Shown: piece after piece, positions 1-64,000 of the stretch
Numbering within the stretch: position 1 is the first letter of the stretch
Layout: each line of letters opens with the position of its first letter
Assembly (NCBI GenBank): GCA_024402115.1
Contig: JAKSJQ010000001.1
Location: 110,483 to 174,482 of the forward strand
Length of the DNA stretch: 64,000 nt
Source of the DNA: Bacteroidales bacterium
GTDB lineage: Bacteria; Bacteroidota; Bacteroidia; Bacteroidales; UBA932
Reading direction: 5' to 3'
Translations under genes and position numbers: made by a program
Notes under the pieces: generated by a model
Seen by the model: only the letters and a program-made list of their open reading frames with translations
Database searches by the model: none
What the model was told of the DNA's origin: nothing

Positions 1-537
1 ATGTCCCTCACCGGAGTCAGCGACGCCCCTATGAAACCGACCAACTTCATGCAGTCCACCCACAATACGGTGAGCTCAATGATAGGCATAAGAACGGCTT
101 CGCACGGATATAATGCGACCTACTCCCATGGTCTCAGCTCATTCGAGAGCGCCCTTCTCGACGCTCTTCTCCAGCTCGAGCTCGGGGAGATAGAGAACGC
201 CCTCGTAGGCCTCTCCGACGAGACCTCGGAGACCTTCTCGATGATGCTCGGAAAGGTGGGTGTCGAGAGCATGGACATTGCTTCGTCCATAGTTGTCAGC
301 CGTAAGGCCGAGAACGCGCTCTGCCGTATCGCGGACTTCAGCCTCAGCCATGGACGCGCAGCGTTTGACGCCGCATCCAAGGTTCAGGCGGACATCGTGC
401 TCGAAGCGCCTCTGGGATACGTGGACGGCGCGAGGATGATAGCCCAGGGCAATTGCGCAAGCGTGCTCGTCGTGAACAGGGGAAGAAACTTTGACGATAC
501 TTCATACGCCTTGCTCGTCAAGGCAGACAAGCAGTAG
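1..537 (+). CDS. Beta-ketoacyl synthase-like chain-length factor (5' truncated by window edge)
   Basis: The 178 visible residues look like the C-terminal part of a ketosynthase-like protein of the aryl-polyene/flexirubin type (ketoacyl-synt_2 family). A STHN motif is followed by a YSHGLSSFESAL stretch where true ketosynthases carry their active-site cysteine region, and no cysteine is visible there, which suggests a chain-length-factor partner rather than a condensing enzyme. The ATG at base 1 is probably internal, since family members are usually about 230-250 residues and the STHN region lies mid-protein; the gene then starts before the window. It ends 3 nt before the next gene, in one tightly packed operon with an acyl dehydratase-like protein, a LolA-like carrier and an MMPL exporter, which supports a role in polyene-lipid synthesis. 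The family call is fairly safe; the product of the cluster is inferred. Confidence 0.65.
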   Translation: MSLTGVSDAPMKPTNFMQSTHNTVSSMIGIRTASHGYNATYSHGLSSFESALLDALLQLELGEIENALVGLSDETSETFSMMLGKVGVESMDIASSIVVSRKAENALCRIADFSLSHGRAAFDAASKVQADIVLEAPLGYVDGARMIAQGNCASVLVVNRGRNFDDTSYALLVKADKQ

Positions 538-540
538 GAT

Positions 541-915
541 ATGGTAAAGGAAATCATAGGATGGGGACTCGTGCCGCTGGCTCTTCTGCAGAGCCTGCTG
601 CTTTGCTGCGGTCAGGTCTTCGTGAAGCTGGCGATGGCTGCCACGGGCGCTTTCCGGTGGGACTTTCGCTTCCTTCTGAGTCAGCTCACCAACGGGTGGT
701 GGCTCGCATGCGGCATCTCTTTTGGCGGTGCCACGGTGCTGTGGATGTACATACTCAAGCACTATCCTTTCAGCGTCGCCTATCCTTTATCATGCCTGAG
801 CTATGCCTTTGGTATGGTTGCTGCAATAGTAATCTTTCATGAACAGGTATCCTGGACACAGTGGCTCGGAGTCGTGCTCATTATGGCAGGATGCGCTTTG
901 ATTGCAGTGAAATGA
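541..915 (+). CDS. Small EamA/SMR-like four-TM membrane protein
   Basis: This 124-aa protein has four hydrophobic helices and the layout of a half-size EamA or small-multidrug-resistance-type transporter (similar in plan to ArnE/ArnF). Helix 1 lies near residues 8-30 and includes LLCCGQVFVKLAM; the following helices include WLACGISFGGATVLWMY and a C-terminal TQWLGVVLIMAGCALIAV segment. It starts 3 nt after the ketosynthase-like gene, and its stop overlaps the next ATG (ATGA at 912-915), so the genes are translationally coupled. In related aryl-polyene clusters small membrane proteins of this kind probably help move lipid intermediates, but substrate and direction cannot be read from the sequence. 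Confidence 0.6.
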   Translation: MVKEIIGWGLVPLALLQSLLLCCGQVFVKLAMAATGAFRWDFRFLLSQLTNGWWLACGISFGGATVLWMYILKHYPFSVAYPLSCLSYAFGMVAAIVIFHEQVSWTQWLGVVLIMAGCALIAVK

Positions 916-1430
916 TGCGCAGGATTATCACATTCGCCGCAACGCTTCTTCTTGCGTGCGCGGCATATGCCCAGGATTTCAGGCAGGCAAGCCCCGAAGA
1001 GAGTGCGGAGATACTCTCTAAGGTGGAGCTCAGCCCGGCGGAAGTGGGCTCGCTCAAGTGCGACTTCGTGCAGACCAGGCACTCTTCCATGCTCAAGGAG
1101 GACCTCGTCAGCAAGGGTAAACTTACCATCAATGCTCCCAAGAGCCTCGTATGGGAAGTGACTTCTCCGTACAAGAGCAGCTCCCAGGTTGCGCTGGATT
1201 CGGACAAGAGGCTCGCCGCGATGTCCCGCAAGAATGATTTTTCGAAGACCGTATATGTCTCGGACAAGGAGTACAAGATCGTGCTCGTTCCTCTGAAGAG
1301 GGACATGAAGCAGCTTTTCACGAAGATTGAGGCAACTGTGCTCCGCAGCAGCGGCGACGTGCGCAAGGTCGTGATGTACGATGCGTCCGGAGACAGCACC
1401 ACAATAGAGTTCAGCCATGTTGAAAGGTGA
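912..1430 (+). CDS. LolA-like outer-membrane lipoprotein carrier
   Basis: The protein starts MMRRIITFAATLLLACAAYAQ, a clear Sec signal peptide, followed by about 150 residues resembling the LolA/LolA-like periplasmic carrier fold: a KCDFVQTRHSSMLKEDLVSKGKL segment near the start and a SPYKSS-type strand pair typical of the family. An upstream ATG at 861 would add 17 residues with no signal character; the start at 912, overlapping the previous stop, is preferred. Dedicated LolA paralogues are regular members of aryl-polyene and related lipid clusters, where they are thought to carry a lipid across the periplasm. Its stop overlaps the start of the following hot-dog gene by 14 nt. Confidence 0.75.
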   Translation: MMRRIITFAATLLLACAAYAQDFRQASPEESAEILSKVELSPAEVGSLKCDFVQTRHSSMLKEDLVSKGKLTINAPKSLVWEVTSPYKSSSQVALDSDKRLAAMSRKNDFSKTVYVSDKEYKIVLVPLKRDMKQLFTKIEATVLRSSGDVRKVVMYDASGDSTTIEFSHVER

Positions 1431-1773
1431 TCTTTACACTCTCGAAGCGCTTCAGCGCGAGGGGCAGGCCTGCTCTGCCGAGCTTGCCCTGATTCCCCAG
1501 AGCCGCATATACGCAGCCCATTTCCCAGGGAAGCCTATCACTCCCGGGGTGTGCATACTGCAGATGTGCGTGGAGCTTGCTTCCGAGGCTTCCGGACGCC
1601 ACCTTGAGCTTTCCGAGGCCAGGGACATACGCTTCCTCGTGCCTCTCGTTCCCGAGAGTGGTGCCCGCGTAAAGATAGATTTCACTCTTCCTGATGGGGA
1701 CGTTCTTCCGATCGAGTTCATCGTCTCGGTCGCAGATACGGTACATGCCAAACTCAAACTCACCCTGCAGTAG
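1417..1773 (+). CDS. FabZ-like hot-dog 3-hydroxyacyl-ACP dehydratase
   Basis: This 118-aa protein has the FabZ signature HFPGKPITPGVCILQ beginning at His35, on the central helix of a hot-dog fold, and has the normal length of a stand-alone FabZ-like domain. In standard FabZ the residue 14 positions after the histidine is the catalytic glutamate; here that position is glutamine. The protein may therefore be a specialised dehydratase or a non-catalytic partner. It overlaps the LolA-like gene and precedes the glycosyltransferase by 6 nt. A role in making the unsaturated acyl chain of the cluster product is inferred from context. Confidence 0.7.
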   Translation: MLKGDLYTLEALQREGQACSAELALIPQSRIYAAHFPGKPITPGVCILQMCVELASEASGRHLELSEARDIRFLVPLVPESGARVKIDFTLPDGDVLPIEFIVSVADTVHAKLKLTLQ

Positions 1774-1779
1774 AAGAGG

Positions 1780-2547
1780 ATGGAGCAGCATGCGAGAATA
1801 TGCGTCGTGATACCGACATACAGAAATGCCGGCACCGTCGCTGACGTCGTCACAAGGACGCTGGAGCAGCTCAAGGAAGTGTCCGGGAGCCGCGTCATAG
1901 TGGTCAACGACGGAAGCCCGGACAATACAGATGACGTTCTCGCCGACCTCCCCGTCACATTGGTGAGCTACCCAGACAACAAAGGAAAGGGCGGAGCCCT
2001 CAAGACCGGATTCGCAAAGGCCGCAGAGCTGGGATATGACCATGTCATCACCATCGATTCTGACGGTCAGCACTATCCTGAGGACATACCTACCTTCATA
2101 GAGGCCATCAAGGCCCACCCGGATGCCATCATAACCGGCAGCCGAAATCTCAGCGCCGCGAATATGCCCGGCAAGAATACCTTCGCCAACAAGTTCTCGA
2201 ACTTCTGGTTCAGGCTCCAGACACTTCGCGATGTCCCCGACACCCAGACTGGCTTCAGGGCTTATCCCCTCAAGGGACTTCCATGGCTTGGGCTTCTGAC
2301 CTCTCGCTACGAGGCGGAGCTTGAGCTTCTCGTGCTTTCGGTATGGAAGGGAACGCCGGTCTACCCGGTACAGATAAGGGTCTACTATCCGCCGGAAGGT
2401 GAGCGCATCTCCAGCTTCCATCCGTTCTGGGATTTCTTCAGGATCAGCGTGCTCAACACAGTGCTCTGCGTCCTTGCGCTCGTATATGGTTATCCACGCA
2501 TGGCTCTCACCTGGCTCTGTCGATCACTGAGGAGGAACGCACGATGA
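1780..2547 (+). CDS. GT2 family glycosyltransferase
   Basis: This 255-aa protein is a GT-A fold family 2 glycosyltransferase of the dolichol-phosphate-mannose-synthase-like type. It starts with RICVVIPTYRNAGTV, then VIVVNDGSPDNT, a glycine-rich NKGKGGALKTGF loop and the metal-binding DSD in TIDSDGQHYPED. A hydrophobic C-terminal stretch around residues 215-245 may anchor it to the membrane. It lies inside the cluster, and its stop overlaps the MMPL start by 4 nt (ATGA). GT2 enzymes of this type are common in Bacteroidetes aryl-polyene/flexirubin clusters, where they probably glycosylate the lipid product; donor and acceptor are unknown. Confidence 0.85.
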   Translation: MEQHARICVVIPTYRNAGTVADVVTRTLEQLKEVSGSRVIVVNDGSPDNTDDVLADLPVTLVSYPDNKGKGGALKTGFAKAAELGYDHVITIDSDGQHYPEDIPTFIEAIKAHPDAIITGSRNLSAANMPGKNTFANKFSNFWFRLQTLRDVPDTQTGFRAYPLKGLPWLGLLTSRYEAELELLVLSVWKGTPVYPVQIRVYYPPEGERISSFHPFWDFFRISVLNTVLCVLALVYGYPRMALTWLCRSLRRNAR

Positions 2548-5500
2548 AGGAGCTGGTCGTCAGGGTATATGATTTCCTCACGGCGCACCGTTGGGTGGCC
2601 TGGGTCGCACTGGTCTTGCTGATTCTCGTCAGCGGCCTGCTCGTGACTCGCATGGATTACGAGGAGGACATCTCTGCCTTCCTGCCACAGGACGAGCAGA
2701 GCGCAAGATACAATTCCATCTACCAGAAGCTTGGCGGCCAGGACAGGATAGCCGTGTTCTTCACTCCCGAAGGAGAGGGCGACCAGTATGAGGTCATGGA
2801 TGCCATGGACCGCTTCGGAAGCATCTGGGAGGAGTGCGACACGAGCCGCATAGTCAGCGACATGCAGGTCAGCACCGATCAGGGAAGCATTCTGGACGTG
2901 TTCGGCTTCATAAGCGAGAACTGGCCATACTTCCTCACGGAGGAGGACTATACCCGTATGGAGGAAGTGCTCTCGCAGCCAGGATATCTCGCGGACAAGC
3001 TCTCTCAGGACAAGCAGTCTCTCAACTCAATAGCGTCTGCCGTCACTTCGCGCTATCTGCGCACTGACCCGGCCGGCCTCTTCACTCCCGTGCTCGGAAG
3101 ACTGAACGAGCTGAACCCGGCCGAGAGCAACGGCATGGTCGACGGCTATCTCTTCACCAACGAGGGCAGGACGGGAGTCGTATTCTTCCGTTCTCCTTTC
3201 GGCAGCAGCGAGTCGGGAAGGAATTCTGAACTGCTCTCGATTATCGACGAGGTGGTGGAGAAAACCAGGGCAGAGTGCCCTGAAATGGAGATTTCTGCCG
3301 TCGGAGGCCCGATAGTCGCCGTCGGAAACGCTACCAGGATCAAAAAGGACAGCGTCCTTGCGGTAAGTCTCGCGATGGTGCTCATCCTGCTGGTTCTGTT
3401 CTTCTCGTACCGCAGGTTCAGCGACGTGATGTGGATTGCAATCTCGCTGCTGTGTGGAGCTCTTTTCGCCCTTGGACTGATATCCGTCTTCAAGAGCAGC
3501 ATATCCATCATAGTGCTCGGAATAGGAGCGATGATAATAGGTGTGGCGGTGAACTATCCGCTGCATTACATCGACCATCTGAAATACCAGCCGGACAAGC
3601 GCAGGGCGCTCAGGGAGCAGGTGACCCCGCTTCTGGTGGGCAACATCACTACCGTAGGTGCCTTCCTGGGCTTGCTGCTGATGAAGGCAGGCGCCCTCAG
3701 GGATTTCGGCCTCGTGGGTGCGCTGATGCTTGTCGGAACAATACTTTTCGTGCTGCTTTTCCTGCCAGCCCTCGCTACGGGAAGGAAGGAGAAGGCGACC
3801 AATACCCTCAAGCTTGACTTCGACCGTTACCTGAATCCGTCGCGCAGGACCCGCCGCATAGGCTTCATGGCCTTCGTGGTGCTCACTGTCGTATTCGCCT
3901 ATGCCGGAAGGAGGATATCCTTCGACTCGGACATGCACAACATCAACTACATGACTCCTGACCAGAGCCGCGGCTTTGCGATGCTGGAGTCTATGGGGGC
4001 TGATGCGAGCGGGCGAGACTGCATCTATGCAGTGGCCGAGGGAAGCGAGGCCGAGGCAGCCCTTCAGGGCGCCGAGATACTCGACCGCGCCGCCCGTGCG
4101 ATGGGCGATGGGGTCAGCGTGAGCTCGATAAGCGCATTCATGCCGTCCAAGGCGGAGCAGGCACGTCGTCTCGAGCGTTGGCGCAACTTTGTCTCCCAGC
4201 ATCCGACCCTCGTGCAGGACCTTCGTCGCGAGGCGTCCCTCCTGGGCTTTGCGGACAGCGCCTTCGAGCCTTTCTATGAGCTTATAGACAAGGATTGGGA
4301 AGTGCAGCCGGCGGAATATTTCGAGCCTCTGAGCTCTACCGTTGGACAGTCCATGTTCCTTCAGGACGAGGGCAAGACCAGCGTCGTTTCCTTCGTAAGG
4401 GTCGATCCTCAGCTCGCACCGGTTGTGAAGTCATCGCTCTCGCAGGTGATGCCGGAAGGTGGCTTCTGCTTCGACTCGTCGGACGTCAGCAACAGCCTCG
4501 TCTCTCTGCTCTCAGAGGACTTCGACAAGATTGGCCTTATCTGCAGCATGATAGTGTTCTTCTTCCTCTGGCTCTCCTTCGGCAGCATCGAGCTCAGCCT
4601 GATGAGCTTCCTTCCGCTCGCGATAGGATGGGTGTGGATACTCGGAATCATGCAGCTCACCGGCCTGCAGTTCAATATCGTGAACATCATTCTCGCCTCG
4701 TTCATCTTCGGAATGGGCGACGACTATACCATCTTCATCACCGAGGGACTCATGTATGAGCATGCCTGCGGCAAGAAGATACTCATGTCCTACAAGAACA
4801 GCGTCGCGCTCTCCGCGCTGATAATGTTCCTGGGCATAGGCGTGCTTGTCGTGGCGCGCCATCCTGCGATGCGTTCGGTGGGTCTGGTGACCGTGGTCGG
4901 AATGTTCACTGTCGTCGTGATGGCCTACTACCTGCCTCCTCTGGTCTTCCGCTGGATCACGACCATCAAGGGACAGGTGAGGGAAGTTCCTCTCACCCTC
5001 GGCAGGATCTTGCGCTCCCTCTTCTCGATCAGCTTCTTCCTCCTGGCGTGCCTTTTCATAGTGCCGGGAGTGTGCATCGCCTTCCTCTTCGGACGTGATG
5101 ACGAGAAGAAGAAACTGCGCTACCATGTCTTCCTTCAGAAGCTTTCGAACTTCATCATACACCATGTCCCAGGCACAAGGTTCAGCTGGGCAAACCCTCA
5201 TGGGGAAGACTTCAGCAAGCCGGCCGTCTACATCAGCAACCATCAGTCCCATCTTGACGTGATGGCGGTGATGATGCTTACTCCTAAGGTCGTCATCATG
5301 ACCAACGACTGGGTGTGGAACAATCCTTTCTACGGTGCACTTATCCATCGCGCAGAGTTCTACCCGGCGTCGAACGGATATGACGAGAACTTCCCTAAGC
5401 TCAAGGATCTCGTAGAGCGCGGCTATTCAGTGCTCGTATATCCTGAGGGCACGAGGAACACGGACTGCACGGGTGTCCAGCGCTTCCACCGCGGTGCCTT

Positions 5501-6266
5501 CATGCTGGCCCATCAGCTCGGCGTCGACGTCGTTCCTATTTATATCCACGGATTCGGAAATGTGCTGCCGAAGCAGGATTTCATGCTCCGCAAGGGCTCG
5601 TTGTACATGGAGGTCGGAAAGCGCATCCCACATGCTTGCATTGCCGAATTCGGTGCGTCAGAGGGGCTCTCGTCCAGTGCCTCCGGCGAGACCATGGACT
5701 GGCGCGCAGCCACCCGCCGCTTCCATTCGGACTTCGCTTCCGAGTATGCAAGGGTGCGCAGGGAGCGAGAGAACATCGAATACTGGATTCCTTATGTCCG
5801 CTACCAGTATCTCTACAAGGGAACGGAGGCCGCTGCTGCATGCAGGGCGGCTCTCTCTCGTAGCTCTGTGGCGACTCTGGAAGCCTTCGACGCGCAGATC
5901 AGGGCGATCTGCGACCCTGCTCTCGCAAGTAATGCCGAGGCCTTCTATGCGAGTCTCTGCGATTGCCATTCCGCTCAGTCTTCGGAAGACGGGTTGAGGC
6001 ATCCGGGCTCAGGCATCGACCTGCCTGCGCTTCTTTCGGGAACAGAACTGCCGGAGGGCATCTCCCTCGTTTCGCTCGCTCCGGGAAAGATCGAGCTTGC
6101 CGGATGCGGATATGGAGCGGTGACCCTTCTTCTTGCCCTGAGCTATCCGGATCTGGAGATCGTGGCGCACGAGGAAGACGAGGAGAAGAGGCTCACGGCT
6201 TCCCGCTGCCTGTCTCCGGTTCCGGGCGGATACGCCCTTCCACGTAATCTCAGCTATATTCCTTAG
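2544..6266 (+). CDS. Trifunctional MMPL transporter / lysophospholipid acyltransferase / methyltransferase-like fusion
   Basis: This 1240-aa protein joins three modules. Residues 1-about 850 form an RND/MMPL exporter with two repeated halves, each with one helix, a large periplasmic loop and a five-helix bundle (for example the helices around residues 273-420 and 655-810). Residues about 860-1060 form a PlsC-type acyltransferase with NHQSHLD (His900, Asp905) and PEGTRN (967-972). The last about 80 residues read like the start of a Rossmann methyltransferase (ELAGCGYGAVTLLLAL, then an acidic strand end). The same three-part fusion is known in Bacteroidetes lipid clusters. It probably exports the cluster lipid and acylates it on the cytoplasmic side. 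The methyltransferase part looks short, so its activity is doubtful. It converges with the next gene, with a 4-nt stop overlap. Confidence 0.85.
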   Translation: MKELVVRVYDFLTAHRWVAWVALVLLILVSGLLVTRMDYEEDISAFLPQDEQSARYNSIYQKLGGQDRIAVFFTPEGEGDQYEVMDAMDRFGSIWEECDTSRIVSDMQVSTDQGSILDVFGFISENWPYFLTEEDYTRMEEVLSQPGYLADKLSQDKQSLNSIASAVTSRYLRTDPAGLFTPVLGRLNELNPAESNGMVDGYLFTNEGRTGVVFFRSPFGSSESGRNSELLSIIDEVVEKTRAECPEMEISAVGGPIVAVGNATRIKKDSVLAVSLAMVLILLVLFFSYRRFSDVMWIAISLLCGALFALGLISVFKSSISIIVLGIGAMIIGVAVNYPLHYIDHLKYQPDKRRALREQVTPLLVGNITTVGAFLGLLLMKAGALRDFGLVGALMLVGTILFVLLFLPALATGRKEKATNTLKLDFDRYLNPSRRTRRIGFMAFVVLTVVFAYAGRRISFDSDMHNINYMTPDQSRGFAMLESMGADASGRDCIYAVAEGSEAEAALQGAEILDRAARAMGDGVSVSSISAFMPSKAEQARRLERWRNFVSQHPTLVQDLRREASLLGFADSAFEPFYELIDKDWEVQPAEYFEPLSSTVGQSMFLQDEGKTSVVSFVRVDPQLAPVVKSSLSQVMPEGGFCFDSSDVSNSLVSLLSEDFDKIGLICSMIVFFFLWLSFGSIELSLMSFLPLAIGWVWILGIMQLTGLQFNIVNIILASFIFGMGDDYTIFITEGLMYEHACGKKILMSYKNSVALSALIMFLGIGVLVVARHPAMRSVGLVTVVGMFTVVVMAYYLPPLVFRWITTIKGQVREVPLTLGRILRSLFSISFFLLACLFIVPGVCIAFLFGRDDEKKKLRYHVFLQKLSNFIIHHVPGTRFSWANPHGEDFSKPAVYISNHQSHLDVMAVMMLTPKVVIMTNDWVWNNPFYGALIHRAEFYPASNGYDENFPKLKDLVERGYSVLVYPEGTRNTDCTGVQRFHRGAFMLAHQLGVDVVPIYIHGFGNVLPKQDFMLRKGSLYMEVGKRIPHACIAEFGASEGLSSSASGETMDWRAATRRFHSDFASEYARVRRERENIEYWIPYVRYQYLYKGTEAAAACRAALSRSSVATLEAFDAQIRAICDPALASNAEAFYASLCDCHSAQSSEDGLRHPGSGIDLPALLSGTELPEGISLVSLAPGKIELAGCGYGAVTLLLALSYPDLEIVAHEEDEEKRLTASRCLSPVPGGYALPRNLSYIP

Positions 6267-7192
6267 AAGATCCTGCGAAGCCAGGAGATGAACTGTTCGT
6301 GCCATGCAGAGGTTTCAGGCCCCTGCTTCTCCTTCGTGGCTCCGAATCCGTGACCGCCTTCGCTGTATCTGGCGTAGAGGTGCGGGACTCCCGCTTCCGT
6401 GAGGGCGGCGTCGAGAATGTCGGAGTTCCGGCAGTCCACAATCGGATCGTCGGCGCAGTGCAGGAGGAAGGTCGGCGGGGTGTCAGGCTTGACATGCTTC
6501 TCCAGAGAGAGGGAGTCGCGCATTTCCTGCCTGTTCTTCCTGTATTCTCCGAGAAGCCCCCTGCGTGACCTTGCATGGGTGAAATCCTCGCTGAGCGATA
6601 CGACTGGGTAGATAGGGACGCAGAAGTCCGGCCTGAGTGAGACCTCCGGCTCTATGCCGTAGCGGGACATGAAGTTGGTGCCGAAATACTCTCCGGCAGA
6701 CATGGCGAGATGACCTCCCGCGGAGAAGCCCATGACCCCGATCCGGCCCGGGTCCACTCCGTAGTCCGCAGCGTTCTCCCTGATGAGCTGGATGGCCCTC
6801 TGGACGTCGCAGAGCATGTCCGGATGACTGTGGCCTCCGTACAGGGCACGTGTCCCCATGGCGAAATTGAATCCTCCTCCCGTGCGGTAGCGGAGCACGA
6901 ATGCAGCTATGCCCTCGCTCTGGAGCCACTGTGCGACATCCGCACCCTCGCTCTGCTCGTCGAGCCAGAAATAGCTTCCTCCCGGGCATATGATCACTGC
7001 GGCCCCGGCTCCCGCTCCGTCAGCGTCGGGCAGGTATGGCGTGAGGGTCACACCGCCGGCGCGGCAGCGGCTTCCCTCCCATATCCGTATGCTCTCCCTC
7101 TGTCTCAGGTCCCTGGACGGCTTTGCAGAAAGAGGCGCGGCCAGAGCAAGGGTCAGGAGCATTATGGACAGGTATGAGGTCGTTCGGGTCAT
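6263..7192 (-). CDS. Secreted alpha/beta-hydrolase, BD-FAE/acetyl-xylan-esterase-like
   Basis: This 309-aa protein has a hydrophobic N-terminus (SYLSIMLLTLALAAPLSA) typical of a signal peptide, then an alpha/beta-hydrolase core. Visible landmarks are an oxyanion-side ICPGGSY motif, the nucleophile elbow GFSAGG, a late aspartate in HCADDPIVD and the catalytic histidine in GGHGFG. This pattern matches the BD-FAE/Axe-like esterases common in polysaccharide-degrading Bacteroidetes. The likely substrate class is acylated plant polysaccharide or a related ester. A TAACTTTG -7 box on the minus strand ends only 8 nt before the ATG, so the mRNA leader would be almost absent; ATG 7162 is an alternative start but gives a signal peptide without basic residues. 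Confidence 0.8.
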   Translation of the reverse strand: MTRTTSYLSIMLLTLALAAPLSAKPSRDLRQRESIRIWEGSRCRAGGVTLTPYLPDADGAGAGAAVIICPGGSYFWLDEQSEGADVAQWLQSEGIAAFVLRYRTGGGFNFAMGTRALYGGHSHPDMLCDVQRAIQLIRENAADYGVDPGRIGVMGFSAGGHLAMSAGEYFGTNFMSRYGIEPEVSLRPDFCVPIYPVVSLSEDFTHARSRRGLLGEYRKNRQEMRDSLSLEKHVKPDTPPTFLLHCADDPIVDCRNSDILDAALTEAGVPHLYARYSEGGHGFGATKEKQGPETSAWHEQFISWLRRIF

Positions 7193-7199
7193 TGCCCTG

Positions 7200-7241
7200 C
7201 AAAGTTAATTAATCTTCTATCAAAAGAAATCCTTAACTTTG
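7200..7241. promoter_or_regulatory. Divergent -7 boxes between the esterase and the CoA-ligase genes
   Basis: Two perfect Bacteroidetes -7 boxes (TAACTTTG) point away from each other. One lies on the minus strand at 7200-7207 for the esterase and one on the plus strand at 7234-7241 for the CoA-ligase gene starting at 7257. The -33 elements are weak on both sides. Confidence 0.6.
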
Positions 7242-7256
7242 ACAGCTTGAACTATT

Positions 7257-8549
7257 ATGGTGGATATTGAATTCAGACAGCCCGAAGAGATAAAGGAGTT
7301 CCAGGAAGGACTCCTTCGTGAGGCCCTTGTGTATCTCAAGGACCACTCACGCTATTATCAGCGCATGTTCGACAGCTACGGTATCGACATCGACAAGATC
7401 CGTCACCTTGAGGACCTTGTGAAGATTCCGTTCACCGAGAAGAAGGATCTGCAGCTATTCAACGAGGATTTCCTCTGCTGCGACAAGTCTGCGGTGATCG
7501 ACTATGTGACCACTTCCGGCACCCTCGGCGACCCTGTGACCTTCGGATGTACAGAGAAGGACCTTCGCAGGCTCGCGTTCAACGAGAAGAAGTCCTTCGA
7601 GTGCGCAGGCCTCGGCCCGGGAAACATCGTGCAGCTCATGACCACCCTGGACAAGAGGTTCATGGCCGGACTCGCATACTTCCTCGGAATACGTGAGCTC
7701 GGAGCAAGCGTCATCCGCGTGGGCAACGGTATCCCCGAGCTTCAGTGGGACACCATCCGCCGTCTCAAGCCGGACACCATTATGTGCGTCCCTTCGTTCA
7801 TACTCCGACTCATCCAGTATGCCGAGGAGCATGACATCGACTACCGCAACAGCAGCATACGCAGAATTATAGGCATAGGCGAGGGCCTGCGCGACCAGAA
7901 CTTCGAGCTCAACCTTCTCGGAAGGTCGATCAAGGAGAAGTGGGACGTGGACCTCTTTGCCACATATTCGTCGACCGAGATGGGCGCAACCTTCTCCGAG
8001 TGCGAGCATGGAATGGGTGGACATGTCCATCCGGAGCTCATCATCGTGGAGATCATCGGCGACGACGACATGCCGGTTCCCGACGGTGAGGTAGGCGAGG
8101 TCGTAGTGACAACCCTCGGAGTCGAGGGCATGCCTCTGCTGCGCTTCCGTACGGGAGACATAGCCGCGAAGAGGACGGAGCAGTGCGCCTGCGGCAGATG
8201 GTCATACCGCCTCACTCCGCTCGTGGGACGCAAGAACAACATGATCAAGCTCAAGGGCACGACCCTCTATCCGCCAGCGGTGAACGACGTGCTTGACAAT
8301 GCGGAATATGTGCAGAACTATGTGGTTGTCGTAAGGGACAGCGAGGCCGGCACGGACGACGTGGTCGTGAAGCTGGGACTAAGCCATCAGCCGGCGTTCG
8401 ACGTTGTGAAGGATCTCAAGGACCGCTTCCGCTCCCGTATCAGGGTCGCTCCGCAGATAGAGATACTCCCGGTCGAGGAAGTACAGAAGATCAATTTCCC
8501 TGCGAAGTCACGCAAGCCTGTGAAGTTCATCGACGAAAGAAAGAAATAG
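7257..8549 (+). CDS. PaaK-like phenylacetate-CoA ligase / adenylate-forming enzyme
   Basis: This 430-aa protein is an ANL-superfamily enzyme of the PaaK branch, with the usual family length. The phosphate-binding loop reads VTTSGTLGDP near residue 85, followed by the YSSTEMG motif in the middle and RFRTGDIA before the C-terminal subdomain. A CACGR turn, typical of PaaK-like proteins, precedes the C-terminal domain with its NMIKLKGTTLYP hinge. It activates an aryl or acyl acid as adenylate and transfers it to CoA. Two nt separate it from a downstream acyltransferase gene, so the two probably act as a pair, activating and then attaching an acid. They may complement the aryl-lipid cluster just upstream, since aryl polyenes need an aryl starter; that link is inferred only from position. 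Confidence 0.8.
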   Translation: MVDIEFRQPEEIKEFQEGLLREALVYLKDHSRYYQRMFDSYGIDIDKIRHLEDLVKIPFTEKKDLQLFNEDFLCCDKSAVIDYVTTSGTLGDPVTFGCTEKDLRRLAFNEKKSFECAGLGPGNIVQLMTTLDKRFMAGLAYFLGIRELGASVIRVGNGIPELQWDTIRRLKPDTIMCVPSFILRLIQYAEEHDIDYRNSSIRRIIGIGEGLRDQNFELNLLGRSIKEKWDVDLFATYSSTEMGATFSECEHGMGGHVHPELIIVEIIGDDDMPVPDGEVGEVVVTTLGVEGMPLLRFRTGDIAAKRTEQCACGRWSYRLTPLVGRKNNMIKLKGTTLYPPAVNDVLDNAEYVQNYVVVVRDSEAGTDDVVVKLGLSHQPAFDVVKDLKDRFRSRIRVAPQIEILPVEEVQKINFPAKSRKPVKFIDERKK

Positions 8550-8550
8550 C

Positions 8551-9687
8551 ATGAAGGATACCAAGTTCGACGATATCAGACCTTACTACGAGGAGGAGAT
8601 TCCTGCCGCGATGCACCGCATTGCCGACTGTAACATCTTCCCCATCGTAGCGTCCTTCGTGTTCCCAGGAAGGGAGGTCGAGGAGATCCGTGCGATGGTG
8701 CGCAGCTTCACCACGACAGATGAATTCCAGAAGATAGTGATGTACAAGGCCCATGAGGAGATAATCAAGAATAGCACTCAGGGCTTCACCGTCACGGGTC
8801 TCGAGAAGTTGGACAAGGATAAGCCGTACCTGTTCGTTTCCAACCACAGGGATATAGTCCTGGATGCTTCTCTGCTCCAGAAGGCTTTGGTCGACCATGG
8901 TATGGAGACCAGCGAGATCACCTTCGGAGCCAACCTCATGACCACCCAGCTGGTCGTGGACATAGGAAAGTCCAACAAGATGTTCAGGGTCGAGAGGGGA
9001 GGAAACCCTAGGGAGTTCTACCTTTCTTCCGTGCATCTTTCCGAGTATATCAGGCATGCAATCACAGAGAAGAAGCAGTCGGTGTGGATCGCTCAGAGGA
9101 ACGGAAGGACCAAGGACGGAAACGACCAGACCGACCAGGGCATAGTCAAGATGTTCGGGCTCAGCCGTCCGGACGACAAGATAGAGTCGCTGGCAGAGCT
9201 GAACATAGTTCCTGTCGCCGTATCCTATGAGTGGGAGCCTTGCGACATCCTGAAGGTGCTCGAGCTCTATGAGTCCTCCAAGAGAGCCTATACCAAGAAG
9301 CCGGGCGAGGACCTGAACAGCATCATCACTGGAATCATGGCACCGAAGGGTCATGTCCATTTCAGCGTATGCGATCCTTTGGGCAGGGAGGATTTGCTTC
9401 GATACGACGGTCTTACCAGCAGCTCCTTCAACAGGGAGATCGCGGCCCTGATGGACCAGAGGATATATGCCGGGTACCATCTCTATCCGAACAACTGGAT
9501 CGCGCACGACATCCGCTATGGTCAGAAACTCCATTCCGACAGGTATACTCCCCAGCAGAAGGCGGCCTTCAGGGAGCATCTGGCGAAGCTGATGAAATAT
9601 GACAGCTATGAGCTGGAGACTCTCCGAGATCTGCTCCTGGCGATCTACTCGAATCCGGTGGACAACTGTATGAAATACAACAACTGA
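8551..9687 (+). CDS. Glycerolipid acyltransferase (PlsC/PlsB-like)
   Basis: The 378-aa protein has a central acyltransferase domain with the motif SNHRDIVLDASLL (block I), an ERGG stretch around residue 148 and block III-like IAQRNGRTKDG. The His-to-Asp spacing in NHRDIVLD differs from the standard HX4D, as in other Bacteroidetes members with NHRD. There are no convincing membrane helices. The family esterifies acyl groups onto glycerol-phosphate or similar acceptors at the inner membrane. It directly follows the CoA ligase in a two-gene unit. Which lipid it makes cannot be told from the sequence. Confidence 0.72.
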   Translation: MKDTKFDDIRPYYEEEIPAAMHRIADCNIFPIVASFVFPGREVEEIRAMVRSFTTTDEFQKIVMYKAHEEIIKNSTQGFTVTGLEKLDKDKPYLFVSNHRDIVLDASLLQKALVDHGMETSEITFGANLMTTQLVVDIGKSNKMFRVERGGNPREFYLSSVHLSEYIRHAITEKKQSVWIAQRNGRTKDGNDQTDQGIVKMFGLSRPDDKIESLAELNIVPVAVSYEWEPCDILKVLELYESSKRAYTKKPGEDLNSIITGIMAPKGHVHFSVCDPLGREDLLRYDGLTSSSFNREIAALMDQRIYAGYHLYPNNWIAHDIRYGQKLHSDRYTPQQKAAFREHLAKLMKYDSYELETLRDLLLAIYSNPVDNCMKYNN

Positions 9688-9692
9688 ACTAT

Positions 9693-11759
9693 ATGAAAAA
9701 GATTATTTGCGCAGCAGCGGCGCTGCTTATCGCTGCGGGCTCTGCATGGGCTGATGAAGGAATGTGGCTCCTTCCTCTTCTCAAGCAGATGAATGCCAAG
9801 GCTCTCGAGGAGGCGGGTTGCCGTCTCACTCCTGACCAGATCTATTCCATCAACCACTCTTCACTCAAGGATGCCATCGTCCAGTTCGGCGGCGGATGTA
9901 CCGGTGAGGTCGTTTCTGACAACGGTCTTCTCCTTACCAACCATCACTGCGGCTATGCCAGCATCCAGAAGCTCAGCTCCGTTGAGCACGACTATCTCGC
10001 AGACGGCTACTGGGCAATGAGGATGAGCGAGGAGCTCCCTGTCGACGGCCTTTCAGTGACCTTCCTCGAGAGCATGACCGACATCACCAACGTGATAGAG
10101 AAGGCTGAGAAGAAGTTCCGCAAGGAGCTCAAGGACGCTCCTAATTCAGAGGAGCTCGTACAGCAGGCTCTCGCACAGCTTTTCCAGGACCTCGTCGAGG
10201 CTGTGGAGAAGGACCAGCCTGAGTGCCATGCAGAGGTTGAGAGCTTCTACAACGAGAACGTCTACTATCTCATCGTCTACAAGACCTACACCGATATCCG
10301 TTTCGTCGGTGCACCACCTTCATCAATCGGTAAGTTCGGTGCAGATACCGACAACTGGATGTGGCCTCGTCACACCTGCGACTTCTCTATGTTCCGTATC
10401 TACGCGGACAAGAACAACAACCCTGCTCCTTACTCTAAGGACAACGTCCCTTACACTCCTAAGCAGTCCCTCAAGATCTCGCTCAAGGGTGTGCAGGAGG
10501 GTGACTACACCATGATCATGGGTTACCCTGGAACCACTACCCGTTTCCAGACTTCTCCTGAGCTCGAGCAGCAGATCCGCACCAACGACATCCGCATCGC
10601 AGCCCGTACCGTACGTCAGGACATCATGATGGACTACATGCTCGCAGATCCTGCAGTGAAGATCCAGTATGCAAGCAAGTACTCAAGCAGCTCTAACGGC
10701 TGGAAGAAGTGGCAGGGCATGAAGCTCGCTTTCGATAAGCTCGGAATCATCGAGCGTACCGAGCAGCAGGAGGCAGAGTTCTCGGCATGGGCAGCAGCAA
10801 AGCCTAAGCGCCAGGAGGCATACGGCTCAGCAATCCCAGCTCTCAAGAAGGGTATTCTCGACGCACGCGTGAACCACGAGGCGTTCACCCTCGCTTACGA
10901 GTCTCTCTACCAGATCGAGCTCGTGCAGATGGCGACCATCGCTAAGTCTGGTCGTCTCGACAGGCTCGAGCCTCTTTACAAGGACTATTGCGCTGCACTC
11001 GACAGGGATGAGGCTAAGGCTCTCGTCGCTTTCTACAAGGCACACTCACTTCCTGAGTACGCATTCGACTGCGACATCGACATCGATGAGATGTTCGACA
11101 AGACCGTCATCACTTCATGGGAGAAGCTCTCTGCAGCTGATTCCACCACCATCGCAAACGATCCTGCAGTGGCATTCGCAAATGCTGCCATGGAGATCGT
11201 ATATGGCACATACTACATCGACCGCGCTCCAAACCCTGAGTTCGACGCTGCCCAGAAGGCTTACACCGCTGGTCTCCTCGAGTGGAGAAAGGGTCAGCCA
11301 AGCTACCCTGACGCAAACTTCACCATGCGTCTGACCTATGGTCACGTGATGCCTTACTCTCCTAAGGACGCAGTGCTCTACCGCCACTACACCACTCTCG
11401 ACGGAGTGATGGAGAAGGAAGATCCTGACAACTGGGAGTTCGTGGTTCCTGCTAAGCTCAAGGAGCTCTGGAAGGCAAAGGACTATGGCCAGTATGCAAT
11501 GCCTAACGGCCAGATGCCTGCTTGCTTCCTCAGCAACAACGACATCACCGGCGGTAACTCCGGCAGCCCTGTCATGAACGCGGACGGTGAGCTCCTCGGC
11601 CTCGCATTCGACGGCAACTGGGAGTCAATGTCAAGCGACGTGATGTTCGAGCCAGACCTTCAGAGATGTATCAACGTGGACATCCGCTATGTCCTCTTCA
11701 TCATCGACAAGTTCGGTGGAGCCGGCTGGCTCATCGATGAAATGAATCTCGTCAAGTAA
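9693..11759 (+). CDS. S46 family dipeptidyl-peptidase, DPP7-type
   Basis: The 688-aa protein has a signal peptide (MKKIICAAAALLIAAGSAWA) and the complete S46 architecture: a chymotrypsin-like double barrel interrupted by a helical domain. The catalytic histidine lies in LLTNHHCGYASIQ and the serine in GGNSGSPVMNADG. S46 enzymes remove dipeptides from the N-terminus of peptides in the periplasm. Eighteen residues after the catalytic serine the sequence reads FDGNWE, with glycine at the position that is arginine in acidic-specific DPP11; this predicts a DPP7-like preference for hydrophobic P1 residues. The last codon overlaps the next ATG (TAATG), so it is coupled to the Mrp gene. The codon choice is strongly biased, suggesting high expression. 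Confidence 0.88.
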   Translation: MKKIICAAAALLIAAGSAWADEGMWLLPLLKQMNAKALEEAGCRLTPDQIYSINHSSLKDAIVQFGGGCTGEVVSDNGLLLTNHHCGYASIQKLSSVEHDYLADGYWAMRMSEELPVDGLSVTFLESMTDITNVIEKAEKKFRKELKDAPNSEELVQQALAQLFQDLVEAVEKDQPECHAEVESFYNENVYYLIVYKTYTDIRFVGAPPSSIGKFGADTDNWMWPRHTCDFSMFRIYADKNNNPAPYSKDNVPYTPKQSLKISLKGVQEGDYTMIMGYPGTTTRFQTSPELEQQIRTNDIRIAARTVRQDIMMDYMLADPAVKIQYASKYSSSSNGWKKWQGMKLAFDKLGIIERTEQQEAEFSAWAAAKPKRQEAYGSAIPALKKGILDARVNHEAFTLAYESLYQIELVQMATIAKSGRLDRLEPLYKDYCAALDRDEAKALVAFYKAHSLPEYAFDCDIDIDEMFDKTVITSWEKLSAADSTTIANDPAVAFANAAMEIVYGTYYIDRAPNPEFDAAQKAYTAGLLEWRKGQPSYPDANFTMRLTYGHVMPYSPKDAVLYRHYTTLDGVMEKEDPDNWEFVVPAKLKELWKAKDYGQYAMPNGQMPACFLSNNDITGGNSGSPVMNADGELLGLAFDGNWESMSSDVMFEPDLQRCINVDIRYVLFIIDKFGGAGWLIDEMNLVK

Positions 11760-12820
11760 TGGAAGTAAACGAAATCAAGAAATACCTTGCCGAGGTGCAG
11801 CATCCTGCAAAGGGTGACAAGGACATCGTGGCCCTCGGCATGGTTGAGAATATCGTGATCACGGAGGGGAAGGTCGAGGTGACCCTCGCTTTCCCTAAGC
11901 ACCGTGATCCTCTCGCTGAGTATCTCATCGGCAGCACAAAGGCTTCCCTCTACCGCAACTGCCCCAAGGGCACTGAGGTTGAGGTGAAGACCATCGTGAA
12001 GGATGAGGCTCCTAAGAAGAAACCAGGTCTCGACCTCGGAACTGAGGAGATAGAGAATGTGAAGCACATCATAGGAATCGCTTCCGGAAAGGGCGGCGTC
12101 GGCAAGTCAACCGTAGCCGTGAACCTCGCAGTGGCTCTTGCCCGCATGGGATATCGCGTAGGTCTTGCGGATGCTGATGTCTATGGTCCTTCAGTGCCTA
12201 AGATGACCGGCACCGAGGGCGCCGAGCCAGAGGCTTACCAGGAGGGTGAGAAGGAAGTGATCATGCCTATCGAGAAGTACGGCGTGAAGTGGATGTCAAT
12301 AGGCTATTTCGCAAGACCTGAGCAGGCGCTCATCTGGCGTGGCCCTATGGCATGCAATGCTCTCAAGCAGATGATACTCCAGGTTCGCTGGGGTGAGCTT
12401 GATTTCCTTCTGATCGATATGCCTCCGGGAACGGGCGACATCCATATCAGCCTTGTCCATGACATTCCTCTCGAGGGCGCCGTCATCGTCAGCACTCCTC
12501 AGGCAGTGGCTCTCGCCGATGTCGAGAAGGGCGTGAACATGTTCCGTAACGAGAACGTGAACAAGCCTATCTTCGGTCTCGTGGAGAACATGGCATGGTT
12601 CACTCCGGAGGAGCTTCCGCAGAACAGGTACTATATCTTCGGAAAGGACGGCGGCCAGATGATGGCGGACAAGTACGAGATTCCTCTTCTCGGTCAGGTC
12701 CCTATCGTCCAGAGCATCAGGGAAGGCGGAGACTCCGGCGAACCGGCAGCTCTCTCGTCTCGTCCTGACGGCCTCGCTTTCCTCGAGATTGCCGGCAAGC
12801 TCGCCGGCATGCTCGGCTAG
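11759..12820 (+). CDS. Mrp/NBP35-type iron-sulfur cluster carrier ATPase
   Basis: The 353-aa protein has an N-terminal MIP18-like domain (about residues 1-85), a short linker, then a P-loop ATPase with the deviant Walker A GKGGVGKST and the switch DADVYGPSVPKM. The family assembles and transfers Fe-S clusters in the cytoplasm. The conserved CxxC of canonical Mrp/ApbC, normally after ENMS, is absent: the region reads VENMAWFTPEELPQNRYYIFG. I believe Bacteroidetes homologues share this variant, so it may bind clusters differently. It starts inside the stop of the S46 peptidase gene. Confidence 0.88.
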   Translation: MEVNEIKKYLAEVQHPAKGDKDIVALGMVENIVITEGKVEVTLAFPKHRDPLAEYLIGSTKASLYRNCPKGTEVEVKTIVKDEAPKKKPGLDLGTEEIENVKHIIGIASGKGGVGKSTVAVNLAVALARMGYRVGLADADVYGPSVPKMTGTEGAEPEAYQEGEKEVIMPIEKYGVKWMSIGYFARPEQALIWRGPMACNALKQMILQVRWGELDFLLIDMPPGTGDIHISLVHDIPLEGAVIVSTPQAVALADVEKGVNMFRNENVNKPIFGLVENMAWFTPEELPQNRYYIFGKDGGQMMADKYEIPLLGQVPIVQSIREGGDSGEPAALSSRPDGLAFLEIAGKLAGMLG

Positions 12821-12887
12821 CGGAATCCCACAGTTCCGTCTGACATAATCTCACAGGTTCGTCTGGCGGAATCCCACATGAATACCT

Positions 12888-12919
12888 GAGCCCGGACACG
12901 CATCACCGTGCCCGGGCTC
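12888..12919 (+). terminator. Hairpin after the Mrp gene
   Basis: A GC-rich stem GAGCCCGG-A-CACG pairs with CGTG-C-CCGGGCTC around a 6-nt loop, with one A/C mismatch, about 70 bp after the Mrp stop. No T-run follows, so it may be a weak or factor-assisted terminator. Just upstream at 12820-12880 there are short imperfect repeats of the type (C/T)TCACA, TTCGTCTG and GGAATCCCACA. Confidence 0.4.
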
Positions 12920-13063
12920 TGCTGCGTTACGGGCATATCGCCTTCCTCTGCTTAAGTCAAGCGCAAGCGAGCCGTCCCATCGAGCTCGGCGCAGCGCTTG
13001 ATATTCAGCCGCCGGAGATACTCCATTCCGGCGGCGGTGGCACTGCTGCCATGGCAGCAGGTC

Positions 13064-13177
13064 TCTATCTAGGGATGTTTTTTTGAAAAATGCCACGAGA
13101 TAGGAGTGAAAAGCCGCAAAAACGCAGAAATGCCTTCTATCTAGGGATGTTTTGCGGGAGAATGCCACGAGATAGGA
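13064..13177. repeat. Two 42-nt direct repeats with internal inverted ends
   Basis: Copies at 13064-13105 and 13136-13177 (72-bp period) share TCTATCTAGGGATGTTTT at the left and AATGCCACGAGATAGGA at the right and differ only in the middle (TTTGAA versus GCGGGAG type). CTATCT and AGATAG at the ends are inverted, so each copy could form a stem. Confidence 0.75.
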
Positions 13178-13201
13178 TCAGCCTTGCCGTGGAATGCCGT
13201 C

Positions 13202-13282
13202 GCGGGAGCGGCAGAATGCAGATCGGCTGCGCTCCGCTCCGCCGACCCTGGTCCGGGCAAATGCATTCTGCCCGCTTCCCGC
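13202..13282. repeat. Long imperfect inverted repeat
   Basis: GCGGGAGCGGCAGAATGCA at 13202-13220 faces TGCATTCTGCCCGCTTCCCGC at 13262-13282. The arms pair over about 19 bp with small bulges, around a GC-rich 41-nt loop. Confidence 0.7.
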
Positions 13283-13368
13283 AACGCCTTCCTCATTGCC
13301 GTGCACTGTTCTCGGATGTGTCACCTCGCCGTATCATGTTGCGAGGTGCAAAAACAGATATTTCCTGT

Positions 13369-13520
13369 AACCCGAAAATCGGAGTGCACACGAGCATGCC
13401 CTACAGGCCTCTATATTGCCGCCTAGTGTACGCTCCGCGACGATTTTGGCTGGGAGCGCACGGCAATCGGCTCTGGACGTGCTTCTGTGGCGCATCAGTG
13501 TGCGCTCCGAATTTCGGGTT
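13369..13520. repeat. Nested palindromic repeat family
   Basis: The 23-nt arm 13369-13391 (CCCGAAAATCGGAGTGCACAC core) is the inverse of 13498-13520 with two mismatches. Inside, GTGTACGCTCC (from 13427) faces GGAGCGCAC (from 13453). All arms are versions of one GTGYRCGCTCCGA unit, so the block looks like a compound REP/MITE-like element. Confidence 0.65.
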
Positions 13521-13717
13521 GTTCAATGACGGAGGCAGCAGGACTAATATATGGGGTACCAGAGCAGATGAGGGGCAGATGCCGTCAGCCGGCCCAAGAT
13601 GGACTGACAGACATCCATAAAAGGCGAAATACAGACGGTCGGAAGTGAATTGTCAAACTTTCAAGAATAATATCGCTGATTATCAGTTGGTTATGACTGT
13701 TGAAATAAAACTTCTTT

Positions 13718-13749
13718 TTTGGTGTTTCCCATTCTTTTACAGAACTTTG
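13718..13749 (+). promoter_or_regulatory. Bacteroidetes-type promoter for the LuxR-like regulator
   Basis: TTTG at 13718-13721, then 20 nt, then GAACTTTG at 13742-13749 (consensus TAnnTTTG). Its position places the transcript start upstream of ATG 13773, which argues against the longer frame starting at 13719. Confidence 0.6.
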
Positions 13750-13772
13750 CAAGTGTAAAAACCAACACAGCC

Positions 13773-14807
13773 ATGAAAAACAATCAGATCAAAAATTTGG
13801 TGTTCCTGGAGAACATTCTCCTTATAATCAGTATCGCTCTGTCATTATTTCATATAAAAGGACCTTGGGGTGTCCTCTTGGGATTCGGCTTCATTCTGTT
13901 CAACTTCTGGTATTTCTTCTGGGAGACCAAGAATCCGCAGCCGGAATTCGACTTTATGGAAAAAGACAACTTCCCGATCATCCTCGGAGCCCTGGCCGGG
14001 CCTGTTGCCGCTCTTTTCCTGCTTGAGGGAGAGACCAGGGACACCGCTCTCCCATTCATGGCGCTGATCTTTTTCCTCGGCCTTGTCTGGGCTGCCCTCT
14101 GGTATATCAAGGGTGATTTCAAAGGAAAATCCATCTCTCGGATCATCTTCGATTCTTTACACCTGTCACCGGTGATCAACTTGTTCCTCATCTTCTTCTG
14201 TGTCTATGACATTGAGACCGGCACCATCGCTTCGGGGATCTGGCACTATGTTCTCGCTGGAGTTTTCACGCTGGACCTTGTACGTGGCCTGGTCAGGCTT
14301 CCGAAGGATATTGCCGAGGCGAAAGCCGTGTCAGAGGAGTTCTACAGGAGCTTGAAAGAGGAAAAGGAAGAACTTGACAAGGCCGCCTCAAAGGTAGACG
14401 TGATAGACCCGGGAGTGAAGGACCTGCTGGATGAGCGCATCGCGCTGATCGACAAGATTCTGATCGACAAGATGTCCGGGACGTCAATGAGCGGCAAGGC
14501 CATTGCGAAAGAAATCGAGAACATGACTGCCGACAGGGACTCATTCATCAGGTCACTCGGACTGTTATATTCTGTCAATCATCCGCAGGCCATAAGAAAG
14601 CTCAAGGAATATGAGCTGACAGAAGAGGAGATCGGCTTGTGCTGCCTCTATTATCTGGGATATTCCGGCAAAGAGGTGAAGGAGATCTCACGGTCATCAA
14701 TGATATATCACATGAACAGCACCATCCGTCAGAAGATAGGGCTCAAGTCAAACGAGATGAATCTTTCGACTTATATGAAGCAGCTGTTCGGAAACCAGAT
14801 TCAGTAA
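13773..14807 (+). CDS. Membrane-anchored LuxR-type HTH protein
   Basis: The protein (344 aa from ATG 13773) begins with several hydrophobic helices (about residues 8-60, 75-115, 125-185). A charged coiled-coil-like region follows (EEFYRSLKEEKEELDKA), and the last 65 residues fit a LuxR/CsgD-type helix-turn-helix: YELTEEEIGLCCLYYLGYSGKEVKEISRSS with the recognition part around SSMIYHMNSTIRQKIG. Membrane-bound regulators with a C-terminal LuxR-like HTH are common in Bacteroidetes and may sense envelope or ligand signals. The longer start at 13719 lies within the promoter and is rejected. The gene stands alone and its targets are unknown. Confidence 0.6.
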   Translation: MKNNQIKNLVFLENILLIISIALSLFHIKGPWGVLLGFGFILFNFWYFFWETKNPQPEFDFMEKDNFPIILGALAGPVAALFLLEGETRDTALPFMALIFFLGLVWAALWYIKGDFKGKSISRIIFDSLHLSPVINLFLIFFCVYDIETGTIASGIWHYVLAGVFTLDLVRGLVRLPKDIAEAKAVSEEFYRSLKEEKEELDKAASKVDVIDPGVKDLLDERIALIDKILIDKMSGTSMSGKAIAKEIENMTADRDSFIRSLGLLYSVNHPQAIRKLKEYELTEEEIGLCCLYYLGYSGKEVKEISRSSMIYHMNSTIRQKIGLKSNEMNLSTYMKQLFGNQIQ

Positions 14808-14921
14808 TACCAGACTCAGCAGAGCCTTCCCGGTTCACAAGAATTGGCACGAACGGCAGGAATCCGCGATTTTTTGTACTTCGTGGCTCGAAAAACAGCG
14901 AAAACCCCATAAAACCTGTCT

Positions 14922-14955
14922 CGAGCGACAAAAATCAGCCGATTTTTGTCGCTCG
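14922..14955. repeat. Perfect 15-bp stem-loop
   Basis: CGAGCGACAAAAATC at 14922-14936 and GATTTTTGTCGCTCG at 14941-14955 pair perfectly around the loop AGCC. It lies 115 bp after the LuxR-like gene and could act as a terminator only in part, because the T-run is inside the stem. Confidence 0.7.
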
Positions 14956-14996
14956 CGTCATTCATGATGCCGTTTGGACTCGGGGGGTATACAACG

Positions 14997-15023
14997 AAAA
15001 AAGCCTCTCATTTCTGAGAGGCT

Positions 15024-15024
<1 letters not shown>
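14997..15024 (-). terminator. Rho-independent terminator of tRNA-Gly
   Basis: Read on the minus strand, AAGCCTCTCA pairs with TGAGAGGCTT around a 4-nt loop and is followed by a T-run (plus-strand A-run 14997-15002). It begins at the tRNA 3' end. Confidence 0.85.
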
Positions 15025-15099
<75 letters not shown>

Positions 15100-15231
15100 A
15101 TTGCCGTTGTTTGGGATTGCAAAAGTAGGCAATAAATTTTATTCTGCAAATTATTTTTTAAAAAAATTAGCATTTTGCAGAAAACGGTAGCGAGAGTGTC
15201 CCTTGCGTGGTAGGAATTGAATCAAATAGGG

Positions 15232-15262
15232 ATTGTATAATTGCAGGAATCTCATAACTTTG
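15232..15262 (+). promoter_or_regulatory. Promoter of the DUF5020/NCS2 operon
   Basis: ATTG at 15232-15235, a 19-nt spacer and a perfect -7 box TAACTTTG at 15255-15262, 35 nt upstream of ATG 15297. Confidence 0.75.
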
Positions 15263-15296
15263 TCTATCAGATGAAATGATTCAAAATCCAGATATT

Positions 15297-16100
15297 ATGA
15301 AAAAGTTTGTTTTCTCAATCGCAGCCGTTCTTTTCGGCCTGGCATCTTTCCAGCTCAATGCTCAGACGAACATCCAGCTCCATTACGACTTCGGCCGTGC
15401 AATCTACCACAAGGTAGGAGGCAAGGATCTCTCGAAGACCGGTGCCAACCGCCAGTACCTCACCACCACCGTTGAGCACTTCAACGCAGACAAGTACGGC
15501 AGCAACTTCTTCTTCATCGACCTTGACTTCGTAAATGACCCGACAGGCGCAGGCAAGTGGGCAGGCGTACGCGGAGCATATACCGAGATTTCACGAGAGC
15601 TCTGCTTCTGGGGAGACACCAAGCTCGCAGGACTCTCAGCACATATCGAGTACAACGGCGGTCTCGACAGATACAGCGGCACTTATGACTCTGCATATCT
15701 CGTCGGCCCGACATACTCTATCCACAACTCTGACTATACCTTCACAGCTTCGCTCTCAGCCCTCTACAAGGCTATTCCGAAGAACGTGAAGAACGCCCAT
15801 AACTTCCAGATTACCACCGTTTGGAACTACCACTTCTGCAACGACATGTTCCTCTTCAGCGGATTTGCCGATATCTGGCAGGAGAACCGCCCATGGCAGA
15901 TGGGAGCAAAGGGTGACAAGGACGGTGACGGAACCGACTTCATCTTCATCTCTGAGCCTCAGTTCTGGTTCAACCTCCACGCCCTCAAGGGTCTCGAGAA
16001 CTTCAACGCCAGCATCGGTACCGAGGTCGAGCTCAGCAACAACTTCCTTGGCGTAGGCTTCTATGCCTGCCCAACCATCGCCGTGAAGTATACTTTCTAA
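15297..16100 (+). CDS. DUF5020 outer-membrane channel (Tsx-like)
   Basis: The protein (267 aa from ATG 15297) starts with the signal peptide MKKFVFSIAAVLFGLASFQLNAQ and continues as a beta-rich barrel: LHYDFGRAIY, repeated aromatic strands and a C-terminal PTIAVKYTF ending in phenylalanine, typical of outer-membrane proteins. The sequence matches the DUF5020 family, related to the nucleoside channel Tsx. An ATG at 15276 would add seven non-signal residues. Ten nt downstream lies an NCS2-type nucleobase permease, so the pair plausibly forms an outer- and inner-membrane route for nucleosides or nucleobases; that is inferred from family and operon. Confidence 0.8.
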   Translation: MKKFVFSIAAVLFGLASFQLNAQTNIQLHYDFGRAIYHKVGGKDLSKTGANRQYLTTTVEHFNADKYGSNFFFIDLDFVNDPTGAGKWAGVRGAYTEISRELCFWGDTKLAGLSAHIEYNGGLDRYSGTYDSAYLVGPTYSIHNSDYTFTASLSALYKAIPKNVKNAHNFQITTVWNYHFCNDMFLFSGFADIWQENRPWQMGAKGDKDGDGTDFIFISEPQFWFNLHALKGLENFNASIGTEVELSNNFLGVGFYACPTIAVKYTF

Positions 16101-16110
16101 TCGCAGATTT

Positions 16111-17439
16111 ATGTCAGGTTCATACGATGCCCTTTCGAAGGTCGCAAAGAAGGCCTTCGGATTTGAGGTCGGCAAGCACAGCGTGAAGACTGAGGTCCTC
16201 GCCGGTCTTACCACTTTCCTCACGATGGCGTACATCCTCGCCGTCAACCCAAGCATCTTCAGCGCCCTTGCAGGCAATGGAATGCCTACTGATTCGGTGT
16301 TCACCGCCACCGCTCTCGCCGCAGTGATAGGAACGCTCGTGATGGCTTTCTATGCGAAGAAACCTTTCGGACTTGCTCCGGGAATGGGTCTCAACGCATT
16401 CTTCGTATACACCGTCTGCCTCGGAATGGGATATACCTGGCAGTTCGCGCTCACAGCGATATTCCTTGAGGGTATCATCTTCATCCTCCTCACCGTGACC
16501 AAGGTCCGCGAGATGATAGTGAACGCAATTCCGGTGACCATGAAGAACGCGATCGGTGTCGGAATCGGCCTCTATATCGCTTTCATCGGCCTCAAGAACG
16601 CAGGCGTGATCGTTAGCAGCGAGTCCACTTCAGTGACCTTGGGAACATTGTCGCAGCCTTCAGTGGTGCTCGCCCTCATCGGCCTGCTGCTCACCGCGGT
16701 CCTCGTCATCCGCAACGTTCGCGGAGGCATGCTCATCTCCATCCTCGCCATCACCGTGCTCGGCATACCTTTCGGTGTCACCCAGTACAGCGGAATCGTC
16801 TCTTCCGTTCCATCTCTGAAGCCAATCTTCATGCAGTTCGAATGGTCGCAGATCGTTTCCTGGGACATGGTCGTAGTCGTGCTGACCTTCCTTTTCATCG
16901 ACATGTTCGACACCATCGGAACCGTTGTCGGAGTGTCCGTGAAATCGGGTATGGTGGACAAGGACGGTAAGGTCGACGGCATCAACAAGGTGCTCATGGC
17001 CGACGCGGTAGCAACCACCGCAGGTGCATGCCTTGGTGCCTCTACCACAACGACTTACATCGAGAGCGCATCGGGCGTCGCAGAGGGTGGCCGTACAGGT
17101 CTCACCGCGTTCACCGTCGCACTTTGCTTCGCAATCGCACTCATCTTCTCGCCGCTCTTCCTTGCCATCCCTAACGCTGCCACCGGCCCGGTTCTCGTGA
17201 TCGTCGGTGTGATGATGTGCAGCCCGGTCATGAAGATTGACTGGAACGACTATTCGGAGGCCATCCCAGCCTTCCTCACCATGCTGCTCATGCCTCTTGC
17301 ATACAGCATCTCGGACGGTATCATGATCGGTATGATCTCATACGTACTCGTCAACGTATGCACCGGAAAGCACCAGAAGGTGAGCCCTATGATGTGGATA
17401 CTTGCGATCCTGTTCACGATGAAGTATCTGCTATCTTAA
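16111..17439 (+). CDS. NCS2/AzgA-like purine permease
   Basis: This 442-aa protein is all membrane helices (12-14) and carries AzgA-branch NCS2 hallmarks: LAGLTTFLTMAYILAVNP near the start, GLAPGMGLNAFF in helix 3, and DMFDTIGTVVGVS in the transport core. The C-terminus has GASTTTTYIESASGVAEGGRTGL, another family motif. AzgA-type permeases import hypoxanthine, guanine or adenine by proton symport. It is in an operon with the DUF5020 channel and ends before a strong terminator. Confidence 0.9.
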   Translation: MSGSYDALSKVAKKAFGFEVGKHSVKTEVLAGLTTFLTMAYILAVNPSIFSALAGNGMPTDSVFTATALAAVIGTLVMAFYAKKPFGLAPGMGLNAFFVYTVCLGMGYTWQFALTAIFLEGIIFILLTVTKVREMIVNAIPVTMKNAIGVGIGLYIAFIGLKNAGVIVSSESTSVTLGTLSQPSVVLALIGLLLTAVLVIRNVRGGMLISILAITVLGIPFGVTQYSGIVSSVPSLKPIFMQFEWSQIVSWDMVVVVLTFLFIDMFDTIGTVVGVSVKSGMVDKDGKVDGINKVLMADAVATTAGACLGASTTTTYIESASGVAEGGRTGLTAFTVALCFAIALIFSPLFLAIPNAATGPVLVIVGVMMCSPVMKIDWNDYSEAIPAFLTMLLMPLAYSISDGIMIGMISYVLVNVCTGKHQKVSPMMWILAILFTMKYLLS

Positions 17440-17463
17440 GACCCATCTGAAAACCAGATATCC

Positions 17464-17499
17464 AAGGCGTAGTCTCAACAAGGCTACGCCTTGTTTTTT
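17464..17499 (+). terminator. Rho-independent terminator after the permease
   Basis: AAGGCGTAG at 17464-17472 pairs with CTACGCCTT at 17484-17492, followed by GTTTTTT. The TTG at 17491-17493 is also spaced 19 nt before a perfect -7 box TACTTTTG (17513-17520) of the next operon, so terminator and promoter overlap. Confidence 0.85.
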
Positions 17500-17528
17500 G
17501 GCATAAAATCACTACTTTTGTTCCTAAT

Positions 17529-20390
17529 ATGCCTAGAATGCTGAAATACGTCCGAATCGCCGCCCTGACAGTGCTCCTGTCGGTGCTCGGTTGCGTCTTC
17601 CCGGAGGCCGTCGCAAACGCTGCGACCGCCCCTGCCGGAAGGACCGTGTCGGGCGTGGTGAAGGATGCCGTCAGCGGCGAGGGACTCTGCGGAGTCGCCC
17701 TCAAGCTCGGCGAGGATTATCTCTGGGCAGTGACCGGTCTGGACGGTGACTTCGAACTCGTGAACGTGCAGAAGGGCAGCTACGTCCTTACCGCCAGCTA
17801 CCTCGGTTACGTGGACGTCTCGATCGAGATCAATGTCGACAAGGATGTCGAGGATATAGAGATCCTGATGCAGGAGAGCTCACTTGCCCTCGACGAGGTG
17901 GTCGTGACCGCCCAGCGTCCGAAAGACGGGCTCAGCACCTCCCATACCCTCGGCAGGGACGCGCTCAACCATCTCCAGATGTCCAGCATGACGGACATGG
18001 CATCGCTCCTCCCTGGTGGAAAGACCGTCAATCCGGACCTCACCAACGGCAGCAGCTTCTCTCTCCGTGCCGGTGGCTCCACTGCCGGTAACGCCGCCTT
18101 CGGAACCGCGCTCGAGGTGGATGGCGTCCGTATGGGCAACAACGCAGGCATGACCCAGATGTCCGGCGTCGATACCAGAAGCATTTCGGTCGAGAACATC
18201 GAGTCGGTAGAGGTCATCACCGGCGTTCCTTCCGCAGAGTACGGCGACCTCAACAGCGGTATGGTCAAGATCAACACCAAGAAGGGCCGCACCCCGTACA
18301 ACGTGACCTTCTCCGTGAATCCGAGGACCTACCAGTTCTCGGCATCCAAGGGCTTCGACCTGAACAAGGACCGCGGAGTCCTCAACGCGAGCCTCGAGTG
18401 GGCACGCGCCACCAAGCAGCTCATCAGCCCGTACGAGTCCTACACCCGCCGCGGCCTGACCCTGAACTACTCGAACACCTTTGCGAAGGTCCTCCGCTTC
18501 GAGGCAGGCTTCTCCGGAAACATAGGCGGAATGTACAATCACGACGACCCTGACGCCTATTCCGGCGAATACCAGAGGGTGCGCGACAATGTCTTCAGAG
18601 GAAACGTGGCAGCGACCTGGCTTCTCAACAAGTCGTGGATCACCAACCTCAAGTTCGACGCTTCGGTAAGCTATCAGGACAACCTGTCGACCACCCACAC
18701 ATACAACAACTACGCGGCTCACCGCCCTGCCGTCCATGCAGAGGAGGAGGGTTACCATGTTGCCGAGAGGCTTCCTCTCACATGGTTCTCAGACGCCATT
18801 GTCGACTCGAAGGAACTTGACTACGCCGCGTCTCTGAAGTACGAGTGGACCAGGAGATGGGGTGAGACCAAGAGCCAGCTCAAGGCCGGCGTGCAGTGGA
18901 AGGCGAACGGAAATGCAGGTGCCGGAGAATACTATCTCGACCCTAGCCTTGCCTCAGACGGCTTTCGTCCTCGTTCGTACAGCCAGTACCCTTACATGCA
19001 CAATCTCTCGGCATACGTCGAGGAGCATGCGACCATCCCGGTAGGATCCAGCAAGCTCGAGCTCACCGCCGGACTCCGAATGGAGAACGTGTTCATCAAG
19101 GGAACGGCCTACGAGAACATGAACACCTTCTCGCCACGCTTCAACGCGAAGTGGAGCATAGGCAAGCACTTCAGCATACGTGGAGGCTGGGGAGTGACCG
19201 AGAAGCTCCCGTCCTTCTACATCCTCTATCCTAAGCAGGAATACTGGGACAAGCAGACCTTCAGCTTCTCTCACGGAGACAACTCGACCTACGTCTACTA
19301 CACCAGGCCATATCAGGTTCAGTTCAACCCTAACCTCCGCTGGCAGCGCAACGACAACTCCGAGCTCGGAATCGATGCTGAGCTTGGCGGTTTCAAGATC
19401 TCTGCCGTCGGATTCTTCAACAAGACCAGGAATCCTTACAAGATCACCAACGTATACACTCCGTTCTCGTACAACATGCTCCAGAAGCCTGCCGACTTCG
19501 TGATCTCGGAGAATCCTCAGATCAAGACTGACTTCAGGACCGGAGACGTCTACATGAGAAACAGCGACGAGGACTTCTGGACCAAGATGGACACCAAGGT
19601 GGCGGACAAGACCTTCGTGAAGAACACCATGCAGGATAACGGTGCGGACATGTACCGTGCGGGAGCCGAGCTCACCGTGGACTTCCCTGAGATCAGGCCG
19701 ATACGCACCTCTTTCAGGCTGGACGCGAACTACGCATGGACCATGTACCATGACGAGACCCTCTCGTACTACTACCGCAGCGGATCCCACACCAGCCTTC
19801 CAGACAGGTCGTACGAGTTCGTGGGCATATATGCCAACGGCGGCAACGGAAACTCCGTCGTGAACGGTAAGATCACCCACAACCTCGACGCGAACCTCAC
19901 TGCCATCACCCATATCCCTGAGGCCCGCATCATCATCACCTGCAGGCTCGAGATGTCGCTTCTGAACCGCTCGCGCAACATGTCCGTCCATGAGGGCAGG
20001 AACTATGCGCAGACCATAGGCGCCGACGGCATCCCTACCGGAGGTGACATCAATGACGGCAACTCATACAGTGCGATATGGCCGGTTGCATATATGGACG
20101 TCGAGGATGGACTCGTGCATGACTTCACCCAGGAGATGAGGGATGATCCGAGATACCGCAACCTCATGCTCACCTCGGCCAACCTCTACACCTTCGCCCA
20201 GGACGGATACGGCTTCTACTGCTCGGCGAACCTCAGCATCACGAAGGAGATAGGCAAGCATGTCAGCCTCTCGTTCTTCGCCAACAACTTTACGAATTCA
20301 CGTCCTTACGTGGTTTCGAAGGCTACCGGAGTAGGTGCGATCTTTACCCCGGCCTTCTACTACGGATTGACGGCCAGATTAAAATTCTAA
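17529..20390 (+). CDS. TonB-dependent outer-membrane receptor
   Basis: The 953-aa protein has a signal peptide ending near residue 33 and a CarboxypepD_reg-like beta-sandwich (about 36-115: VSGVVKDAVSGEGLCGVALKLG). A plug domain follows, with LDEVVVTAQ and SVENIESVEVITGVPSAEYGD, then a long 22-strand-type barrel ending in ...YYGLTARLKF. It imports a ligand across the outer membrane using TonB energy. No SusD gene follows; instead DUF4876, DUF6850 and a fimbrillin-like lipoprotein do, which argues against a glycan PUL and for a metal, cofactor or peptide ligand (inference). The -7 box ends 8 nt before the ATG; ATG 17538 is an alternative start. Confidence 0.9.
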   Translation: MPRMLKYVRIAALTVLLSVLGCVFPEAVANAATAPAGRTVSGVVKDAVSGEGLCGVALKLGEDYLWAVTGLDGDFELVNVQKGSYVLTASYLGYVDVSIEINVDKDVEDIEILMQESSLALDEVVVTAQRPKDGLSTSHTLGRDALNHLQMSSMTDMASLLPGGKTVNPDLTNGSSFSLRAGGSTAGNAAFGTALEVDGVRMGNNAGMTQMSGVDTRSISVENIESVEVITGVPSAEYGDLNSGMVKINTKKGRTPYNVTFSVNPRTYQFSASKGFDLNKDRGVLNASLEWARATKQLISPYESYTRRGLTLNYSNTFAKVLRFEAGFSGNIGGMYNHDDPDAYSGEYQRVRDNVFRGNVAATWLLNKSWITNLKFDASVSYQDNLSTTHTYNNYAAHRPAVHAEEEGYHVAERLPLTWFSDAIVDSKELDYAASLKYEWTRRWGETKSQLKAGVQWKANGNAGAGEYYLDPSLASDGFRPRSYSQYPYMHNLSAYVEEHATIPVGSSKLELTAGLRMENVFIKGTAYENMNTFSPRFNAKWSIGKHFSIRGGWGVTEKLPSFYILYPKQEYWDKQTFSFSHGDNSTYVYYTRPYQVQFNPNLRWQRNDNSELGIDAELGGFKISAVGFFNKTRNPYKITNVYTPFSYNMLQKPADFVISENPQIKTDFRTGDVYMRNSDEDFWTKMDTKVADKTFVKNTMQDNGADMYRAGAELTVDFPEIRPIRTSFRLDANYAWTMYHDETLSYYYRSGSHTSLPDRSYEFVGIYANGGNGNSVVNGKITHNLDANLTAITHIPEARIIITCRLEMSLLNRSRNMSVHEGRNYAQTIGADGIPTGGDINDGNSYSAIWPVAYMDVEDGLVHDFTQEMRDDPRYRNLMLTSANLYTFAQDGYGFYCSANLSITKEIGKHVSLSFFANNFTNSRPYVVSKATGVGAIFTPAFYYGLTARLKF

Positions 20391-20394
20391 CGCC

Positions 20395-21627
20395 ATGGGA
20401 ATGATCAGAAAGCTTACATACATGCTTGCAGCAGTGCTCATGGCAGTGTCCTGCCTCCCTGCAGTCACCGACCCATACGGAGACGGCATGAACACTCTTG
20501 CTCTGAGCATCGAGTACCCTGAAGGATATGCGTCGGCACTCCACGAGGGAGTGATCGCGAAGATCGAGGACATCAACCTGGGCAACGTCTACGAAGTCGC
20601 TCTCGATTCGGAGGGTAAGAAGGTGCTGTCGCTCCCTTACGGACTCTATCGAATCAGCGTCAGCGAGCGCGACGGCCAGGATATCTTCAACGCCACCGTC
20701 GACCGCTTCTCCTTCTCCGACAGGAACAGTACCCTCAGGCTCGTGCTCAAGCACACCAAGGCCGGAAGCATAGTCATCAAGGAAATCTATTGCGGAGGTT
20801 GCCGCAAGGACCCTGAGGAGGGAACATACATCGTTGACAAGTACGTCATACTCCACAACAACGACACCCAGGTGCAGTATCTTGACAGCCTTGGATTCGG
20901 CTATCTGCTGCCTTACAACTCGAACGCGACCAACCCGTTCACCCGCAAGGAAGCCGACGGCAGCATCACATACAATGACTACGTCGCAATCGCAGATGCC
21001 GTTTGGCAGTTCCCTGGCGACGGTCACAGCTTCCCGCTCCAGCCAGGTGAGGACGCGGTTCTCTGCCTCAACGGAGCTATCGACCATTCGGCGTCGTTCC
21101 CGCTTTCGGTGAATCTCAACAAGCCGGATTATTTCGTCACATACAACGCGAACTATTTCCCTAACGTCTCCTACCATCCCGTACCGGGCAGCAACATCCA
21201 GGATGACCACATCCTGAAGTGCCTCTTCAAGCTCGGCGTCGGAAACGCGCTTGCATTCTCGATCAACTCACCAGCGGCCGTCCTCTACAAGGCCAAGGGC
21301 ATGAGCCTCGAAGATTTCATCGCGAGCGAGGGCGGAGTCATCCCGGTTCCGGGAACCACCAACGGTGCGAAGGTGCTCGCATGTCCTCTCGACTGGGTGC
21401 TCGACGCTGTTGAGGTGTTCAACGGTTCGTCCGCATCCAACGTGAAGAGATTCCAGGACACCCTCGACGCCGGCTTCATCACTCTTTCGGCTCCGTACAA
21501 TGGACATACCCTCATGAGAAAAGTCGATGAGGAACGCAGCCGCGAGGCTGGATTCGAGGTGCTGATGGATACCAACAACTCGTCGGCAGATTTCAGTGAA
21601 ACCCAGAAACAGTCATTGCATGAATAG
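20395..21627 (+). CDS. DUF4876 lipoprotein
   Basis: The 410-aa protein has a lipoprotein signal with lipobox-like MAVSC, so Cys20 would be lipidated. The first 110 residues form a beta-sandwich (ALSIEYPEGYAS...), and the rest carries the DUF4876 signature IKEIYCGGCRKDPEEGTY-VDKY. It begins 4 nt after the TonB receptor and overlaps the next gene. Because it is coupled to a TonB receptor it likely sits on the cell surface and helps capture the ligand; function is unproven. ATG 20401 would serve equally well as the start. Confidence 0.78.
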   Translation: MGMIRKLTYMLAAVLMAVSCLPAVTDPYGDGMNTLALSIEYPEGYASALHEGVIAKIEDINLGNVYEVALDSEGKKVLSLPYGLYRISVSERDGQDIFNATVDRFSFSDRNSTLRLVLKHTKAGSIVIKEIYCGGCRKDPEEGTYIVDKYVILHNNDTQVQYLDSLGFGYLLPYNSNATNPFTRKEADGSITYNDYVAIADAVWQFPGDGHSFPLQPGEDAVLCLNGAIDHSASFPLSVNLNKPDYFVTYNANYFPNVSYHPVPGSNIQDDHILKCLFKLGVGNALAFSINSPAAVLYKAKGMSLEDFIASEGGVIPVPGTTNGAKVLACPLDWVLDAVEVFNGSSASNVKRFQDTLDAGFITLSAPYNGHTLMRKVDEERSREAGFEVLMDTNNSSADFSETQKQSLHE

Positions 21628-23161
21628 GTCAGGTATCATATTCCTTGCGATGGCTCTCTTCGCAAGTCTTCCTCTCTCGGCACAGCTTACCGAGGGTAAG
21701 GACGCCGTCGTCTTCAACTATTACGAGCAGGTGCTCCGTGCCAACTTCTGGCAGGACGGAAGCAATCCTGTCGGCATTCGTCAGGACATGTCTGAGAAAT
21801 CCGCTTCATACGCCGAACTCTACGGAGATATCACCAGCGGAGGATTCCGACAGACCCATGAGGCTGCGCTTCCATGGTCGGTTGGCGCGAAGGCCCGCAG
21901 CACCATGCATCTGGACAAGTTCTCGATGCAGGGCTCCTTCTCTTTCGAGCAGGCACAGGGCAACGATATGTGCGGGTCGATGTTCGTGAATCCGGGTTAC
22001 TATCCTGTCGACGCGCTCGAGTTCACTCCGGGCAAGAAGATCAGGCAGAGCTATGCCTTCGACGGCTCGATATCGGTCGATGTCGCAGAGCAGTGGCGAC
22101 TCGGTGCAGGCATCGATTTTCTTTCTTCGAACTATGCGAAGAGGAAGGACCTCCGTCACAGCAACTACCTTCTCGACTTCAGCTTCACTCCGGGAATCGT
22201 ATGGCATTCGGAGCGCTGGTCAGTCGGACTCGACGCCATCATACGCAAGACCGCGGACACTCCGACCGCGAAGCAGATAGGAACAAAGGACACCTACGAT
22301 GCCTTCCTCGACAAGGGCCTCTACTACGGCAAGCTCGAGAACTGGGAGGGTAGCGGACTTCATCTTTCGGAGGCTGGTGTCAGCGGACTTCCGGTCAAGG
22401 AGATATTCGCCGGTGCCGGACTCCAGCTCCAGCACGGATCTGCCTTCATCGACTTCACCTACCTCAGGGGTCAGGGCACGATAGGCGAGAAGCAGTACAT
22501 TTGGTACCGTTTCCCTAGCCATGTGTTCTCGTTCAGCTTCGGAGAGAGGTGGAAAGGCGGAGACTATACTCACAGCCTGCGTTTCAAGGCCGACTGGAGG
22601 TTGCTCAAGAACAACGAGTACGTTATCGAGAAGATCACCGAGGGTGGCGTCTCCACTACCATCACCCACGGCTCGAACCAGATCCTCTCCCGCAATGAGG
22701 ACTCGTTCCGAGTGGAGTATGAGCTCGCTTCCGAGCGTCATGAACTTGTCATCAGCGGAGGTGCGGACGAGAGGCTCAGCGTGGCTTCGCAGATGTATCC
22801 GTACGTGACGGAGCAGGACCTCGTACAGTGGACGGCGGCGGTCGGATACACCCACCATTTCGGACGCGTCGACATCGCGGCCGGCATACGCTACCGCGGC
22901 GGAAAGCTCCAGGAGGACGACCGTCTGGTGAGCGAGGAGAGCGGAGTCGTGACCAAGCCTTCACGACTCGAGGATTACTACAAGGCTGAAGTCGAATACG
23001 ACACGGCGCACCGCATCGAAGCAGCTGCGTCCGTGACTTACAATATGTGGAAGGGACTCTATCTCAAGGCAGTCATCGACGAGGTGCACGCCTTCCGCAT
23101 CGAGGTACTTCCGGGAGCGGACAGGCTGTCTGCTTCCCTCAGGATAGGTTATAAATTCTAG
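21620..23161 (+). CDS. DUF6850 outer-membrane beta-barrel protein
   Basis: Starting at ATG 21620, which overlaps the preceding stop, the 513-aa protein opens with MNRSGIIFLAMALFASLPLSAQ and shows many alternating strands, ending in SASLRIGYKF as typical for barrels. The N-terminal AVVFNYYEQVLRANFWQDGSNPVGI region matches the DUF6850 family, known next to TonB receptors in Bacteroidetes. It is probably an accessory outer-membrane protein of the uptake operon; no enzyme motif is visible. Confidence 0.75.
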   Translation: MNRSGIIFLAMALFASLPLSAQLTEGKDAVVFNYYEQVLRANFWQDGSNPVGIRQDMSEKSASYAELYGDITSGGFRQTHEAALPWSVGAKARSTMHLDKFSMQGSFSFEQAQGNDMCGSMFVNPGYYPVDALEFTPGKKIRQSYAFDGSISVDVAEQWRLGAGIDFLSSNYAKRKDLRHSNYLLDFSFTPGIVWHSERWSVGLDAIIRKTADTPTAKQIGTKDTYDAFLDKGLYYGKLENWEGSGLHLSEAGVSGLPVKEIFAGAGLQLQHGSAFIDFTYLRGQGTIGEKQYIWYRFPSHVFSFSFGERWKGGDYTHSLRFKADWRLLKNNEYVIEKITEGGVSTTITHGSNQILSRNEDSFRVEYELASERHELVISGGADERLSVASQMYPYVTEQDLVQWTAAVGYTHHFGRVDIAAGIRYRGGKLQEDDRLVSEESGVVTKPSRLEDYYKAEVEYDTAHRIEAAASVTYNMWKGLYLKAVIDEVHAFRIEVLPGADRLSASLRIGYKF

Positions 23162-23165
23162 TGAT

Positions 23166-24752
23166 ATGAAGAAGCATTTTCTTTTCCTTTCTCTTGCAGC
23201 GATTGCTTTCTCGGCCTGCACCATCGAGGATCCGAAGCCGGAGCCTGGCAAGGTAATGGTGGAGCCGGTGATCACCCGCGCCCTCAGCCTGAACTTCAAC
23301 GAGGGTAACAAGATCGGTCTCGACGTGATCATGGCCGACGGCAGCAAGTATGCGACCAACGCCGGTCTTACCTACTCAGGCAGCGCCTTCTCAGGAGATC
23401 TCAAGTGGTATGCCGAAGGCGGAGAGGCATGTACCCTCAACGCGTATTTCCCATACCAGGAAGCTGGCTTCCCATCGGTGTTCAGCGTGGCTGCAGACCA
23501 GAGCAACGGTACCGAGTCATCTGACCTCATGTTCGCTACCAAGAGCGGCGTATATCCTAATTCCAACCCCGAGCTCATGGTGTTCCGTCACCAGCTCGTA
23601 CAGATTGTCATAAGCCTTGACAACAGCGCCGGTGCCGAGGTCGAAGGAGTTACCCTCAGAGGTCTCATTCCTACCGCGAATGTAAGCCTCGAGGGCGGGG
23701 CAGTCGTTGACGCGAGCGCTTCGGCCCAGGATATCAAGGCAGAGGAAGTCGTCGCCAATCAGAAGTTCTGCGCAGTCGTCGTTCCTCAGTCATTCGCCGA
23801 GCTAGGTCTTGTCCTCGACGTCAAGGACGCGGCATCCATCATCACCAGCATAGACGAGTCTGAGCTCAGGCCAGGCTATTCATACAATGTCTCTGTCTCA
23901 GTATCCGCAGACAAGGTGACCACCACCATCGGCGGCGAGATCGAGGAATGGGCCGACGGCGGCAACCTCTCAGGCAAGGACGAGCCTCAGGAGCCATCCT
24001 TCGAGGAATTTGACGGCTATTTCGTATATGACGGCCTCAGGTACAACACCGTGAAGCTCTCCAACGGAAGCACATGGATGGCAGAGCCTCTCGCTTACCT
24101 CCCGAAGGGCAAGACTGTATCGGACGATCCAGCTGCTGGTGGCATCTGGTACCCATACAGCTCCGATGGCACCAACATCACCGTCCTCAAGGATGCCGAG
24201 TCCATCAAGGCAAACGGCTATCTCTACGATATTGAGAACACGCTTTGCGTGACCCTTACCGAGGAGAATTTCCTTGACTTCGAGGGTGTGCAGGGCATCT
24301 GTCCTAAGGGATGGCACGTACCTACCAGGGCTGAGTGGTTCGCACTCTGCGGAGTCTCGAATGCCCTTGCCCGTCTCGGCGAGTCTGGCACCCAGACCGA
24401 TGACACGGCTCTCTTCTATGATAAGAACCTGGGCTATGCTCCGATCTCAGCATACAACGAGGCCGGCTTCAACTTCGTCCTCTCCGGCAGCATCGGAAAC
24501 AACAAGTACAGCAACCTCATCATCGACAGCAGCGTATGCGACGTCGAGGAGTACTTCGGAAAGAACCGCATGGCCTACGTCGCATCTTCTACCGCCAATT
24601 CATACAGGACCACCTCAGGTACCGTCTCTCCTACCTACATGGCCCTCATGACCACATTCACCAGCGCGAACGCCAAGGGTAAGACCAGCGTTGCCGCTGC
24701 AAAGGTCGGAGCCGTCGGCGCCCAGGTACGTTGCACCAAAGACACTAAGTAA
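23166..24752 (+). CDS. Fimbrillin-family lipoprotein with FISUMP domain
   Basis: This 528-aa protein starts with a lipoprotein signal (MKKHFLFLSLAAIAFSAC). Residues about 30-270 look like the fimbrillin/FimA-like fold (GNKIGLDVIMADGS, WYAEGGEACTLNAYFPYQ, HQLVQIVISLD). Residues about 280-528 carry a FISUMP-type domain with GICPKGWHVPTRAEW. It lies 4 nt after the DUF6850 gene and is the last gene of the TonB operon. Surface display through the lipid anchor is likely; it may bind ligand rather than form a true pilus. Confidence 0.75.
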   Translation: MKKHFLFLSLAAIAFSACTIEDPKPEPGKVMVEPVITRALSLNFNEGNKIGLDVIMADGSKYATNAGLTYSGSAFSGDLKWYAEGGEACTLNAYFPYQEAGFPSVFSVAADQSNGTESSDLMFATKSGVYPNSNPELMVFRHQLVQIVISLDNSAGAEVEGVTLRGLIPTANVSLEGGAVVDASASAQDIKAEEVVANQKFCAVVVPQSFAELGLVLDVKDAASIITSIDESELRPGYSYNVSVSVSADKVTTTIGGEIEEWADGGNLSGKDEPQEPSFEEFDGYFVYDGLRYNTVKLSNGSTWMAEPLAYLPKGKTVSDDPAAGGIWYPYSSDGTNITVLKDAESIKANGYLYDIENTLCVTLTEENFLDFEGVQGICPKGWHVPTRAEWFALCGVSNALARLGESGTQTDDTALFYDKNLGYAPISAYNEAGFNFVLSGSIGNNKYSNLIIDSSVCDVEEYFGKNRMAYVASSTANSYRTTSGTVSPTYMALMTTFTSANAKGKTSVAAAKVGAVGAQVRCTKDTK

Positions 24753-24755
24753 GAG

Positions 24756-25553
24756 ATGACTATACTCGCATTGTTCGGATTCCTCAACATGAGCCTGGCG
24801 GATATCCTCGATATCCTGCTGGTGGCCATCATCATCTATCTGCTCTTCATGTGGATGAGGGGATCTTCTGCCATCAGCATCTTCTTCGCCATCATCTCCC
24901 TCTACGTCATCCGCGTGATCGTGGCATCCCTTAACATGAGGATGATGAACGCGATGATGGAGACCGTGACCGACGTCGGCGTACTTGCCCTGATCATCAT
25001 CTTCCAGCCGGAGATCAGACGTTTCCTGATCTCGCTCGGAAACCGCTATCGTACCGTCTATGCAGACAATGCGATGGTCAAGAAGATCTTCAGGAACGGC
25101 AGGGACAAGATGGGAAACGAACTCGTCCAGGAGATTACAGAGGCTTGCCGATCGATGTCCGAGACCCGCACGGGCGCTCTCATCGTGTTCCCGTATTCGA
25201 GCTCTCTCAACGACATAGTAGAAACCGGCGACAGGGTGGATTCCCTGATCAACCGCCGTATCATCATGAACCTTTTCTTCAAGAACTCACCGCTCCATGA
25301 CGGCGCCGTCGTGATCGACGGAAACCGCATAGTAGCGGCGCGTTGCACCCTCCCTATCACCGAGAGGACGGACATCCCGGCCCAGTACGGAATGAGGCAC
25401 AAGGCGGCAATCGGCATCAGCGAGGCCACCGACGCCGGAGTCATCGTCGTGTCCGAGGAGACCGGCAACATCACCTGGTTCAAGGGAGGAAACGGAACCA
25501 AGATCAACAACATCAACGAGCTCAAGCTTATACTTGACCGACAGGAGGCATAG
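24756..25553 (+). CDS. cdaA: Diadenylate cyclase CdaA
   Basis: The 265-aa protein has three N-terminal membrane helices (about 12-95) and a DAC domain that makes c-di-AMP from two ATP. The DGA motif is in NSPLHDGAVVIDGNRI and the second motif reads GMRHKAAIG, where many family members have RHR. Length and architecture match CdaA. It follows the previous stop by 3 nt and precedes mutS2 by 2 nt. In many Bacteroidetes cdaA follows folP; here it follows the TonB operon, so its transcription may partly depend on upstream genes. Confidence 0.92.
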   Translation: MTILALFGFLNMSLADILDILLVAIIIYLLFMWMRGSSAISIFFAIISLYVIRVIVASLNMRMMNAMMETVTDVGVLALIIIFQPEIRRFLISLGNRYRTVYADNAMVKKIFRNGRDKMGNELVQEITEACRSMSETRTGALIVFPYSSSLNDIVETGDRVDSLINRRIIMNLFFKNSPLHDGAVVIDGNRIVAARCTLPITERTDIPAQYGMRHKAAIGISEATDAGVIVVSEETGNITWFKGGNGTKINNINELKLILDRQEA

Positions 25554-25555
25554 AT

Positions 25556-28099
25556 TTGAAAGAAACACAATCGATAAATAGGCTGGAACAGAAGCTGGGA
25601 TTCGACAGGGTGAGGTCGGCAGTGTCCGACAAGTGCTCTACCGAGTACGCCGTCGTGCGCACTGCGGAGGAGAACTTCACCAACAATCCGCGTGAGATCA
25701 GGAGGAGGCTCCAGCTGACCGATGAGATGAGGCTGATCCTGATGTTCGAGGAGAACTTCCCTACGGGAGGATTCATCGACTGTCTGGACTTCCTCAAGCC
25801 GCTCCAGAGGGAGGGCACGAGCCTGGAGATCACTTCCCTGAGGAAGCTGAAGACCATGCTCGAGACCTTGAGAAAGGTCACTTCCTTCTTCGCCGGCATC
25901 AAGGACGGAGTCTATCCGAACCTCAAGAGGATGGCCGCACCGGTCATGTCCTTCCCTGAGGTGCAGCGCAGGATTGACGCGATCCTCGACCGATACGGCA
26001 ATGTCAAGGACACCGCATCGGACGCACTCTACGACATAAGAAAGTCCCTCAGGGACAAGGAAGGCGCGATTTCGCGCCGCATGAACGCGGTGCTCCGCAA
26101 GGCCCAGGAAGAGGGTCTCGTGGACTCCGACGCAACCGTCACCGTGCGTGATGGAAGGATGCTCATCCCGGTAGCAGCCGCGAACAAGAGACGCATCTCG
26201 GGCTTCATCTACGATGAGTCCGCTACTGGAAAGACCGCGTTCATCGAGCCTGCCGAAGTGGTGGAACTCGACAATGAGATCAAGGAGCTCCAGTTCGCCG
26301 AGCAGAGGGAGATACTCCGCATACTCGTCGAATTCAGCGACTTCGTTCGCCCATATACTCCAGACCTCGTTGCCGCCGCTTCCTTCCTCGGAGAGATAGA
26401 CTTCATCATGGCCAAGGCCCAGGTGGCGCTCGACTACATCGCCGGCATGCCGGTCATCTCCGACACAGGGGAGATGAACCTGCGCAAGGCCCGTCACCCT
26501 ATACTCGAGCAGGCGCTCCGTCGCGAGAAGAAGGAGATCGTGCCTCTCACCGTGACCCTGACCCCATCCAAGCACATACTCCTCATCTCCGGCCCGAACG
26601 CCGGCGGAAAGTCCGTCTGCCTGAAGACCGTCGGACTGCTGCAGTACATGTTCCAGTGGGGTATGCTCATCCCTACCTCCGAGACCTCGGAGATGGTGAT
26701 CTTCGACAGGATCATGGTCGACATCGGAGACGACCAGTCTCTGGACAACGACCTCAGTACCTACAGCTCCTTCCTCGGAAACATGAAGGAGATGGTGGAG
26801 AAGGCCGACAGCCGCACCCTCGTGCTGATTGACGAGTTCGGTAGCGGAACCGAGCCTGCCGCAGGAGGTGCGATCGCAGAGGCCATACTCGCGGAGCTCG
26901 ACACCCGCGGCGTGTACGGAGTCATCACCACCCATTATACCAACCTCAAGCTCTACGCATCAGGCGACCGAGGCGTCGTCAACGGTGCGATGATGTTCGA
27001 CGTACAGAACATCGCACCTATGTTCAAGCTCGAGATGGGACTCCCGGGCAACTCCTTCGCCTTCGAGCTCGCAAGGAAGATGGGTCTTCCGGAGAGCATC
27101 ATCAAGGACGCTGAGAGCCGTGCCGGAGAGGAATTCGTGGGTATAGAGCGCAACCTCCGCAAGATTGCCAGGAACCGCAAGGCACTCGACGAGAAGCTCG
27201 AGAGGATACGCAACACGGACAAGACCCTCGAGAACATCACCGACAAGTACTCGAAGGAGCTCAAGGACATCAAGCAGCTCAAGAAGGAGATACTCGACCA
27301 GGCCAACAAGGAGGCCGCTGAGATAATCGCAGGCGCGAACAAGAAGGTCGAGAACACTATACGAACCATCAAGGAGAAGCAGGCCGAGAAGGAATCCACC
27401 AAGGAGGCCCGCACCGAGCTCCGGAACTTCCTTGGAGCCTTCGCCGCAAAGAAGGAGAAGGAGCAGAAGGAGAAGGACGAATACATCGAGCGCAAGATCG
27501 CTCAGCTCGACGCCCGCAAGGAACGTCAGAAGGCTCGCAAGAAACAGCGTGCGGACGAAGCCCAGCAGGCCGAGATCGAGAGGGCGGAGCAGGAGCGCCA
27601 GAGAGAGGAGGCCTTCCGAAACGCTCCTCTGAAGGTGGGTGAGAAGATACGCGTCAAGAGCAACGGAATGGTCGGCGAGGTCGTCAGGGTCTCAGGCAAG
27701 GCCGTTACCGTGAACATAGGCAGCATCACCAGCAAGCTCAGTCCGGACAACGTCGAGCGAATCACCTCGAACGAGTTCAAGTCTGCCTACAGGGAGACCT
27801 TCACCACGGTTTCTGCCGTCAAGGTGGACAACTCGATATCCGAGCGCAAGCTTAACTTCTCGACAGAGTTGGACGTTCGCGGCGCGAGGGTGACCGACGC
27901 CCTGGACGAGGTCACCAGGTTCGTGGACGATGCGATCATGCTCAATATCTCCAGCGTCAGGATCATCCACGGAAAGGGTACCGGCGCGTTGAGGGAAGAG
28001 ATACAGAAATTCCTCCGTGCGACGCCAGGAGTGGCGTCAGTGTCGGATGAGCATATACAGTTCGGCGGATCGGGAGTCACGATAGTGAAGTTCGACTGA
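25556..28099 (+). CDS. mutS2: MutS2 family ATPase/endonuclease
   Basis: The 847-aa protein starts at TTG 25556, 2 nt after cdaA. It has the MutS core helices, the Walker A GPNAGGKSVCLKT near residue 348, the Walker B/signature LVLIDEFGSGTEP, a long lysine/glutamate-rich coiled coil (about 530-690), and a C-terminal Smr nuclease domain with LDVRGARVTDA and HGKGTGALR. MutS2 suppresses recombination and rescues collided ribosomes in some bacteria. The TTG start is supported by spacing and by the lack of an earlier ATG. Confidence 0.93.
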   Translation: MKETQSINRLEQKLGFDRVRSAVSDKCSTEYAVVRTAEENFTNNPREIRRRLQLTDEMRLILMFEENFPTGGFIDCLDFLKPLQREGTSLEITSLRKLKTMLETLRKVTSFFAGIKDGVYPNLKRMAAPVMSFPEVQRRIDAILDRYGNVKDTASDALYDIRKSLRDKEGAISRRMNAVLRKAQEEGLVDSDATVTVRDGRMLIPVAAANKRRISGFIYDESATGKTAFIEPAEVVELDNEIKELQFAEQREILRILVEFSDFVRPYTPDLVAAASFLGEIDFIMAKAQVALDYIAGMPVISDTGEMNLRKARHPILEQALRREKKEIVPLTVTLTPSKHILLISGPNAGGKSVCLKTVGLLQYMFQWGMLIPTSETSEMVIFDRIMVDIGDDQSLDNDLSTYSSFLGNMKEMVEKADSRTLVLIDEFGSGTEPAAGGAIAEAILAELDTRGVYGVITTHYTNLKLYASGDRGVVNGAMMFDVQNIAPMFKLEMGLPGNSFAFELARKMGLPESIIKDAESRAGEEFVGIERNLRKIARNRKALDEKLERIRNTDKTLENITDKYSKELKDIKQLKKEILDQANKEAAEIIAGANKKVENTIRTIKEKQAEKESTKEARTELRNFLGAFAAKKEKEQKEKDEYIERKIAQLDARKERQKARKKQRADEAQQAEIERAEQERQREEAFRNAPLKVGEKIRVKSNGMVGEVVRVSGKAVTVNIGSITSKLSPDNVERITSNEFKSAYRETFTTVSAVKVDNSISERKLNFSTELDVRGARVTDALDEVTRFVDDAIMLNISSVRIIHGKGTGALREEIQKFLRATPGVASVSDEHIQFGGSGVTIVKFD

Positions 28100-28123
28100 C
28101 GATAATCACTGGAGGGAAGAAAA

Positions 28124-28501
28124 GTGGACGAGAGAAGAAAGACTGGAAACGAAGGAGAGGACGCGGCGGCACGCTTCCTCGCTTCCCGGGGCCACCAGGT
28201 TCTGGACAGGAACTGGAGAAGCGGACATCTCGAGCTGGACATAGTCTCGCTCGCTGCCGATGGAATACATTTTGTGGAGGTCAAGACCCGGCGGCCGCCG
28301 ATGCAGGCAGAGCCGCAGGAAAGCGTGACAGCCACCAAGCAGAAGCGGCTCGTGAAAGCCGCGCTTGCCTACCTGAACCGCTCCCGCAACCCCTTGCTGA
28401 GGGACGTCGAATACCATTTCGACATAGTCGCGGTGACGATAGACAACCCAGGGATGACGATAAGGTATTTTCCCGATGCGTTCATACCCATTTACATATA
28501 A
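28124..28501 (+). CDS. yraN: YraN/UPF0102 nuclease-like protein
   Basis: The 125-aa protein starts at GTG 28124 behind a good ribosome site (GGAGGGA). It carries the UPF0102 motifs GNEGEDAAARFLASRGHQVLDRNWR, ELDIVS and VEVKTRR, the D-ExK-like core of the restriction-endonuclease fold. Function is not established for the family; it is a predicted Holliday-junction-resolvase-like protein. It follows mutS2 in the same operon. Confidence 0.88.
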   Translation: MDERRKTGNEGEDAAARFLASRGHQVLDRNWRSGHLELDIVSLAADGIHFVEVKTRRPPMQAEPQESVTATKQKRLVKAALAYLNRSRNPLLRDVEYHFDIVAVTIDNPGMTIRYFPDAFIPIYI

Positions 28502-28510
28502 CCACAACAT

Positions 28511-29608
28511 ATGACCGATAGCTCTAAATACTGTGTGATCCTCGCCGGCGGTGCCGGATCCAGGATCTGGCCGATAAGCAGGGTTTCCTTCCCTAAGCAG
28601 TTCCTCGAGGTGTCAGGAACGGGAAAGACCTTTCTGGAGCTGACCTATGAGCGTTTCTGTACGATAGTACCGCCAGAAAACATCCTCATCGTCACGGCCT
28701 CCCGCTACCAGAGTCTCGTGAAGGACATCCTCCCTGATGTTCCCGACGAGAACATCCTCCTTGAGCCTTATGCGAGAAATACCGCACCGGCCAATGCCTA
28801 TGCCGCCTACACCATCCTCAAGAGGGATCCCGACGCCACGGTTGTGGTCACTCCGTGTGACCATATCATCTTCGGTGATTCGGAGTTCCGCTCGAGCATA
28901 CTCAGCGCGATGGACTTCGTCGAGGCGAACGACAGCGTGATCCTCACCCTCGGAGTCGTTCCGACCCGTCCGGACACCAACTTCGGCTACATCCAGGCTG
29001 TCGGCGGAAGGGGAGCGTACAGGAAGGGAGAGCCGCTTCCGGTCAAGACCTTCACGGAGAAGCCTGACCTCGAACTCGCGAAGGTGTTCGTGGACAGCGG
29101 GGAATTCCTCTGGAACTCGGGTCTCATCGTCTGGAAGGCCACCGAGATCGCACAGGAGATCAAGGAGCACACCCCTCAGCTTGCGACATGGTTCGAGGGC
29201 TGGGACGCGGCCATAGGAACGAAGAACGAGCGAGCCTTCGTCGAGAGGGCCTACGGCGGATGCGAGAAGCAGGCGATCGACTTCGGAGTCATGGAGAAGA
29301 CCTCCAGCGCATGGGTCTATCCCGCCAACTTCGGATGGGCCGACATCGGCGTCTGGGACTCGCTCTACGACTATGTGGAAAAGGTTGACGACAGCGGAAA
29401 CGCGGTCATCGCGGGAGATTCCATCATGCAGGAATCCGGCGAGAACCTCGTGATAGCCGGAAAGGACAAGCTCGTGGCCATCCGCGGCCTCGACAATTTC
29501 ATGGTGGTGGATACCGACGAAGTCCTCGTCATCTGCCCGCGTGACGGCAAGAATTACAATGACCTCGTGACCGGACTCTCGCGTCCGGGTCTCGACAAAT
29601 ACAGATAA
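28511..29608 (+). CDS. manC: Mannose-1-phosphate guanylyltransferase
   Basis: The 365-aa protein is a nucleotidyltransferase with VILAGGAGSRIWPISR at the N-terminus, FPKQFLE, EPYARNTAPA and the late FTEKPD motif, all typical of GDP-mannose pyrophosphorylase. It makes GDP-mannose from GTP and mannose-1-phosphate for surface glycans. It has no fused isomerase domain, so it is the short single-function form. It follows yraN by 9 nt. Confidence 0.9.
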   Translation: MTDSSKYCVILAGGAGSRIWPISRVSFPKQFLEVSGTGKTFLELTYERFCTIVPPENILIVTASRYQSLVKDILPDVPDENILLEPYARNTAPANAYAAYTILKRDPDATVVVTPCDHIIFGDSEFRSSILSAMDFVEANDSVILTLGVVPTRPDTNFGYIQAVGGRGAYRKGEPLPVKTFTEKPDLELAKVFVDSGEFLWNSGLIVWKATEIAQEIKEHTPQLATWFEGWDAAIGTKNERAFVERAYGGCEKQAIDFGVMEKTSSAWVYPANFGWADIGVWDSLYDYVEKVDDSGNAVIAGDSIMQESGENLVIAGKDKLVAIRGLDNFMVVDTDEVLVICPRDGKNYNDLVTGLSRPGLDKYR

Positions 29609-29612
29609 AGAC

Positions 29613-31040
29613 ATGTTTGCATCAGAAGTATACACATCAAGAAGGCTCACTCTCCTTGCCAGGATGGCGGAGAAGGGCGCGAAGGGACTCGCAATCTTCC
29701 TCGGAAACGTCGAGTCGCCTATGAACTATTGGGACAACTGCTACAAGTTCCGTCAGGACAGCAATTTCCTCTACTATTGGGGTATCGACGAGCCGCTCTT
29801 CGCTGCGACTCTCGACCTCGAGACGGGAGAGGAGTGCATATATGGAAACGACGTAGACATCGACGACATCATCTGGATGGGCCCTCAGGACAGCGTTGCC
29901 GTGAAGGCAGCATCGGTGGGTGTATCGAACAGCCGTCCGTACGCCGAGTTCGCGAAGGCTATCGCAACTGCCCGCGCAAAGGGCCGCGAGATCCACTTCC
30001 TTCCAGCAGCGCGCCACTACACCCAGATGACCCTCGCCTCGCTCCTCGGTCTTGCACCGGAAGAGGTAGTGACAGCAGGAAAGAAGGGCTGCGCAAAGGC
30101 TTCTGACGCGCTCGTGCGCTCTGTCATCAGCATGAGACTCGTCAAGGATGCCCTCGAGATCGCTGAGATCGACAAGGCCTGCGACCTGGGTTACGAGATG
30201 CATACCGTGGCACGTCAGGGCGTGAAGGTCGGCACCGTCGAGCAGGAGATAGTCGGCAAGATGGAGGGCGCTACCATGTGCAAGGGCTGGGGTCCAAGCT
30301 TCGCGACCATCCTCACCCAGCACGGAGAGATCTTCCACTGCCACTCGCACGAGGCCGTGATCGAGCCTGGCAAGCTTCTCGTGATCGATGCCGGTGCTGA
30401 GAGCAATGTCCACTATGCATCCGATTTCACCCGCACATATCCGACTGCCGGCAAGTACACCGCCCAGCAGCGCGACATCTACCAGATCGTATATGAGTGC
30501 AACGAACTCGCTTTCGGCTTTACCCGTCCGGGCGTGCGCTATCGTGACGTACACCTCGCAGTGGCTCGTCACATGCTCGACTCCCTCAGCCAGCTCGGCC
30601 TGGTGAAGGGCGACCTCGACTCAATGCTCGCTGAGGGCATCGCAGGCCTCTTCATGCCTCATGGCCTCGGCCACAACATGGGTATGGACGTACATGACAT
30701 GGAGGATCTCGGAGAGAACCTCGTCGGATACGATGACGACCAGAGCCGCTCTCCTCAGCTCGGCCTTGGCAGCCTCCGCATGGCACGTACCCTCGTTCCG
30801 GGCAACGTCCTTACCGATGAGCCAGGCATCTACTTCATCCCTGACCTCATCGAGAGCTGGAAGAAGGACGGCACAGACAAGGGCATGGTCAACTACGACA
30901 AGCTCAAGGAATACTACAATTTCGGCGGAATCCGTCTCGAGGACGACGTTCTCGTGACCGAGGACGGAGCGCGCAGGCTCGGCAGCAAGCGCCTCCCTAT
31001 CGCACCGGATGACGTGGAAGCTGCAATGGCTGCAGAATAA
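29613..31040 (+). CDS. pepP: Xaa-Pro aminopeptidase (M24B)
   Basis: The 475-aa protein has an N-terminal aminopeptidase-P domain (about 1-170) and a C-terminal pita-bread metallopeptidase domain. The five metal ligands are visible: Asp in LLVIDAGAES, Asp in ASDFTRTYP, His in HGLGHNMGMD, Glu in TDEPGIYF and Glu in GGIRLED. It removes N-terminal residues preceding proline in cytoplasmic peptides. Length is normal. Confidence 0.92.
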   Translation: MFASEVYTSRRLTLLARMAEKGAKGLAIFLGNVESPMNYWDNCYKFRQDSNFLYYWGIDEPLFAATLDLETGEECIYGNDVDIDDIIWMGPQDSVAVKAASVGVSNSRPYAEFAKAIATARAKGREIHFLPAARHYTQMTLASLLGLAPEEVVTAGKKGCAKASDALVRSVISMRLVKDALEIAEIDKACDLGYEMHTVARQGVKVGTVEQEIVGKMEGATMCKGWGPSFATILTQHGEIFHCHSHEAVIEPGKLLVIDAGAESNVHYASDFTRTYPTAGKYTAQQRDIYQIVYECNELAFGFTRPGVRYRDVHLAVARHMLDSLSQLGLVKGDLDSMLAEGIAGLFMPHGLGHNMGMDVHDMEDLGENLVGYDDDQSRSPQLGLGSLRMARTLVPGNVLTDEPGIYFIPDLIESWKKDGTDKGMVNYDKLKEYYNFGGIRLEDDVLVTEDGARRLGSKRLPIAPDDVEAAMAAE

Positions 31041-31042
31041 TA

Positions 31043-31531
31043 ATGGAAATAGCAATGTGCATCCTTGCCATCTGTGCCGGAATCGTCGGCATAGTCGGCA
31101 GCATCATACCAGGACTCCCCGGCCCGCCCATCAGCTGGCTGGGGATGCTCCTTCTTTACTTCTGGGGCGGGGCCATCCGCTGCGGCCACACTCTCGCGGC
31201 CAGCCTCCTGCTGACCATGCTCGTTGTCACCGCGATCGTCACCGTGGTCGACTACCTCTTCCCGGCGGCCATGACCAAGGCCACCGGCGGCAGCCGATAC
31301 GCCTCCAGGGGAGCCCTCGCGGGAATGATCGTGGGCTGCTTCCTTACCCCGATAGGAATGATCCTGGGAGCCTTTCTCGGCGCCCTCGTCTCTGAGCTCT
31401 ACTGGGGCGGAAAGGACCTCTTCGAAGCGGCCAAGGCTGCTGTCGGAGCCTTCGTGGGCGTGCTCACCGGCACAGGCCTCAAGCTCGTCGCCTCGGGAGT
31501 GATGATGTGGATGATAATCGTAAACGTGTAG
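31043..31531 (+). CDS. DUF456 small membrane protein
   Basis: The 162-aa protein has four to five hydrophobic helices with glycine zippers (GIVGSIIPGLPGPPISWLGMLLL, ALAGMIVGCFLTPIGMILGAFLGA), the DUF456 signature. Function is unknown; these proteins resemble glycine-rich channel-like repeats. It begins 2 nt after pepP and overlaps the noncoding start of the next gene. Confidence 0.8.
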   Translation: MEIAMCILAICAGIVGIVGSIIPGLPGPPISWLGMLLLYFWGGAIRCGHTLAASLLLTMLVVTAIVTVVDYLFPAAMTKATGGSRYASRGALAGMIVGCFLTPIGMILGAFLGALVSELYWGGKDLFEAAKAAVGAFVGVLTGTGLKLVASGVMMWMIIVNV

Positions 31532-31539
31532 AAGACAGG

Positions 31540-32577
31540 ATGAAGAAGATTCTTAGCCTTTTGATAGGGATTACCGTCGCCGTGACGGCCTTCGCCCAGA
31601 CCCAGTGGACTGAGCTGGACGCGGCAGAAGCGGCGGACCTCATAATCGAGGAAGCCCAGACCCACCTTGGCAAACCGTATAAATACGGAGCGCGCGGACC
31701 GAAATCCTTCGACTGCAGCGGCTTCGCCGGATATGTTTACAACCGTTTCGGCTACACCCTCGGCCGCTCCTCGCGTGACCAGGCCCTCGACGGAAGGGAG
31801 GTCAGCGGCGACCTCAGCGAGCTCCAGAAGGGCGACCTCATCATCTTCTCGGGAAGGAAGAAGGGCCAGGTCGGGCATGTGGGAATCTTCATCGACTTCG
31901 ACTCCAAGAGCGGCACCGGACGCTTCATCCATGCGGACAAGTCCGGCGTCAGGATCTCGATGATGAGCGAGCCGTACTACGAGACACGCGTGATGGGAGT
32001 GCGCAGGATACTCCCCGACTTCGTCGCAGACTACAGCGGCGGAAGATATCCTTTCGAGGGAGAGGCTCAGGTGAGCATCGCTCCGGACAGGCTGGACCTC
32101 GGGGAAGGTGATCTCAGGATGGTTGTCTTCGAGAGCGGAAAATGGGCTCTGGTGGACTCTGACGGCAGGGTGACCATGCCGGGCGGCGCCGTATCGGACC
32201 GTATCGTGCTCTATCCCGACGGCTCGTGGAAGGCCGTTCCCCGCAAGATGGTGAAGATCCCGACCCTTTCGGGAAAGTCCGAGAAGGGCGGTGAGACGAA
32301 GAACGATGCCGCTTCTAAGGCAGCCGGTGGCGATGCCGCTGCTTCCGGACAGCAGTCTGACATCCGCGTCGAAGGTGCCGGCCCGACCTCTGTGACCGGT
32401 GGCGGAACCGAGACCGTCAAGGCTGAGACTCCGGCCGTATACCATACCATCGTCAAGGGCGACACTCTCTACGGTATTTCGAAGAAATACGGTGTCTCGG
32501 TGAAGACCATCTGCCGCCTCAACGGCATATCCGAGAAGACGACCCTCCATCTGGGCCGCAAGCTCCGGATTAAGTAA
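31540..32577 (+). CDS. Secreted NlpC/P60 peptidase with LysM domain
   Basis: From ATG 31540 the protein (345 aa) begins with MKKILSLLIGITVAVTAFAQ. Residues about 30-170 form a C40 NlpC/P60 domain with cysteine in SFDCSGFAGYVY, histidine in GHVGIFI and a later RFIHAD. A disordered Ser/Ala/Gly-rich linker leads to a C-terminal LysM repeat (YHTIVKGDTLYGISKKYGVS). It cuts peptidoglycan stem peptides in the periplasm; LysM binds glycan. ATG 31507 would add 11 charged residues and overlap DUF456, so it is rejected. Confidence 0.9.
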   Translation: MKKILSLLIGITVAVTAFAQTQWTELDAAEAADLIIEEAQTHLGKPYKYGARGPKSFDCSGFAGYVYNRFGYTLGRSSRDQALDGREVSGDLSELQKGDLIIFSGRKKGQVGHVGIFIDFDSKSGTGRFIHADKSGVRISMMSEPYYETRVMGVRRILPDFVADYSGGRYPFEGEAQVSIAPDRLDLGEGDLRMVVFESGKWALVDSDGRVTMPGGAVSDRIVLYPDGSWKAVPRKMVKIPTLSGKSEKGGETKNDAASKAAGGDAAASGQQSDIRVEGAGPTSVTGGGTETVKAETPAVYHTIVKGDTLYGISKKYGVSVKTICRLNGISEKTTLHLGRKLRIK

Positions 32578-32621
32578 AAAAATATGTCTATATTCGCATC
32601 TTTGAATAATTCGAAAAGTAT

Positions 32622-36186
<3,565 letters not shown>

Positions 36187-36200
36187 CAGGCCCAGGCGGT

Positions 36201-37490
36201 CTATCTGCCGGCAATCCTAGCTTCGAAATACTCTTTCAGGTCGTTCCACCTGTAGTAAGTACCGCTTACTGCCTGGAGCGACCTGAATTGTTTTTCCTGC
36301 TCGTTGTAGAGCAACTTGACCAGGATCTCTGGGGATTTGCGGCTGCGGTAGAACACCATCTGAAGGTTGGAGCCCATAGGAATCATATCTCCGGCACACC
36401 ACTGCTCATGGGCGCTGGTCTGCTCGAGACGGAGGTCCATGCCGCTGAAGGACATCAGGGCGCAGAGCGGGAGCAGCGCGGTGTCATGGGTGAAGCGCAG
36501 GTCGGCGGCGCGATGGCTGTTTTCAGAGATTGCTTCATCGGCCTTTGCGATTATGTCACGCAGTGTCCTGATTCCCTGCTTTGCTGTGACGTCTCCGTAG
36601 AGCAGCGAATTGGAGTTCTCCGTATAGAATACGTCGCTGTCGTTGGCGGCGAGGATAAAGAGTTCGTCGAGAGTGAAGAAGGAGTGGATATCGACCGTCC
36701 CTTCGAGGTCCATGGTCTCCGTGTAGGTTGCGCAGCTGAAGAGGTCCTCGCAGAATTCATAAGGGTCGCCGAGCGCCATCGCTTTTTCCGTGTCGGTGAA
36801 GAGCACGCCGTAGAGCCTTTCCGGATTGATGTTATCATGCACATATCTGTCGCTGTCCGGTCCTACCGTCACCTGCTGCCCGCGTCCCTTGCTGTCCCAG
36901 ACCATGAGGTAATCCATGTACCTCGTGCCTGTGTCCATCGTGACGGCCATCAGGGGCTTCTGCCTCTGGAGTTCGAGCAGGAAGTTGGACATCGAAAGTA
37001 TGCATCTCTGCACGGTGCTGGATACGGCATCGACCTCATTCCTCTGCCTGGATTTGAAGACCTCGGGGAAGCGTGCAACCATCCTCGACGCGATTTCCCT
37101 ATGTTCGCGGCCGCCCCTTGGGGTCAGCATCTCGTACATGCCGTCGGCCGTCTCCATCATCGTCCCGATCTGCCTGCGCAGATCTTCACCACGCGCGGTG
37201 AGTATTCCCGATCCCGATGCTTCTGCGAGCAGGTCTGCGACTGCAGTGAAACTCCCTCCCTGACCGAGGTCATATCGGCTTCCATGGCGGCCGACGTGGC
37301 TTACATAGAAGGGCTTGTAGCCTTTGGGAGCGGGAGTTTCCCCTCCGATTGATGGAGAGTAGCTGTGGTGATATCCGTTACCTATGTTGATGTCCTGGCC
37401 GAGCCTCTCCTTGGTGAGCTGGGCATTGGCCGGGACGGATAGGACGGTAAGTGCGGCGTAGAGCACTGCCGTATGGAGCGAAAGTTTCAT
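36201..37490 (-). CDS. Secreted histidine-type acid phosphatase / phytase-like
   Basis: The 429-aa protein has a signal peptide and the branch-2 histidine phosphatase motifs: SHVGRHGSRYD (RHG with catalytic His) and THDTALLPL (HD proton donor). The HD, rather than HAE, argues for an acid phosphatase/AppA-like mechanism instead of a MINPP. It probably frees phosphate from organic esters in the periplasm. A TATTTTTG -7 box (minus, 37510-37517) lies 19 nt before the ATG. It converges with the CE1 esterase. Confidence 0.85.
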   Translation of the reverse strand: MKLSLHTAVLYAALTVLSVPANAQLTKERLGQDINIGNGYHHSYSPSIGGETPAPKGYKPFYVSHVGRHGSRYDLGQGGSFTAVADLLAEASGSGILTARGEDLRRQIGTMMETADGMYEMLTPRGGREHREIASRMVARFPEVFKSRQRNEVDAVSSTVQRCILSMSNFLLELQRQKPLMAVTMDTGTRYMDYLMVWDSKGRGQQVTVGPDSDRYVHDNINPERLYGVLFTDTEKAMALGDPYEFCEDLFSCATYTETMDLEGTVDIHSFFTLDELFILAANDSDVFYTENSNSLLYGDVTAKQGIRTLRDIIAKADEAISENSHRAADLRFTHDTALLPLCALMSFSGMDLRLEQTSAHEQWCAGDMIPMGSNLQMVFYRSRKSPEILVKLLYNEQEKQFRSLQAVSGTYYRWNDLKEYFEARIAGR

Positions 37491-37671
37491 GGATTCTTGT
37501 GTTGGACTGCAAAAATACGGAAAATGATGTTATGCTCCATCATGTGGAACAAAATGCGATTCTAAATAGCAAAAAAGGGGAAAATGGGCGAGAAAAATAG
37601 AACTCTGGTCGCAGTTTTGAGTAATTTATGCCATACTTTTGCGACGCAATAACAAAAGTTACCGATCTAAA

Positions 37672-38994
37672 ATGAAAAAGATTCTTACTGTGGCCTTAGT
37701 GGCTATGTCAGCAATCCTCGTTTCATGCAACCAGAAGGAGACCCTCCTTCCAGCAGGAAACGGAGAAGAGATTTTCGAGCAGTCTTTCAACGTGCTCGAG
37801 GAAAGTGAAATTTCAGGCGCAGAGCTTTTCTCTGACGTAACTGCCGGCCTTCAGGACCAGGTTGATCCGGAGGTCTACGAGCAGCTCCTCAATGCTTTCA
37901 ACGCATCCGACGCGAAGCTCATCAGCAAGGACCCTCAGACCAAGGCAATCGTCCCTGCTCTCTATAAGACAGCCCGCGTGGAGTACCAGACTCTCGATCA
38001 GGACAACCAGCCTGTAACCGCTTCCGCACTCATCGTCTATCCTCTCTTCAAGAAGATCAAGGAGGTGATGCTCATCAACCACGGAACCCATATCGGCTTC
38101 ATGCTCGTACCTACCAAGTACACCTCCGTGGAGGCGATCATGGCAGCTACAGGTGCTCTCTGCATCCTTCCTGACTATATCGGCCTCGGCTCTTCAGCGA
38201 AGCATCCGGACCTCTACCTCAACCATGAGGTTCACGGCCGCACCAGCGTTGACGCTCTCCTCACCCTTCTCGATTTCGCGAAGGCGAAGAAGCTTCCTCT
38301 CGACAGCAACTACAAGACCACCATCTTCGGTTACTCTCAGGGCGGTTCAGTGTCCCTTGCGTCGCTCCGCCGCGTGCAGCAGCTCGATGCCGCCACCCAG
38401 AACAGGCTCCACCTCGAGCACGTATACTGCGGTGAGGGTCCATACGATCTCCGCCAGACTTTCGAGAGCTATATCAAGGACTATGAGGCCGGTAAGAAGA
38501 TGGGTCTCGGCGCCGTGATTCCGCTTGTCATAAACAGCATGTTCAACAGCTACCCTTCAGAGGTCGCTGACATGAACTATGAGGATTTCTTCACTCCATG
38601 GGCGCTCTCTACCGGCGTCCCTCAGCACATCCGCGCGAACAAGGAGGGTATCATTGACGTGATGCTCAAGCTCAACGGCGCTGACCTCGGCAAGATCCTC
38701 AACTTCGACTATCTTGAGGCTTACCCTGAGAACCTCGCGCGTCTTCTCGAGCTCATGGACCGTCAGAACCTCTGCCACGGATGGGCTCCAGAGTACGACC
38801 TCACCCTCTTCCACTGCACCCCTGACGGAGTCGTTCCGTTCTCTAACTTCGAGCAGGCTTACGCAGGTCTCAACAACGAACACATGAACACACGCATCGT
38901 GCCGCTGAACGAAAAGATCATCGGCGATGCCCTTCTCCAGCATATCACCGGCATGCTCATCATGATCGAAGAGCTTCTCGCCGATAAGCTGTAA
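37672..38994 (+). CDS. Lipoprotein alpha/beta-hydrolase (secretory-lipase-like)
   Basis: From ATG 37672 the protein (440 aa) starts MKKILTVALVAMSAILVSCNQK, a lipoprotein signal. An alpha/beta-hydrolase core follows with INHGTH as oxyanion side, DYIGLGSS, nucleophile elbow GYSQGG, and a late aspartate/histidine region (HCTPDGVVPF). The pattern resembles fungal-type secretory lipases and their bacterial relatives. A TACTTTTG -7 box lies at 37634-37641, within the longer reading frame from 37639, which supports the shorter start. Confidence 0.78.
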   Translation: MKKILTVALVAMSAILVSCNQKETLLPAGNGEEIFEQSFNVLEESEISGAELFSDVTAGLQDQVDPEVYEQLLNAFNASDAKLISKDPQTKAIVPALYKTARVEYQTLDQDNQPVTASALIVYPLFKKIKEVMLINHGTHIGFMLVPTKYTSVEAIMAATGALCILPDYIGLGSSAKHPDLYLNHEVHGRTSVDALLTLLDFAKAKKLPLDSNYKTTIFGYSQGGSVSLASLRRVQQLDAATQNRLHLEHVYCGEGPYDLRQTFESYIKDYEAGKKMGLGAVIPLVINSMFNSYPSEVADMNYEDFFTPWALSTGVPQHIRANKEGIIDVMLKLNGADLGKILNFDYLEAYPENLARLLELMDRQNLCHGWAPEYDLTLFHCTPDGVVPFSNFEQAYAGLNNEHMNTRIVPLNEKIIGDALLQHITGMLIMIEELLADKL

Positions 38995-39017
38995 ACCTGA
39001 ACTTTACTCAACAAATA

Positions 39018-39050
39018 AGCCACCGTCCTCCCCAGGCGGTGGCTATTTCT
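39018..39050 (+). terminator. Rho-independent terminator after the lipoprotein hydrolase
   Basis: AGCCACCG at 39018-39025 pairs with CGGTGGCT at 39037-39044, followed by a T-rich ATTTCTTTTCTT. Confidence 0.85.
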
Positions 39051-39073
39051 TTTCTTATCGTGCATTATTTATT

Positions 39074-39113
39074 AAGAATACCTTTGTATTATAAAAAAGA
39101 ATACCTTTGTATT
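39074..39113 (+). promoter_or_regulatory. Tandem duplicated -7 boxes
   Basis: The 17-mer AAGAATACCTTTGTATT occurs twice, at 39074-39090 and 39097-39113. Each contains a perfect -7 box TACCTTTG (39079-39086, 39102-39109) and is itself an AATAC-CTTT-GTATT inverted repeat. This gives two promoters 23 bp apart, or two operator sites, before the gene at 39132. Confidence 0.75.
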
Positions 39114-39131
39114 CAACCTAATTACAGTATT

Positions 39132-39674
39132 ATGAAACGAACATTGATTCTTCCCCTTGTCGCATTGCTTGCAAGCGTTGCGGCTGCCGCCCAACCAAGG
39201 GCCGTTGGTGCTTATTTCTCAGCTATCAGTGAAGGCGTGTATTACCAGCACTCGCTTGGCGGGAAGCAGTTCCTCGAGCTTCGCGTCGGTGCCGATATCG
39301 GACTGCTGAACGGCACAGGACTGGGTTTCGATGCGGGTGTCGACTATGAATTCATCTTTGCGAGCTATCCCAAGTCCAACGGAACCTTCAACCTGTGGGC
39401 CGGCCCCGGCGTGCACGGCGGATATGGATATACCACGCTGATCCATCCCGTCAATGATCTGAATCCATTCGTTTCACTTGCGCTCAACTTCGGATTTGAC
39501 TTCACCTTCAACAAGCATCTCCAGCTCTTCGCAAAGCTGAGCCCGAAGGTCGGAGTGACCTGGGGCATGACGCATGATTCTGACAGGGAGGGCATAACAA
39601 AACGCACCCAGGTCGAATTCGCCAGGTCTGTCGCCGGACTCATTCCTGAGCTGGGTGTCGCTTATTCTTTCTAG
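39132..39674 (+). CDS. Outer-membrane beta-barrel protein of unknown function
   Basis: From ATG 39132 the protein (180 aa) has the signal peptide MKRTLILPLVALLASVAAAAQ and then eight or so amphipathic strands, ending in ELGVAYSF with the terminal phenylalanine of outer-membrane barrels. It is of the size of small 8-strand porin-like proteins. The earlier in-frame ATG at 39039 lies within the terminator and promoters and is rejected. No specific family is recognised. It has its own tandem promoter. Confidence 0.7.
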   Translation: MKRTLILPLVALLASVAAAAQPRAVGAYFSAISEGVYYQHSLGGKQFLELRVGADIGLLNGTGLGFDAGVDYEFIFASYPKSNGTFNLWAGPGVHGGYGYTTLIHPVNDLNPFVSLALNFGFDFTFNKHLQLFAKLSPKVGVTWGMTHDSDREGITKRTQVEFARSVAGLIPELGVAYSF

Positions 39675-39685
39675 GTATCTGGACT

Positions 39686-40696
39686 TTACTCCTTCTCCTG
39701 CGGGAAGAGTATGCGCAGGATGAACGACTTGATGGCAGCTGCGGACTCGCGGCCGAGGTTGCCGTGAGGCGCTCTGTCGTTCAGCAGGATCTCTGCCTCT
39801 ACTCCGGCGTCATAAAGCGCCTGATACATCTTCAATGCCTGTGCTGACGGCACTCTGATGTCCCTCTGTCCGTTGATGATGAGGATAGGAGGGTCGTCAG
39901 GACTCACATGGTAGAGAGGGCTTCCCGCCTTCACGAGTGCGTATTCCTGAGGGAATCTTTTCGGATTCCTGCTCACCGTGCCGAGGTTGCATTCCTCGGT
40001 GGTGAGGCCGAAGAGCTGTGAGCGGCTGGAGTTCGGGGCCTCTACGAGATCGTACACCTGGGCGTCGGTGCGGCCGAGGTCCGGACGTGCATAGAGGTCT
40101 GATGCAAGGGTGAGGAAGTCGGTCATGCCGTAGCAGTCCACGCATCCTATCACGTCGCTGTCCACCTCAAGGTTGCCACCTATTGTGCCTTCCATCTCTT
40201 CTTCGCCGTTCGATACGGCAGCCAGAAGTGCGAGCTGGGAACCGGCAGACTCGCCCATGGTCATGATGCGCTGCGGGTCGATGCCGTAGGTCTCTGCATT
40301 TGCCTTGAGGAAGCGTATCGCTGCCTTCACGTCATGTATCTGCGCAGGGAAGATAGCCTCTCCCGAGAAGCGGTAGGTCGCAGCCGCCACCGTCACGCCG
40401 CACTCGCGGAGCTCCATGAGCGCCTGTATCTGCTCACCGCCGGCGGTGTCGAGATTGTTGTCGCCTGATACCCACGCACCGCCATGAACGAAGAGCACGA
40501 CTGGCTGAGGTTCCTCGCCGACGCCCTTCCAGATGTTGATGTTGAGGGTCTTGGTGCCGCCGTCCGCGGTTGGCGCCTGTGCGAATTCCACGTTCCTGTA
40601 CACGGCTGGCTCTGCAGCCTCCTGGACGGGCTGCTGCGCGCACGATGCCAGCGCTGCTGCCGACATCATCGCAAGTATGATATTGCTGCGTTTCAT
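39686..40696 (-). CDS. Lipoprotein alpha/beta-hydrolase (BD-FAE-like)
   Basis: The 336-aa protein has a lipoprotein signal (MKRSNIILAMMSAAALASCAQ), then a hydrolase domain with LFVHGGAWVSGD (HGGxW oxyanion motif), nucleophile GESAGS, and late aspartate and histidine in NGQRDIRVP and APHGNLG. The pattern fits BD-FAE/carboxylesterases. It starts 22 nt after the ThuA-like gene, so both are in one operon, and it converges with the barrel gene at 39132. The substrate is unknown; a sugar ester is plausible. Confidence 0.8.
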   Translation of the reverse strand: MKRSNIILAMMSAAALASCAQQPVQEAAEPAVYRNVEFAQAPTADGGTKTLNINIWKGVGEEPQPVVLFVHGGAWVSGDNNLDTAGGEQIQALMELRECGVTVAAATYRFSGEAIFPAQIHDVKAAIRFLKANAETYGIDPQRIMTMGESAGSQLALLAAVSNGEEEMEGTIGGNLEVDSDVIGCVDCYGMTDFLTLASDLYARPDLGRTDAQVYDLVEAPNSSRSQLFGLTTEECNLGTVSRNPKRFPQEYALVKAGSPLYHVSPDDPPILIINGQRDIRVPSAQALKMYQALYDAGVEAEILLNDRAPHGNLGRESAAAIKSFILRILFPQEKE

Positions 40697-40718
40697 CTCT
40701 TTCTAGCTTATTTTTTTG

Positions 40719-41447
40719 TTATTTGCCGGCGGCCCAGAGTATGCCACGCTTCATGATTTCGTATGCCTCCGGCACCTCAAAGTCGGATACGACATGGCAG
40801 AGCGAAGAGTAGAATACCCTGCCTTCGCCGTACCTGGTCTTCCACACTACCGGCATCACGTGACCGTCGATCCATGAGGCGTGGTCGCCGTTGAAGGTGG
40901 TCGTCGCAAGGACCTTGACATTAGGGTCCACATGCATGTAGTACTGCTCCGAGACCATGTGGAAGTCCTTCAGACCCTTGGTGACCGGGTCCTTGTGGTC
41001 GGTGATGTTCACGTCGTAGTCGATGACCCCGCCCGGGTGCGCAACCCACTGGCCGCCCACCATGAACTGGAATTCGGTGTTGTTCCTGAATGAGTCGCCG
41101 ATTCCGCCGTGCCATCCCGCAATCGGCGTGCCGCCCTTCACCGCTTCGAGGAGGCCTCTCTCCTGTGCTGGTGTGATTCGGCCCATGGTCCATGCCTGGA
41201 TGATGAGGTCCACGTCCGCCATGAGCTCGGCATCGGTGTAGACGTCAAGGTCTTCGGAAGAGGTCACGGTCGCGCCCTGGGACTCGAGCCATGGGAGCAG
41301 GAACTCGTGGCAAGGTGCAGGGTCATGTCCGTCCCAACCTCCATATACATAGAGGACGTGCTTGCCCTCAAGGGTGCCTTCCGGCTTGTACCCGCTCTGG
41401 CATGCTACGGCAGCGGCGCAGAGAAGGAAGAATAGGATTCTTTTCAT
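40719..41447 (-). CDS. ThuA-domain lipoprotein
   Basis: From ATG 41447 the protein (242 aa) begins MKRILFFLLCAAAVACQSG with a lipobox Cys. The rest is a ThuA-like glutamine-amidotransferase-like fold: LYVYGGWDGHDPAPC, IIQAWTMGRIT, and GGTPIAGWHGG with the typical GWHGG turn. The family is linked to trehalose or sugar utilisation, without a proven reaction. A longer upstream frame to 41738 lacks a signal peptide and overlaps the divergent promoters. Confidence 0.85.
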   Translation of the reverse strand: MKRILFFLLCAAAVACQSGYKPEGTLEGKHVLYVYGGWDGHDPAPCHEFLLPWLESQGATVTSSEDLDVYTDAELMADVDLIIQAWTMGRITPAQERGLLEAVKGGTPIAGWHGGIGDSFRNNTEFQFMVGGQWVAHPGGVIDYDVNITDHKDPVTKGLKDFHMVSEQYYMHVDPNVKVLATTTFNGDHASWIDGHVMPVVWKTRYGEGRVFYSSLCHVVSDFEVPEAYEIMKRGILWAAGK

Positions 41448-41481
41448 AGTGTGGTGTAAGTGTGTTGGCTCGATCAATTCA

Positions 41482-41544
41482 CAAATGTAGGGCGTTTTTG
41501 TCGTAAAAGTTTGAAATAATGTCGCCGTTTTGTGCGTATATTTG
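41482..41544. promoter_or_regulatory. Divergent promoters between ThuA and DUF3857 operons
   Basis: A minus-strand -7 box TACATTTG occupies 41482-41489 for the ThuA operon. On the plus strand TTTG at 41511-41514, a 22-nt spacer and TATATTTG at 41537-41544 precede ATG 41560 by 15 nt. Confidence 0.65.
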
Positions 41545-41559
41545 AAAAAATTGGCAACT

Positions 41560-43527
41560 ATGAACAGAATATTATCTTCCATGGCAGTGCTGCTGCTCTC
41601 GGGTCTGATGTATGGACAGTCTGTCGACATTACGCGCAAAGTCGGAAAGGTCTCTGACATGGAGGTCGGAATGACTTCGTTTGACAAGGACACAAGCGCT
41701 TCCGTTCTGGTACTTTGGGAAAGTGAGGAGATTGCCATCGAGATGACAAACGATGGTGATTTGAGAAGGCATTGTACTCACGTCGAGAGAGTGAAGATAT
41801 TGAAGGAAGACGGAAGGGATTGGGGTGATTATTCTTTCACTCTCTATGACAGATACGATGAGGATATGTACAATATCAACGTCACCACCTACAACATGGA
41901 CAACGGCCATGTCACGGCCACAAAACTGCCGAAGAAGTCCATCTACAGGACGAGGGAGAGTGAGGCGACCAAGCTGACGTTCTCTGCTCCTGAGGTCAGA
42001 GTGGGATCGGTGCTTGAGTTGTCTTACGAGATGCATTCTGACGATTACTGGGACGTAGGAACACACTATTTCCAGCATTCGGTTCCAGTTAATTACAGCG
42101 AATTGGAGGTCAATACTCCGAAATGGTTAAGGTTCAGTCGTTTTACGCGCGGCCCTGTGACCCTTGCCTTCAAGGAAGAAGATAAGTCATCCGTCATCTC
42201 TGTCCAGGGCGACAGGATGATTCTGGATACTCATCACGAATATTTCACGGGGATAGACATCCCTGCGATGAAGGCTGAGGCGCACGTCTATGGCATATCA
42301 CAGTATATGTCTTCCGTGACTTATGACCTGTTGGCGCTTGAACTGCCTACTAATTACAAGACTTACAGCACGACCTGGAATGACGTGGACAAGGCTGTTT
42401 TGGATTCTGATATCTACACCGTACTAAACTCGAACTGCAGATTCAGGTCCGAAGTGGACGCCATAACGGCACAGGATCTCACACAGATGGAAAAGATCGA
42501 CAAGATCAGGGAGCTTACGTTGAGCAAGGTGACGTGGAACAAGATCAGGGCGCTTGTGCCGGGAAGCGTGGGTGACGTGCTCAAGGCGGGAACCGGCGAC
42601 AGCGCAGACATCAATGCCATTCTTGGTTCCGCCCTCAAGCATGCTGGTTTCCAGGTAGATCCTGTCCTCATCCGCAGCCGCAATAATGGCGTGGTGATGG
42701 ATTTCCATCCTAGCATTAACTCTTTCGACACCTTTGTCCTCAAGATTCAGGGAGAAGGACTTGATCCACTCTACTTGGACGGATCGAGGAAGGACGCTTA
42801 TTACAACACTCTTCCTGCTGATTTTCTTGTGAAGCAGGGACGAATTCCTGGGGTTGACGGAAGTGGGTACTGGGACGATCTCAGCCGTATTGTCAAGAGC
42901 AACGCCGAAGCGGTTTCTGTAAGTGTCACAATCGATGAGGAGGGCCTGATGAGCGGAAGTCTCCGAATGCAGTATACGGGTATTCCATCCTATTTGGTGA
43001 AAGGCACATATCATAATGCCAATGACGAGGAAAAGTTCATTGACCTGTTCGAAAATGACATGTCTATCCGAGTCAAGTCCATCACGACGGAAAACATGGA
43101 TGACTATACCGGCTCTTGCAGCATTAGAATAGAATTCGAAAAAGATTGTGATGTCGCTGGAGATATGGTTTATGTTCCTGCCTTCATCGAAAAGTTCCAC
43201 GACAAGTCAGATTTCAAGAATCCGGACAGACAGTATCCCGTGGATTTCCCTTGCACCGAACTCTGTAGCTATTCCTTAATGATTGATGTTGCTGATGGAT
43301 ATGTGATCGATCAGATACCGTCTTCTCAGAGGCTTGCTTTCGCTCCGCTTGGAGCCAGCATCCTCCTTCAGGCCAACAAGACCAGCGAAGAGACCGCAAC
43401 ACTCCAGTTCAGATATAAGCAGGATGAGACCTTCCTGAATGTCCCAGACTACCATGATCTCCAGAAATTCTGGGAAGTCTTGTGTAGCGTGTACGAGTCC
43501 ATGATAGTTGTCAGAAGAGCAGACTAG
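41560..43527 (+). CDS. DUF3857 protein with degenerate transglutaminase domain
   Basis: The protein (655 aa from ATG 41560) has a signal peptide (MNRILSSMAVLLLSGLMYGQ), an N-terminal DUF3857 domain (about 50-260: VERVKILKEDGRDWGDYSF), a central transglutaminase-like region (about 300-420) and a C-terminal DUF2569/beta-rich part. At the expected catalytic cysteine the sequence reads GTGDSADI, with Ser348 in its place, and the usual N-H motif is replaced by NSFDTFV. It therefore looks catalytically dead. It abuts its intact paralogue directly (TAG ATG). Confidence 0.8.
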   Translation: MNRILSSMAVLLLSGLMYGQSVDITRKVGKVSDMEVGMTSFDKDTSASVLVLWESEEIAIEMTNDGDLRRHCTHVERVKILKEDGRDWGDYSFTLYDRYDEDMYNINVTTYNMDNGHVTATKLPKKSIYRTRESEATKLTFSAPEVRVGSVLELSYEMHSDDYWDVGTHYFQHSVPVNYSELEVNTPKWLRFSRFTRGPVTLAFKEEDKSSVISVQGDRMILDTHHEYFTGIDIPAMKAEAHVYGISQYMSSVTYDLLALELPTNYKTYSTTWNDVDKAVLDSDIYTVLNSNCRFRSEVDAITAQDLTQMEKIDKIRELTLSKVTWNKIRALVPGSVGDVLKAGTGDSADINAILGSALKHAGFQVDPVLIRSRNNGVVMDFHPSINSFDTFVLKIQGEGLDPLYLDGSRKDAYYNTLPADFLVKQGRIPGVDGSGYWDDLSRIVKSNAEAVSVSVTIDEEGLMSGSLRMQYTGIPSYLVKGTYHNANDEEKFIDLFENDMSIRVKSITTENMDDYTGSCSIRIEFEKDCDVAGDMVYVPAFIEKFHDKSDFKNPDRQYPVDFPCTELCSYSLMIDVADGYVIDQIPSSQRLAFAPLGASILLQANKTSEETATLQFRYKQDETFLNVPDYHDLQKFWEVLCSVYESMIVVRRAD

Positions 43528-45381
43528 ATGAAGTCATTGATATGCATGTTGGCGACTCTCGTCGCTCCGTTAATAGTATGTGCACAGGGGAAATCTGCGC
43601 CAGCTGTCGTCGAGATGCTTCAGGAAGAATTCGTGATGTCATCAAGCGACAGAGCGGTTCATTCTGTAAAAAGCCGAGTCACGGTAAATTCGGAAGAAGG
43701 TTCAGAGGCTGCCGTGTTTTCTGAAACGACAGACAGCTACAGGACGCTTACGGCATTCTCGGCGACCATCAATGTCAATGGGAAGAAAATCAAGGCAAAG
43801 CTGACAGACGTCGAGACTATACATGCTTCCGGTTCTCTCGTCGATGACGTGGTGTCCAATTACTATGTCCCGGAAGCATCGTTCCCGTATACCGTCGAAT
43901 ATGAATATACGATTACGTATAAGAACGGAGTCCCTTCGTTCCCGGTGTTTCTTCCGGTAAAGACCTATGACATACCTGTGACCAGTGCCTCTTTTTCGAT
44001 ATCCGTGCCGTCCGGGACAAGGATAATGTACCGTTCGTCGGATGGGCCAACCATCTCAAGCAGTGAAGGGAATGACCTGTACGTTTGGACTTATAGCGAC
44101 ATTCCTCCGTTGAAAAAAGAAGCCATGATGCCGCCCGTGACTGATCTCGTCCCGTATGTGCGCGCTGCTCCGGAAGAATTCTTATGGGGGAAGTCCAGGG
44201 GTTCGCAGAAATCATGGGAGGACCTCGGTGCCTGGAATGCATCCCTTTTCCCGGTCGATAACGTTCCGGAGGATGTGAGGAACAAGATCGCAACCCTCAC
44301 AGAAGGGTGTAAGGACGATGTGGGGAAGATAAGGAAGGTCTTAGAATACCTTCGCGACAATACAAGATATGTAAGTATTCAGCTGGGGATAGGAGGCTAT
44401 GCTCCGTCATCTCCAGAGTCTGTCAGCAAGACCGGATATGGAGATTGCAAGTCTCTGTCATATTTCATGCGGACCTTGCTCAAGGGAATCGGGATTGATT
44501 CCTACTATGTCACTCTTAGCACCAGGGACAGGGATTTTCCAGAAGGTTACTCGGCGATGGGTCAGATGAATCATGCAATGCTGTGCGTCCCTGTCGGGAA
44601 AGACACAGTCTGGGTCGAGTGCACCAACCCCTCCTTGCCTCTGGGATATAGGCATAGCGGGATTGCCGGCCATCAGGTACTTCTCGTCAAAGAGGATGGG
44701 CAAAGTAAGATGGTGCGTGTTCCGGACTACGCAGATTCTCTGAAGTATTCCTATGAACAGGCAGAAATTACGTTAGATTCGGATGGTTCTCTTAAAGCGT
44801 CCTGCCTTTGCTCTTTCAGACTTGACGATGCGGAATCATTCGCTGACATAAGAAAGTGGGAAGCAAAGACCCAGTTGGCCAGACTGACGAGAGGATTCCG
44901 CGGATCTGTCGGCGATTTCAGACTGCGGAGCGTGTCTGACAATTTCGACGCATGGGACGGGGAATCAGACTATGTCCCACAGATTGACATCCGTTTTGAC
45001 CTGACTTCCAACATGTATTCCAAGGTTATGGGTGACAGGCTCTTCGTTCCCGTGCCGGTATTCTCGAGAGGGTTGACAGTAAGCCGATCGGAACGTGTAC
45101 ATGATATGTGTGTGACAGGTACGTCTACAATCATCGACAAGATTATAGTGCATGTGCCTGAAGGATATGAAATCGAGGCACTTCCTAAAGTCAATGATAT
45201 CAGCACTCGGTTCTTTGACATCATATCTACGGTCGAGGATAGAGGGGATATCATAACTATCACGGTCAAATCTACTACAAAGTCCGGCCGTTTCCCGAAA
45301 GAGACGTATGAGGAGTATCGTGCGGTTGCCAGGAATCTCAACAGAATCTATGAAAGTAATCTGGTATTCATCAAGAAATAG
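43528..45381 (+). CDS. DUF3857 transglutaminase-like protein
   Basis: The 617-aa protein has a signal peptide (MKSLICMLATLVAPLIVCAQ), a DUF3857 domain (about 40-240) and a transglutaminase core with Cys307 in GYGDCKSLSYFM and His349 in MNHAMLCV, followed by an acidic residue in VWVECTNP. It starts immediately after the stop of the degenerate paralogue. DUF3857/transglutaminase proteins are common secreted proteins of Bacteroidetes with unclear substrates, possibly peptide cross-linking or hydrolysis at the cell surface. Confidence 0.85.
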   Translation: MKSLICMLATLVAPLIVCAQGKSAPAVVEMLQEEFVMSSSDRAVHSVKSRVTVNSEEGSEAAVFSETTDSYRTLTAFSATINVNGKKIKAKLTDVETIHASGSLVDDVVSNYYVPEASFPYTVEYEYTITYKNGVPSFPVFLPVKTYDIPVTSASFSISVPSGTRIMYRSSDGPTISSSEGNDLYVWTYSDIPPLKKEAMMPPVTDLVPYVRAAPEEFLWGKSRGSQKSWEDLGAWNASLFPVDNVPEDVRNKIATLTEGCKDDVGKIRKVLEYLRDNTRYVSIQLGIGGYAPSSPESVSKTGYGDCKSLSYFMRTLLKGIGIDSYYVTLSTRDRDFPEGYSAMGQMNHAMLCVPVGKDTVWVECTNPSLPLGYRHSGIAGHQVLLVKEDGQSKMVRVPDYADSLKYSYEQAEITLDSDGSLKASCLCSFRLDDAESFADIRKWEAKTQLARLTRGFRGSVGDFRLRSVSDNFDAWDGESDYVPQIDIRFDLTSNMYSKVMGDRLFVPVPVFSRGLTVSRSERVHDMCVTGTSTIIDKIIVHVPEGYEIEALPKVNDISTRFFDIISTVEDRGDIITITVKSTTKSGRFPKETYEEYRAVARNLNRIYESNLVFIKK

Positions 45382-45406
45382 ACGAGTTTATTAAAATATG
45401 GTAGAC

Positions 45407-45967
45407 ATGAAAAGGATAAATGTTTGGACATGCTTCGGCCTGCTGGTGGCGATGATGCTTATGGCGTCATGCCAGGAGAAAGGTACTGATGGACCTGGAA
45501 AGAAAGATGATAACATTTCATTGACTGTGCTTGTTGGCAGCAGTACCAAGGAACTCATCGAGGGCACGGTGACCGTTACTTTCGAGCCAAGCGGAAAGAC
45601 GGCTGTGTATAATATCGGATCTGCGTCTGCAATTCCTGACAAGAACCTGTTCCAACTGTTCTACTCGAACTTGAAGCTGCTCTTCGGAGAGGACGGCGCG
45701 AGGAAATGGTGGGACGAGGTCGTGTCTATCGGCGGCACTGTCTCATGTGAGAAGGGCGATACCCAGTACGTGATCTCCAAGGATTACAGACCTAAGGCAG
45801 GCGTTTCCCTTACCGAAGAGGACAGTTACGACATCGTGTTGGCAATTGACTACAAGGTTGACGGCAAGGGAACTACCGATAACTGCTCCTTCAAAGGTAT
45901 GAAGGGAAATCACTTTGCTGACTGGTGCACCAGGATGTCCGGTCAGCCTTCGACCCACAAACTTTAG
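45407..45967 (+). CDS. Small lipoprotein of unknown function
   Basis: The protein (186 aa from ATG 45407) has an N-terminal lipoprotein signal ending MMLMASCQEK and a glycine/lysine-rich linker, then a compact beta-rich domain with LTVLVGSSTKELIEGTVTVTF. It is not recognised. It follows the transglutaminase pair by 25 nt in the same direction and may belong to the same operon. It is the last gene before the REP-bounded transposase. Confidence 0.6.
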   Translation: MKRINVWTCFGLLVAMMLMASCQEKGTDGPGKKDDNISLTVLVGSSTKELIEGTVTVTFEPSGKTAVYNIGSASAIPDKNLFQLFYSNLKLLFGEDGARKWWDEVVSIGGTVSCEKGDTQYVISKDYRPKAGVSLTEEDSYDIVLAIDYKVDGKGTTDNCSFKGMKGNHFADWCTRMSGQPSTHKL

Positions 45968-46010
45968 GCTGAAGATATTTATCTCCAGCGGCTTCGGTCC
46001 TGACTGTCAT

Positions 46011-46092
46011 AAATGTGCGTTTGGGCTGTTTTTACACATTTTACATAGGTCGGATGCCTTGAAATGTGTGAATCGGTCGCATTTGCACATTT
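46011..46092. repeat. REP-pair element, left copy (82 bp)
   Basis: Two palindromic units, 46011-46041 and 46062-46092, each run from AAATGTG to CACATTT and are joined by a GC-rich spacer. The whole 82-bp block recurs in the same orientation at 47151-47232 on the other side of the transposase gene. Confidence 0.8.
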
Positions 46093-46179
46093 TTGTGTGA
46101 CAGTGATACGTCGTTTCTCCGAATCGTTTACTTTTGTATTCGGACATTCGTTCTGATAGGGTGGTCCAGATGGTGCGAT

Positions 46180-47100
46180 ATGGAGAAGAAGGATTTTACG
46201 AGGCAGGAGAATTTGTGCCAAGCCCGGTTTCTGGAAGCGGGAAGCTGTTTTCACGTGTGCTCACAGGAGAATCATCCGGTGATATTTCATGACGAGAAGG
46301 AATTCAAGGCGGTGATGAACATCATTGCTTTTACTGGGTTTCTCTTCAGGGACATTCACATATTCACCTTTGAAGTCATGAGTAATCACCTCCACTTTGC
46401 ATTGAGTGGAGAGAAAGACAGGATCAGCTGCTTTCTGCATGTTCTTGTGACAAAACTTGCTGCCGATCCTGTGCTGAGTGGATCGCGTGCGTCTGTCAGG
46501 AAACTCAGTTTCAAGATCATTCCCATAGGCAGTCTTGACAATCTGCGGAATGTCATCTCGTACGTCAACAGAAATGGATTTGTCGTCAACCCCGCTCATT
46601 CTCCGTTTTCATATCCATGGGGTGCAAACAGGTACTTTTTCAATCCAGAGGCTAAGATGCGTCTTCTGGCGTGCGGGCACAAGGCGACATGTTCCCTCAA
46701 GCGTGAACTGTTCCATAGTGACAGGCTTGCCAAAGAAGGCGCTGTCGTCATCTTGGACGGTTACGTATCACCTGCCTGTCTCTGCCGTATTGAAGATGCG
46801 GAGTCATTTTTTCGTTCCTGTTGGCATTATTTCCAAAGTGTATCCAAGAACGTGGAAGCCTCAAAGGATATTGCAAAGGAAATAGGCGAGAGTATCTTCT
46901 ATAACGATGACGAATTGTTCTCGGTTGTTGCTGCGATGTGTGCAAAAGAATATGGGCGTCCGTCACCTACGACATTGTCAAGGGAAGAGAAGCTTGAGGT
47001 TGCGAAAAAGCTTCACTATGACTATAACGCCACCAACAAACAGGTGTCCAGAATCCTGAAGATAGGAGTAGACACCGTGAATCTGATTTTTCCGGGTTAA
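46180..47100 (+). CDS. REP-associated tyrosine transposase (Y1 HUH)
   Basis: The protein (306 aa from ATG 46180) has the Y1-transposase fold: HUH histidines His70 and His72 in MSNHLHFAL and the likely catalytic Tyr128 in YVNRNGF. The C-terminal 40 residues (LSREEKLEVAKKLHYDYNATNKQVSRIL) look like a helix-turn-helix. The gene sits between two matching 82-bp REP pairs, the arrangement of REP-associated tyrosine transposases, which cut and copy such palindromes as single-stranded DNA. A TACTTTTG -7 box at 46129-46136 drives it. An earlier in-frame ATG at 46093 directly abuts the left repeat and precedes the -7 box, so it is rejected. Confidence 0.85.
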   Translation: MEKKDFTRQENLCQARFLEAGSCFHVCSQENHPVIFHDEKEFKAVMNIIAFTGFLFRDIHIFTFEVMSNHLHFALSGEKDRISCFLHVLVTKLAADPVLSGSRASVRKLSFKIIPIGSLDNLRNVISYVNRNGFVVNPAHSPFSYPWGANRYFFNPEAKMRLLACGHKATCSLKRELFHSDRLAKEGAVVILDGYVSPACLCRIEDAESFFRSCWHYFQSVSKNVEASKDIAKEIGESIFYNDDELFSVVAAMCAKEYGRPSPTTLSREEKLEVAKKLHYDYNATNKQVSRILKIGVDTVNLIFPG

Positions 47101-47150
47101 TCTGTTTGAAAGCCCCCTTTTTATACATTTCATTGCAAAGGTGTCTTAGG

Positions 47151-47232
47151 AAATGTGCGTTTGGACCGAATTTACACATATTACGTAGGGCGGATGCTTC
47201 GAAATGTGTGTTTTGACCGGATTTACACATTT
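47151..47232. repeat. REP-pair element, right copy (82 bp)
   Basis: Direct repeat of 46011-46092, same length, with scattered substitutions, mostly in loops. Units are 47151-47180 and 47202-47232; the right edge of unit 1 reads CACATA rather than CACATT. Confidence 0.8.
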
Positions 47233-47263
47233 AGGGAAGGCCCCTACGCGCTTGACGTTTGCC

Positions 47264-47333
47264 AGGCCATCACCCGAAATGTCCACATGGAACTTTTTCA
47301 GTGCAATCCATCACCCCAAATGTCCAGATGACC
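47264..47333. repeat. Two imperfect 27-nt direct repeats
   Basis: Both copies share CCATCACCC(G/C)(A/A)AAATGTCCA(C/G)ATG-type sequence, with a 43-bp period, at about 47266-47290 and 47309-47333, just before the tRNA-Leu terminator. Confidence 0.55.
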
Positions 47334-47341
47334 GAAGAAAC

Positions 47342-47376
47342 AAAAACCAGCCTTGTAGATATCTACAAAACTGGTC
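47342..47376 (-). terminator. Terminator of the intron-bearing tRNA-Leu
   Basis: Read on the minus strand, a long stem (ACCAG outside, TTGTAGATATCTACAA inside, with a 2-nt internal loop) ends in CTGGTTTTTG. It begins 7 nt after the tRNA 3' end and has a T-run. Confidence 0.8.
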
Positions 47377-47382
47377 TTAACG

Positions 47383-47703
47383 TGCCCCGGACGAGACTCG
47401 AACTCGTACAGCCTTGCGGGCCAAGGGATTTTCTTGCTACTCTCGCTTTTGCACGAGCCATCTCAGGGAGATGTTGTAGTCTGGACTATTTCATCACCAT
47501 GCTGTCGTTTAGGTGTCTTCCGTATAGTCTCTACGCCATTTACGCATGTCTGCGATTTAGTAAGCCATCGCCAACTCCCGTATCGCTACGGGATAGGTTT
47601 CTGTTTGTTAGGAAGATTCTACGTCTGGGGTTTCCCTCAGCGCACTCAAATGATTCCTGGGAATCCTATAAGTCCCTCGTGTCTACCATTCCACCACCAG
47701 GGC
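47383..47703 (-). tRNA. tRNA-Leu (UAA), split by a group I intron
   Basis: Exons on the minus strand are 47703-47670 (34 nt, from GCCCTGG to GGGACTT) and 47432-47383 (50 nt, from AAAATCCC to CCGGGGCA). Joined, they give an 84-nt class II tRNA: acceptor GCCCTGG/CCGGGGC, D arm with GGTAG, anticodon stem AGGGA/TCCCT around loop CTTAAAA with anticodon TAA, a long variable arm GCC-CGCAA-GGC and T arm ACGAG-TTCGAGT-CTCGT. CCA is not encoded. The break falls between U34 and A35, the position used by the cyanobacterial and plastid tRNA-Leu intron. A -7 box TATCTTTG lies 13 nt upstream. Confidence 0.93.
47433..47669 (-). ncRNA. Group I self-splicing intron (237 nt, no ORF)
   Basis: The intron begins ATAGGATTCCC and ends GTAGCAAG with terminal G. 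P1: exon GGGACUU pairs with GGAUUCCC, leaving a U-G wobble at the 5' splice site. P2: hairpin with UGCG/CGUA and CUG-GGG/CCC-CAG. P3: UCUUCC (47611-47616) with GGAAGA (47516-47521). P5: CCCGUA/UACGGG capped by a GCGA tetraloop (47577-47592). P7: GACUAU (47524-47529) with AUAGUC (47484-47489). P8: CACC (47512-47515) with GGUG (47495-47498). P9: CAUCUC/GAGAUG (47459-47473). R-like (GUAGAGACUAUACGG) and S-like (AAAUAGUCC) core sequences are present. The P3-P7-P8 order forms the pseudoknot diagnostic of group I introns. P4 and P6 are less certain. Confidence 0.9.
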
Positions 47704-47715
47704 GTGATGTGGATG

Positions 47716-47744
47716 CAAAGATAAGATAAAAAATTTTACCTTTG
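47716..47744. promoter_or_regulatory. Divergent -7 boxes: tRNA-Leu (minus) and M13 peptidase (plus)
   Basis: TATCTTTG on the minus strand at 47716-47723 precedes the tRNA 5' end (47703). TACCTTTG on the plus strand at 47737-47744 precedes the peptidase ATG (47787). Confidence 0.65.
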
Positions 47745-47786
47745 TGCCGCGTTTTGAAAATGCAACGAATTATTGAATCAAACGAT

Positions 47787-49811
47787 ATGAAAAAGACACT
47801 CATCCTTATGGCAGTTACCATGATCGCAGCGGCAGGCTGCGGCAACGGACAGCCTGAGAGCGAGGTCGTTCCGGCTATCAACCTCGATAACCTCGACACT
47901 TCGATCGCCCCAGGCGAGAATTTCTATGACTTTGCGACCCTCGGTTGGAGAAGGGCAAACCCTCTCAAGCCGGAGTACTCACGTTACGGCGCATTCGACG
48001 TACTCGCTGACAACAACGAGATCCGTCTCAACGAGCTCTTCAAGGGCCTTACCAAGGTCAAGGCAGCCAAGGGCAGCGACGAGCAGAAGCTCGCTGACCT
48101 CTACACCATGGGCCTTGATTCTCTTCGTCTCAATGCGGAGGGCGCGGCTCCTGTGAAGCCTTACCTTGCAGAGCTCGAGAGCGTCACCGACCTCGTGTCA
48201 TTCGCGAAGGCATCGGGCCAGATGGCCGTATACGGCGGCGGTTCGATCTACGGCACCTATGTCGAGACCGACATGATGGACAGCAACAGCCAGATCCTCT
48301 ACATCGGCGAGAGCGGACTTGCAATGCGCAACCGCGACTACTATCTCCTTCCTGAGCACGCTGCCCTCCGTGAAGGCTACAAGGCTTTCCTCGAGAAGGT
48401 GTTCACCCTCGCAGGCGAGAGCGATGCGGCGCAGAAGGCACAGGATGCTTTCGACGTGGAGATGGCAATCGCCGGCCCATACTGGTCGATGGTGCAGCAG
48501 CGTGACATCGAGGCTCAGTACAACCCTATGAGCTCGGCAGATCTTTTCGCCGCTTATCCTAACCTCCACCTCGATGTGTTCTTCGCTGAGCTCGGAATCG
48601 CCCCTCAGCAGAAGCTCGTGGTCGAGCAGCCTTCATACCTTGCAGCGATCAACAAGATGTTCACCGACGCTGATGCAGCCAAGCTCCGTCACTATCTCCA
48701 GGCAAACGTCCTCCGCGGCGCCTGCGGAGAGATCAGCGACGACTTCTATGATGCATACTTCGATTTCTTCTCACGCCAGATGGCTGGCACCCAGGAGCAG
48801 AAGCCACGCTGGAAGAGGGCGATGGCAACTCCTAACAGCGTCCTCGGCGAGGCTGTCGGCAAGATGTATGTCGCAAAGTACTTCCCGGAGAAGGACAAGG
48901 AGCGCATGCTCCAGATCGTGAAGAACATCCAGGCATCTCTCGGCGAGCATGTCGCAGCCCTCGACTGGATGAGCGACGAGACCAAGGCCAAGGCACAGGA
49001 GAAGCTCTCTAGCTTCACCATCAAGATCGGATATCCTGACACATGGAAGGACTATTCTTCACTCGTAATCGATCCTGAGCTCAGCTACTACGAGAACCTC
49101 CGCGCCGTATCGAAGTGGTACACCGAGGACAACCTCAAGGAGCTCGGCAAGCCGGTGGACAAGGCGAAGTGGGGAATGAGCCCTCAGACCGTCAATGCAT
49201 ACTACAATCCTACCACCAACGAGATCTGCTTCCCTGCAGGTATACTCCAGCCTCCTTTCTACAACTCGAATGCTGATGACGCTGTCAACTACGGTGCGAT
49301 CGGCGTGGTGATCAGCCATGAGATGACCCACGGTTTCGATGATCAGGGCCGTCTCTTCGACAAGGATGGAAACATGAACAACTGGTGGACAGCGGAGGAT
49401 GCAGCTGCATTTGAAGTGCGCGCGCAGAAGCTCGTGGAGCAGTTCAACGAGGTTGAGGTTCTCCCAGGCATGAAGGCAAACGGCGAGGCCACCCTCGGCG
49501 AGAACATCGCTGACCACGGCGGACTCCGCATCGCATACACCGCGATGGAGAACTCATGGAACGGCAAGCACCCTGAGCCTGTCGACGGCTTCACCGCAGA
49601 GCAGCGCTTCTACCTTGCCTATGCGACCCTCTGGGCACAGAACATCACCGATCAGGAGATCACCCGCCGCACCCTCACCGACGTGCACTCGCTCGGATGC
49701 AACCGCGTGAACGTGTCAGTCCGCAACCTCGACACCTTCTTCAAGGCGTTCGACATCAAGGAAGGCGACGCGATGTTCCGTCCTGAGGAGGAGCGCGTGA
49801 CTATCTGGTAA
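47787..49811 (+). CDS. M13 (neprilysin/PepO) lipoprotein metallopeptidase
   Basis: From ATG 47787 the protein (674 aa) starts with a lipoprotein signal (MKKTLILMAVTMIAAAGCGNG). The N-terminal peptidase_M13_N domain (about 40-430) is followed by the catalytic domain with HExxH in VVISHEMTHGFDDQG and the third ligand in GENIADHGG; the C-terminal arginine motif lies near CNRVNVSVRN. Length is typical. It cuts peptides in the periplasm or at the cell surface. An earlier in-frame start at 47742 lies inside the promoter. Confidence 0.93.
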   Translation: MKKTLILMAVTMIAAAGCGNGQPESEVVPAINLDNLDTSIAPGENFYDFATLGWRRANPLKPEYSRYGAFDVLADNNEIRLNELFKGLTKVKAAKGSDEQKLADLYTMGLDSLRLNAEGAAPVKPYLAELESVTDLVSFAKASGQMAVYGGGSIYGTYVETDMMDSNSQILYIGESGLAMRNRDYYLLPEHAALREGYKAFLEKVFTLAGESDAAQKAQDAFDVEMAIAGPYWSMVQQRDIEAQYNPMSSADLFAAYPNLHLDVFFAELGIAPQQKLVVEQPSYLAAINKMFTDADAAKLRHYLQANVLRGACGEISDDFYDAYFDFFSRQMAGTQEQKPRWKRAMATPNSVLGEAVGKMYVAKYFPEKDKERMLQIVKNIQASLGEHVAALDWMSDETKAKAQEKLSSFTIKIGYPDTWKDYSSLVIDPELSYYENLRAVSKWYTEDNLKELGKPVDKAKWGMSPQTVNAYYNPTTNEICFPAGILQPPFYNSNADDAVNYGAIGVVISHEMTHGFDDQGRLFDKDGNMNNWWTAEDAAAFEVRAQKLVEQFNEVEVLPGMKANGEATLGENIADHGGLRIAYTAMENSWNGKHPEPVDGFTAEQRFYLAYATLWAQNITDQEITRRTLTDVHSLGCNRVNVSVRNLDTFFKAFDIKEGDAMFRPEEERVTIW

Positions 49812-49838
49812 GCTTGCGCAGAATCCATCAATCGACAG

Positions 49839-49870
49839 AGGCCGACCAAAATGGTCGGCCTCTTCTCTTA
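49839..49870 (+). terminator. Rho-independent terminator after the M13 peptidase
   Basis: AGGCCGACC at 49839-49847 pairs with GGTCGGCCT at 49853-49861 around AAAAT, followed by a pyrimidine-rich CTTCTCTT. Confidence 0.85.
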
Positions 49871-49901
49871 TTTCTGAGTAAATGTGCTAAATTTGTGCAT
49901 C

Positions 49902-50111
49902 ATGAAGATACGCGAACTCGATACCCTGTCGTTCCTGTACGATCCGGACCATTTCTCCTGGCTCAGGAGACATGTGATGAACCGTGCGTGCAAGAAGGAG
50001 ATCCGTGCGGCGATGAAGTCCGGTGAGAACGTGGTTGCAGCCAACGCAAAGGCCGCCGAGGAACTCCACCGCTACTATCGTGTCCCTTACGACAGGATTA
50101 CGACACTCTAG
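49902..50111 (+). CDS. Small basic protein of unknown function
   Basis: The 69-aa frame (MKIRELDTLSFLYDPDHFSWLRRHVMNR...) is charged and soluble-looking, with a long basic helix RACKKEIRAAMKSGENVV. I do not recognise the family. A perfect -7 box TAAATTTG (49888-49895) ends only 6 nt before the ATG, so the mRNA would be nearly leaderless. Its stop touches the stop of the convergent DUF4251 gene. Good codon structure and its own promoter support it as real. Confidence 0.55.
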   Translation: MKIRELDTLSFLYDPDHFSWLRRHVMNRACKKEIRAAMKSGENVVAANAKAAEELHRYYRVPYDRITTL

Positions 50112-50612
50112 CTATTCTTCGATGCTGGTCCTCAGGTTGCCCTGATATCTCATTGATGACTTGTACGCGTTGTTGCAGTCTATCGAAGCCGATCCGTTGT
50201 CCCAGATCTCGATTGTCACCTCCCAGGTGTCGCTGCCGGATTCCGCGTCGAAGCGTATCCTTGTCGGGGTGTCCTTTTTCCTCTGTCCGCTGACCTTTGG
50301 CTTGATAGGGTAGTCCTCGAACTCGATTCCTGAAGGGCCGCCGAATGAAGCGATGGTGCTGGTGCCTCTGAATGGAAGGTACGAGGTGACCTTTCCGTCA
50401 CGGATCTCAAGAAAATATTCACCGAAGGTCTGGATAGCCGGGCCGGCCATCGGGAGCACGGTGTCCACGTCGATTCTGAAGTCCATGTCCGATACGCTCT
50501 TGCTGACGCTCTCTGCGAGGGCCTTCTCCTCTTCAGGGGTTGTGGTTGCGAAAAGGATTCCGCATGAAGTCACGAGTATGCTGATAACAGCGATGAAAAG
50601 TGTCTTTTTCAT
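50112..50612 (-). CDS. DUF4251 lipoprotein
   Basis: From ATG 50612 the protein (166 aa) begins MKKTLFIAVISILVTSCG, a lipoprotein signal. The remaining domain matches DUF4251: FRIDVDTVLPMAGPAIQTFGEYFLEI, then SYLPFRGTSTIASFGGPSGIEFEDYP and a final IEIWDNGSASIDC. The family is Bacteroidetes-specific and of unknown function. An upstream in-frame start at 50636 adds eight residues without signal character. Confidence 0.82.
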   Translation of the reverse strand: MKKTLFIAVISILVTSCGILFATTTPEEEKALAESVSKSVSDMDFRIDVDTVLPMAGPAIQTFGEYFLEIRDGKVTSYLPFRGTSTIASFGGPSGIEFEDYPIKPKVSGQRKKDTPTRIRFDAESGSDTWEVTIEIWDNGSASIDCNNAYKSSMRYQGNLRTSIEE

Positions 50613-50648
50613 GATCATAATCTTTGAGTCACACAAATATAAGAAAAG

Positions 50649-51401
50649 CTACTGACCAACGTATCCCAAAGTTGCAATACTTATCCTGGTTTCCGGACCG
50701 AATGCCGTGCGCAGGGCCTTCCTCGACTCGTTGAGGGTCGAACCGGTGGTGAATACGTCGTCGACGAGAAGCACATGATGCACTCCGCGGTGCTTCTCCG
50801 CCTTCCCTGGGTTGAGCGCGAACGCACCGGCAACGTTCATGGTCTTTTCGCTCACGCTCAGGTGCGTCTGGGTCCTTGTCCTCCTCCGTCGCCTGAGAAT
50901 GCGGGGCTCGAAGCCGGCACCGAGCTCTGCGGCCAGCACTTCGGCGATGATCGCGGCCTGATTGTAACCCCTCCGGTAGTACCTGCTCCAGTGCAGCGGA
51001 ACCGGCACGACGAGGTCTACGTCCGAATACAGCTCCGAGCCTGCGAGCTTCTCCGCGAGCAGCTTTGCCGCCCACCTGCCCATCCCGACGTTGCCATGGT
51101 ACTTGAGCTGGCGCGTTATCTCCCTGAATTCTGAGCCGCTCTTGTAGAAGAAAAGGGCTGCTGCGTGGGAGTAGGGCTCATATACGAACTCTTCGGAGTC
51201 CTCGAGATCTCGTTGGATAAGGGCATTGAACTTGTCTGCCATCTCGTTGGTCGCCATGTTCCAGTTGTATGTCAGAGGAATGTCGGCGGCGCACGACGAG
51301 CAGAGGTGACGCTCTTCCACCGCCAGAGTCCTGCCGCAGACCGCACATGTCCTCGGCAGCACGAGATCAACCATCGCACTTATGCTTTCCCACAGATCCA
51401 T
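50649..51401 (-). CDS. comF: ComF family phosphoribosyltransferase-like protein
   Basis: From ATG 51401 the protein (250 aa) has a zinc-ribbon-like N-terminus (CAVCG...LCSSCAAD) and a PRTase domain with the PRPP loop VLLVDDVFTTGSTL. ComF proteins are linked to DNA uptake and recombination after transformation. A minus-strand -7 box TATATTTG (51407-51414) ends 6 nt before this ATG, so the longer start at 51419 would lie upstream of transcription. Confidence 0.88.
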   Translation of the reverse strand: MDLWESISAMVDLVLPRTCAVCGRTLAVEERHLCSSCAADIPLTYNWNMATNEMADKFNALIQRDLEDSEEFVYEPYSHAAALFFYKSGSEFREITRQLKYHGNVGMGRWAAKLLAEKLAGSELYSDVDLVVPVPLHWSRYYRRGYNQAAIIAEVLAAELGAGFEPRILRRRRRTRTQTHLSVSEKTMNVAGAFALNPGKAEKHRGVHHVLLVDDVFTTGSTLNESRKALRTAFGPETRISIATLGYVGQ

Positions 51402-51500
51402 AGGAACAAATATATGCATATCCGCGATAGAAAATCAAGGAATTTCATTATTTTCGCGTTTCAATCCGAAATTTGCGAATTTTAAAACGACTTTGACAAT

Positions 51501-52511
51501 ATGAAAGTTGCAATCGTAGGCGCAAGCGGCGCCGTAGGCCAGGAATTTCTCCGTGTCCTCGATGAGAGGAACTTCCCCATTGATGAGCTTCTCCTCTTCG
51601 GAAGCTCCAGGAGCGCTGGCCGCAAGTACACCTTCCGTGGTAAGGAAATAGAAGTAAAGCTTCTCCAGCATAATGACGACTTCAAGGGCGTGGATGTTGC
51701 ATTCACCAGCGCCGGCGGTTCGACCAGCAAGGAGTTTGCCGAGACCATCACCAAGCACGGTGCGATCATGATCGACAACTCGAGCGCGTTCAGGATGGAT
51801 GAGGATGTTCCTCTCGTGGTTCCTGAGTGCAATCCTGATGATGCCCTCGTGCGTCCTCGCAACATCATCGCGAACCCTAACTGCACCACCATCATGATGG
51901 TAGTGGCGCTCCAGGCATTGGAGAACATCAGCCACATCAAGCGCGTCCACATCAGCAGCTACCAGGCTGCCAGCGGCGCAGGTGCCGCAGCAATGGCGGA
52001 GCTCTACGAGCAGTATCGCCAGGTACTCGCAGGCGAGAAGCCTACCGTGGACAAGTTCGCCTACCAGCTCGCCTTCAACGTGATCCCTCAGATCGACGTC
52101 TTCACCGACAACGGCTACACCAAGGAGGAGATGAAGATGTACAACGAGACCAGGAAGATCATGCATACCGACTGCGCAGTCAGCGCAATGTGCGTACGTG
52201 TGCCTAGCCTTCGCTGCCACAGCGAGTCAGTCTGGGCTGAGACCGAGGAGCCGGTAAGCGTCGAGGCTTTCAAGGAGGCTGTCCGCAACGGCAAGGGCCT
52301 CCAGCTCGAGGACGATCCTGCCAACAAGGTATATCCTATGCCTCTCTTCCATGAGAACTGCGACGACGTGTTCGTAGGTCGCGTGCGCAAGGATCTTGCA
52401 AACCCTAACGGCATCACCTTCTGGCTCGTCAGCGACCAGATAAAGAAGGGTGCGGCTCTCAACGCCGTGCAGATTGCCGAGGTTCTCATCGAGAAAGGTG
52501 AACTCAAGTAG
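51501..52511 (+). CDS. asd: Aspartate-semialdehyde dehydrogenase
   Basis: The 336-aa enzyme has the NADP-binding start [18 protein letters not shown], catalytic cysteine in NPNCTTIMM, and a later [12 protein letters not shown] with the active-site Arg/His region. It reduces aspartyl phosphate to aspartate semialdehyde, between the kinase and homoserine dehydrogenase steps of ThrA. It forms an operon with metX. A GAAATTTG -7 box lies at 51468-51475. Confidence 0.95.
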
Positions 52512-52518
52512 TCATTAG

Positions 52519-53544
52519 ATGATTTCGCATAAGCTTCATACCGCTGAGACTTTCTCTTTCGAGGCCGGAGGTTCGCTTCCCGGCATCACGATTGAGTACC
52601 GCACATCGGAGAGGGAATATCGCAAGGGTGACAAGGTCATCTGGATATGTCATGCTCTGACGGCCAATTCCGATCCGGAGGACTGGTGGAGCGACCTTAC
52701 CGGCCCGGGCAAGTTCTTCGACACGGAGAAATACTTCGTCGTGTGCGTGAACATGCTTACGTCTCCTTACGGCTCCAGCGGCCCCGCTTCAATCAACCCG
52801 GAGACAGGCAAGCCGTATTTCCTGGACTTCCCGAAGGTGACGGTGCGCGATATCGTGAAGACTGAGATACTCGTCCGTGAGCATCTCGGCATCGAGAAGG
52901 TCGACCTTCTCATAGGAGGCTCGATCGGCGGATTCCAGGCCCTTGAGTGGACTGTCATGGAGCCGGACGTGATCCAGCGTGCGGTATATGTGGCCACCAG
53001 TGCGAGGGTCACTCCTTGGGTGACGGCTGGTCTCGAGTGCCAGAGGATGGCGATCAGAGCGGACCATAGTTTCGAGGAATGCAAGGACCTCAAGGGCGGT
53101 GAGGCAGGTCTTCGCTGCGCCAGGGGCCAGGCCCTCATCTCGTATCGCAGCTTCGAGGGCTACTGCCTTACCCAGCCGGAGACAGACGATGACGTCATCT
53201 TCGCAGACCGTGCGGCTTCTTACGAGCGTTATCAGGGTCTGAAGATCACCAAACGTAATTTCGACGCATATTCATACTATTACCTGACCTACGCGGTGGA
53301 CAGCCACAATGTCGGCAGAAATCGCGGCGGCGTTGCGGCGGCTCTCTCGCAGATCAAGGCCAAGACCAAGGTCATCGCGATCGACAGCGACTGCCTCTTT
53401 CCTATAGTCGACCAGAAGACTTTCGCCGATATGATTCCGGGCTGTGAGTACCATGTCATGACTTCCGCTTTCGGCCATGACGGCTTCCTTCTCGAGTATC
53501 CTCAGCTCAGGGAGATTCTCGCTCCGGTGCTCGAGAGTCTCTAG
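52519..53544 (+). CDS. metX: Homoserine O-acetyltransferase
   Basis: The 341-aa protein is an alpha/beta-hydrolase-fold acyltransferase: GGSIGGFQ nucleophile loop, NMLTSPYGSSGPASINP, RNRGG, and late Asp and His in DSDCLFP and FGHDGFL. It acetylates homoserine for methionine synthesis by direct sulfhydrylation. It starts 7 nt after asd and ends before a strong terminator. Confidence 0.94.
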   Translation: MISHKLHTAETFSFEAGGSLPGITIEYRTSEREYRKGDKVIWICHALTANSDPEDWWSDLTGPGKFFDTEKYFVVCVNMLTSPYGSSGPASINPETGKPYFLDFPKVTVRDIVKTEILVREHLGIEKVDLLIGGSIGGFQALEWTVMEPDVIQRAVYVATSARVTPWVTAGLECQRMAIRADHSFEECKDLKGGEAGLRCARGQALISYRSFEGYCLTQPETDDDVIFADRAASYERYQGLKITKRNFDAYSYYYLTYAVDSHNVGRNRGGVAAALSQIKAKTKVIAIDSDCLFPIVDQKTFADMIPGCEYHVMTSAFGHDGFLLEYPQLREILAPVLESL

Positions 53545-53586
53545 CCTATGACGTAACATACTGATTATCAGCCAAATGATATACGG

Positions 53587-53620
53587 ACGGTTCCCCTTTT
53601 CCGGGGAGCCGTCTTTCCGT
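53587..53620 (+). terminator. Rho-independent terminator after metX
   Basis: ACGGTTCCCC at 53587-53596 pairs with GGGGAGCCGT at 53603-53612 (one G-T wobble), followed by a pyrimidine-rich CTTTCCGTTATT. It marks the end of the conserved operon. Confidence 0.85.
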
Positions 53621-54044
53621 TATTGTGCTTATAGACAGCGTGTTACGAGCACGGCGGTCCGTGGACCTCGCTATGTTGTATGCAGGCAAAGCTTACACTC
53701 TGCGGAACGTCATAGGGAACATTAGTTTGCCTGCGTCGTTCCTCTGGATGGGCATGAAAGTGTCGGTAGCGGACTTATTATTTGATGTTATATGTAGTGA
53801 TGTATTATGAGGACTTGGAAAGAGACTTTTGGGGAGAATTGTAATACTATAATGTGTTTATTTGTATGAATATTTGTATGGTGTTAAGGAGGATAGTATG
53901 GTGACTAATAATGGGGTTATCTAGTAAACGATTGATATTCTGGTCTATATATCGAGTTATTGCAGCTAGAGGATTTCTAACTCTGTCATTAGTTGGACTA
54001 TTGTTAATAAATTAATAAGTATTCATAAAAATATTCTTTATCCG
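53621..54044. other. AT-rich intergenic DNA before the accessory locus
   Basis: No gene is supported in this 420-bp stretch. It holds one 9-bp inverted repeat (GCAGGCAAA 53682-53690 / TTTGCCTGC 53726-53734), after which composition shifts to strongly AT-rich. A Shine-Dalgarno-like AAGGAGG precedes an 8-codon frame at 53898-53924, too short to judge. The change in composition suggests transferred DNA begins here. Confidence 0.6.
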
Positions 54045-54077
54045 TTTGGTGGTTATCGAAAAATAAATATAACTTTG
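54045..54077 (+). promoter_or_regulatory. Consensus Bacteroidetes promoter
   Basis: TTTG at 54045-54048, a 21-nt spacer and TAACTTTG at 54070-54077, 43 nt before the ATG at 54120. Confidence 0.8.
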
Positions 54078-54119
54078 CGTTATAAAACTAAATGTGATAA
54101 TTTCTAAAAAGGAATCATT

Positions 54120-54509
54120 ATGGCGATAAGGGTTTTAAGTGTAAAAGATTATGCTACCAAACTAAAGGCAACCATACAGGCAACCGGAAAATTGGGCTTT
54201 ACAGATGATACTGCCAAGGCTCTTTCTTTGACTCCTGATAGGTATGTCAAGATTGCATATGATGACGAATGCGACACTTTCTATCTTGTCGTCGTAGATG
54301 ATAAAGACCCTGACGCTTTTAAAGTTTGTTCTGCTGGAGATTATTACTATTTACCAACTAGCTCATTGTTCCGGGCAATGGGACTTGACTATCAAGCTTA
54401 CTCCATCATATTCGACATGGCAAGAGACAACTCTTTAGACCAGGAACTAGGAGGAGCGGTTTATAAAATGTTCAAACGCTCAACAGAGAGGAGGAAAAAT
54501 AAAATGTAG
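54120..54509 (+). CDS. Bacteroidales protein of unknown function, 129 aa
   Basis: The protein (MAIRVLSVKDYATKLKATIQ...) is soluble and resembles uncharacterised Bacteroidetes proteins with a beta-rich N-half (GKLGFTDDTAKALSLTPDRYVKIAYDDE) and a helical basic tail ending RRKNKM. No enzyme motif is seen. It has the best promoter in the window and a possible terminator hairpin right after it. The low GC sets it apart from the conserved genes upstream and fits a recent arrival. Confidence 0.65.
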   Translation: MAIRVLSVKDYATKLKATIQATGKLGFTDDTAKALSLTPDRYVKIAYDDECDTFYLVVVDDKDPDAFKVCSAGDYYYLPTSSLFRAMGLDYQAYSIIFDMARDNSLDQELGGAVYKMFKRSTERRKNKM

Positions 54510-54529
54510 ACTCAGTTAGGGACTATAAA

Positions 54530-54797
54530 AAATGGAGCTCCATCCGGCAAGATCAGCGCTCCATTTAGATGCCATGGGTTTTGGTATATCACAGGGATTA
54601 GTCACCCCTGCTGTGCTTAGGCGTTTCAAAAATAGGCAGAGTTTTTCAAATTTCCAAACTCTGCCTTTCCCAAAACGCTATGCACATACCAGCCGACCGT
54701 CCTCGCTAAAGGGGGACTTCGGCAATAGTCATCCCGGTTCCATGCCGGGACAGTCACAACCTTGCATGCCTGACCCCGCTTCGGGAGAGGCATGCGC
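54530..54797. repeat. Run of four hairpins before the toxin operon
   Basis: Perfect or near-perfect stems: AAATGGAGC (54530-54538) / GCTCCATTT (54558-54566); AGGCAGAGTTT (54634-54644) / AAACTCTGCCT (54656-54666) extended by GCGTTT/AAACGC; a CCGA-GTCC / GGAC-CGG stem around 54693-54722; and GCATGCCT / AGGCATGC near 54764-54796. The first may terminate the 129-aa gene. The rest could be a structured leader of the holin/YD operon. No -7 box was found here. Confidence 0.55.
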
Positions 54798-54815
54798 ATA
54801 GCAAATCATTTATTA

Positions 54816-55055
54816 ATGAAAGAAAACTTTTTAAGTTCTCTCCTGTCCGCAGAGAGAGGAAGCCTCTCGAGCAAGAGGCTATGCGGAATCCTAGGCTGGC
54901 TAGTATGCTCGGCCGTCCTGATCATGTGCACCGTCTGGGACCGTCAGGCCCCTGAGATGGTGAACGTTTTCATCTATTCATCAACCGTACTTCTGGGCGT
55001 CGACTCGATCACCGACATCTGGAAGTCTAAATCAGCATCAGAAAATGAGAAGTAA
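54816..55055 (+). CDS. Holin-like small membrane protein
   Basis: From ATG 54816 the protein (79 aa) has a polar N-terminus with SAERGSLSSKRLCGILGWLV, two membrane helices (about 25-45 and 52-68) and a charged tail (KSKSASENEK). The SSKR start followed by two helices is similar in layout to holin-like proteins of Bacteroidetes phages. Its stop overlaps the ATG of the YD-repeat gene (55045) by 11 nt, so both are coupled. ATG 54792 lies inside a hairpin and is less likely. Function is inferred only from size and layout. Confidence 0.5.
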   Translation: MKENFLSSLLSAERGSLSSKRLCGILGWLVCSAVLIMCTVWDRQAPEMVNVFIYSSTVLLGVDSITDIWKSKSASENEK

Positions 55056-58000
55056 TATAACAAGAACAATCATTTGCGCCGCGATTGCGGCTGCAATGTC
55101 GGCATCAGTTGACCTGTCTGCCCAGTCGAAGTACATGGACCAGTACATGATGCCAGATCCCCAGACCTGGGGAATGATCAAGTATGGTGGCCAGACTCCG
55201 GACCTGTACACCGGTACCGTCCGTGCCGAGATTCCCGTCTACACCTACAAGGATCCCGACTTTGAGATCCCGATATCTCTGAGCTACGCGTCGAACGGCT
55301 ATTTGCCGAACGTTCAGGCGAACTTCGTGGGTCTTGGCTGGACTCTCAATGCGGGAGGCTGCATCAGCCGCCGCGTGCAGGGAATCCAGGACGAATCAGA
55401 GTCTTACGTCCAGTATGATAATCATGGTGGAAGATATTCAATCAAAGGTTATAAGTTCTACAATCCCGGCGCTCTCTCTTCAGTGTCTCCAATAAGGCGT
55501 TATATGTCTTTTTTTTCGAGGCCATGCTTTGTCGGTGATGATGGGTGCTACGAGACTGAGCCCGACATATTCATGTTCAACTTCCTGGGTCACAGCGGTA
55601 AGTTCATCATGTCAGAATCCGCCTGTGTCCATGTCTATGGCAGCAACCATCCGTCCGGAGAATATGCCGTTGACCTCTCTGGATTGAATGGTTCTGGTTT
55701 TCCTGACAGTGGAATTTCCATCACAGATGGTACTGGCATGAGATATGATTTTGGAAACCTTGGGGTGTCGACTCCGGCGCCGTATGCAACATACTGGGAA
55801 GCCACCGGTCAGGAATCACCAGAGAGACCGGTTTTTGACAATTATGGCAGTTCCTGGAACCTGAAGCGCGTGACGGCCCCCAACGGCAGGACGGTGGAAT
55901 ATTACTATTCCTTCAGGAGCAATGCAATTGACCCATTGGGCAATAAGACCTTGGAGAATTTCCGTCCGTTCGTCGAATACGGAAGTTGGTTAAGTAACGG
56001 TTTGCAGACAGGTTTTGACGAAGCCACTCATGCCATGACCGTCGGTACGTCCCTGACCTCAACTGACCATTCCTCGGCATACTATATAAAGGAGTCAATT
56101 TACCAGCCGGTCCTCGACAGCATCGTGATAGACACCGCCTGCAAGATCGAGTTCATATATTCGTCGAGGACTAGGGAGAAGGTCGGCCCTGCTGACTCAC
56201 AGTCACTCTCAACGCCGGGTAAGTTGAGCGGCATTGTCGTCAGCGACCTCCGATCAGGAAGGGTACTGTGTTCATGCAGCTTGGGCTACACCTACTCTTC
56301 GTCTGAAGGCAATCCGGTCATGATGCTGAAGAGCGTTAATGTCTCGGGTGTCGGCGAGTACTCTATGGATTATTATCACGAGGATGACGTGTTCCCGTAC
56401 CATGGCAGCGCAGCCATAGACCATTGGGGTTACTATAATGACAATACCTCGGGAATCTCATCTCTTCTTCCTGATTTATTGTTGGACAATGACACATATG
56501 TGGAGACGGTGGTTGGTACATCGAGAACTCCGAATCCAGAAAAGTCGATGTTTGGCATGCTTCGTACCATTAGTTACCCGACTGGCGGCACAACAACATA
56601 CGAATATGAGCCTCACGACTATTCAAAGACAGTGACGAGGGATATGACAGACCGCAGCCGTCTTATGCCGTATCTTAAGATTCTTCCTAACATAGCCGTA
56701 GCTGGCGGTCTTCGCCTGAAGAGGGTTACAGACGCATCTGGGTCTACGTCCACCTGCAGGACCTATGTCTATGGTGATGGTGTATCCAGCAGCGGGACGA
56801 TGCTTTCGTTCCCCAGGTACAGCGAGATGATCACAATTGCGAGCAGCAGTATGTATCGCTCCGGTTGCACAATTTCGCTTGACATATCCTCATATATCCT
56901 TGATGCTACCCATATCGGCTACAGCTTGGTACGTGAGGTATATTCCGATGGCTCTTCTGTCGAGCATGTATTCAGCGACTACGAGAGTGACCCGGATATC
57001 CGTGGTAGTGTGGAGGAAACGAACCTCATCACTATCGAGGAGGACTATAAGGTTCAGATGGCACAAATTCTCTACCCTGACCCGAGCGGTCTTATATTCC
57101 GTCACCCTCAGTCGATGTCGACCAGGCGCGGCCGTCTGCTGTGCAGACGCTACAGGTCGTCGGACGGTACCCCTTTGCGTGAAGAGACCATAACCTATAC
57201 GGGCTCTCCAGACGATACGACCAACGTCGTGCAAGGTGTTCGTTCCTGTTACGGCTACTCGTATGTATACAACACTCTGCTTGACAACAGCCAGCCGTCG
57301 AGCGTGACGGTATGTGACCTTGATCCGGTGACGGGGGCCCGAACATCAAAGGTGACTACGTACTCCTACAATGATCTCCTGCAGAAGTCGAGTGAGTCTC
57401 TGGCCGGTTCCGACGGCGTAACCCGTCGTAAGAACTTGTTCTATGTGCAAGATATCTATCCCGGGGCACGTACGTCAGCGGAATCGGCTATGGCTGCGCG
57501 TAATGTGACCGCGTTCCCTATATACGAGTCGGAGTCGGTGACCGACGCTGCAGGCACCTGGCTGGTGTCCGCCCGTCACAACATCTATACCCAGTCGGGC
57601 AACATGTTCCTTCTCTCTACTGTCGGCGAGGGGCAGGTGGCAGGTCGCCAGCAGTATGCGAACACCATCCCCGCCTCGATCCCATACAGGACGGTGGCGA
57701 CTTACGGCTCGTTCAACAGCCAGGGCCGCCCGTGCGCGGTGACCGACTCCAACGGCATACAGTCCCTGCTGCTGTGGGGTTATGGCGGCCTGTATCCTGT
57801 AGCCCTTGTCGGCAACTGCACGACCTCGTCCTTCTCTTCCACCGGTATAGACCTGACATCGGACATTGACTGGAACGACCTCTCCAATGCCCAGGATGCG
57901 GCCCTCCGGACCATCCCCGGGGCGTCAGTCACCACGTGGAAGTACCTCCCGTTCGTTGGTGTCTCCGAGAAGATAGGTCCAGACGGCAGGAAGACGACCT

Positions 58001-58092
58001 ACGACTATGACGATTACGGACGCCTTGTGTCGGTCAAGGATACGGACGACGATAAGGTCGAAGAATATCACTATAACATAATAACAGAATAG
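55045..58092 (+). CDS. Secreted YD/RHS-repeat protein, first subunit
   Basis: This 1015-aa protein has a signal peptide (MRSNITRTIICAAIAAAMSASVDLSAQ) and a start domain like other Bacteroidetes two-part RHS systems (TPDLYTGTVRAEIPVYTYKDPDFEIPISLSYASNGYLPNVQANFVGLGWTLNAGG, about residues 50-110). YD-type repeats and barrel strands follow, and the end reads GPDGRKTTYDYDDYGRLVSVKDTDDDKVEEYHYN, an RHS repeat. It has no toxin tip; its last residues lead straight into the second gene 3 nt later. It is likely one half of a shell or fibre that carries the second protein. Confidence 0.8.
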   Translation: MRSNITRTIICAAIAAAMSASVDLSAQSKYMDQYMMPDPQTWGMIKYGGQTPDLYTGTVRAEIPVYTYKDPDFEIPISLSYASNGYLPNVQANFVGLGWTLNAGGCISRRVQGIQDESESYVQYDNHGGRYSIKGYKFYNPGALSSVSPIRRYMSFFSRPCFVGDDGCYETEPDIFMFNFLGHSGKFIMSESACVHVYGSNHPSGEYAVDLSGLNGSGFPDSGISITDGTGMRYDFGNLGVSTPAPYATYWEATGQESPERPVFDNYGSSWNLKRVTAPNGRTVEYYYSFRSNAIDPLGNKTLENFRPFVEYGSWLSNGLQTGFDEATHAMTVGTSLTSTDHSSAYYIKESIYQPVLDSIVIDTACKIEFIYSSRTREKVGPADSQSLSTPGKLSGIVVSDLRSGRVLCSCSLGYTYSSSEGNPVMMLKSVNVSGVGEYSMDYYHEDDVFPYHGSAAIDHWGYYNDNTSGISSLLPDLLLDNDTYVETVVGTSRTPNPEKSMFGMLRTISYPTGGTTTYEYEPHDYSKTVTRDMTDRSRLMPYLKILPNIAVAGGLRLKRVTDASGSTSTCRTYVYGDGVSSSGTMLSFPRYSEMITIASSSMYRSGCTISLDISSYILDATHIGYSLVREVYSDGSSVEHVFSDYESDPDIRGSVEETNLITIEEDYKVQMAQILYPDPSGLIFRHPQSMSTRRGRLLCRRYRSSDGTPLREETITYTGSPDDTTNVVQGVRSCYGYSYVYNTLLDNSQPSSVTVCDLDPVTGARTSKVTTYSYNDLLQKSSESLAGSDGVTRRKNLFYVQDIYPGARTSAESAMAARNVTAFPIYESESVTDAAGTWLVSARHNIYTQSGNMFLLSTVGEGQVAGRQQYANTIPASIPYRTVATYGSFNSQGRPCAVTDSNGIQSLLLWGYGGLYPVALVGNCTTSSFSSTGIDLTSDIDWNDLSNAQDAALRTIPGASVTTWKYLPFVGVSEKIGPDGRKTTYDYDDYGRLVSVKDTDDDKVEEYHYNIITE

Positions 58093-58095
58093 AAT

Positions 58096-61000
58096 ATGAA
58101 AAACCATATACTTAGAATATCATTCATTGCATGCCTCGTCGTCGGTCTTCTGACGGGGCGTGCCCTCGGGGCGGTCCCTGTAGTTGACTCCGTTCCGGAC
58201 TACGAGATCCATTTCACGAATGCCTGCGAGAGCTACGACGGCAGTGCCGTGCCGGACAAGTATGTGAGCGGTTCGGGCGGTACAGCTCAGGTTGCTTTCT
58301 GGTGGACCGGTATCCCATACACACAGTCGCAACTGCTTAGCCGTATTAATTCGGCGCTCTCAGGTTCGGGCATAACTGTGAGCATAAACAGGTACACCAC
58401 ACACACCGGCGCCGGTATGCCTTCGGCCTCTTTCGTGCTGACGTTCCCCGCACTCCCTGAATCCCGGGACATGCTCCGCGTCCGCGTGAGCGGCGGCGGC
58501 GTTACGTCGGACATCGTCCAGACTCCTCCTCAGAGCATCACGAGCAACGGCAGGAACTGGGTCGAGACGCGCCGTTACTTTGGTACCGGTTCGTCAGATT
58601 ACGTGAGCGACATCGTCTACTACAACGGTCTCGGTCTCCCGGAGCAGTCTGTGAGCAGCGCCGCGTCCGGCAACGGAAGGAGCATCGTCACGCCCGTGAC
58701 CTACGACGATTGCCTGAGAGGTGACGCGAGGGAATGGCTGCCGTTCGAGTCGACCGTGAGCACGGGAGTGTTCACCTCGAACGCGACTTCCGCGTCCAGG
58801 TACTCTTCCACCTACGGCGCGCAGGAGAGCGGCCATGCATTCTCGGAGAACGTGTTCGACTCGTATTCTCTGAACAGGAAGGTGTCGTCCCGTAAGCCAG
58901 GCATCGCCCACGGCACCGCGGACAGGAAGGCCGTGACGGAGTACGGCATCTCGACCTTGGCGGATCAGGTGAAGAGGATAGTCTACGACCCGTCCATGAG
59001 GAGCATCTCAGTGCCGACCAACCCCTCCCCGTATGTCGTCGGCTATCAGAAGACGGTGACCACCGACGAGGACGGCAGGCGAAGCGCGACCTTCACAGAC
59101 TCGGAGGGCAAGGTCATTCTCTCGAGGGTCTATGAGAAGGACCCATCAGGCGGATACGTCCCCTATGCTGACACCTACACGGTCTACGACGGCGCTGGCC
59201 GCCCGCTGTGGGTCATCAGCCCGGAGGGCTCGGTCCTCATAGGTCCGGAGGCCCTCTATACGGAAAGCGGAGACGTGGCGAAGAAGTGGACGACGGTCTA
59301 CAGATACGACGGCTACGGCAGGCTGACCGGCAGGAGGCTTCCCGGCTGCGGCTGGGAGGAGTACGTATACGACAGGGGCGACCGACTCGTTCTGGAGCGA
59401 GACTCGACCCTCCATGCCCAGAACCGCTGGATATATCACGTGTACGACAACCTCGGCAGGGAAATCGAGAGGACGGTGGTGAGCGGTACGTCTTCGATGG
59501 AATCCATTCAAGCGAATTACGACGGATGTCCAATGATGAATTCTTATCCATATCCGAGCCACTCGGCGGATGTCGGTGCGGATTACAGGAAACCATACAC
59601 CTCGATCGGCAGCTTCACTCTCGTGAAGCAGCTCTATCAGGCGAGATACGGAAACTACAAATACAGGACAGGCACCTCGTCGACCGGCACGTCCCTGTTC
59701 AATATCCCGGCAGCTCTCTCCTTCTCCGCAGTGAACGGAGTGGTGTCGACGGGCGACAGGAGTTCAGACACCAAAAACCTGAAGATCTACGAGAAGGTGT
59801 GGATTCTTGGCGACAACGTCAGCGGCGGCTCCACTGACGCTTACGTGGAGAGGACGTTCCACTATGACGGCAAGGGTCGTCTCATCCAGACCGTGGAGCG
59901 TAACCAGTCAGGCGGAATAAGCAGGACGAGCACGAGTTATGACTTCAGGGGCCTGCCCCTGACCGTGAGGGAGGACCACACCTTCTCCTCGTCCAGCCAG
60001 TATTCGGCTCCGATGCATCGTACGGTGGCCTACTCGTATGACGACCGTGGCCGCGTGCTCACGGAAGCGGTGCAGGTGAACAGCCTCCCCGAAGCGACCG
60101 TGTCGTATTCGTACGACGGAATAGGCAGACTTTCCGAAGTTACCTACGGCAACGGTGTCAGCGAGTCGAGGACTTACACTGTCCAGGGCTGGCTGAAGGA
60201 GATCTCTGCCCTGGATTCCAGCCGCGACACCCTTTTCAGGGAGACCATGAGGTACTGGGATAACCCGGAGATCGCAGGTGGAAGTTCTCATCCGCTGTAC
60301 AGCGGAATGATATCAGGGGTAGACAGCCGCAACGGAAGCGGCACTTCGTCGTCGGGTACTCTTGATTATGACTACAGTTATGACTATCTTTGGAGACTGA
60401 CGGAGGCGAACCTCCCCGGCACTGACAGTTGGGCCGAGAATGGCATCACCTACGACAGGAACGGCAACCTGAGATCTTTGACAAGACATGGCGGTTCGGG
60501 AAGCATCCTCGATGCGCTGAACCTGAGCTACTCCGGCAACTGTCTTGCGGCGGTGTCCCATTCGGGCGGCACATGGTCTTACGGCCATGACGGCTCGGGC
60601 AGGATGACCTCCGACGGCAGGCTTGGCGGCATCGCGGTGCAGTACGGCGAGACCGGTCTCCCGAGAAGGACGATGGGCCCTCCGGGCAGCGGCATCGCGA
60701 CGACGGAGTACTCGTACCTGGCAGACGAGACGAGGCTGGGAGTGGCCCAGAACAAGGGCACGAACTCGTCTCCGACCTACTACGGCTATCTGAATGCTGG
60801 AAGCTTGAACGTGCTCCACAACGGTGCGTCGGTGGTGTTCGAGAGCAGCGCGTACGAGGCGGGAGTGATCTATTCTCACGGCCTGATGTACTTCACGAGG
60901 GATCACCTTGGTAACACGAGGGTCGTGACCGACGGAAGCGGCAATGTCGTCGAGAGGAACGACTACTATCCTTTCGGCGAGCGTCACTCGGACAGCTCGA

Positions 61001-61758
61001 TGCCGACGGCGGCCACCAACAGGTGGCGCTTCGCGGGGAAGGAGATTCAGCCGCTGGGAGGTACGGGCTGGCTTGACTTCGGCGCAAGGCAGTACGACAG
61101 CTTCCTTGGGCGGTGGACCACTGTGGATCCTCTGGCAGAGAAGTATCCAGGAATCAGCCCTTACTCCTACTGCGCGGGGAATCCGATCAACTTTGTGGAT
61201 CCGGATGGAAGTAAGATAAGAATATCTGGATCTTCTTCATTTGTCCAACAAGTTGAAACTATGATGTCTTTCCTTAAAGATCATGGGGCATATGATGGTG
61301 TTGAAAGATTGGAGTTAGACGATCGTATTACATATACTATATCTGAAGGTGCAAATCAGTATGATGGTAACAGATTCGTTATCATGTGGAATCCATACTA
61401 TATGCACATGTCGGAAGATAAAAAATTACTTAGATCTTCTGTTATGTCCTTTTTGCATGAAATAGGCCATGCGGTTGAGCACCATGATAATCCAACGGAT
61501 TATTATAATAATAGCTTAAAGTATGACAGAAGATATGATAATTATGAAGAGCGACGTGATATTACTGAGTGGGAACCTATCTACGCGTACTTGCTTGGAG
61601 AGATTGATGATGAAAATGACGTTAGGTCTACTCATTCCGGATATCCGATTTTTGTGGGAGATATGTCAATTGAAGAACAAAGTAAATTAGCGCATTTTTA
61701 TAACGTATTTATTCCTCAACTCTCACCATTAACACCTCCAAAACAATGGGTAGAATAG
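58096..61758 (+). CDS. RHS-repeat polymorphic toxin with zinc-metallopeptidase-like tip
   Basis: This 1220-aa protein has a signal peptide (about 1-26), a DUF6443-like N-terminal part (NGRNWVETRRYFGTGSSDYVSDIVYYNGLGLPEQSV), about 20 YD repeats and the RHS core end (residues about 965-1037: YYPFGERHSDSSMPT, WRFAGKEIQPLGGTGWLDFGARQYDS, PINFVDPDG). After this the base composition drops sharply and a new tip of about 180 residues follows, with HEIGHAVEHH (His1121, Glu1122, His1125) as a zinc-binding core, similar in kind to the Peptidase_M91-type tips of other RHS toxins. The tip is the predicted toxin. The next gene overlaps its end by 13 nt. Confidence 0.85.
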   Translation: MKNHILRISFIACLVVGLLTGRALGAVPVVDSVPDYEIHFTNACESYDGSAVPDKYVSGSGGTAQVAFWWTGIPYTQSQLLSRINSALSGSGITVSINRYTTHTGAGMPSASFVLTFPALPESRDMLRVRVSGGGVTSDIVQTPPQSITSNGRNWVETRRYFGTGSSDYVSDIVYYNGLGLPEQSVSSAASGNGRSIVTPVTYDDCLRGDAREWLPFESTVSTGVFTSNATSASRYSSTYGAQESGHAFSENVFDSYSLNRKVSSRKPGIAHGTADRKAVTEYGISTLADQVKRIVYDPSMRSISVPTNPSPYVVGYQKTVTTDEDGRRSATFTDSEGKVILSRVYEKDPSGGYVPYADTYTVYDGAGRPLWVISPEGSVLIGPEALYTESGDVAKKWTTVYRYDGYGRLTGRRLPGCGWEEYVYDRGDRLVLERDSTLHAQNRWIYHVYDNLGREIERTVVSGTSSMESIQANYDGCPMMNSYPYPSHSADVGADYRKPYTSIGSFTLVKQLYQARYGNYKYRTGTSSTGTSLFNIPAALSFSAVNGVVSTGDRSSDTKNLKIYEKVWILGDNVSGGSTDAYVERTFHYDGKGRLIQTVERNQSGGISRTSTSYDFRGLPLTVREDHTFSSSSQYSAPMHRTVAYSYDDRGRVLTEAVQVNSLPEATVSYSYDGIGRLSEVTYGNGVSESRTYTVQGWLKEISALDSSRDTLFRETMRYWDNPEIAGGSSHPLYSGMISGVDSRNGSGTSSSGTLDYDYSYDYLWRLTEANLPGTDSWAENGITYDRNGNLRSLTRHGGSGSILDALNLSYSGNCLAAVSHSGGTWSYGHDGSGRMTSDGRLGGIAVQYGETGLPRRTMGPPGSGIATTEYSYLADETRLGVAQNKGTNSSPTYYGYLNAGSLNVLHNGASVVFESSAYEAGVIYSHGLMYFTRDHLGNTRVVTDGSGNVVERNDYYPFGERHSDSSMPTAATNRWRFAGKEIQPLGGTGWLDFGARQYDSFLGRWTTVDPLAEKYPGISPYSYCAGNPINFVDPDGSKIRISGSSSFVQQVETMMSFLKDHGAYDGVERLELDDRITYTISEGANQYDGNRFVIMWNPYYMHMSEDKKLLRSSVMSFLHEIGHAVEHHDNPTDYYNNSLKYDRRYDNYEERRDITEWEPIYAYLLGEIDDENDVRSTHSGYPIFVGDMSIEEQSKLAHFYNVFIPQLSPLTPPKQWVE
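60311..61209 (+). repeat. RHS core block, copy 1
   Basis: This part of the 1220-aa toxin gene is nearly identical to 62463-63358, except for a diverged inner stretch (60736-60893 versus 62888-63042, 3 nt different in length). The match ends at the DPDG codons, exactly where the tips differ. Confidence 0.9.
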
Positions 61759-62357
61759 TAGCAATATTCTTTAATATATTACTTTTTTCTTTACTGGGAC
61801 AATCTTTGCAAGCGAAATCAGATTGCGGAAAGTATGTTGTCGCATACTATATGTTGTCGCATCCATGGGCTATAATGTTTGATTATGATCCGTTTGTATC
61901 AGAATATTTGGAAGACCCAGGTGCACATGGTCTTAGAAAGATTGTCATAGAAGATGATGATCTGTATGATTTGTTGTATCGTGATGAGTCCCGGTGGAAA
62001 AGAGAAGAAGGTTCCTACAAGGATTTTGGACATTATATTATCAGAGTGGAGTTACATGATGGTGATACGACGGAGACAATCAATTTGAGTCAGACAAGGT
62101 TTTTCCCACTTAAGATTAATGACAGTGTTTTCTTTTGTCCGCCTTATTATAGATTAGTCCTGGAATCGTTATGTAAATATGATAGTCACCTTTCTGATTG
62201 CTACAATGATCCTGTCTGGGGACCAGAGTCTGTATATGTGAAGGTTGATGTTGGTATACCTAAAATTGATGACTCGCTCTTATGTAAGATAGTAATGCTG
62301 GCTAGGCAACCTGAACTGGAGATCTTTCATAAAACAAAGACTTCAATAAAGTATTAA
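61746..62357 (+). CDS. Putative immunity protein (exported)
   Basis: The 203-aa protein is AT-rich like the toxin tip, starts with a signal-like MGRIVAIFFNILLFSLLGQSLQA and is otherwise acidic and soluble (DYDPFVSEYLEDPGAHG...). It overlaps the 3' end of the toxin gene, the usual place for the cognate immunity gene, and is followed by a strong terminator. The family is not recognised. If it is the immunity protein, an exported location would mean the tip acts in the periplasm or at the surface. Confidence 0.55.
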   Translation: MGRIVAIFFNILLFSLLGQSLQAKSDCGKYVVAYYMLSHPWAIMFDYDPFVSEYLEDPGAHGLRKIVIEDDDLYDLLYRDESRWKREEGSYKDFGHYIIRVELHDGDTTETINLSQTRFFPLKINDSVFFCPPYYRLVLESLCKYDSHLSDCYNDPVWGPESVYVKVDVGIPKIDDSLLCKIVMLARQPELEIFHKTKTSIKY

Positions 62358-62368
62358 TTCATGACAGG

Positions 62369-62398
62369 TAGGGTCTCCGTTCGCGGAGACCCTATTTT
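62369..62398 (+). terminator. Rho-independent terminator after the immunity gene
   Basis: TAGGGTCTCCG at 62369-62379 and CGGAGACCCTA at 62384-62394 pair perfectly around a TTCG tetraloop, followed by TTTTC. Confidence 0.9.
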
Positions 62399-62458
62399 CA
62401 CCTCGTTCCCCCTCAGCGCTAACGCATAATAGTCGGATTGCCTCTGCAGATTGGGTAG

Positions 62459-63913
62459 TGTTTATCAGGGGTAGACAGCCGCAACGGAAGCGGCACGTCT
62501 TCGTCGGGAACTCTTGATTATGACTACAGTTATGACTATCTTTGGAGACTGACGGAGGCGAGCCTCCCCGGCACTGACAGTTGGGCCGAGAATGGCATCA
62601 CCTACGACAGGAACGGCAACCTGAGATCTTTGACAAGACATGGCGGTTCGGGAAGCATCCTCGATGCGCTGAACCTGAGCTACTCCGGCAACTGTCTTGC
62701 GGCGGTGTCCCATTCGGGCGGCACATGGTCTTACGGCCATGACGGCTCGGGCAGGATGACCTCCGACGGCAGGCTTGGCGGCATCGCGGTGCAGTACGGC
62801 GAGACCGGTCTCCCGAGAAGGACGATGGGCCCTCCGGGCAGCGGTATCACGACGACGGAGTATTCGTACCTGGCAGACGGGACGAGGCTGGGAGTCACTC
62901 AGAACATCGGCACCTCGTCATCGACGATCTACGGATACCTGAGCTTCGGGAACGTGGGCATGATCCAGCTGGGCTCGAATCTCAGCTTCGAGAGCAGCGT
63001 GTTCGACGGCGGAGTAATCCAGAGCGGCGGCGTGAGGTACTTCATGAGGGATCACCTTGGTAACACGAGAGTCGTGACCGACGGAAGCGGCAACGTCGTC
63101 GAGAGGAACGACTACTATCCTTTCGGCGAGCGTCACTCGGACAGCTCGATGCCGACGGCGGCCACCAACAGGTGGCGCTTCGCGGGGAAGGAGATTCAGC
63201 CTCTGGGAGGTACGGGCTGGCTTGACTTCGGCGCAAGGCAGTACGACAGCTTCCTGGGAAGATGGACTACGCTCGACCCTCTTGCCGAGAAGTATCCTGG
63301 CATCAGCCCTTACTCCTACTGTGCGGGGAATCCGATCAACTTTGTGGATCCGGATGGACTAGACAGATGGGAGATAAATGGCCAAGGAAGAATCGTAAAT
63401 AGATATGAGGATACAACACGGGATGCATTTTATTTTATAACAGAAGATGGTATAGATGAGAACCGTTCAATAACTTTTAGCTATAATACATTTCATGAGG
63501 ATGGCGGGATATTTTCTTCTTATGATGGAAGATCGTCTGCAGATTTGTTTAGGTTTTTTTCCAGAAATGCTTCTATTGAGTTTGGGCTCATTGCGGACTC
63601 GAAGGATGGTTTTCGGGTTTTTACAGATAACAAACCAGACAGAATCGATATGAATAAAGTTGCAAATGACCTTGAAGTTAAAGGCAATACTATCAGCATA
63701 ATGATCCATAGTCATCCACGTAATACATTGCCTTCTGGTTTCGGAAATAATAAACTCGGAGATAGATTTATTGCGATGTTATATGATGAGTCAAATTACG
63801 AGATCGTTAGACATTATGTTTATCTTCCATCGTATGATCAAATAATGTCGTATACAAAGGATACGATTAGTAAAGAATTGCAGCCACTTTATAATGCGAT
63901 CAAAGAACTTTAA
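62459..63913 (+). pseudogene. Orphan RHS cassette with JAB/JAMM-like tip
   Basis: The frame opens after a stop at 62456-62458 and runs to 63913 with no ATG until deep inside; TTG 62630 corresponds to a plain Leu codon in copy 1. It lacks signal peptide and promoter, so it is best read as a displaced, silent cassette. It reaches the same DPDG boundary, then an AT-rich tip of about 185 residues with HSHP (63707-63718), LPSG and GD spaced like a JAMM/JAB metalloprotease core, as in JAB-type toxin tips of RHS proteins. Recombination in the shared core could move this tip onto the expressed gene. No immunity gene is visible before the window ends. Confidence 0.75.
62463..63358 (+). repeat. RHS core block, copy 2
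   Basis: Duplicate of 60311-61209. It starts abruptly in the middle of a coding frame right after unrelated intergenic DNA, which shows the 5' part of the gene was lost or never copied. Confidence 0.9.
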
Positions 63914-64000
63914 TGTATGCATACTTTTTATTTGAAAATTATACTACTAGTGTATTGTAATATTGATAATTAGAAATATTTTTCTTATATTTATGGTATA

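Follow-up and report, generated by a model that had tools for sequence, protein, structure and literature searches.

A group I intron of a phage-shared subfamily in the tRNA-Leu(UAA) gene of a Bacteroidales genome

A 237-nt insert interrupts the tRNA-Leu(UAA) gene of a Bacteroidales genome between U34 and A35. Our best explanation, held at a probability of roughly 0.8, is that the insert is a predicted self-splicing group I intron of a subfamily shared with phages, likely spread by an HNH homing endonuclease that is missing from this copy. The subfamily is missed by the standard group I model and connects bacterial and phage tRNA genes. The gene lies at 47383–47703 of the window, the whole 64,000-nucleotide stretch of DNA that was analysed, and has exons of 34 and 50 nt. 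The gene and its flanks are arranged as follows.

47716–47723, minus strand: TATCTTTG, a -7-box-like element 12 nt upstream of the tRNA gene
47670–47703, minus strand: exon 1 of tRNA-Leu(UAA), positions 1–34, ending in GGGACUU (ARAGORN)
47433–47669, minus strand: group I intron of 237 nt, unusual-P4 subfamily (ARAGORN, covariation, covariance model)
47383–47432, minus strand: exon 2 of tRNA-Leu(UAA), from A35 to the discriminator base, CCA not encoded (ARAGORN)
47343–47378, minus strand: hairpin resembling a terminator, with a T-rich tail after it, downstream of the tRNA gene

ARAGORN in its intron mode recovers the split gene as c[47382,47703] Leu(taa) i(35,237), and it calls the joined exons, with the predicted junction GGGACUU-AAAAUCCC, a tRNA-Leu(taa). 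Both the two exons that join into this tRNA and the 237-nt insert at 34/35 had been proposed from the letters alone in the original prediction, and ARAGORN bears them out. The default ARAGORN scan and the Rfam gathering search miss the gene and report just a tRNA-Gly elsewhere in the window. The default scan is blind to a gene of this kind because its anticodon holds the intron.

The upstream element TATCTTTG fits what we take to be the Bacteroidetes -7 box, TAnnTTTG. Ten other bacterial loci were read for such a box, and it stands upstream in all eight that were readable by script, L227 being cut short and L226 unmatched. Box and hairpin agree with the original prediction that the locus has its own -7 box and terminator. 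The Bacteroidetes-type promoter would drive transcription of the split gene, P1 would hold the 5′ splice site with its U34.G pair, and the P3-P7-P8 core would bind guanosine and join the exons to restore the UAA anticodon. Before splicing, the RNA lacks an intact anticodon, and the reading of UUA would therefore depend on splicing if there is no other copy.

Whether there is another copy bears on a rival explanation, which sees in the split gene a dead relic and has another copy supply the tRNA. The focal genome is known here from the window alone, so there is room for a second copy. Against this, the exons, the splice sites and the core helices are intact, the promoter box and the terminator are kept, and UUA codons are used in the window genes (3 and 4 in two genes, none in three others). 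The nearest record is a MAG of Candidatus Cryptobacteroides caccocaballi, whose neighbouring M13 peptidase is 98% identical to the window's. This second MAG (L001/L116) also has the split gene, with 6 differences over 322 bases; every one of them is intronic, and the exons are unchanged. A second intact tRNA-Leu(UAA), which had been named beforehand as evidence against the prediction, is absent from the 35 tRNA matches of the sister MAG, itself a draft, where the Leu GAG, CAG and CAA tRNA genes are present. We consider the relic improbable.

The insert in tRNA-Leu(UAA) is a real group I intron. Its helices, with their changes among relatives, are listed here from the 5′ splice site onward.

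47648–47669, minus strand: P1 loop, 22 nt with a small hairpin inside; site of the HNH gene in 4/11 bacterial copies
47642–47647, minus strand: internal guide sequence GAGUGC, whose GAGU pairs with exon ACUU (P1), with G.U34 at the splice site
47611–47616, minus strand: P3 5′ strand UCUUCC, partner GGAAGA at 47516–47521; two-sided changes in 5/6 pairs
47602–47603, minus strand: P4 5′ strand, just 2 pairs, partner at 47566–47567; second pair A-U in 13, C-G in 2 and G-C in 1
47576–47593, minus strand: P5 extension capped by a GCGA (GNRA) loop; two-sided changes in 7/7 pairs
47525–47529, minus strand: P7 5′ strand GACUA, partner UAGUC at 47484–47488; invariant in 16 rows
47516–47521, minus strand: P3 3′ strand GGAAGA
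47512–47515, minus strand: P8 5′ strand CACC, partner GGUG at 47495–47498; two-sided changes in 2/4 pairs
47484–47488, minus strand: P7 3′ strand UAGUC

P1 forms four pairs between exon A31-C32-U33-U34 and guide GAGU, and the intron also has P9 and a terminal G. Every element named in the original prediction (P1 with its U-G, P3, P7, P8, P9, a GNRA-capped P5 and the terminal G) was recovered here. Across the related loci, the U.G pair at the 5′ splice site is found in 19/19 window-type loci, with a P1 of at least 4 pairs in 18 and of 3 pairs in L139. The intron ends in G in 19 of 20 loci (18 window-type or Lak Leu introns and 2 canonical ones) and in A in L139.

Covariation was measured on an alignment of 16 relatives, 6 bacterial and 10 from viral collections. 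Standard pairs fill 96.6% of 698 cells over 44 pairs, compared with 77.4% in shuffles and 31–40% for slid partners, a control biased in favour of the tested structure as this was drawn from the window row. Two-sided changes occur in 29/44 pairs (18.1 in shuffles) and in 148 cells (44.2 in shuffles). On another measure, the number of further pair types, 34 of the 500 shuffles did as well. Between the window and L121, P3 switches from UCUUCC/GGAAGA to CUCCUC/GGGGAG and P8 from CACC/GGUG to GACC/GGUC. P7 is invariant in the 16 rows and uninformative for covariation there; L221 has a variant set of P7 pairs, as read by eye. In the P4-P6 domain, the P5 extension and P6a covary, and P4 has two pairs of which one covaries, so the domain departs from the canonical form.

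A covariance model was then trained solely on the 10 introns from the viral collections, without the bacterial rows. With it, the window scores 157.1 bits (E 1.9e-29), and all six further bacterial copies lie at 141–159 bits. L220 and L221, outside its training set, score 152 and 140 bits, and canonical introns 38–73 bits. In 20 unrelated Bacteroidales loci it has no match at E 0.01.

The standard Rfam model RF00028 (gathering cut-off 50 bits), which the original prediction had proposed as its check, fails to hit the window even at an E of 10. Its best score on the window-type relatives is 15.7 bits (L117). It passes the cut-off in 7/9 canonical tRNA introns, one of them on a viral contig (L147), versus 0/9 window-type loci, with L183 and the L145 tRNA intron as the two canonical ones missed. 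The L145 contig does carry a second group I intron (L145:3725-3949, 95.8 bits by RF00028) besides its canonical tRNA-Leu(UAA) intron with an HNH gene; this match sits elsewhere on the contig and was not counted for the tRNA intron. RF00028 likely misses the window subfamily because its P4 is so short. The covariation and the purpose-built model overrule this failure. The window intron is predicted to be self-splicing.

We searched order, genus, phylum and family samples, which share some genomes, for further copies. The strict core pattern hits 1/393 genomes of the order sample, the one at its centre, and 10/400 of the genus sample, of which 6 were kept. The other four (L118, L119, L124, L125) were dropped as chance matches with no tRNA there, and the pattern matches L138 and L128 were also judged chance and dropped. 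The core pattern is too strict and misses some window-type variants: G432, G498 and G531 were found by model in the same genus sample, so at least 9/400 genus genomes hold the window type. The window-type bacterial species number 10 in all samples, and every one belongs to the same bacterial family.

The family model extends the picture to weaker relatives. It has one strong match in the phylum sample (395 genomes), again the central genome, and 22 others at 34–57 bits. In the family sample it matches 64/348 genomes, 7 at 155–165 bits and 57 at 48–78 bits. The 19 weak phylum loci that were read by ARAGORN or by eye are tRNA-Leu(UAA), CAU and Arg(UCU) genes, identities that partly contradict the ARAGORN labels and in which the CAU tRNA was taken as initiator Met. 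The 18 weak family matches read by ARAGORN are 12 Leu(taa), 2 Ser, 2 Tyr and 2 without a call.

These canonical introns resemble the window type in their tRNA-Leu(UAA) site and, as read by eye, in the guide sequence, which is related, as well as in P2 and the 3′ end, and some of them hold HNH genes. They differ in having a full-length P4 (by eye; for example UUCGGGG/CCCGAG in L176) and in the RF00028 scores given above. Thus, one lineage uses one insertion site for two intron types. Group I introns are frequent in the tRNA genes of Bacteroidota, whereas a review, in the portion available to us, places those of bacteria mostly in cyanobacteria with a few in alpha- and beta-proteobacteria, and most bacterial and plastid tRNA introns at 37/38 (PMC4033280). 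Our literature searches, which reached few subscription papers, turned up no printed account of such introns in suppressor tRNAs or in the tRNA genes of Bacteroidota. When plasmids were searched with the window gene, the sole matches were to an exon, in two Vibrio records.

Outside its own bacterial family, the relatives of the window subfamily are phage tRNA genes. The window-type intron is present in the crAss-like phage cr115_1 (NC_055898) and in Lak-B1, and BLAST matches equal in identity occur in Lak-B3, B6 and B9. It is also present in the IMG/VR records L127, L129, L135, L136, L137, L139, L142, L143, L144, L220 and L221; the introns of L140 and L141 are identical to that of Lak-B1 by eye and were not tallied separately. 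A diverged form, at 80–87 bits, is found in the tRNA-Leu of Lak-B1, B2 and C1.

The phage identity of most of these records has further backing. L139 has a terminase, the L142 record a tail sheath, L129 a virion protein and code 15, L135 a phage RNA ligase, L144 a helicase and L143 code 15 alone. The L127 record has a phage RNA ligase and helicases, with a cellular-type transporter gene near its intron. The phage status of L136, L137, L220 and L221 follows IMG/VR, together with tRNA arrays in L136 and L137.

Three different phage tRNAs are split. One is Leu(UAA), another is Lys(UUU), seen in L136 and L137, and the third, the amber-suppressor CUA, is split in cr115_1, Lak-B1, L139, L143, L144 and also L220, the last by eye and contrary to its ARAGORN label. 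When spliced, they are called Leu(taa), Lys(ttt) or cta by ARAGORN, with cta labelled Pyl; L131 gets no tRNA call because its D-loop insert was left in. The Leu and Lys tRNAs are split after U34 and pair guide GAGU with exon ACUU. The CUA tRNAs are split after U35 and pair GGAG, or GGAC in L139, with CUCU. A shift of the target by one base is thus accompanied by a corresponding change in the guide. As a separate observation, the tRNA-Leu(UAA) genes of Lak-C1 and Lak-B2 (L131:2412-2719, L132:2404-2712) carry in their D loops a further group I-like intron, hence two introns per gene.

The cyanobacterial and plastid tRNA-Leu(UAA) introns occupy what we take to be the same 34/35 site. The cyanobacterial ones are of a similar size class and have a U.G at the splice site. 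The original prediction set the window intron against them, and its reading of a group I intron splitting the same gene holds, but the comparison was too narrow: with weaker-scoring relatives in 57/348 family genomes, the intron is no isolated cyanobacterial-like arrival. A lateral arrival from that lineage without phages being involved would account for the shared site and for general core motifs, both as commonly described. It is hard to reconcile with a window core that lacks the canonical P4, with the RF00028 result on canonical versus window-type loci, or with the family-model scores, 136–175 bits for phage window-type introns (mostly training-set members) and 33–74 bits for canonical introns. 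By the usual description of cyanobacterial introns, the window subfamily is also unlike them in being shared with phages and in having an HNH gene in some P1 loops. We regard such an arrival as very improbable.

Trees were made for the exchange between phages and bacteria. A tree including the canonical introns was set aside, as long tRNA-Arg branches were pulled into the window group. The two trees retained have 16 and 22 rows without the tRNA-Arg introns, L131 and L221 being missing from one. In both, the bacterial copies fall into two groups placed among phage copies, and they unite into one in 0/200 bootstrap trees; deep branch support is weak in both. The window group joins L135 and L137 with a bootstrap of 82–83. 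The AU test leaves a single bacterial origin unrejected (p 0.205 and 0.273). From these topologies, an exchange between phages and hosts in at least two events, in either direction, can be inferred.

The competing account is vertical descent within Bacteroidales tRNA-Leu(UAA) from a canonical same-site intron, from which phages would have acquired theirs. It draws on the canonical introns found at this site within the family (57 weaker family matches, with 12 of 18 read as Leu(taa)), on the guide sequence, P2 and 3′ end that both types share by eye, and on the AU test. However, the bacterial copies never come together in the bootstrap trees, the window type is confined to one bacterial family (1/393 in the order by the strict pattern, 1/395 in the phylum by the model), and phages hold it in three different tRNAs. 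Vertical descent is therefore possible but doubtful, and we favour the phage-shared subfamily with a mobile history.

Mobility is suggested by the HNH genes. An HNH gene lies in the P1 loop of 4/11 bacterial window-type loci, being identified by translation in L120 and L122 and by loop length and by eye in L225 and L226. The phage L127 copy has the same layout in tRNA-Leu(UAA), and the L122 and L127 proteins are 60% identical over 156 aa. Pfam HNH_3 is over its cut-off in both bacterial HNH copies tested, and a PDB search with the HNH protein gave a best E of 0.19. The end of the HNH gene reads through the guide sequence and P2. Among the matches listed (1458 overall), 51/120 HNH homologues have [KR]SA within their last 30 residues, the motif that the guide sequence encodes.

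The window intron has no HNH endonuclease gene. A pair of loci is instructive: L225 and L227 have the same intron with and without the HNH gene, their P1 loops measuring 512 and 42 nt, and the sequence downstream is identical at 235/235 bases. They appear to be a natural gain or loss of the endonuclease. Intron-free arms of tRNA-Leu(UAA) were found by an exact pattern in 13/41 relatives of G757, and the intron-free allele of L205 adjoins the same upstream gene as L120–L123. These findings make homing of the intron by the HNH endonuclease likely, and the endonuclease would have been lost from the window copy.

Some features beside these genes are recorded here. A free-standing HNH gene of 177 aa lies directly beside the split tRNA in the second MAG, G001 (L116:742-1275, minus strand), with 48% identity to the family, and it has no counterpart at that spot in the window. 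The same MAG has two group I-like matches of 38.1 and 23.1 bits, under the RF00028 cut-off (L276, G001:C14:19562-20366). These adjoin a gene for an SPFH-like protein with an HNH-like frame, both named by eye, and may mark a split protein gene. In the window, short direct repeats lie at 47150–47330 beside the tRNA terminator, in two pairs (30 nt, 90%; 23 nt, 91%). The nearby ORF at 46093–47100, without a Pfam match, is by motif presumably akin to a REP-type transposase.

Earlier work on phage introns touches this subfamily in part. In the text accessible to us, Devoto 2019 leaves the Lak tRNA introns unclassified and 'enigmatic', calls them the first in phage tRNAs to its authors' knowledge, and reports for the baboon Lak phages one intron, in tRNA-Tyr (PMC6784885). 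The Lak introns found here are likewise in tRNAs, namely the tRNA-Leu of Lak-B1, B2 and C1 and the CUA tRNA of Lak-B1; they are of group I type, whereas the available text of that report leaves the class unnamed (PMC6784885). Introns in the tRNAs of jumbo phages are also noted in the seen portion of a 2026 paper (PMC13037316). By contrast with these tRNA introns, the phage group I introns known by 2014 were all in protein genes, according to the available part of Hausner 2014 (PMC3984707). Group I introns also occur in the crAss-like and Jug phages of Bacteroidota, along with endonucleases of HNH or other types, but in protein genes, and the accessible sections of those papers leave introns in tRNA genes unmentioned (PMC7886860, PMC12363816).

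The split CUA tRNAs bear on recoding. If spliced, the phage CUA tRNA would let the phage read UAG as an amino acid. In cr115_1, ten chosen late-side genes have 67 in-frame TAG in 6324 codons, with none in two of the ten, and four genes from the RNA polymerase and virion block carry 155; nine early-side and three replication genes have 0. The GenBank record of cr115_1 has three tRNAs and one tmRNA, and the suppressor tRNA is absent. ARAGORN in intron mode recovers the split CUA gene, labelled Ser cga, and no further CUA tRNA was found there. No intact CUA tRNA is among the 30 tRNA matches read, of 36, in Lak-B1, and a narrow pattern for an uninterrupted CUA tRNA hits 0/5 phage records. Annotation thus loses the affected tRNAs, the window gene by the default scan and the cr115_1 suppressor in GenBank.

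The Lak tRNAs include a CTA tRNA, the genomes not being specified in the available text (Devoto 2019, PMC6784885), and some recoded crAss-like phages have no detectable suppressor tRNA according to the portion of Yutin 2021 at hand (PMC7886860). An intron-split suppressor gives a concrete answer to this missing-suppressor question, for cr115_1 at least. A wider idea is tentative and we think it unlikely as a whole: one lineage would cycle between Bacteroidota chromosomes and phages through anticodons, splicing of the suppressor tRNA would switch on the reading of UAG in late genes, and 'suppressor-less' recoding phages would hide an intron-split one. Splicing may time recoding in phages under such a scheme.

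Two other RNAs were seen near these phage tRNA genes. In cr115_1, a Hatchet ribozyme (L126:11311-11434, 103.5 bits) lies ~420 bases upstream of tRNA-Leu(taa). A permuted tmRNA match (L135:3067-3353, 68.2 bits) lies within the phage tRNA array of L135.
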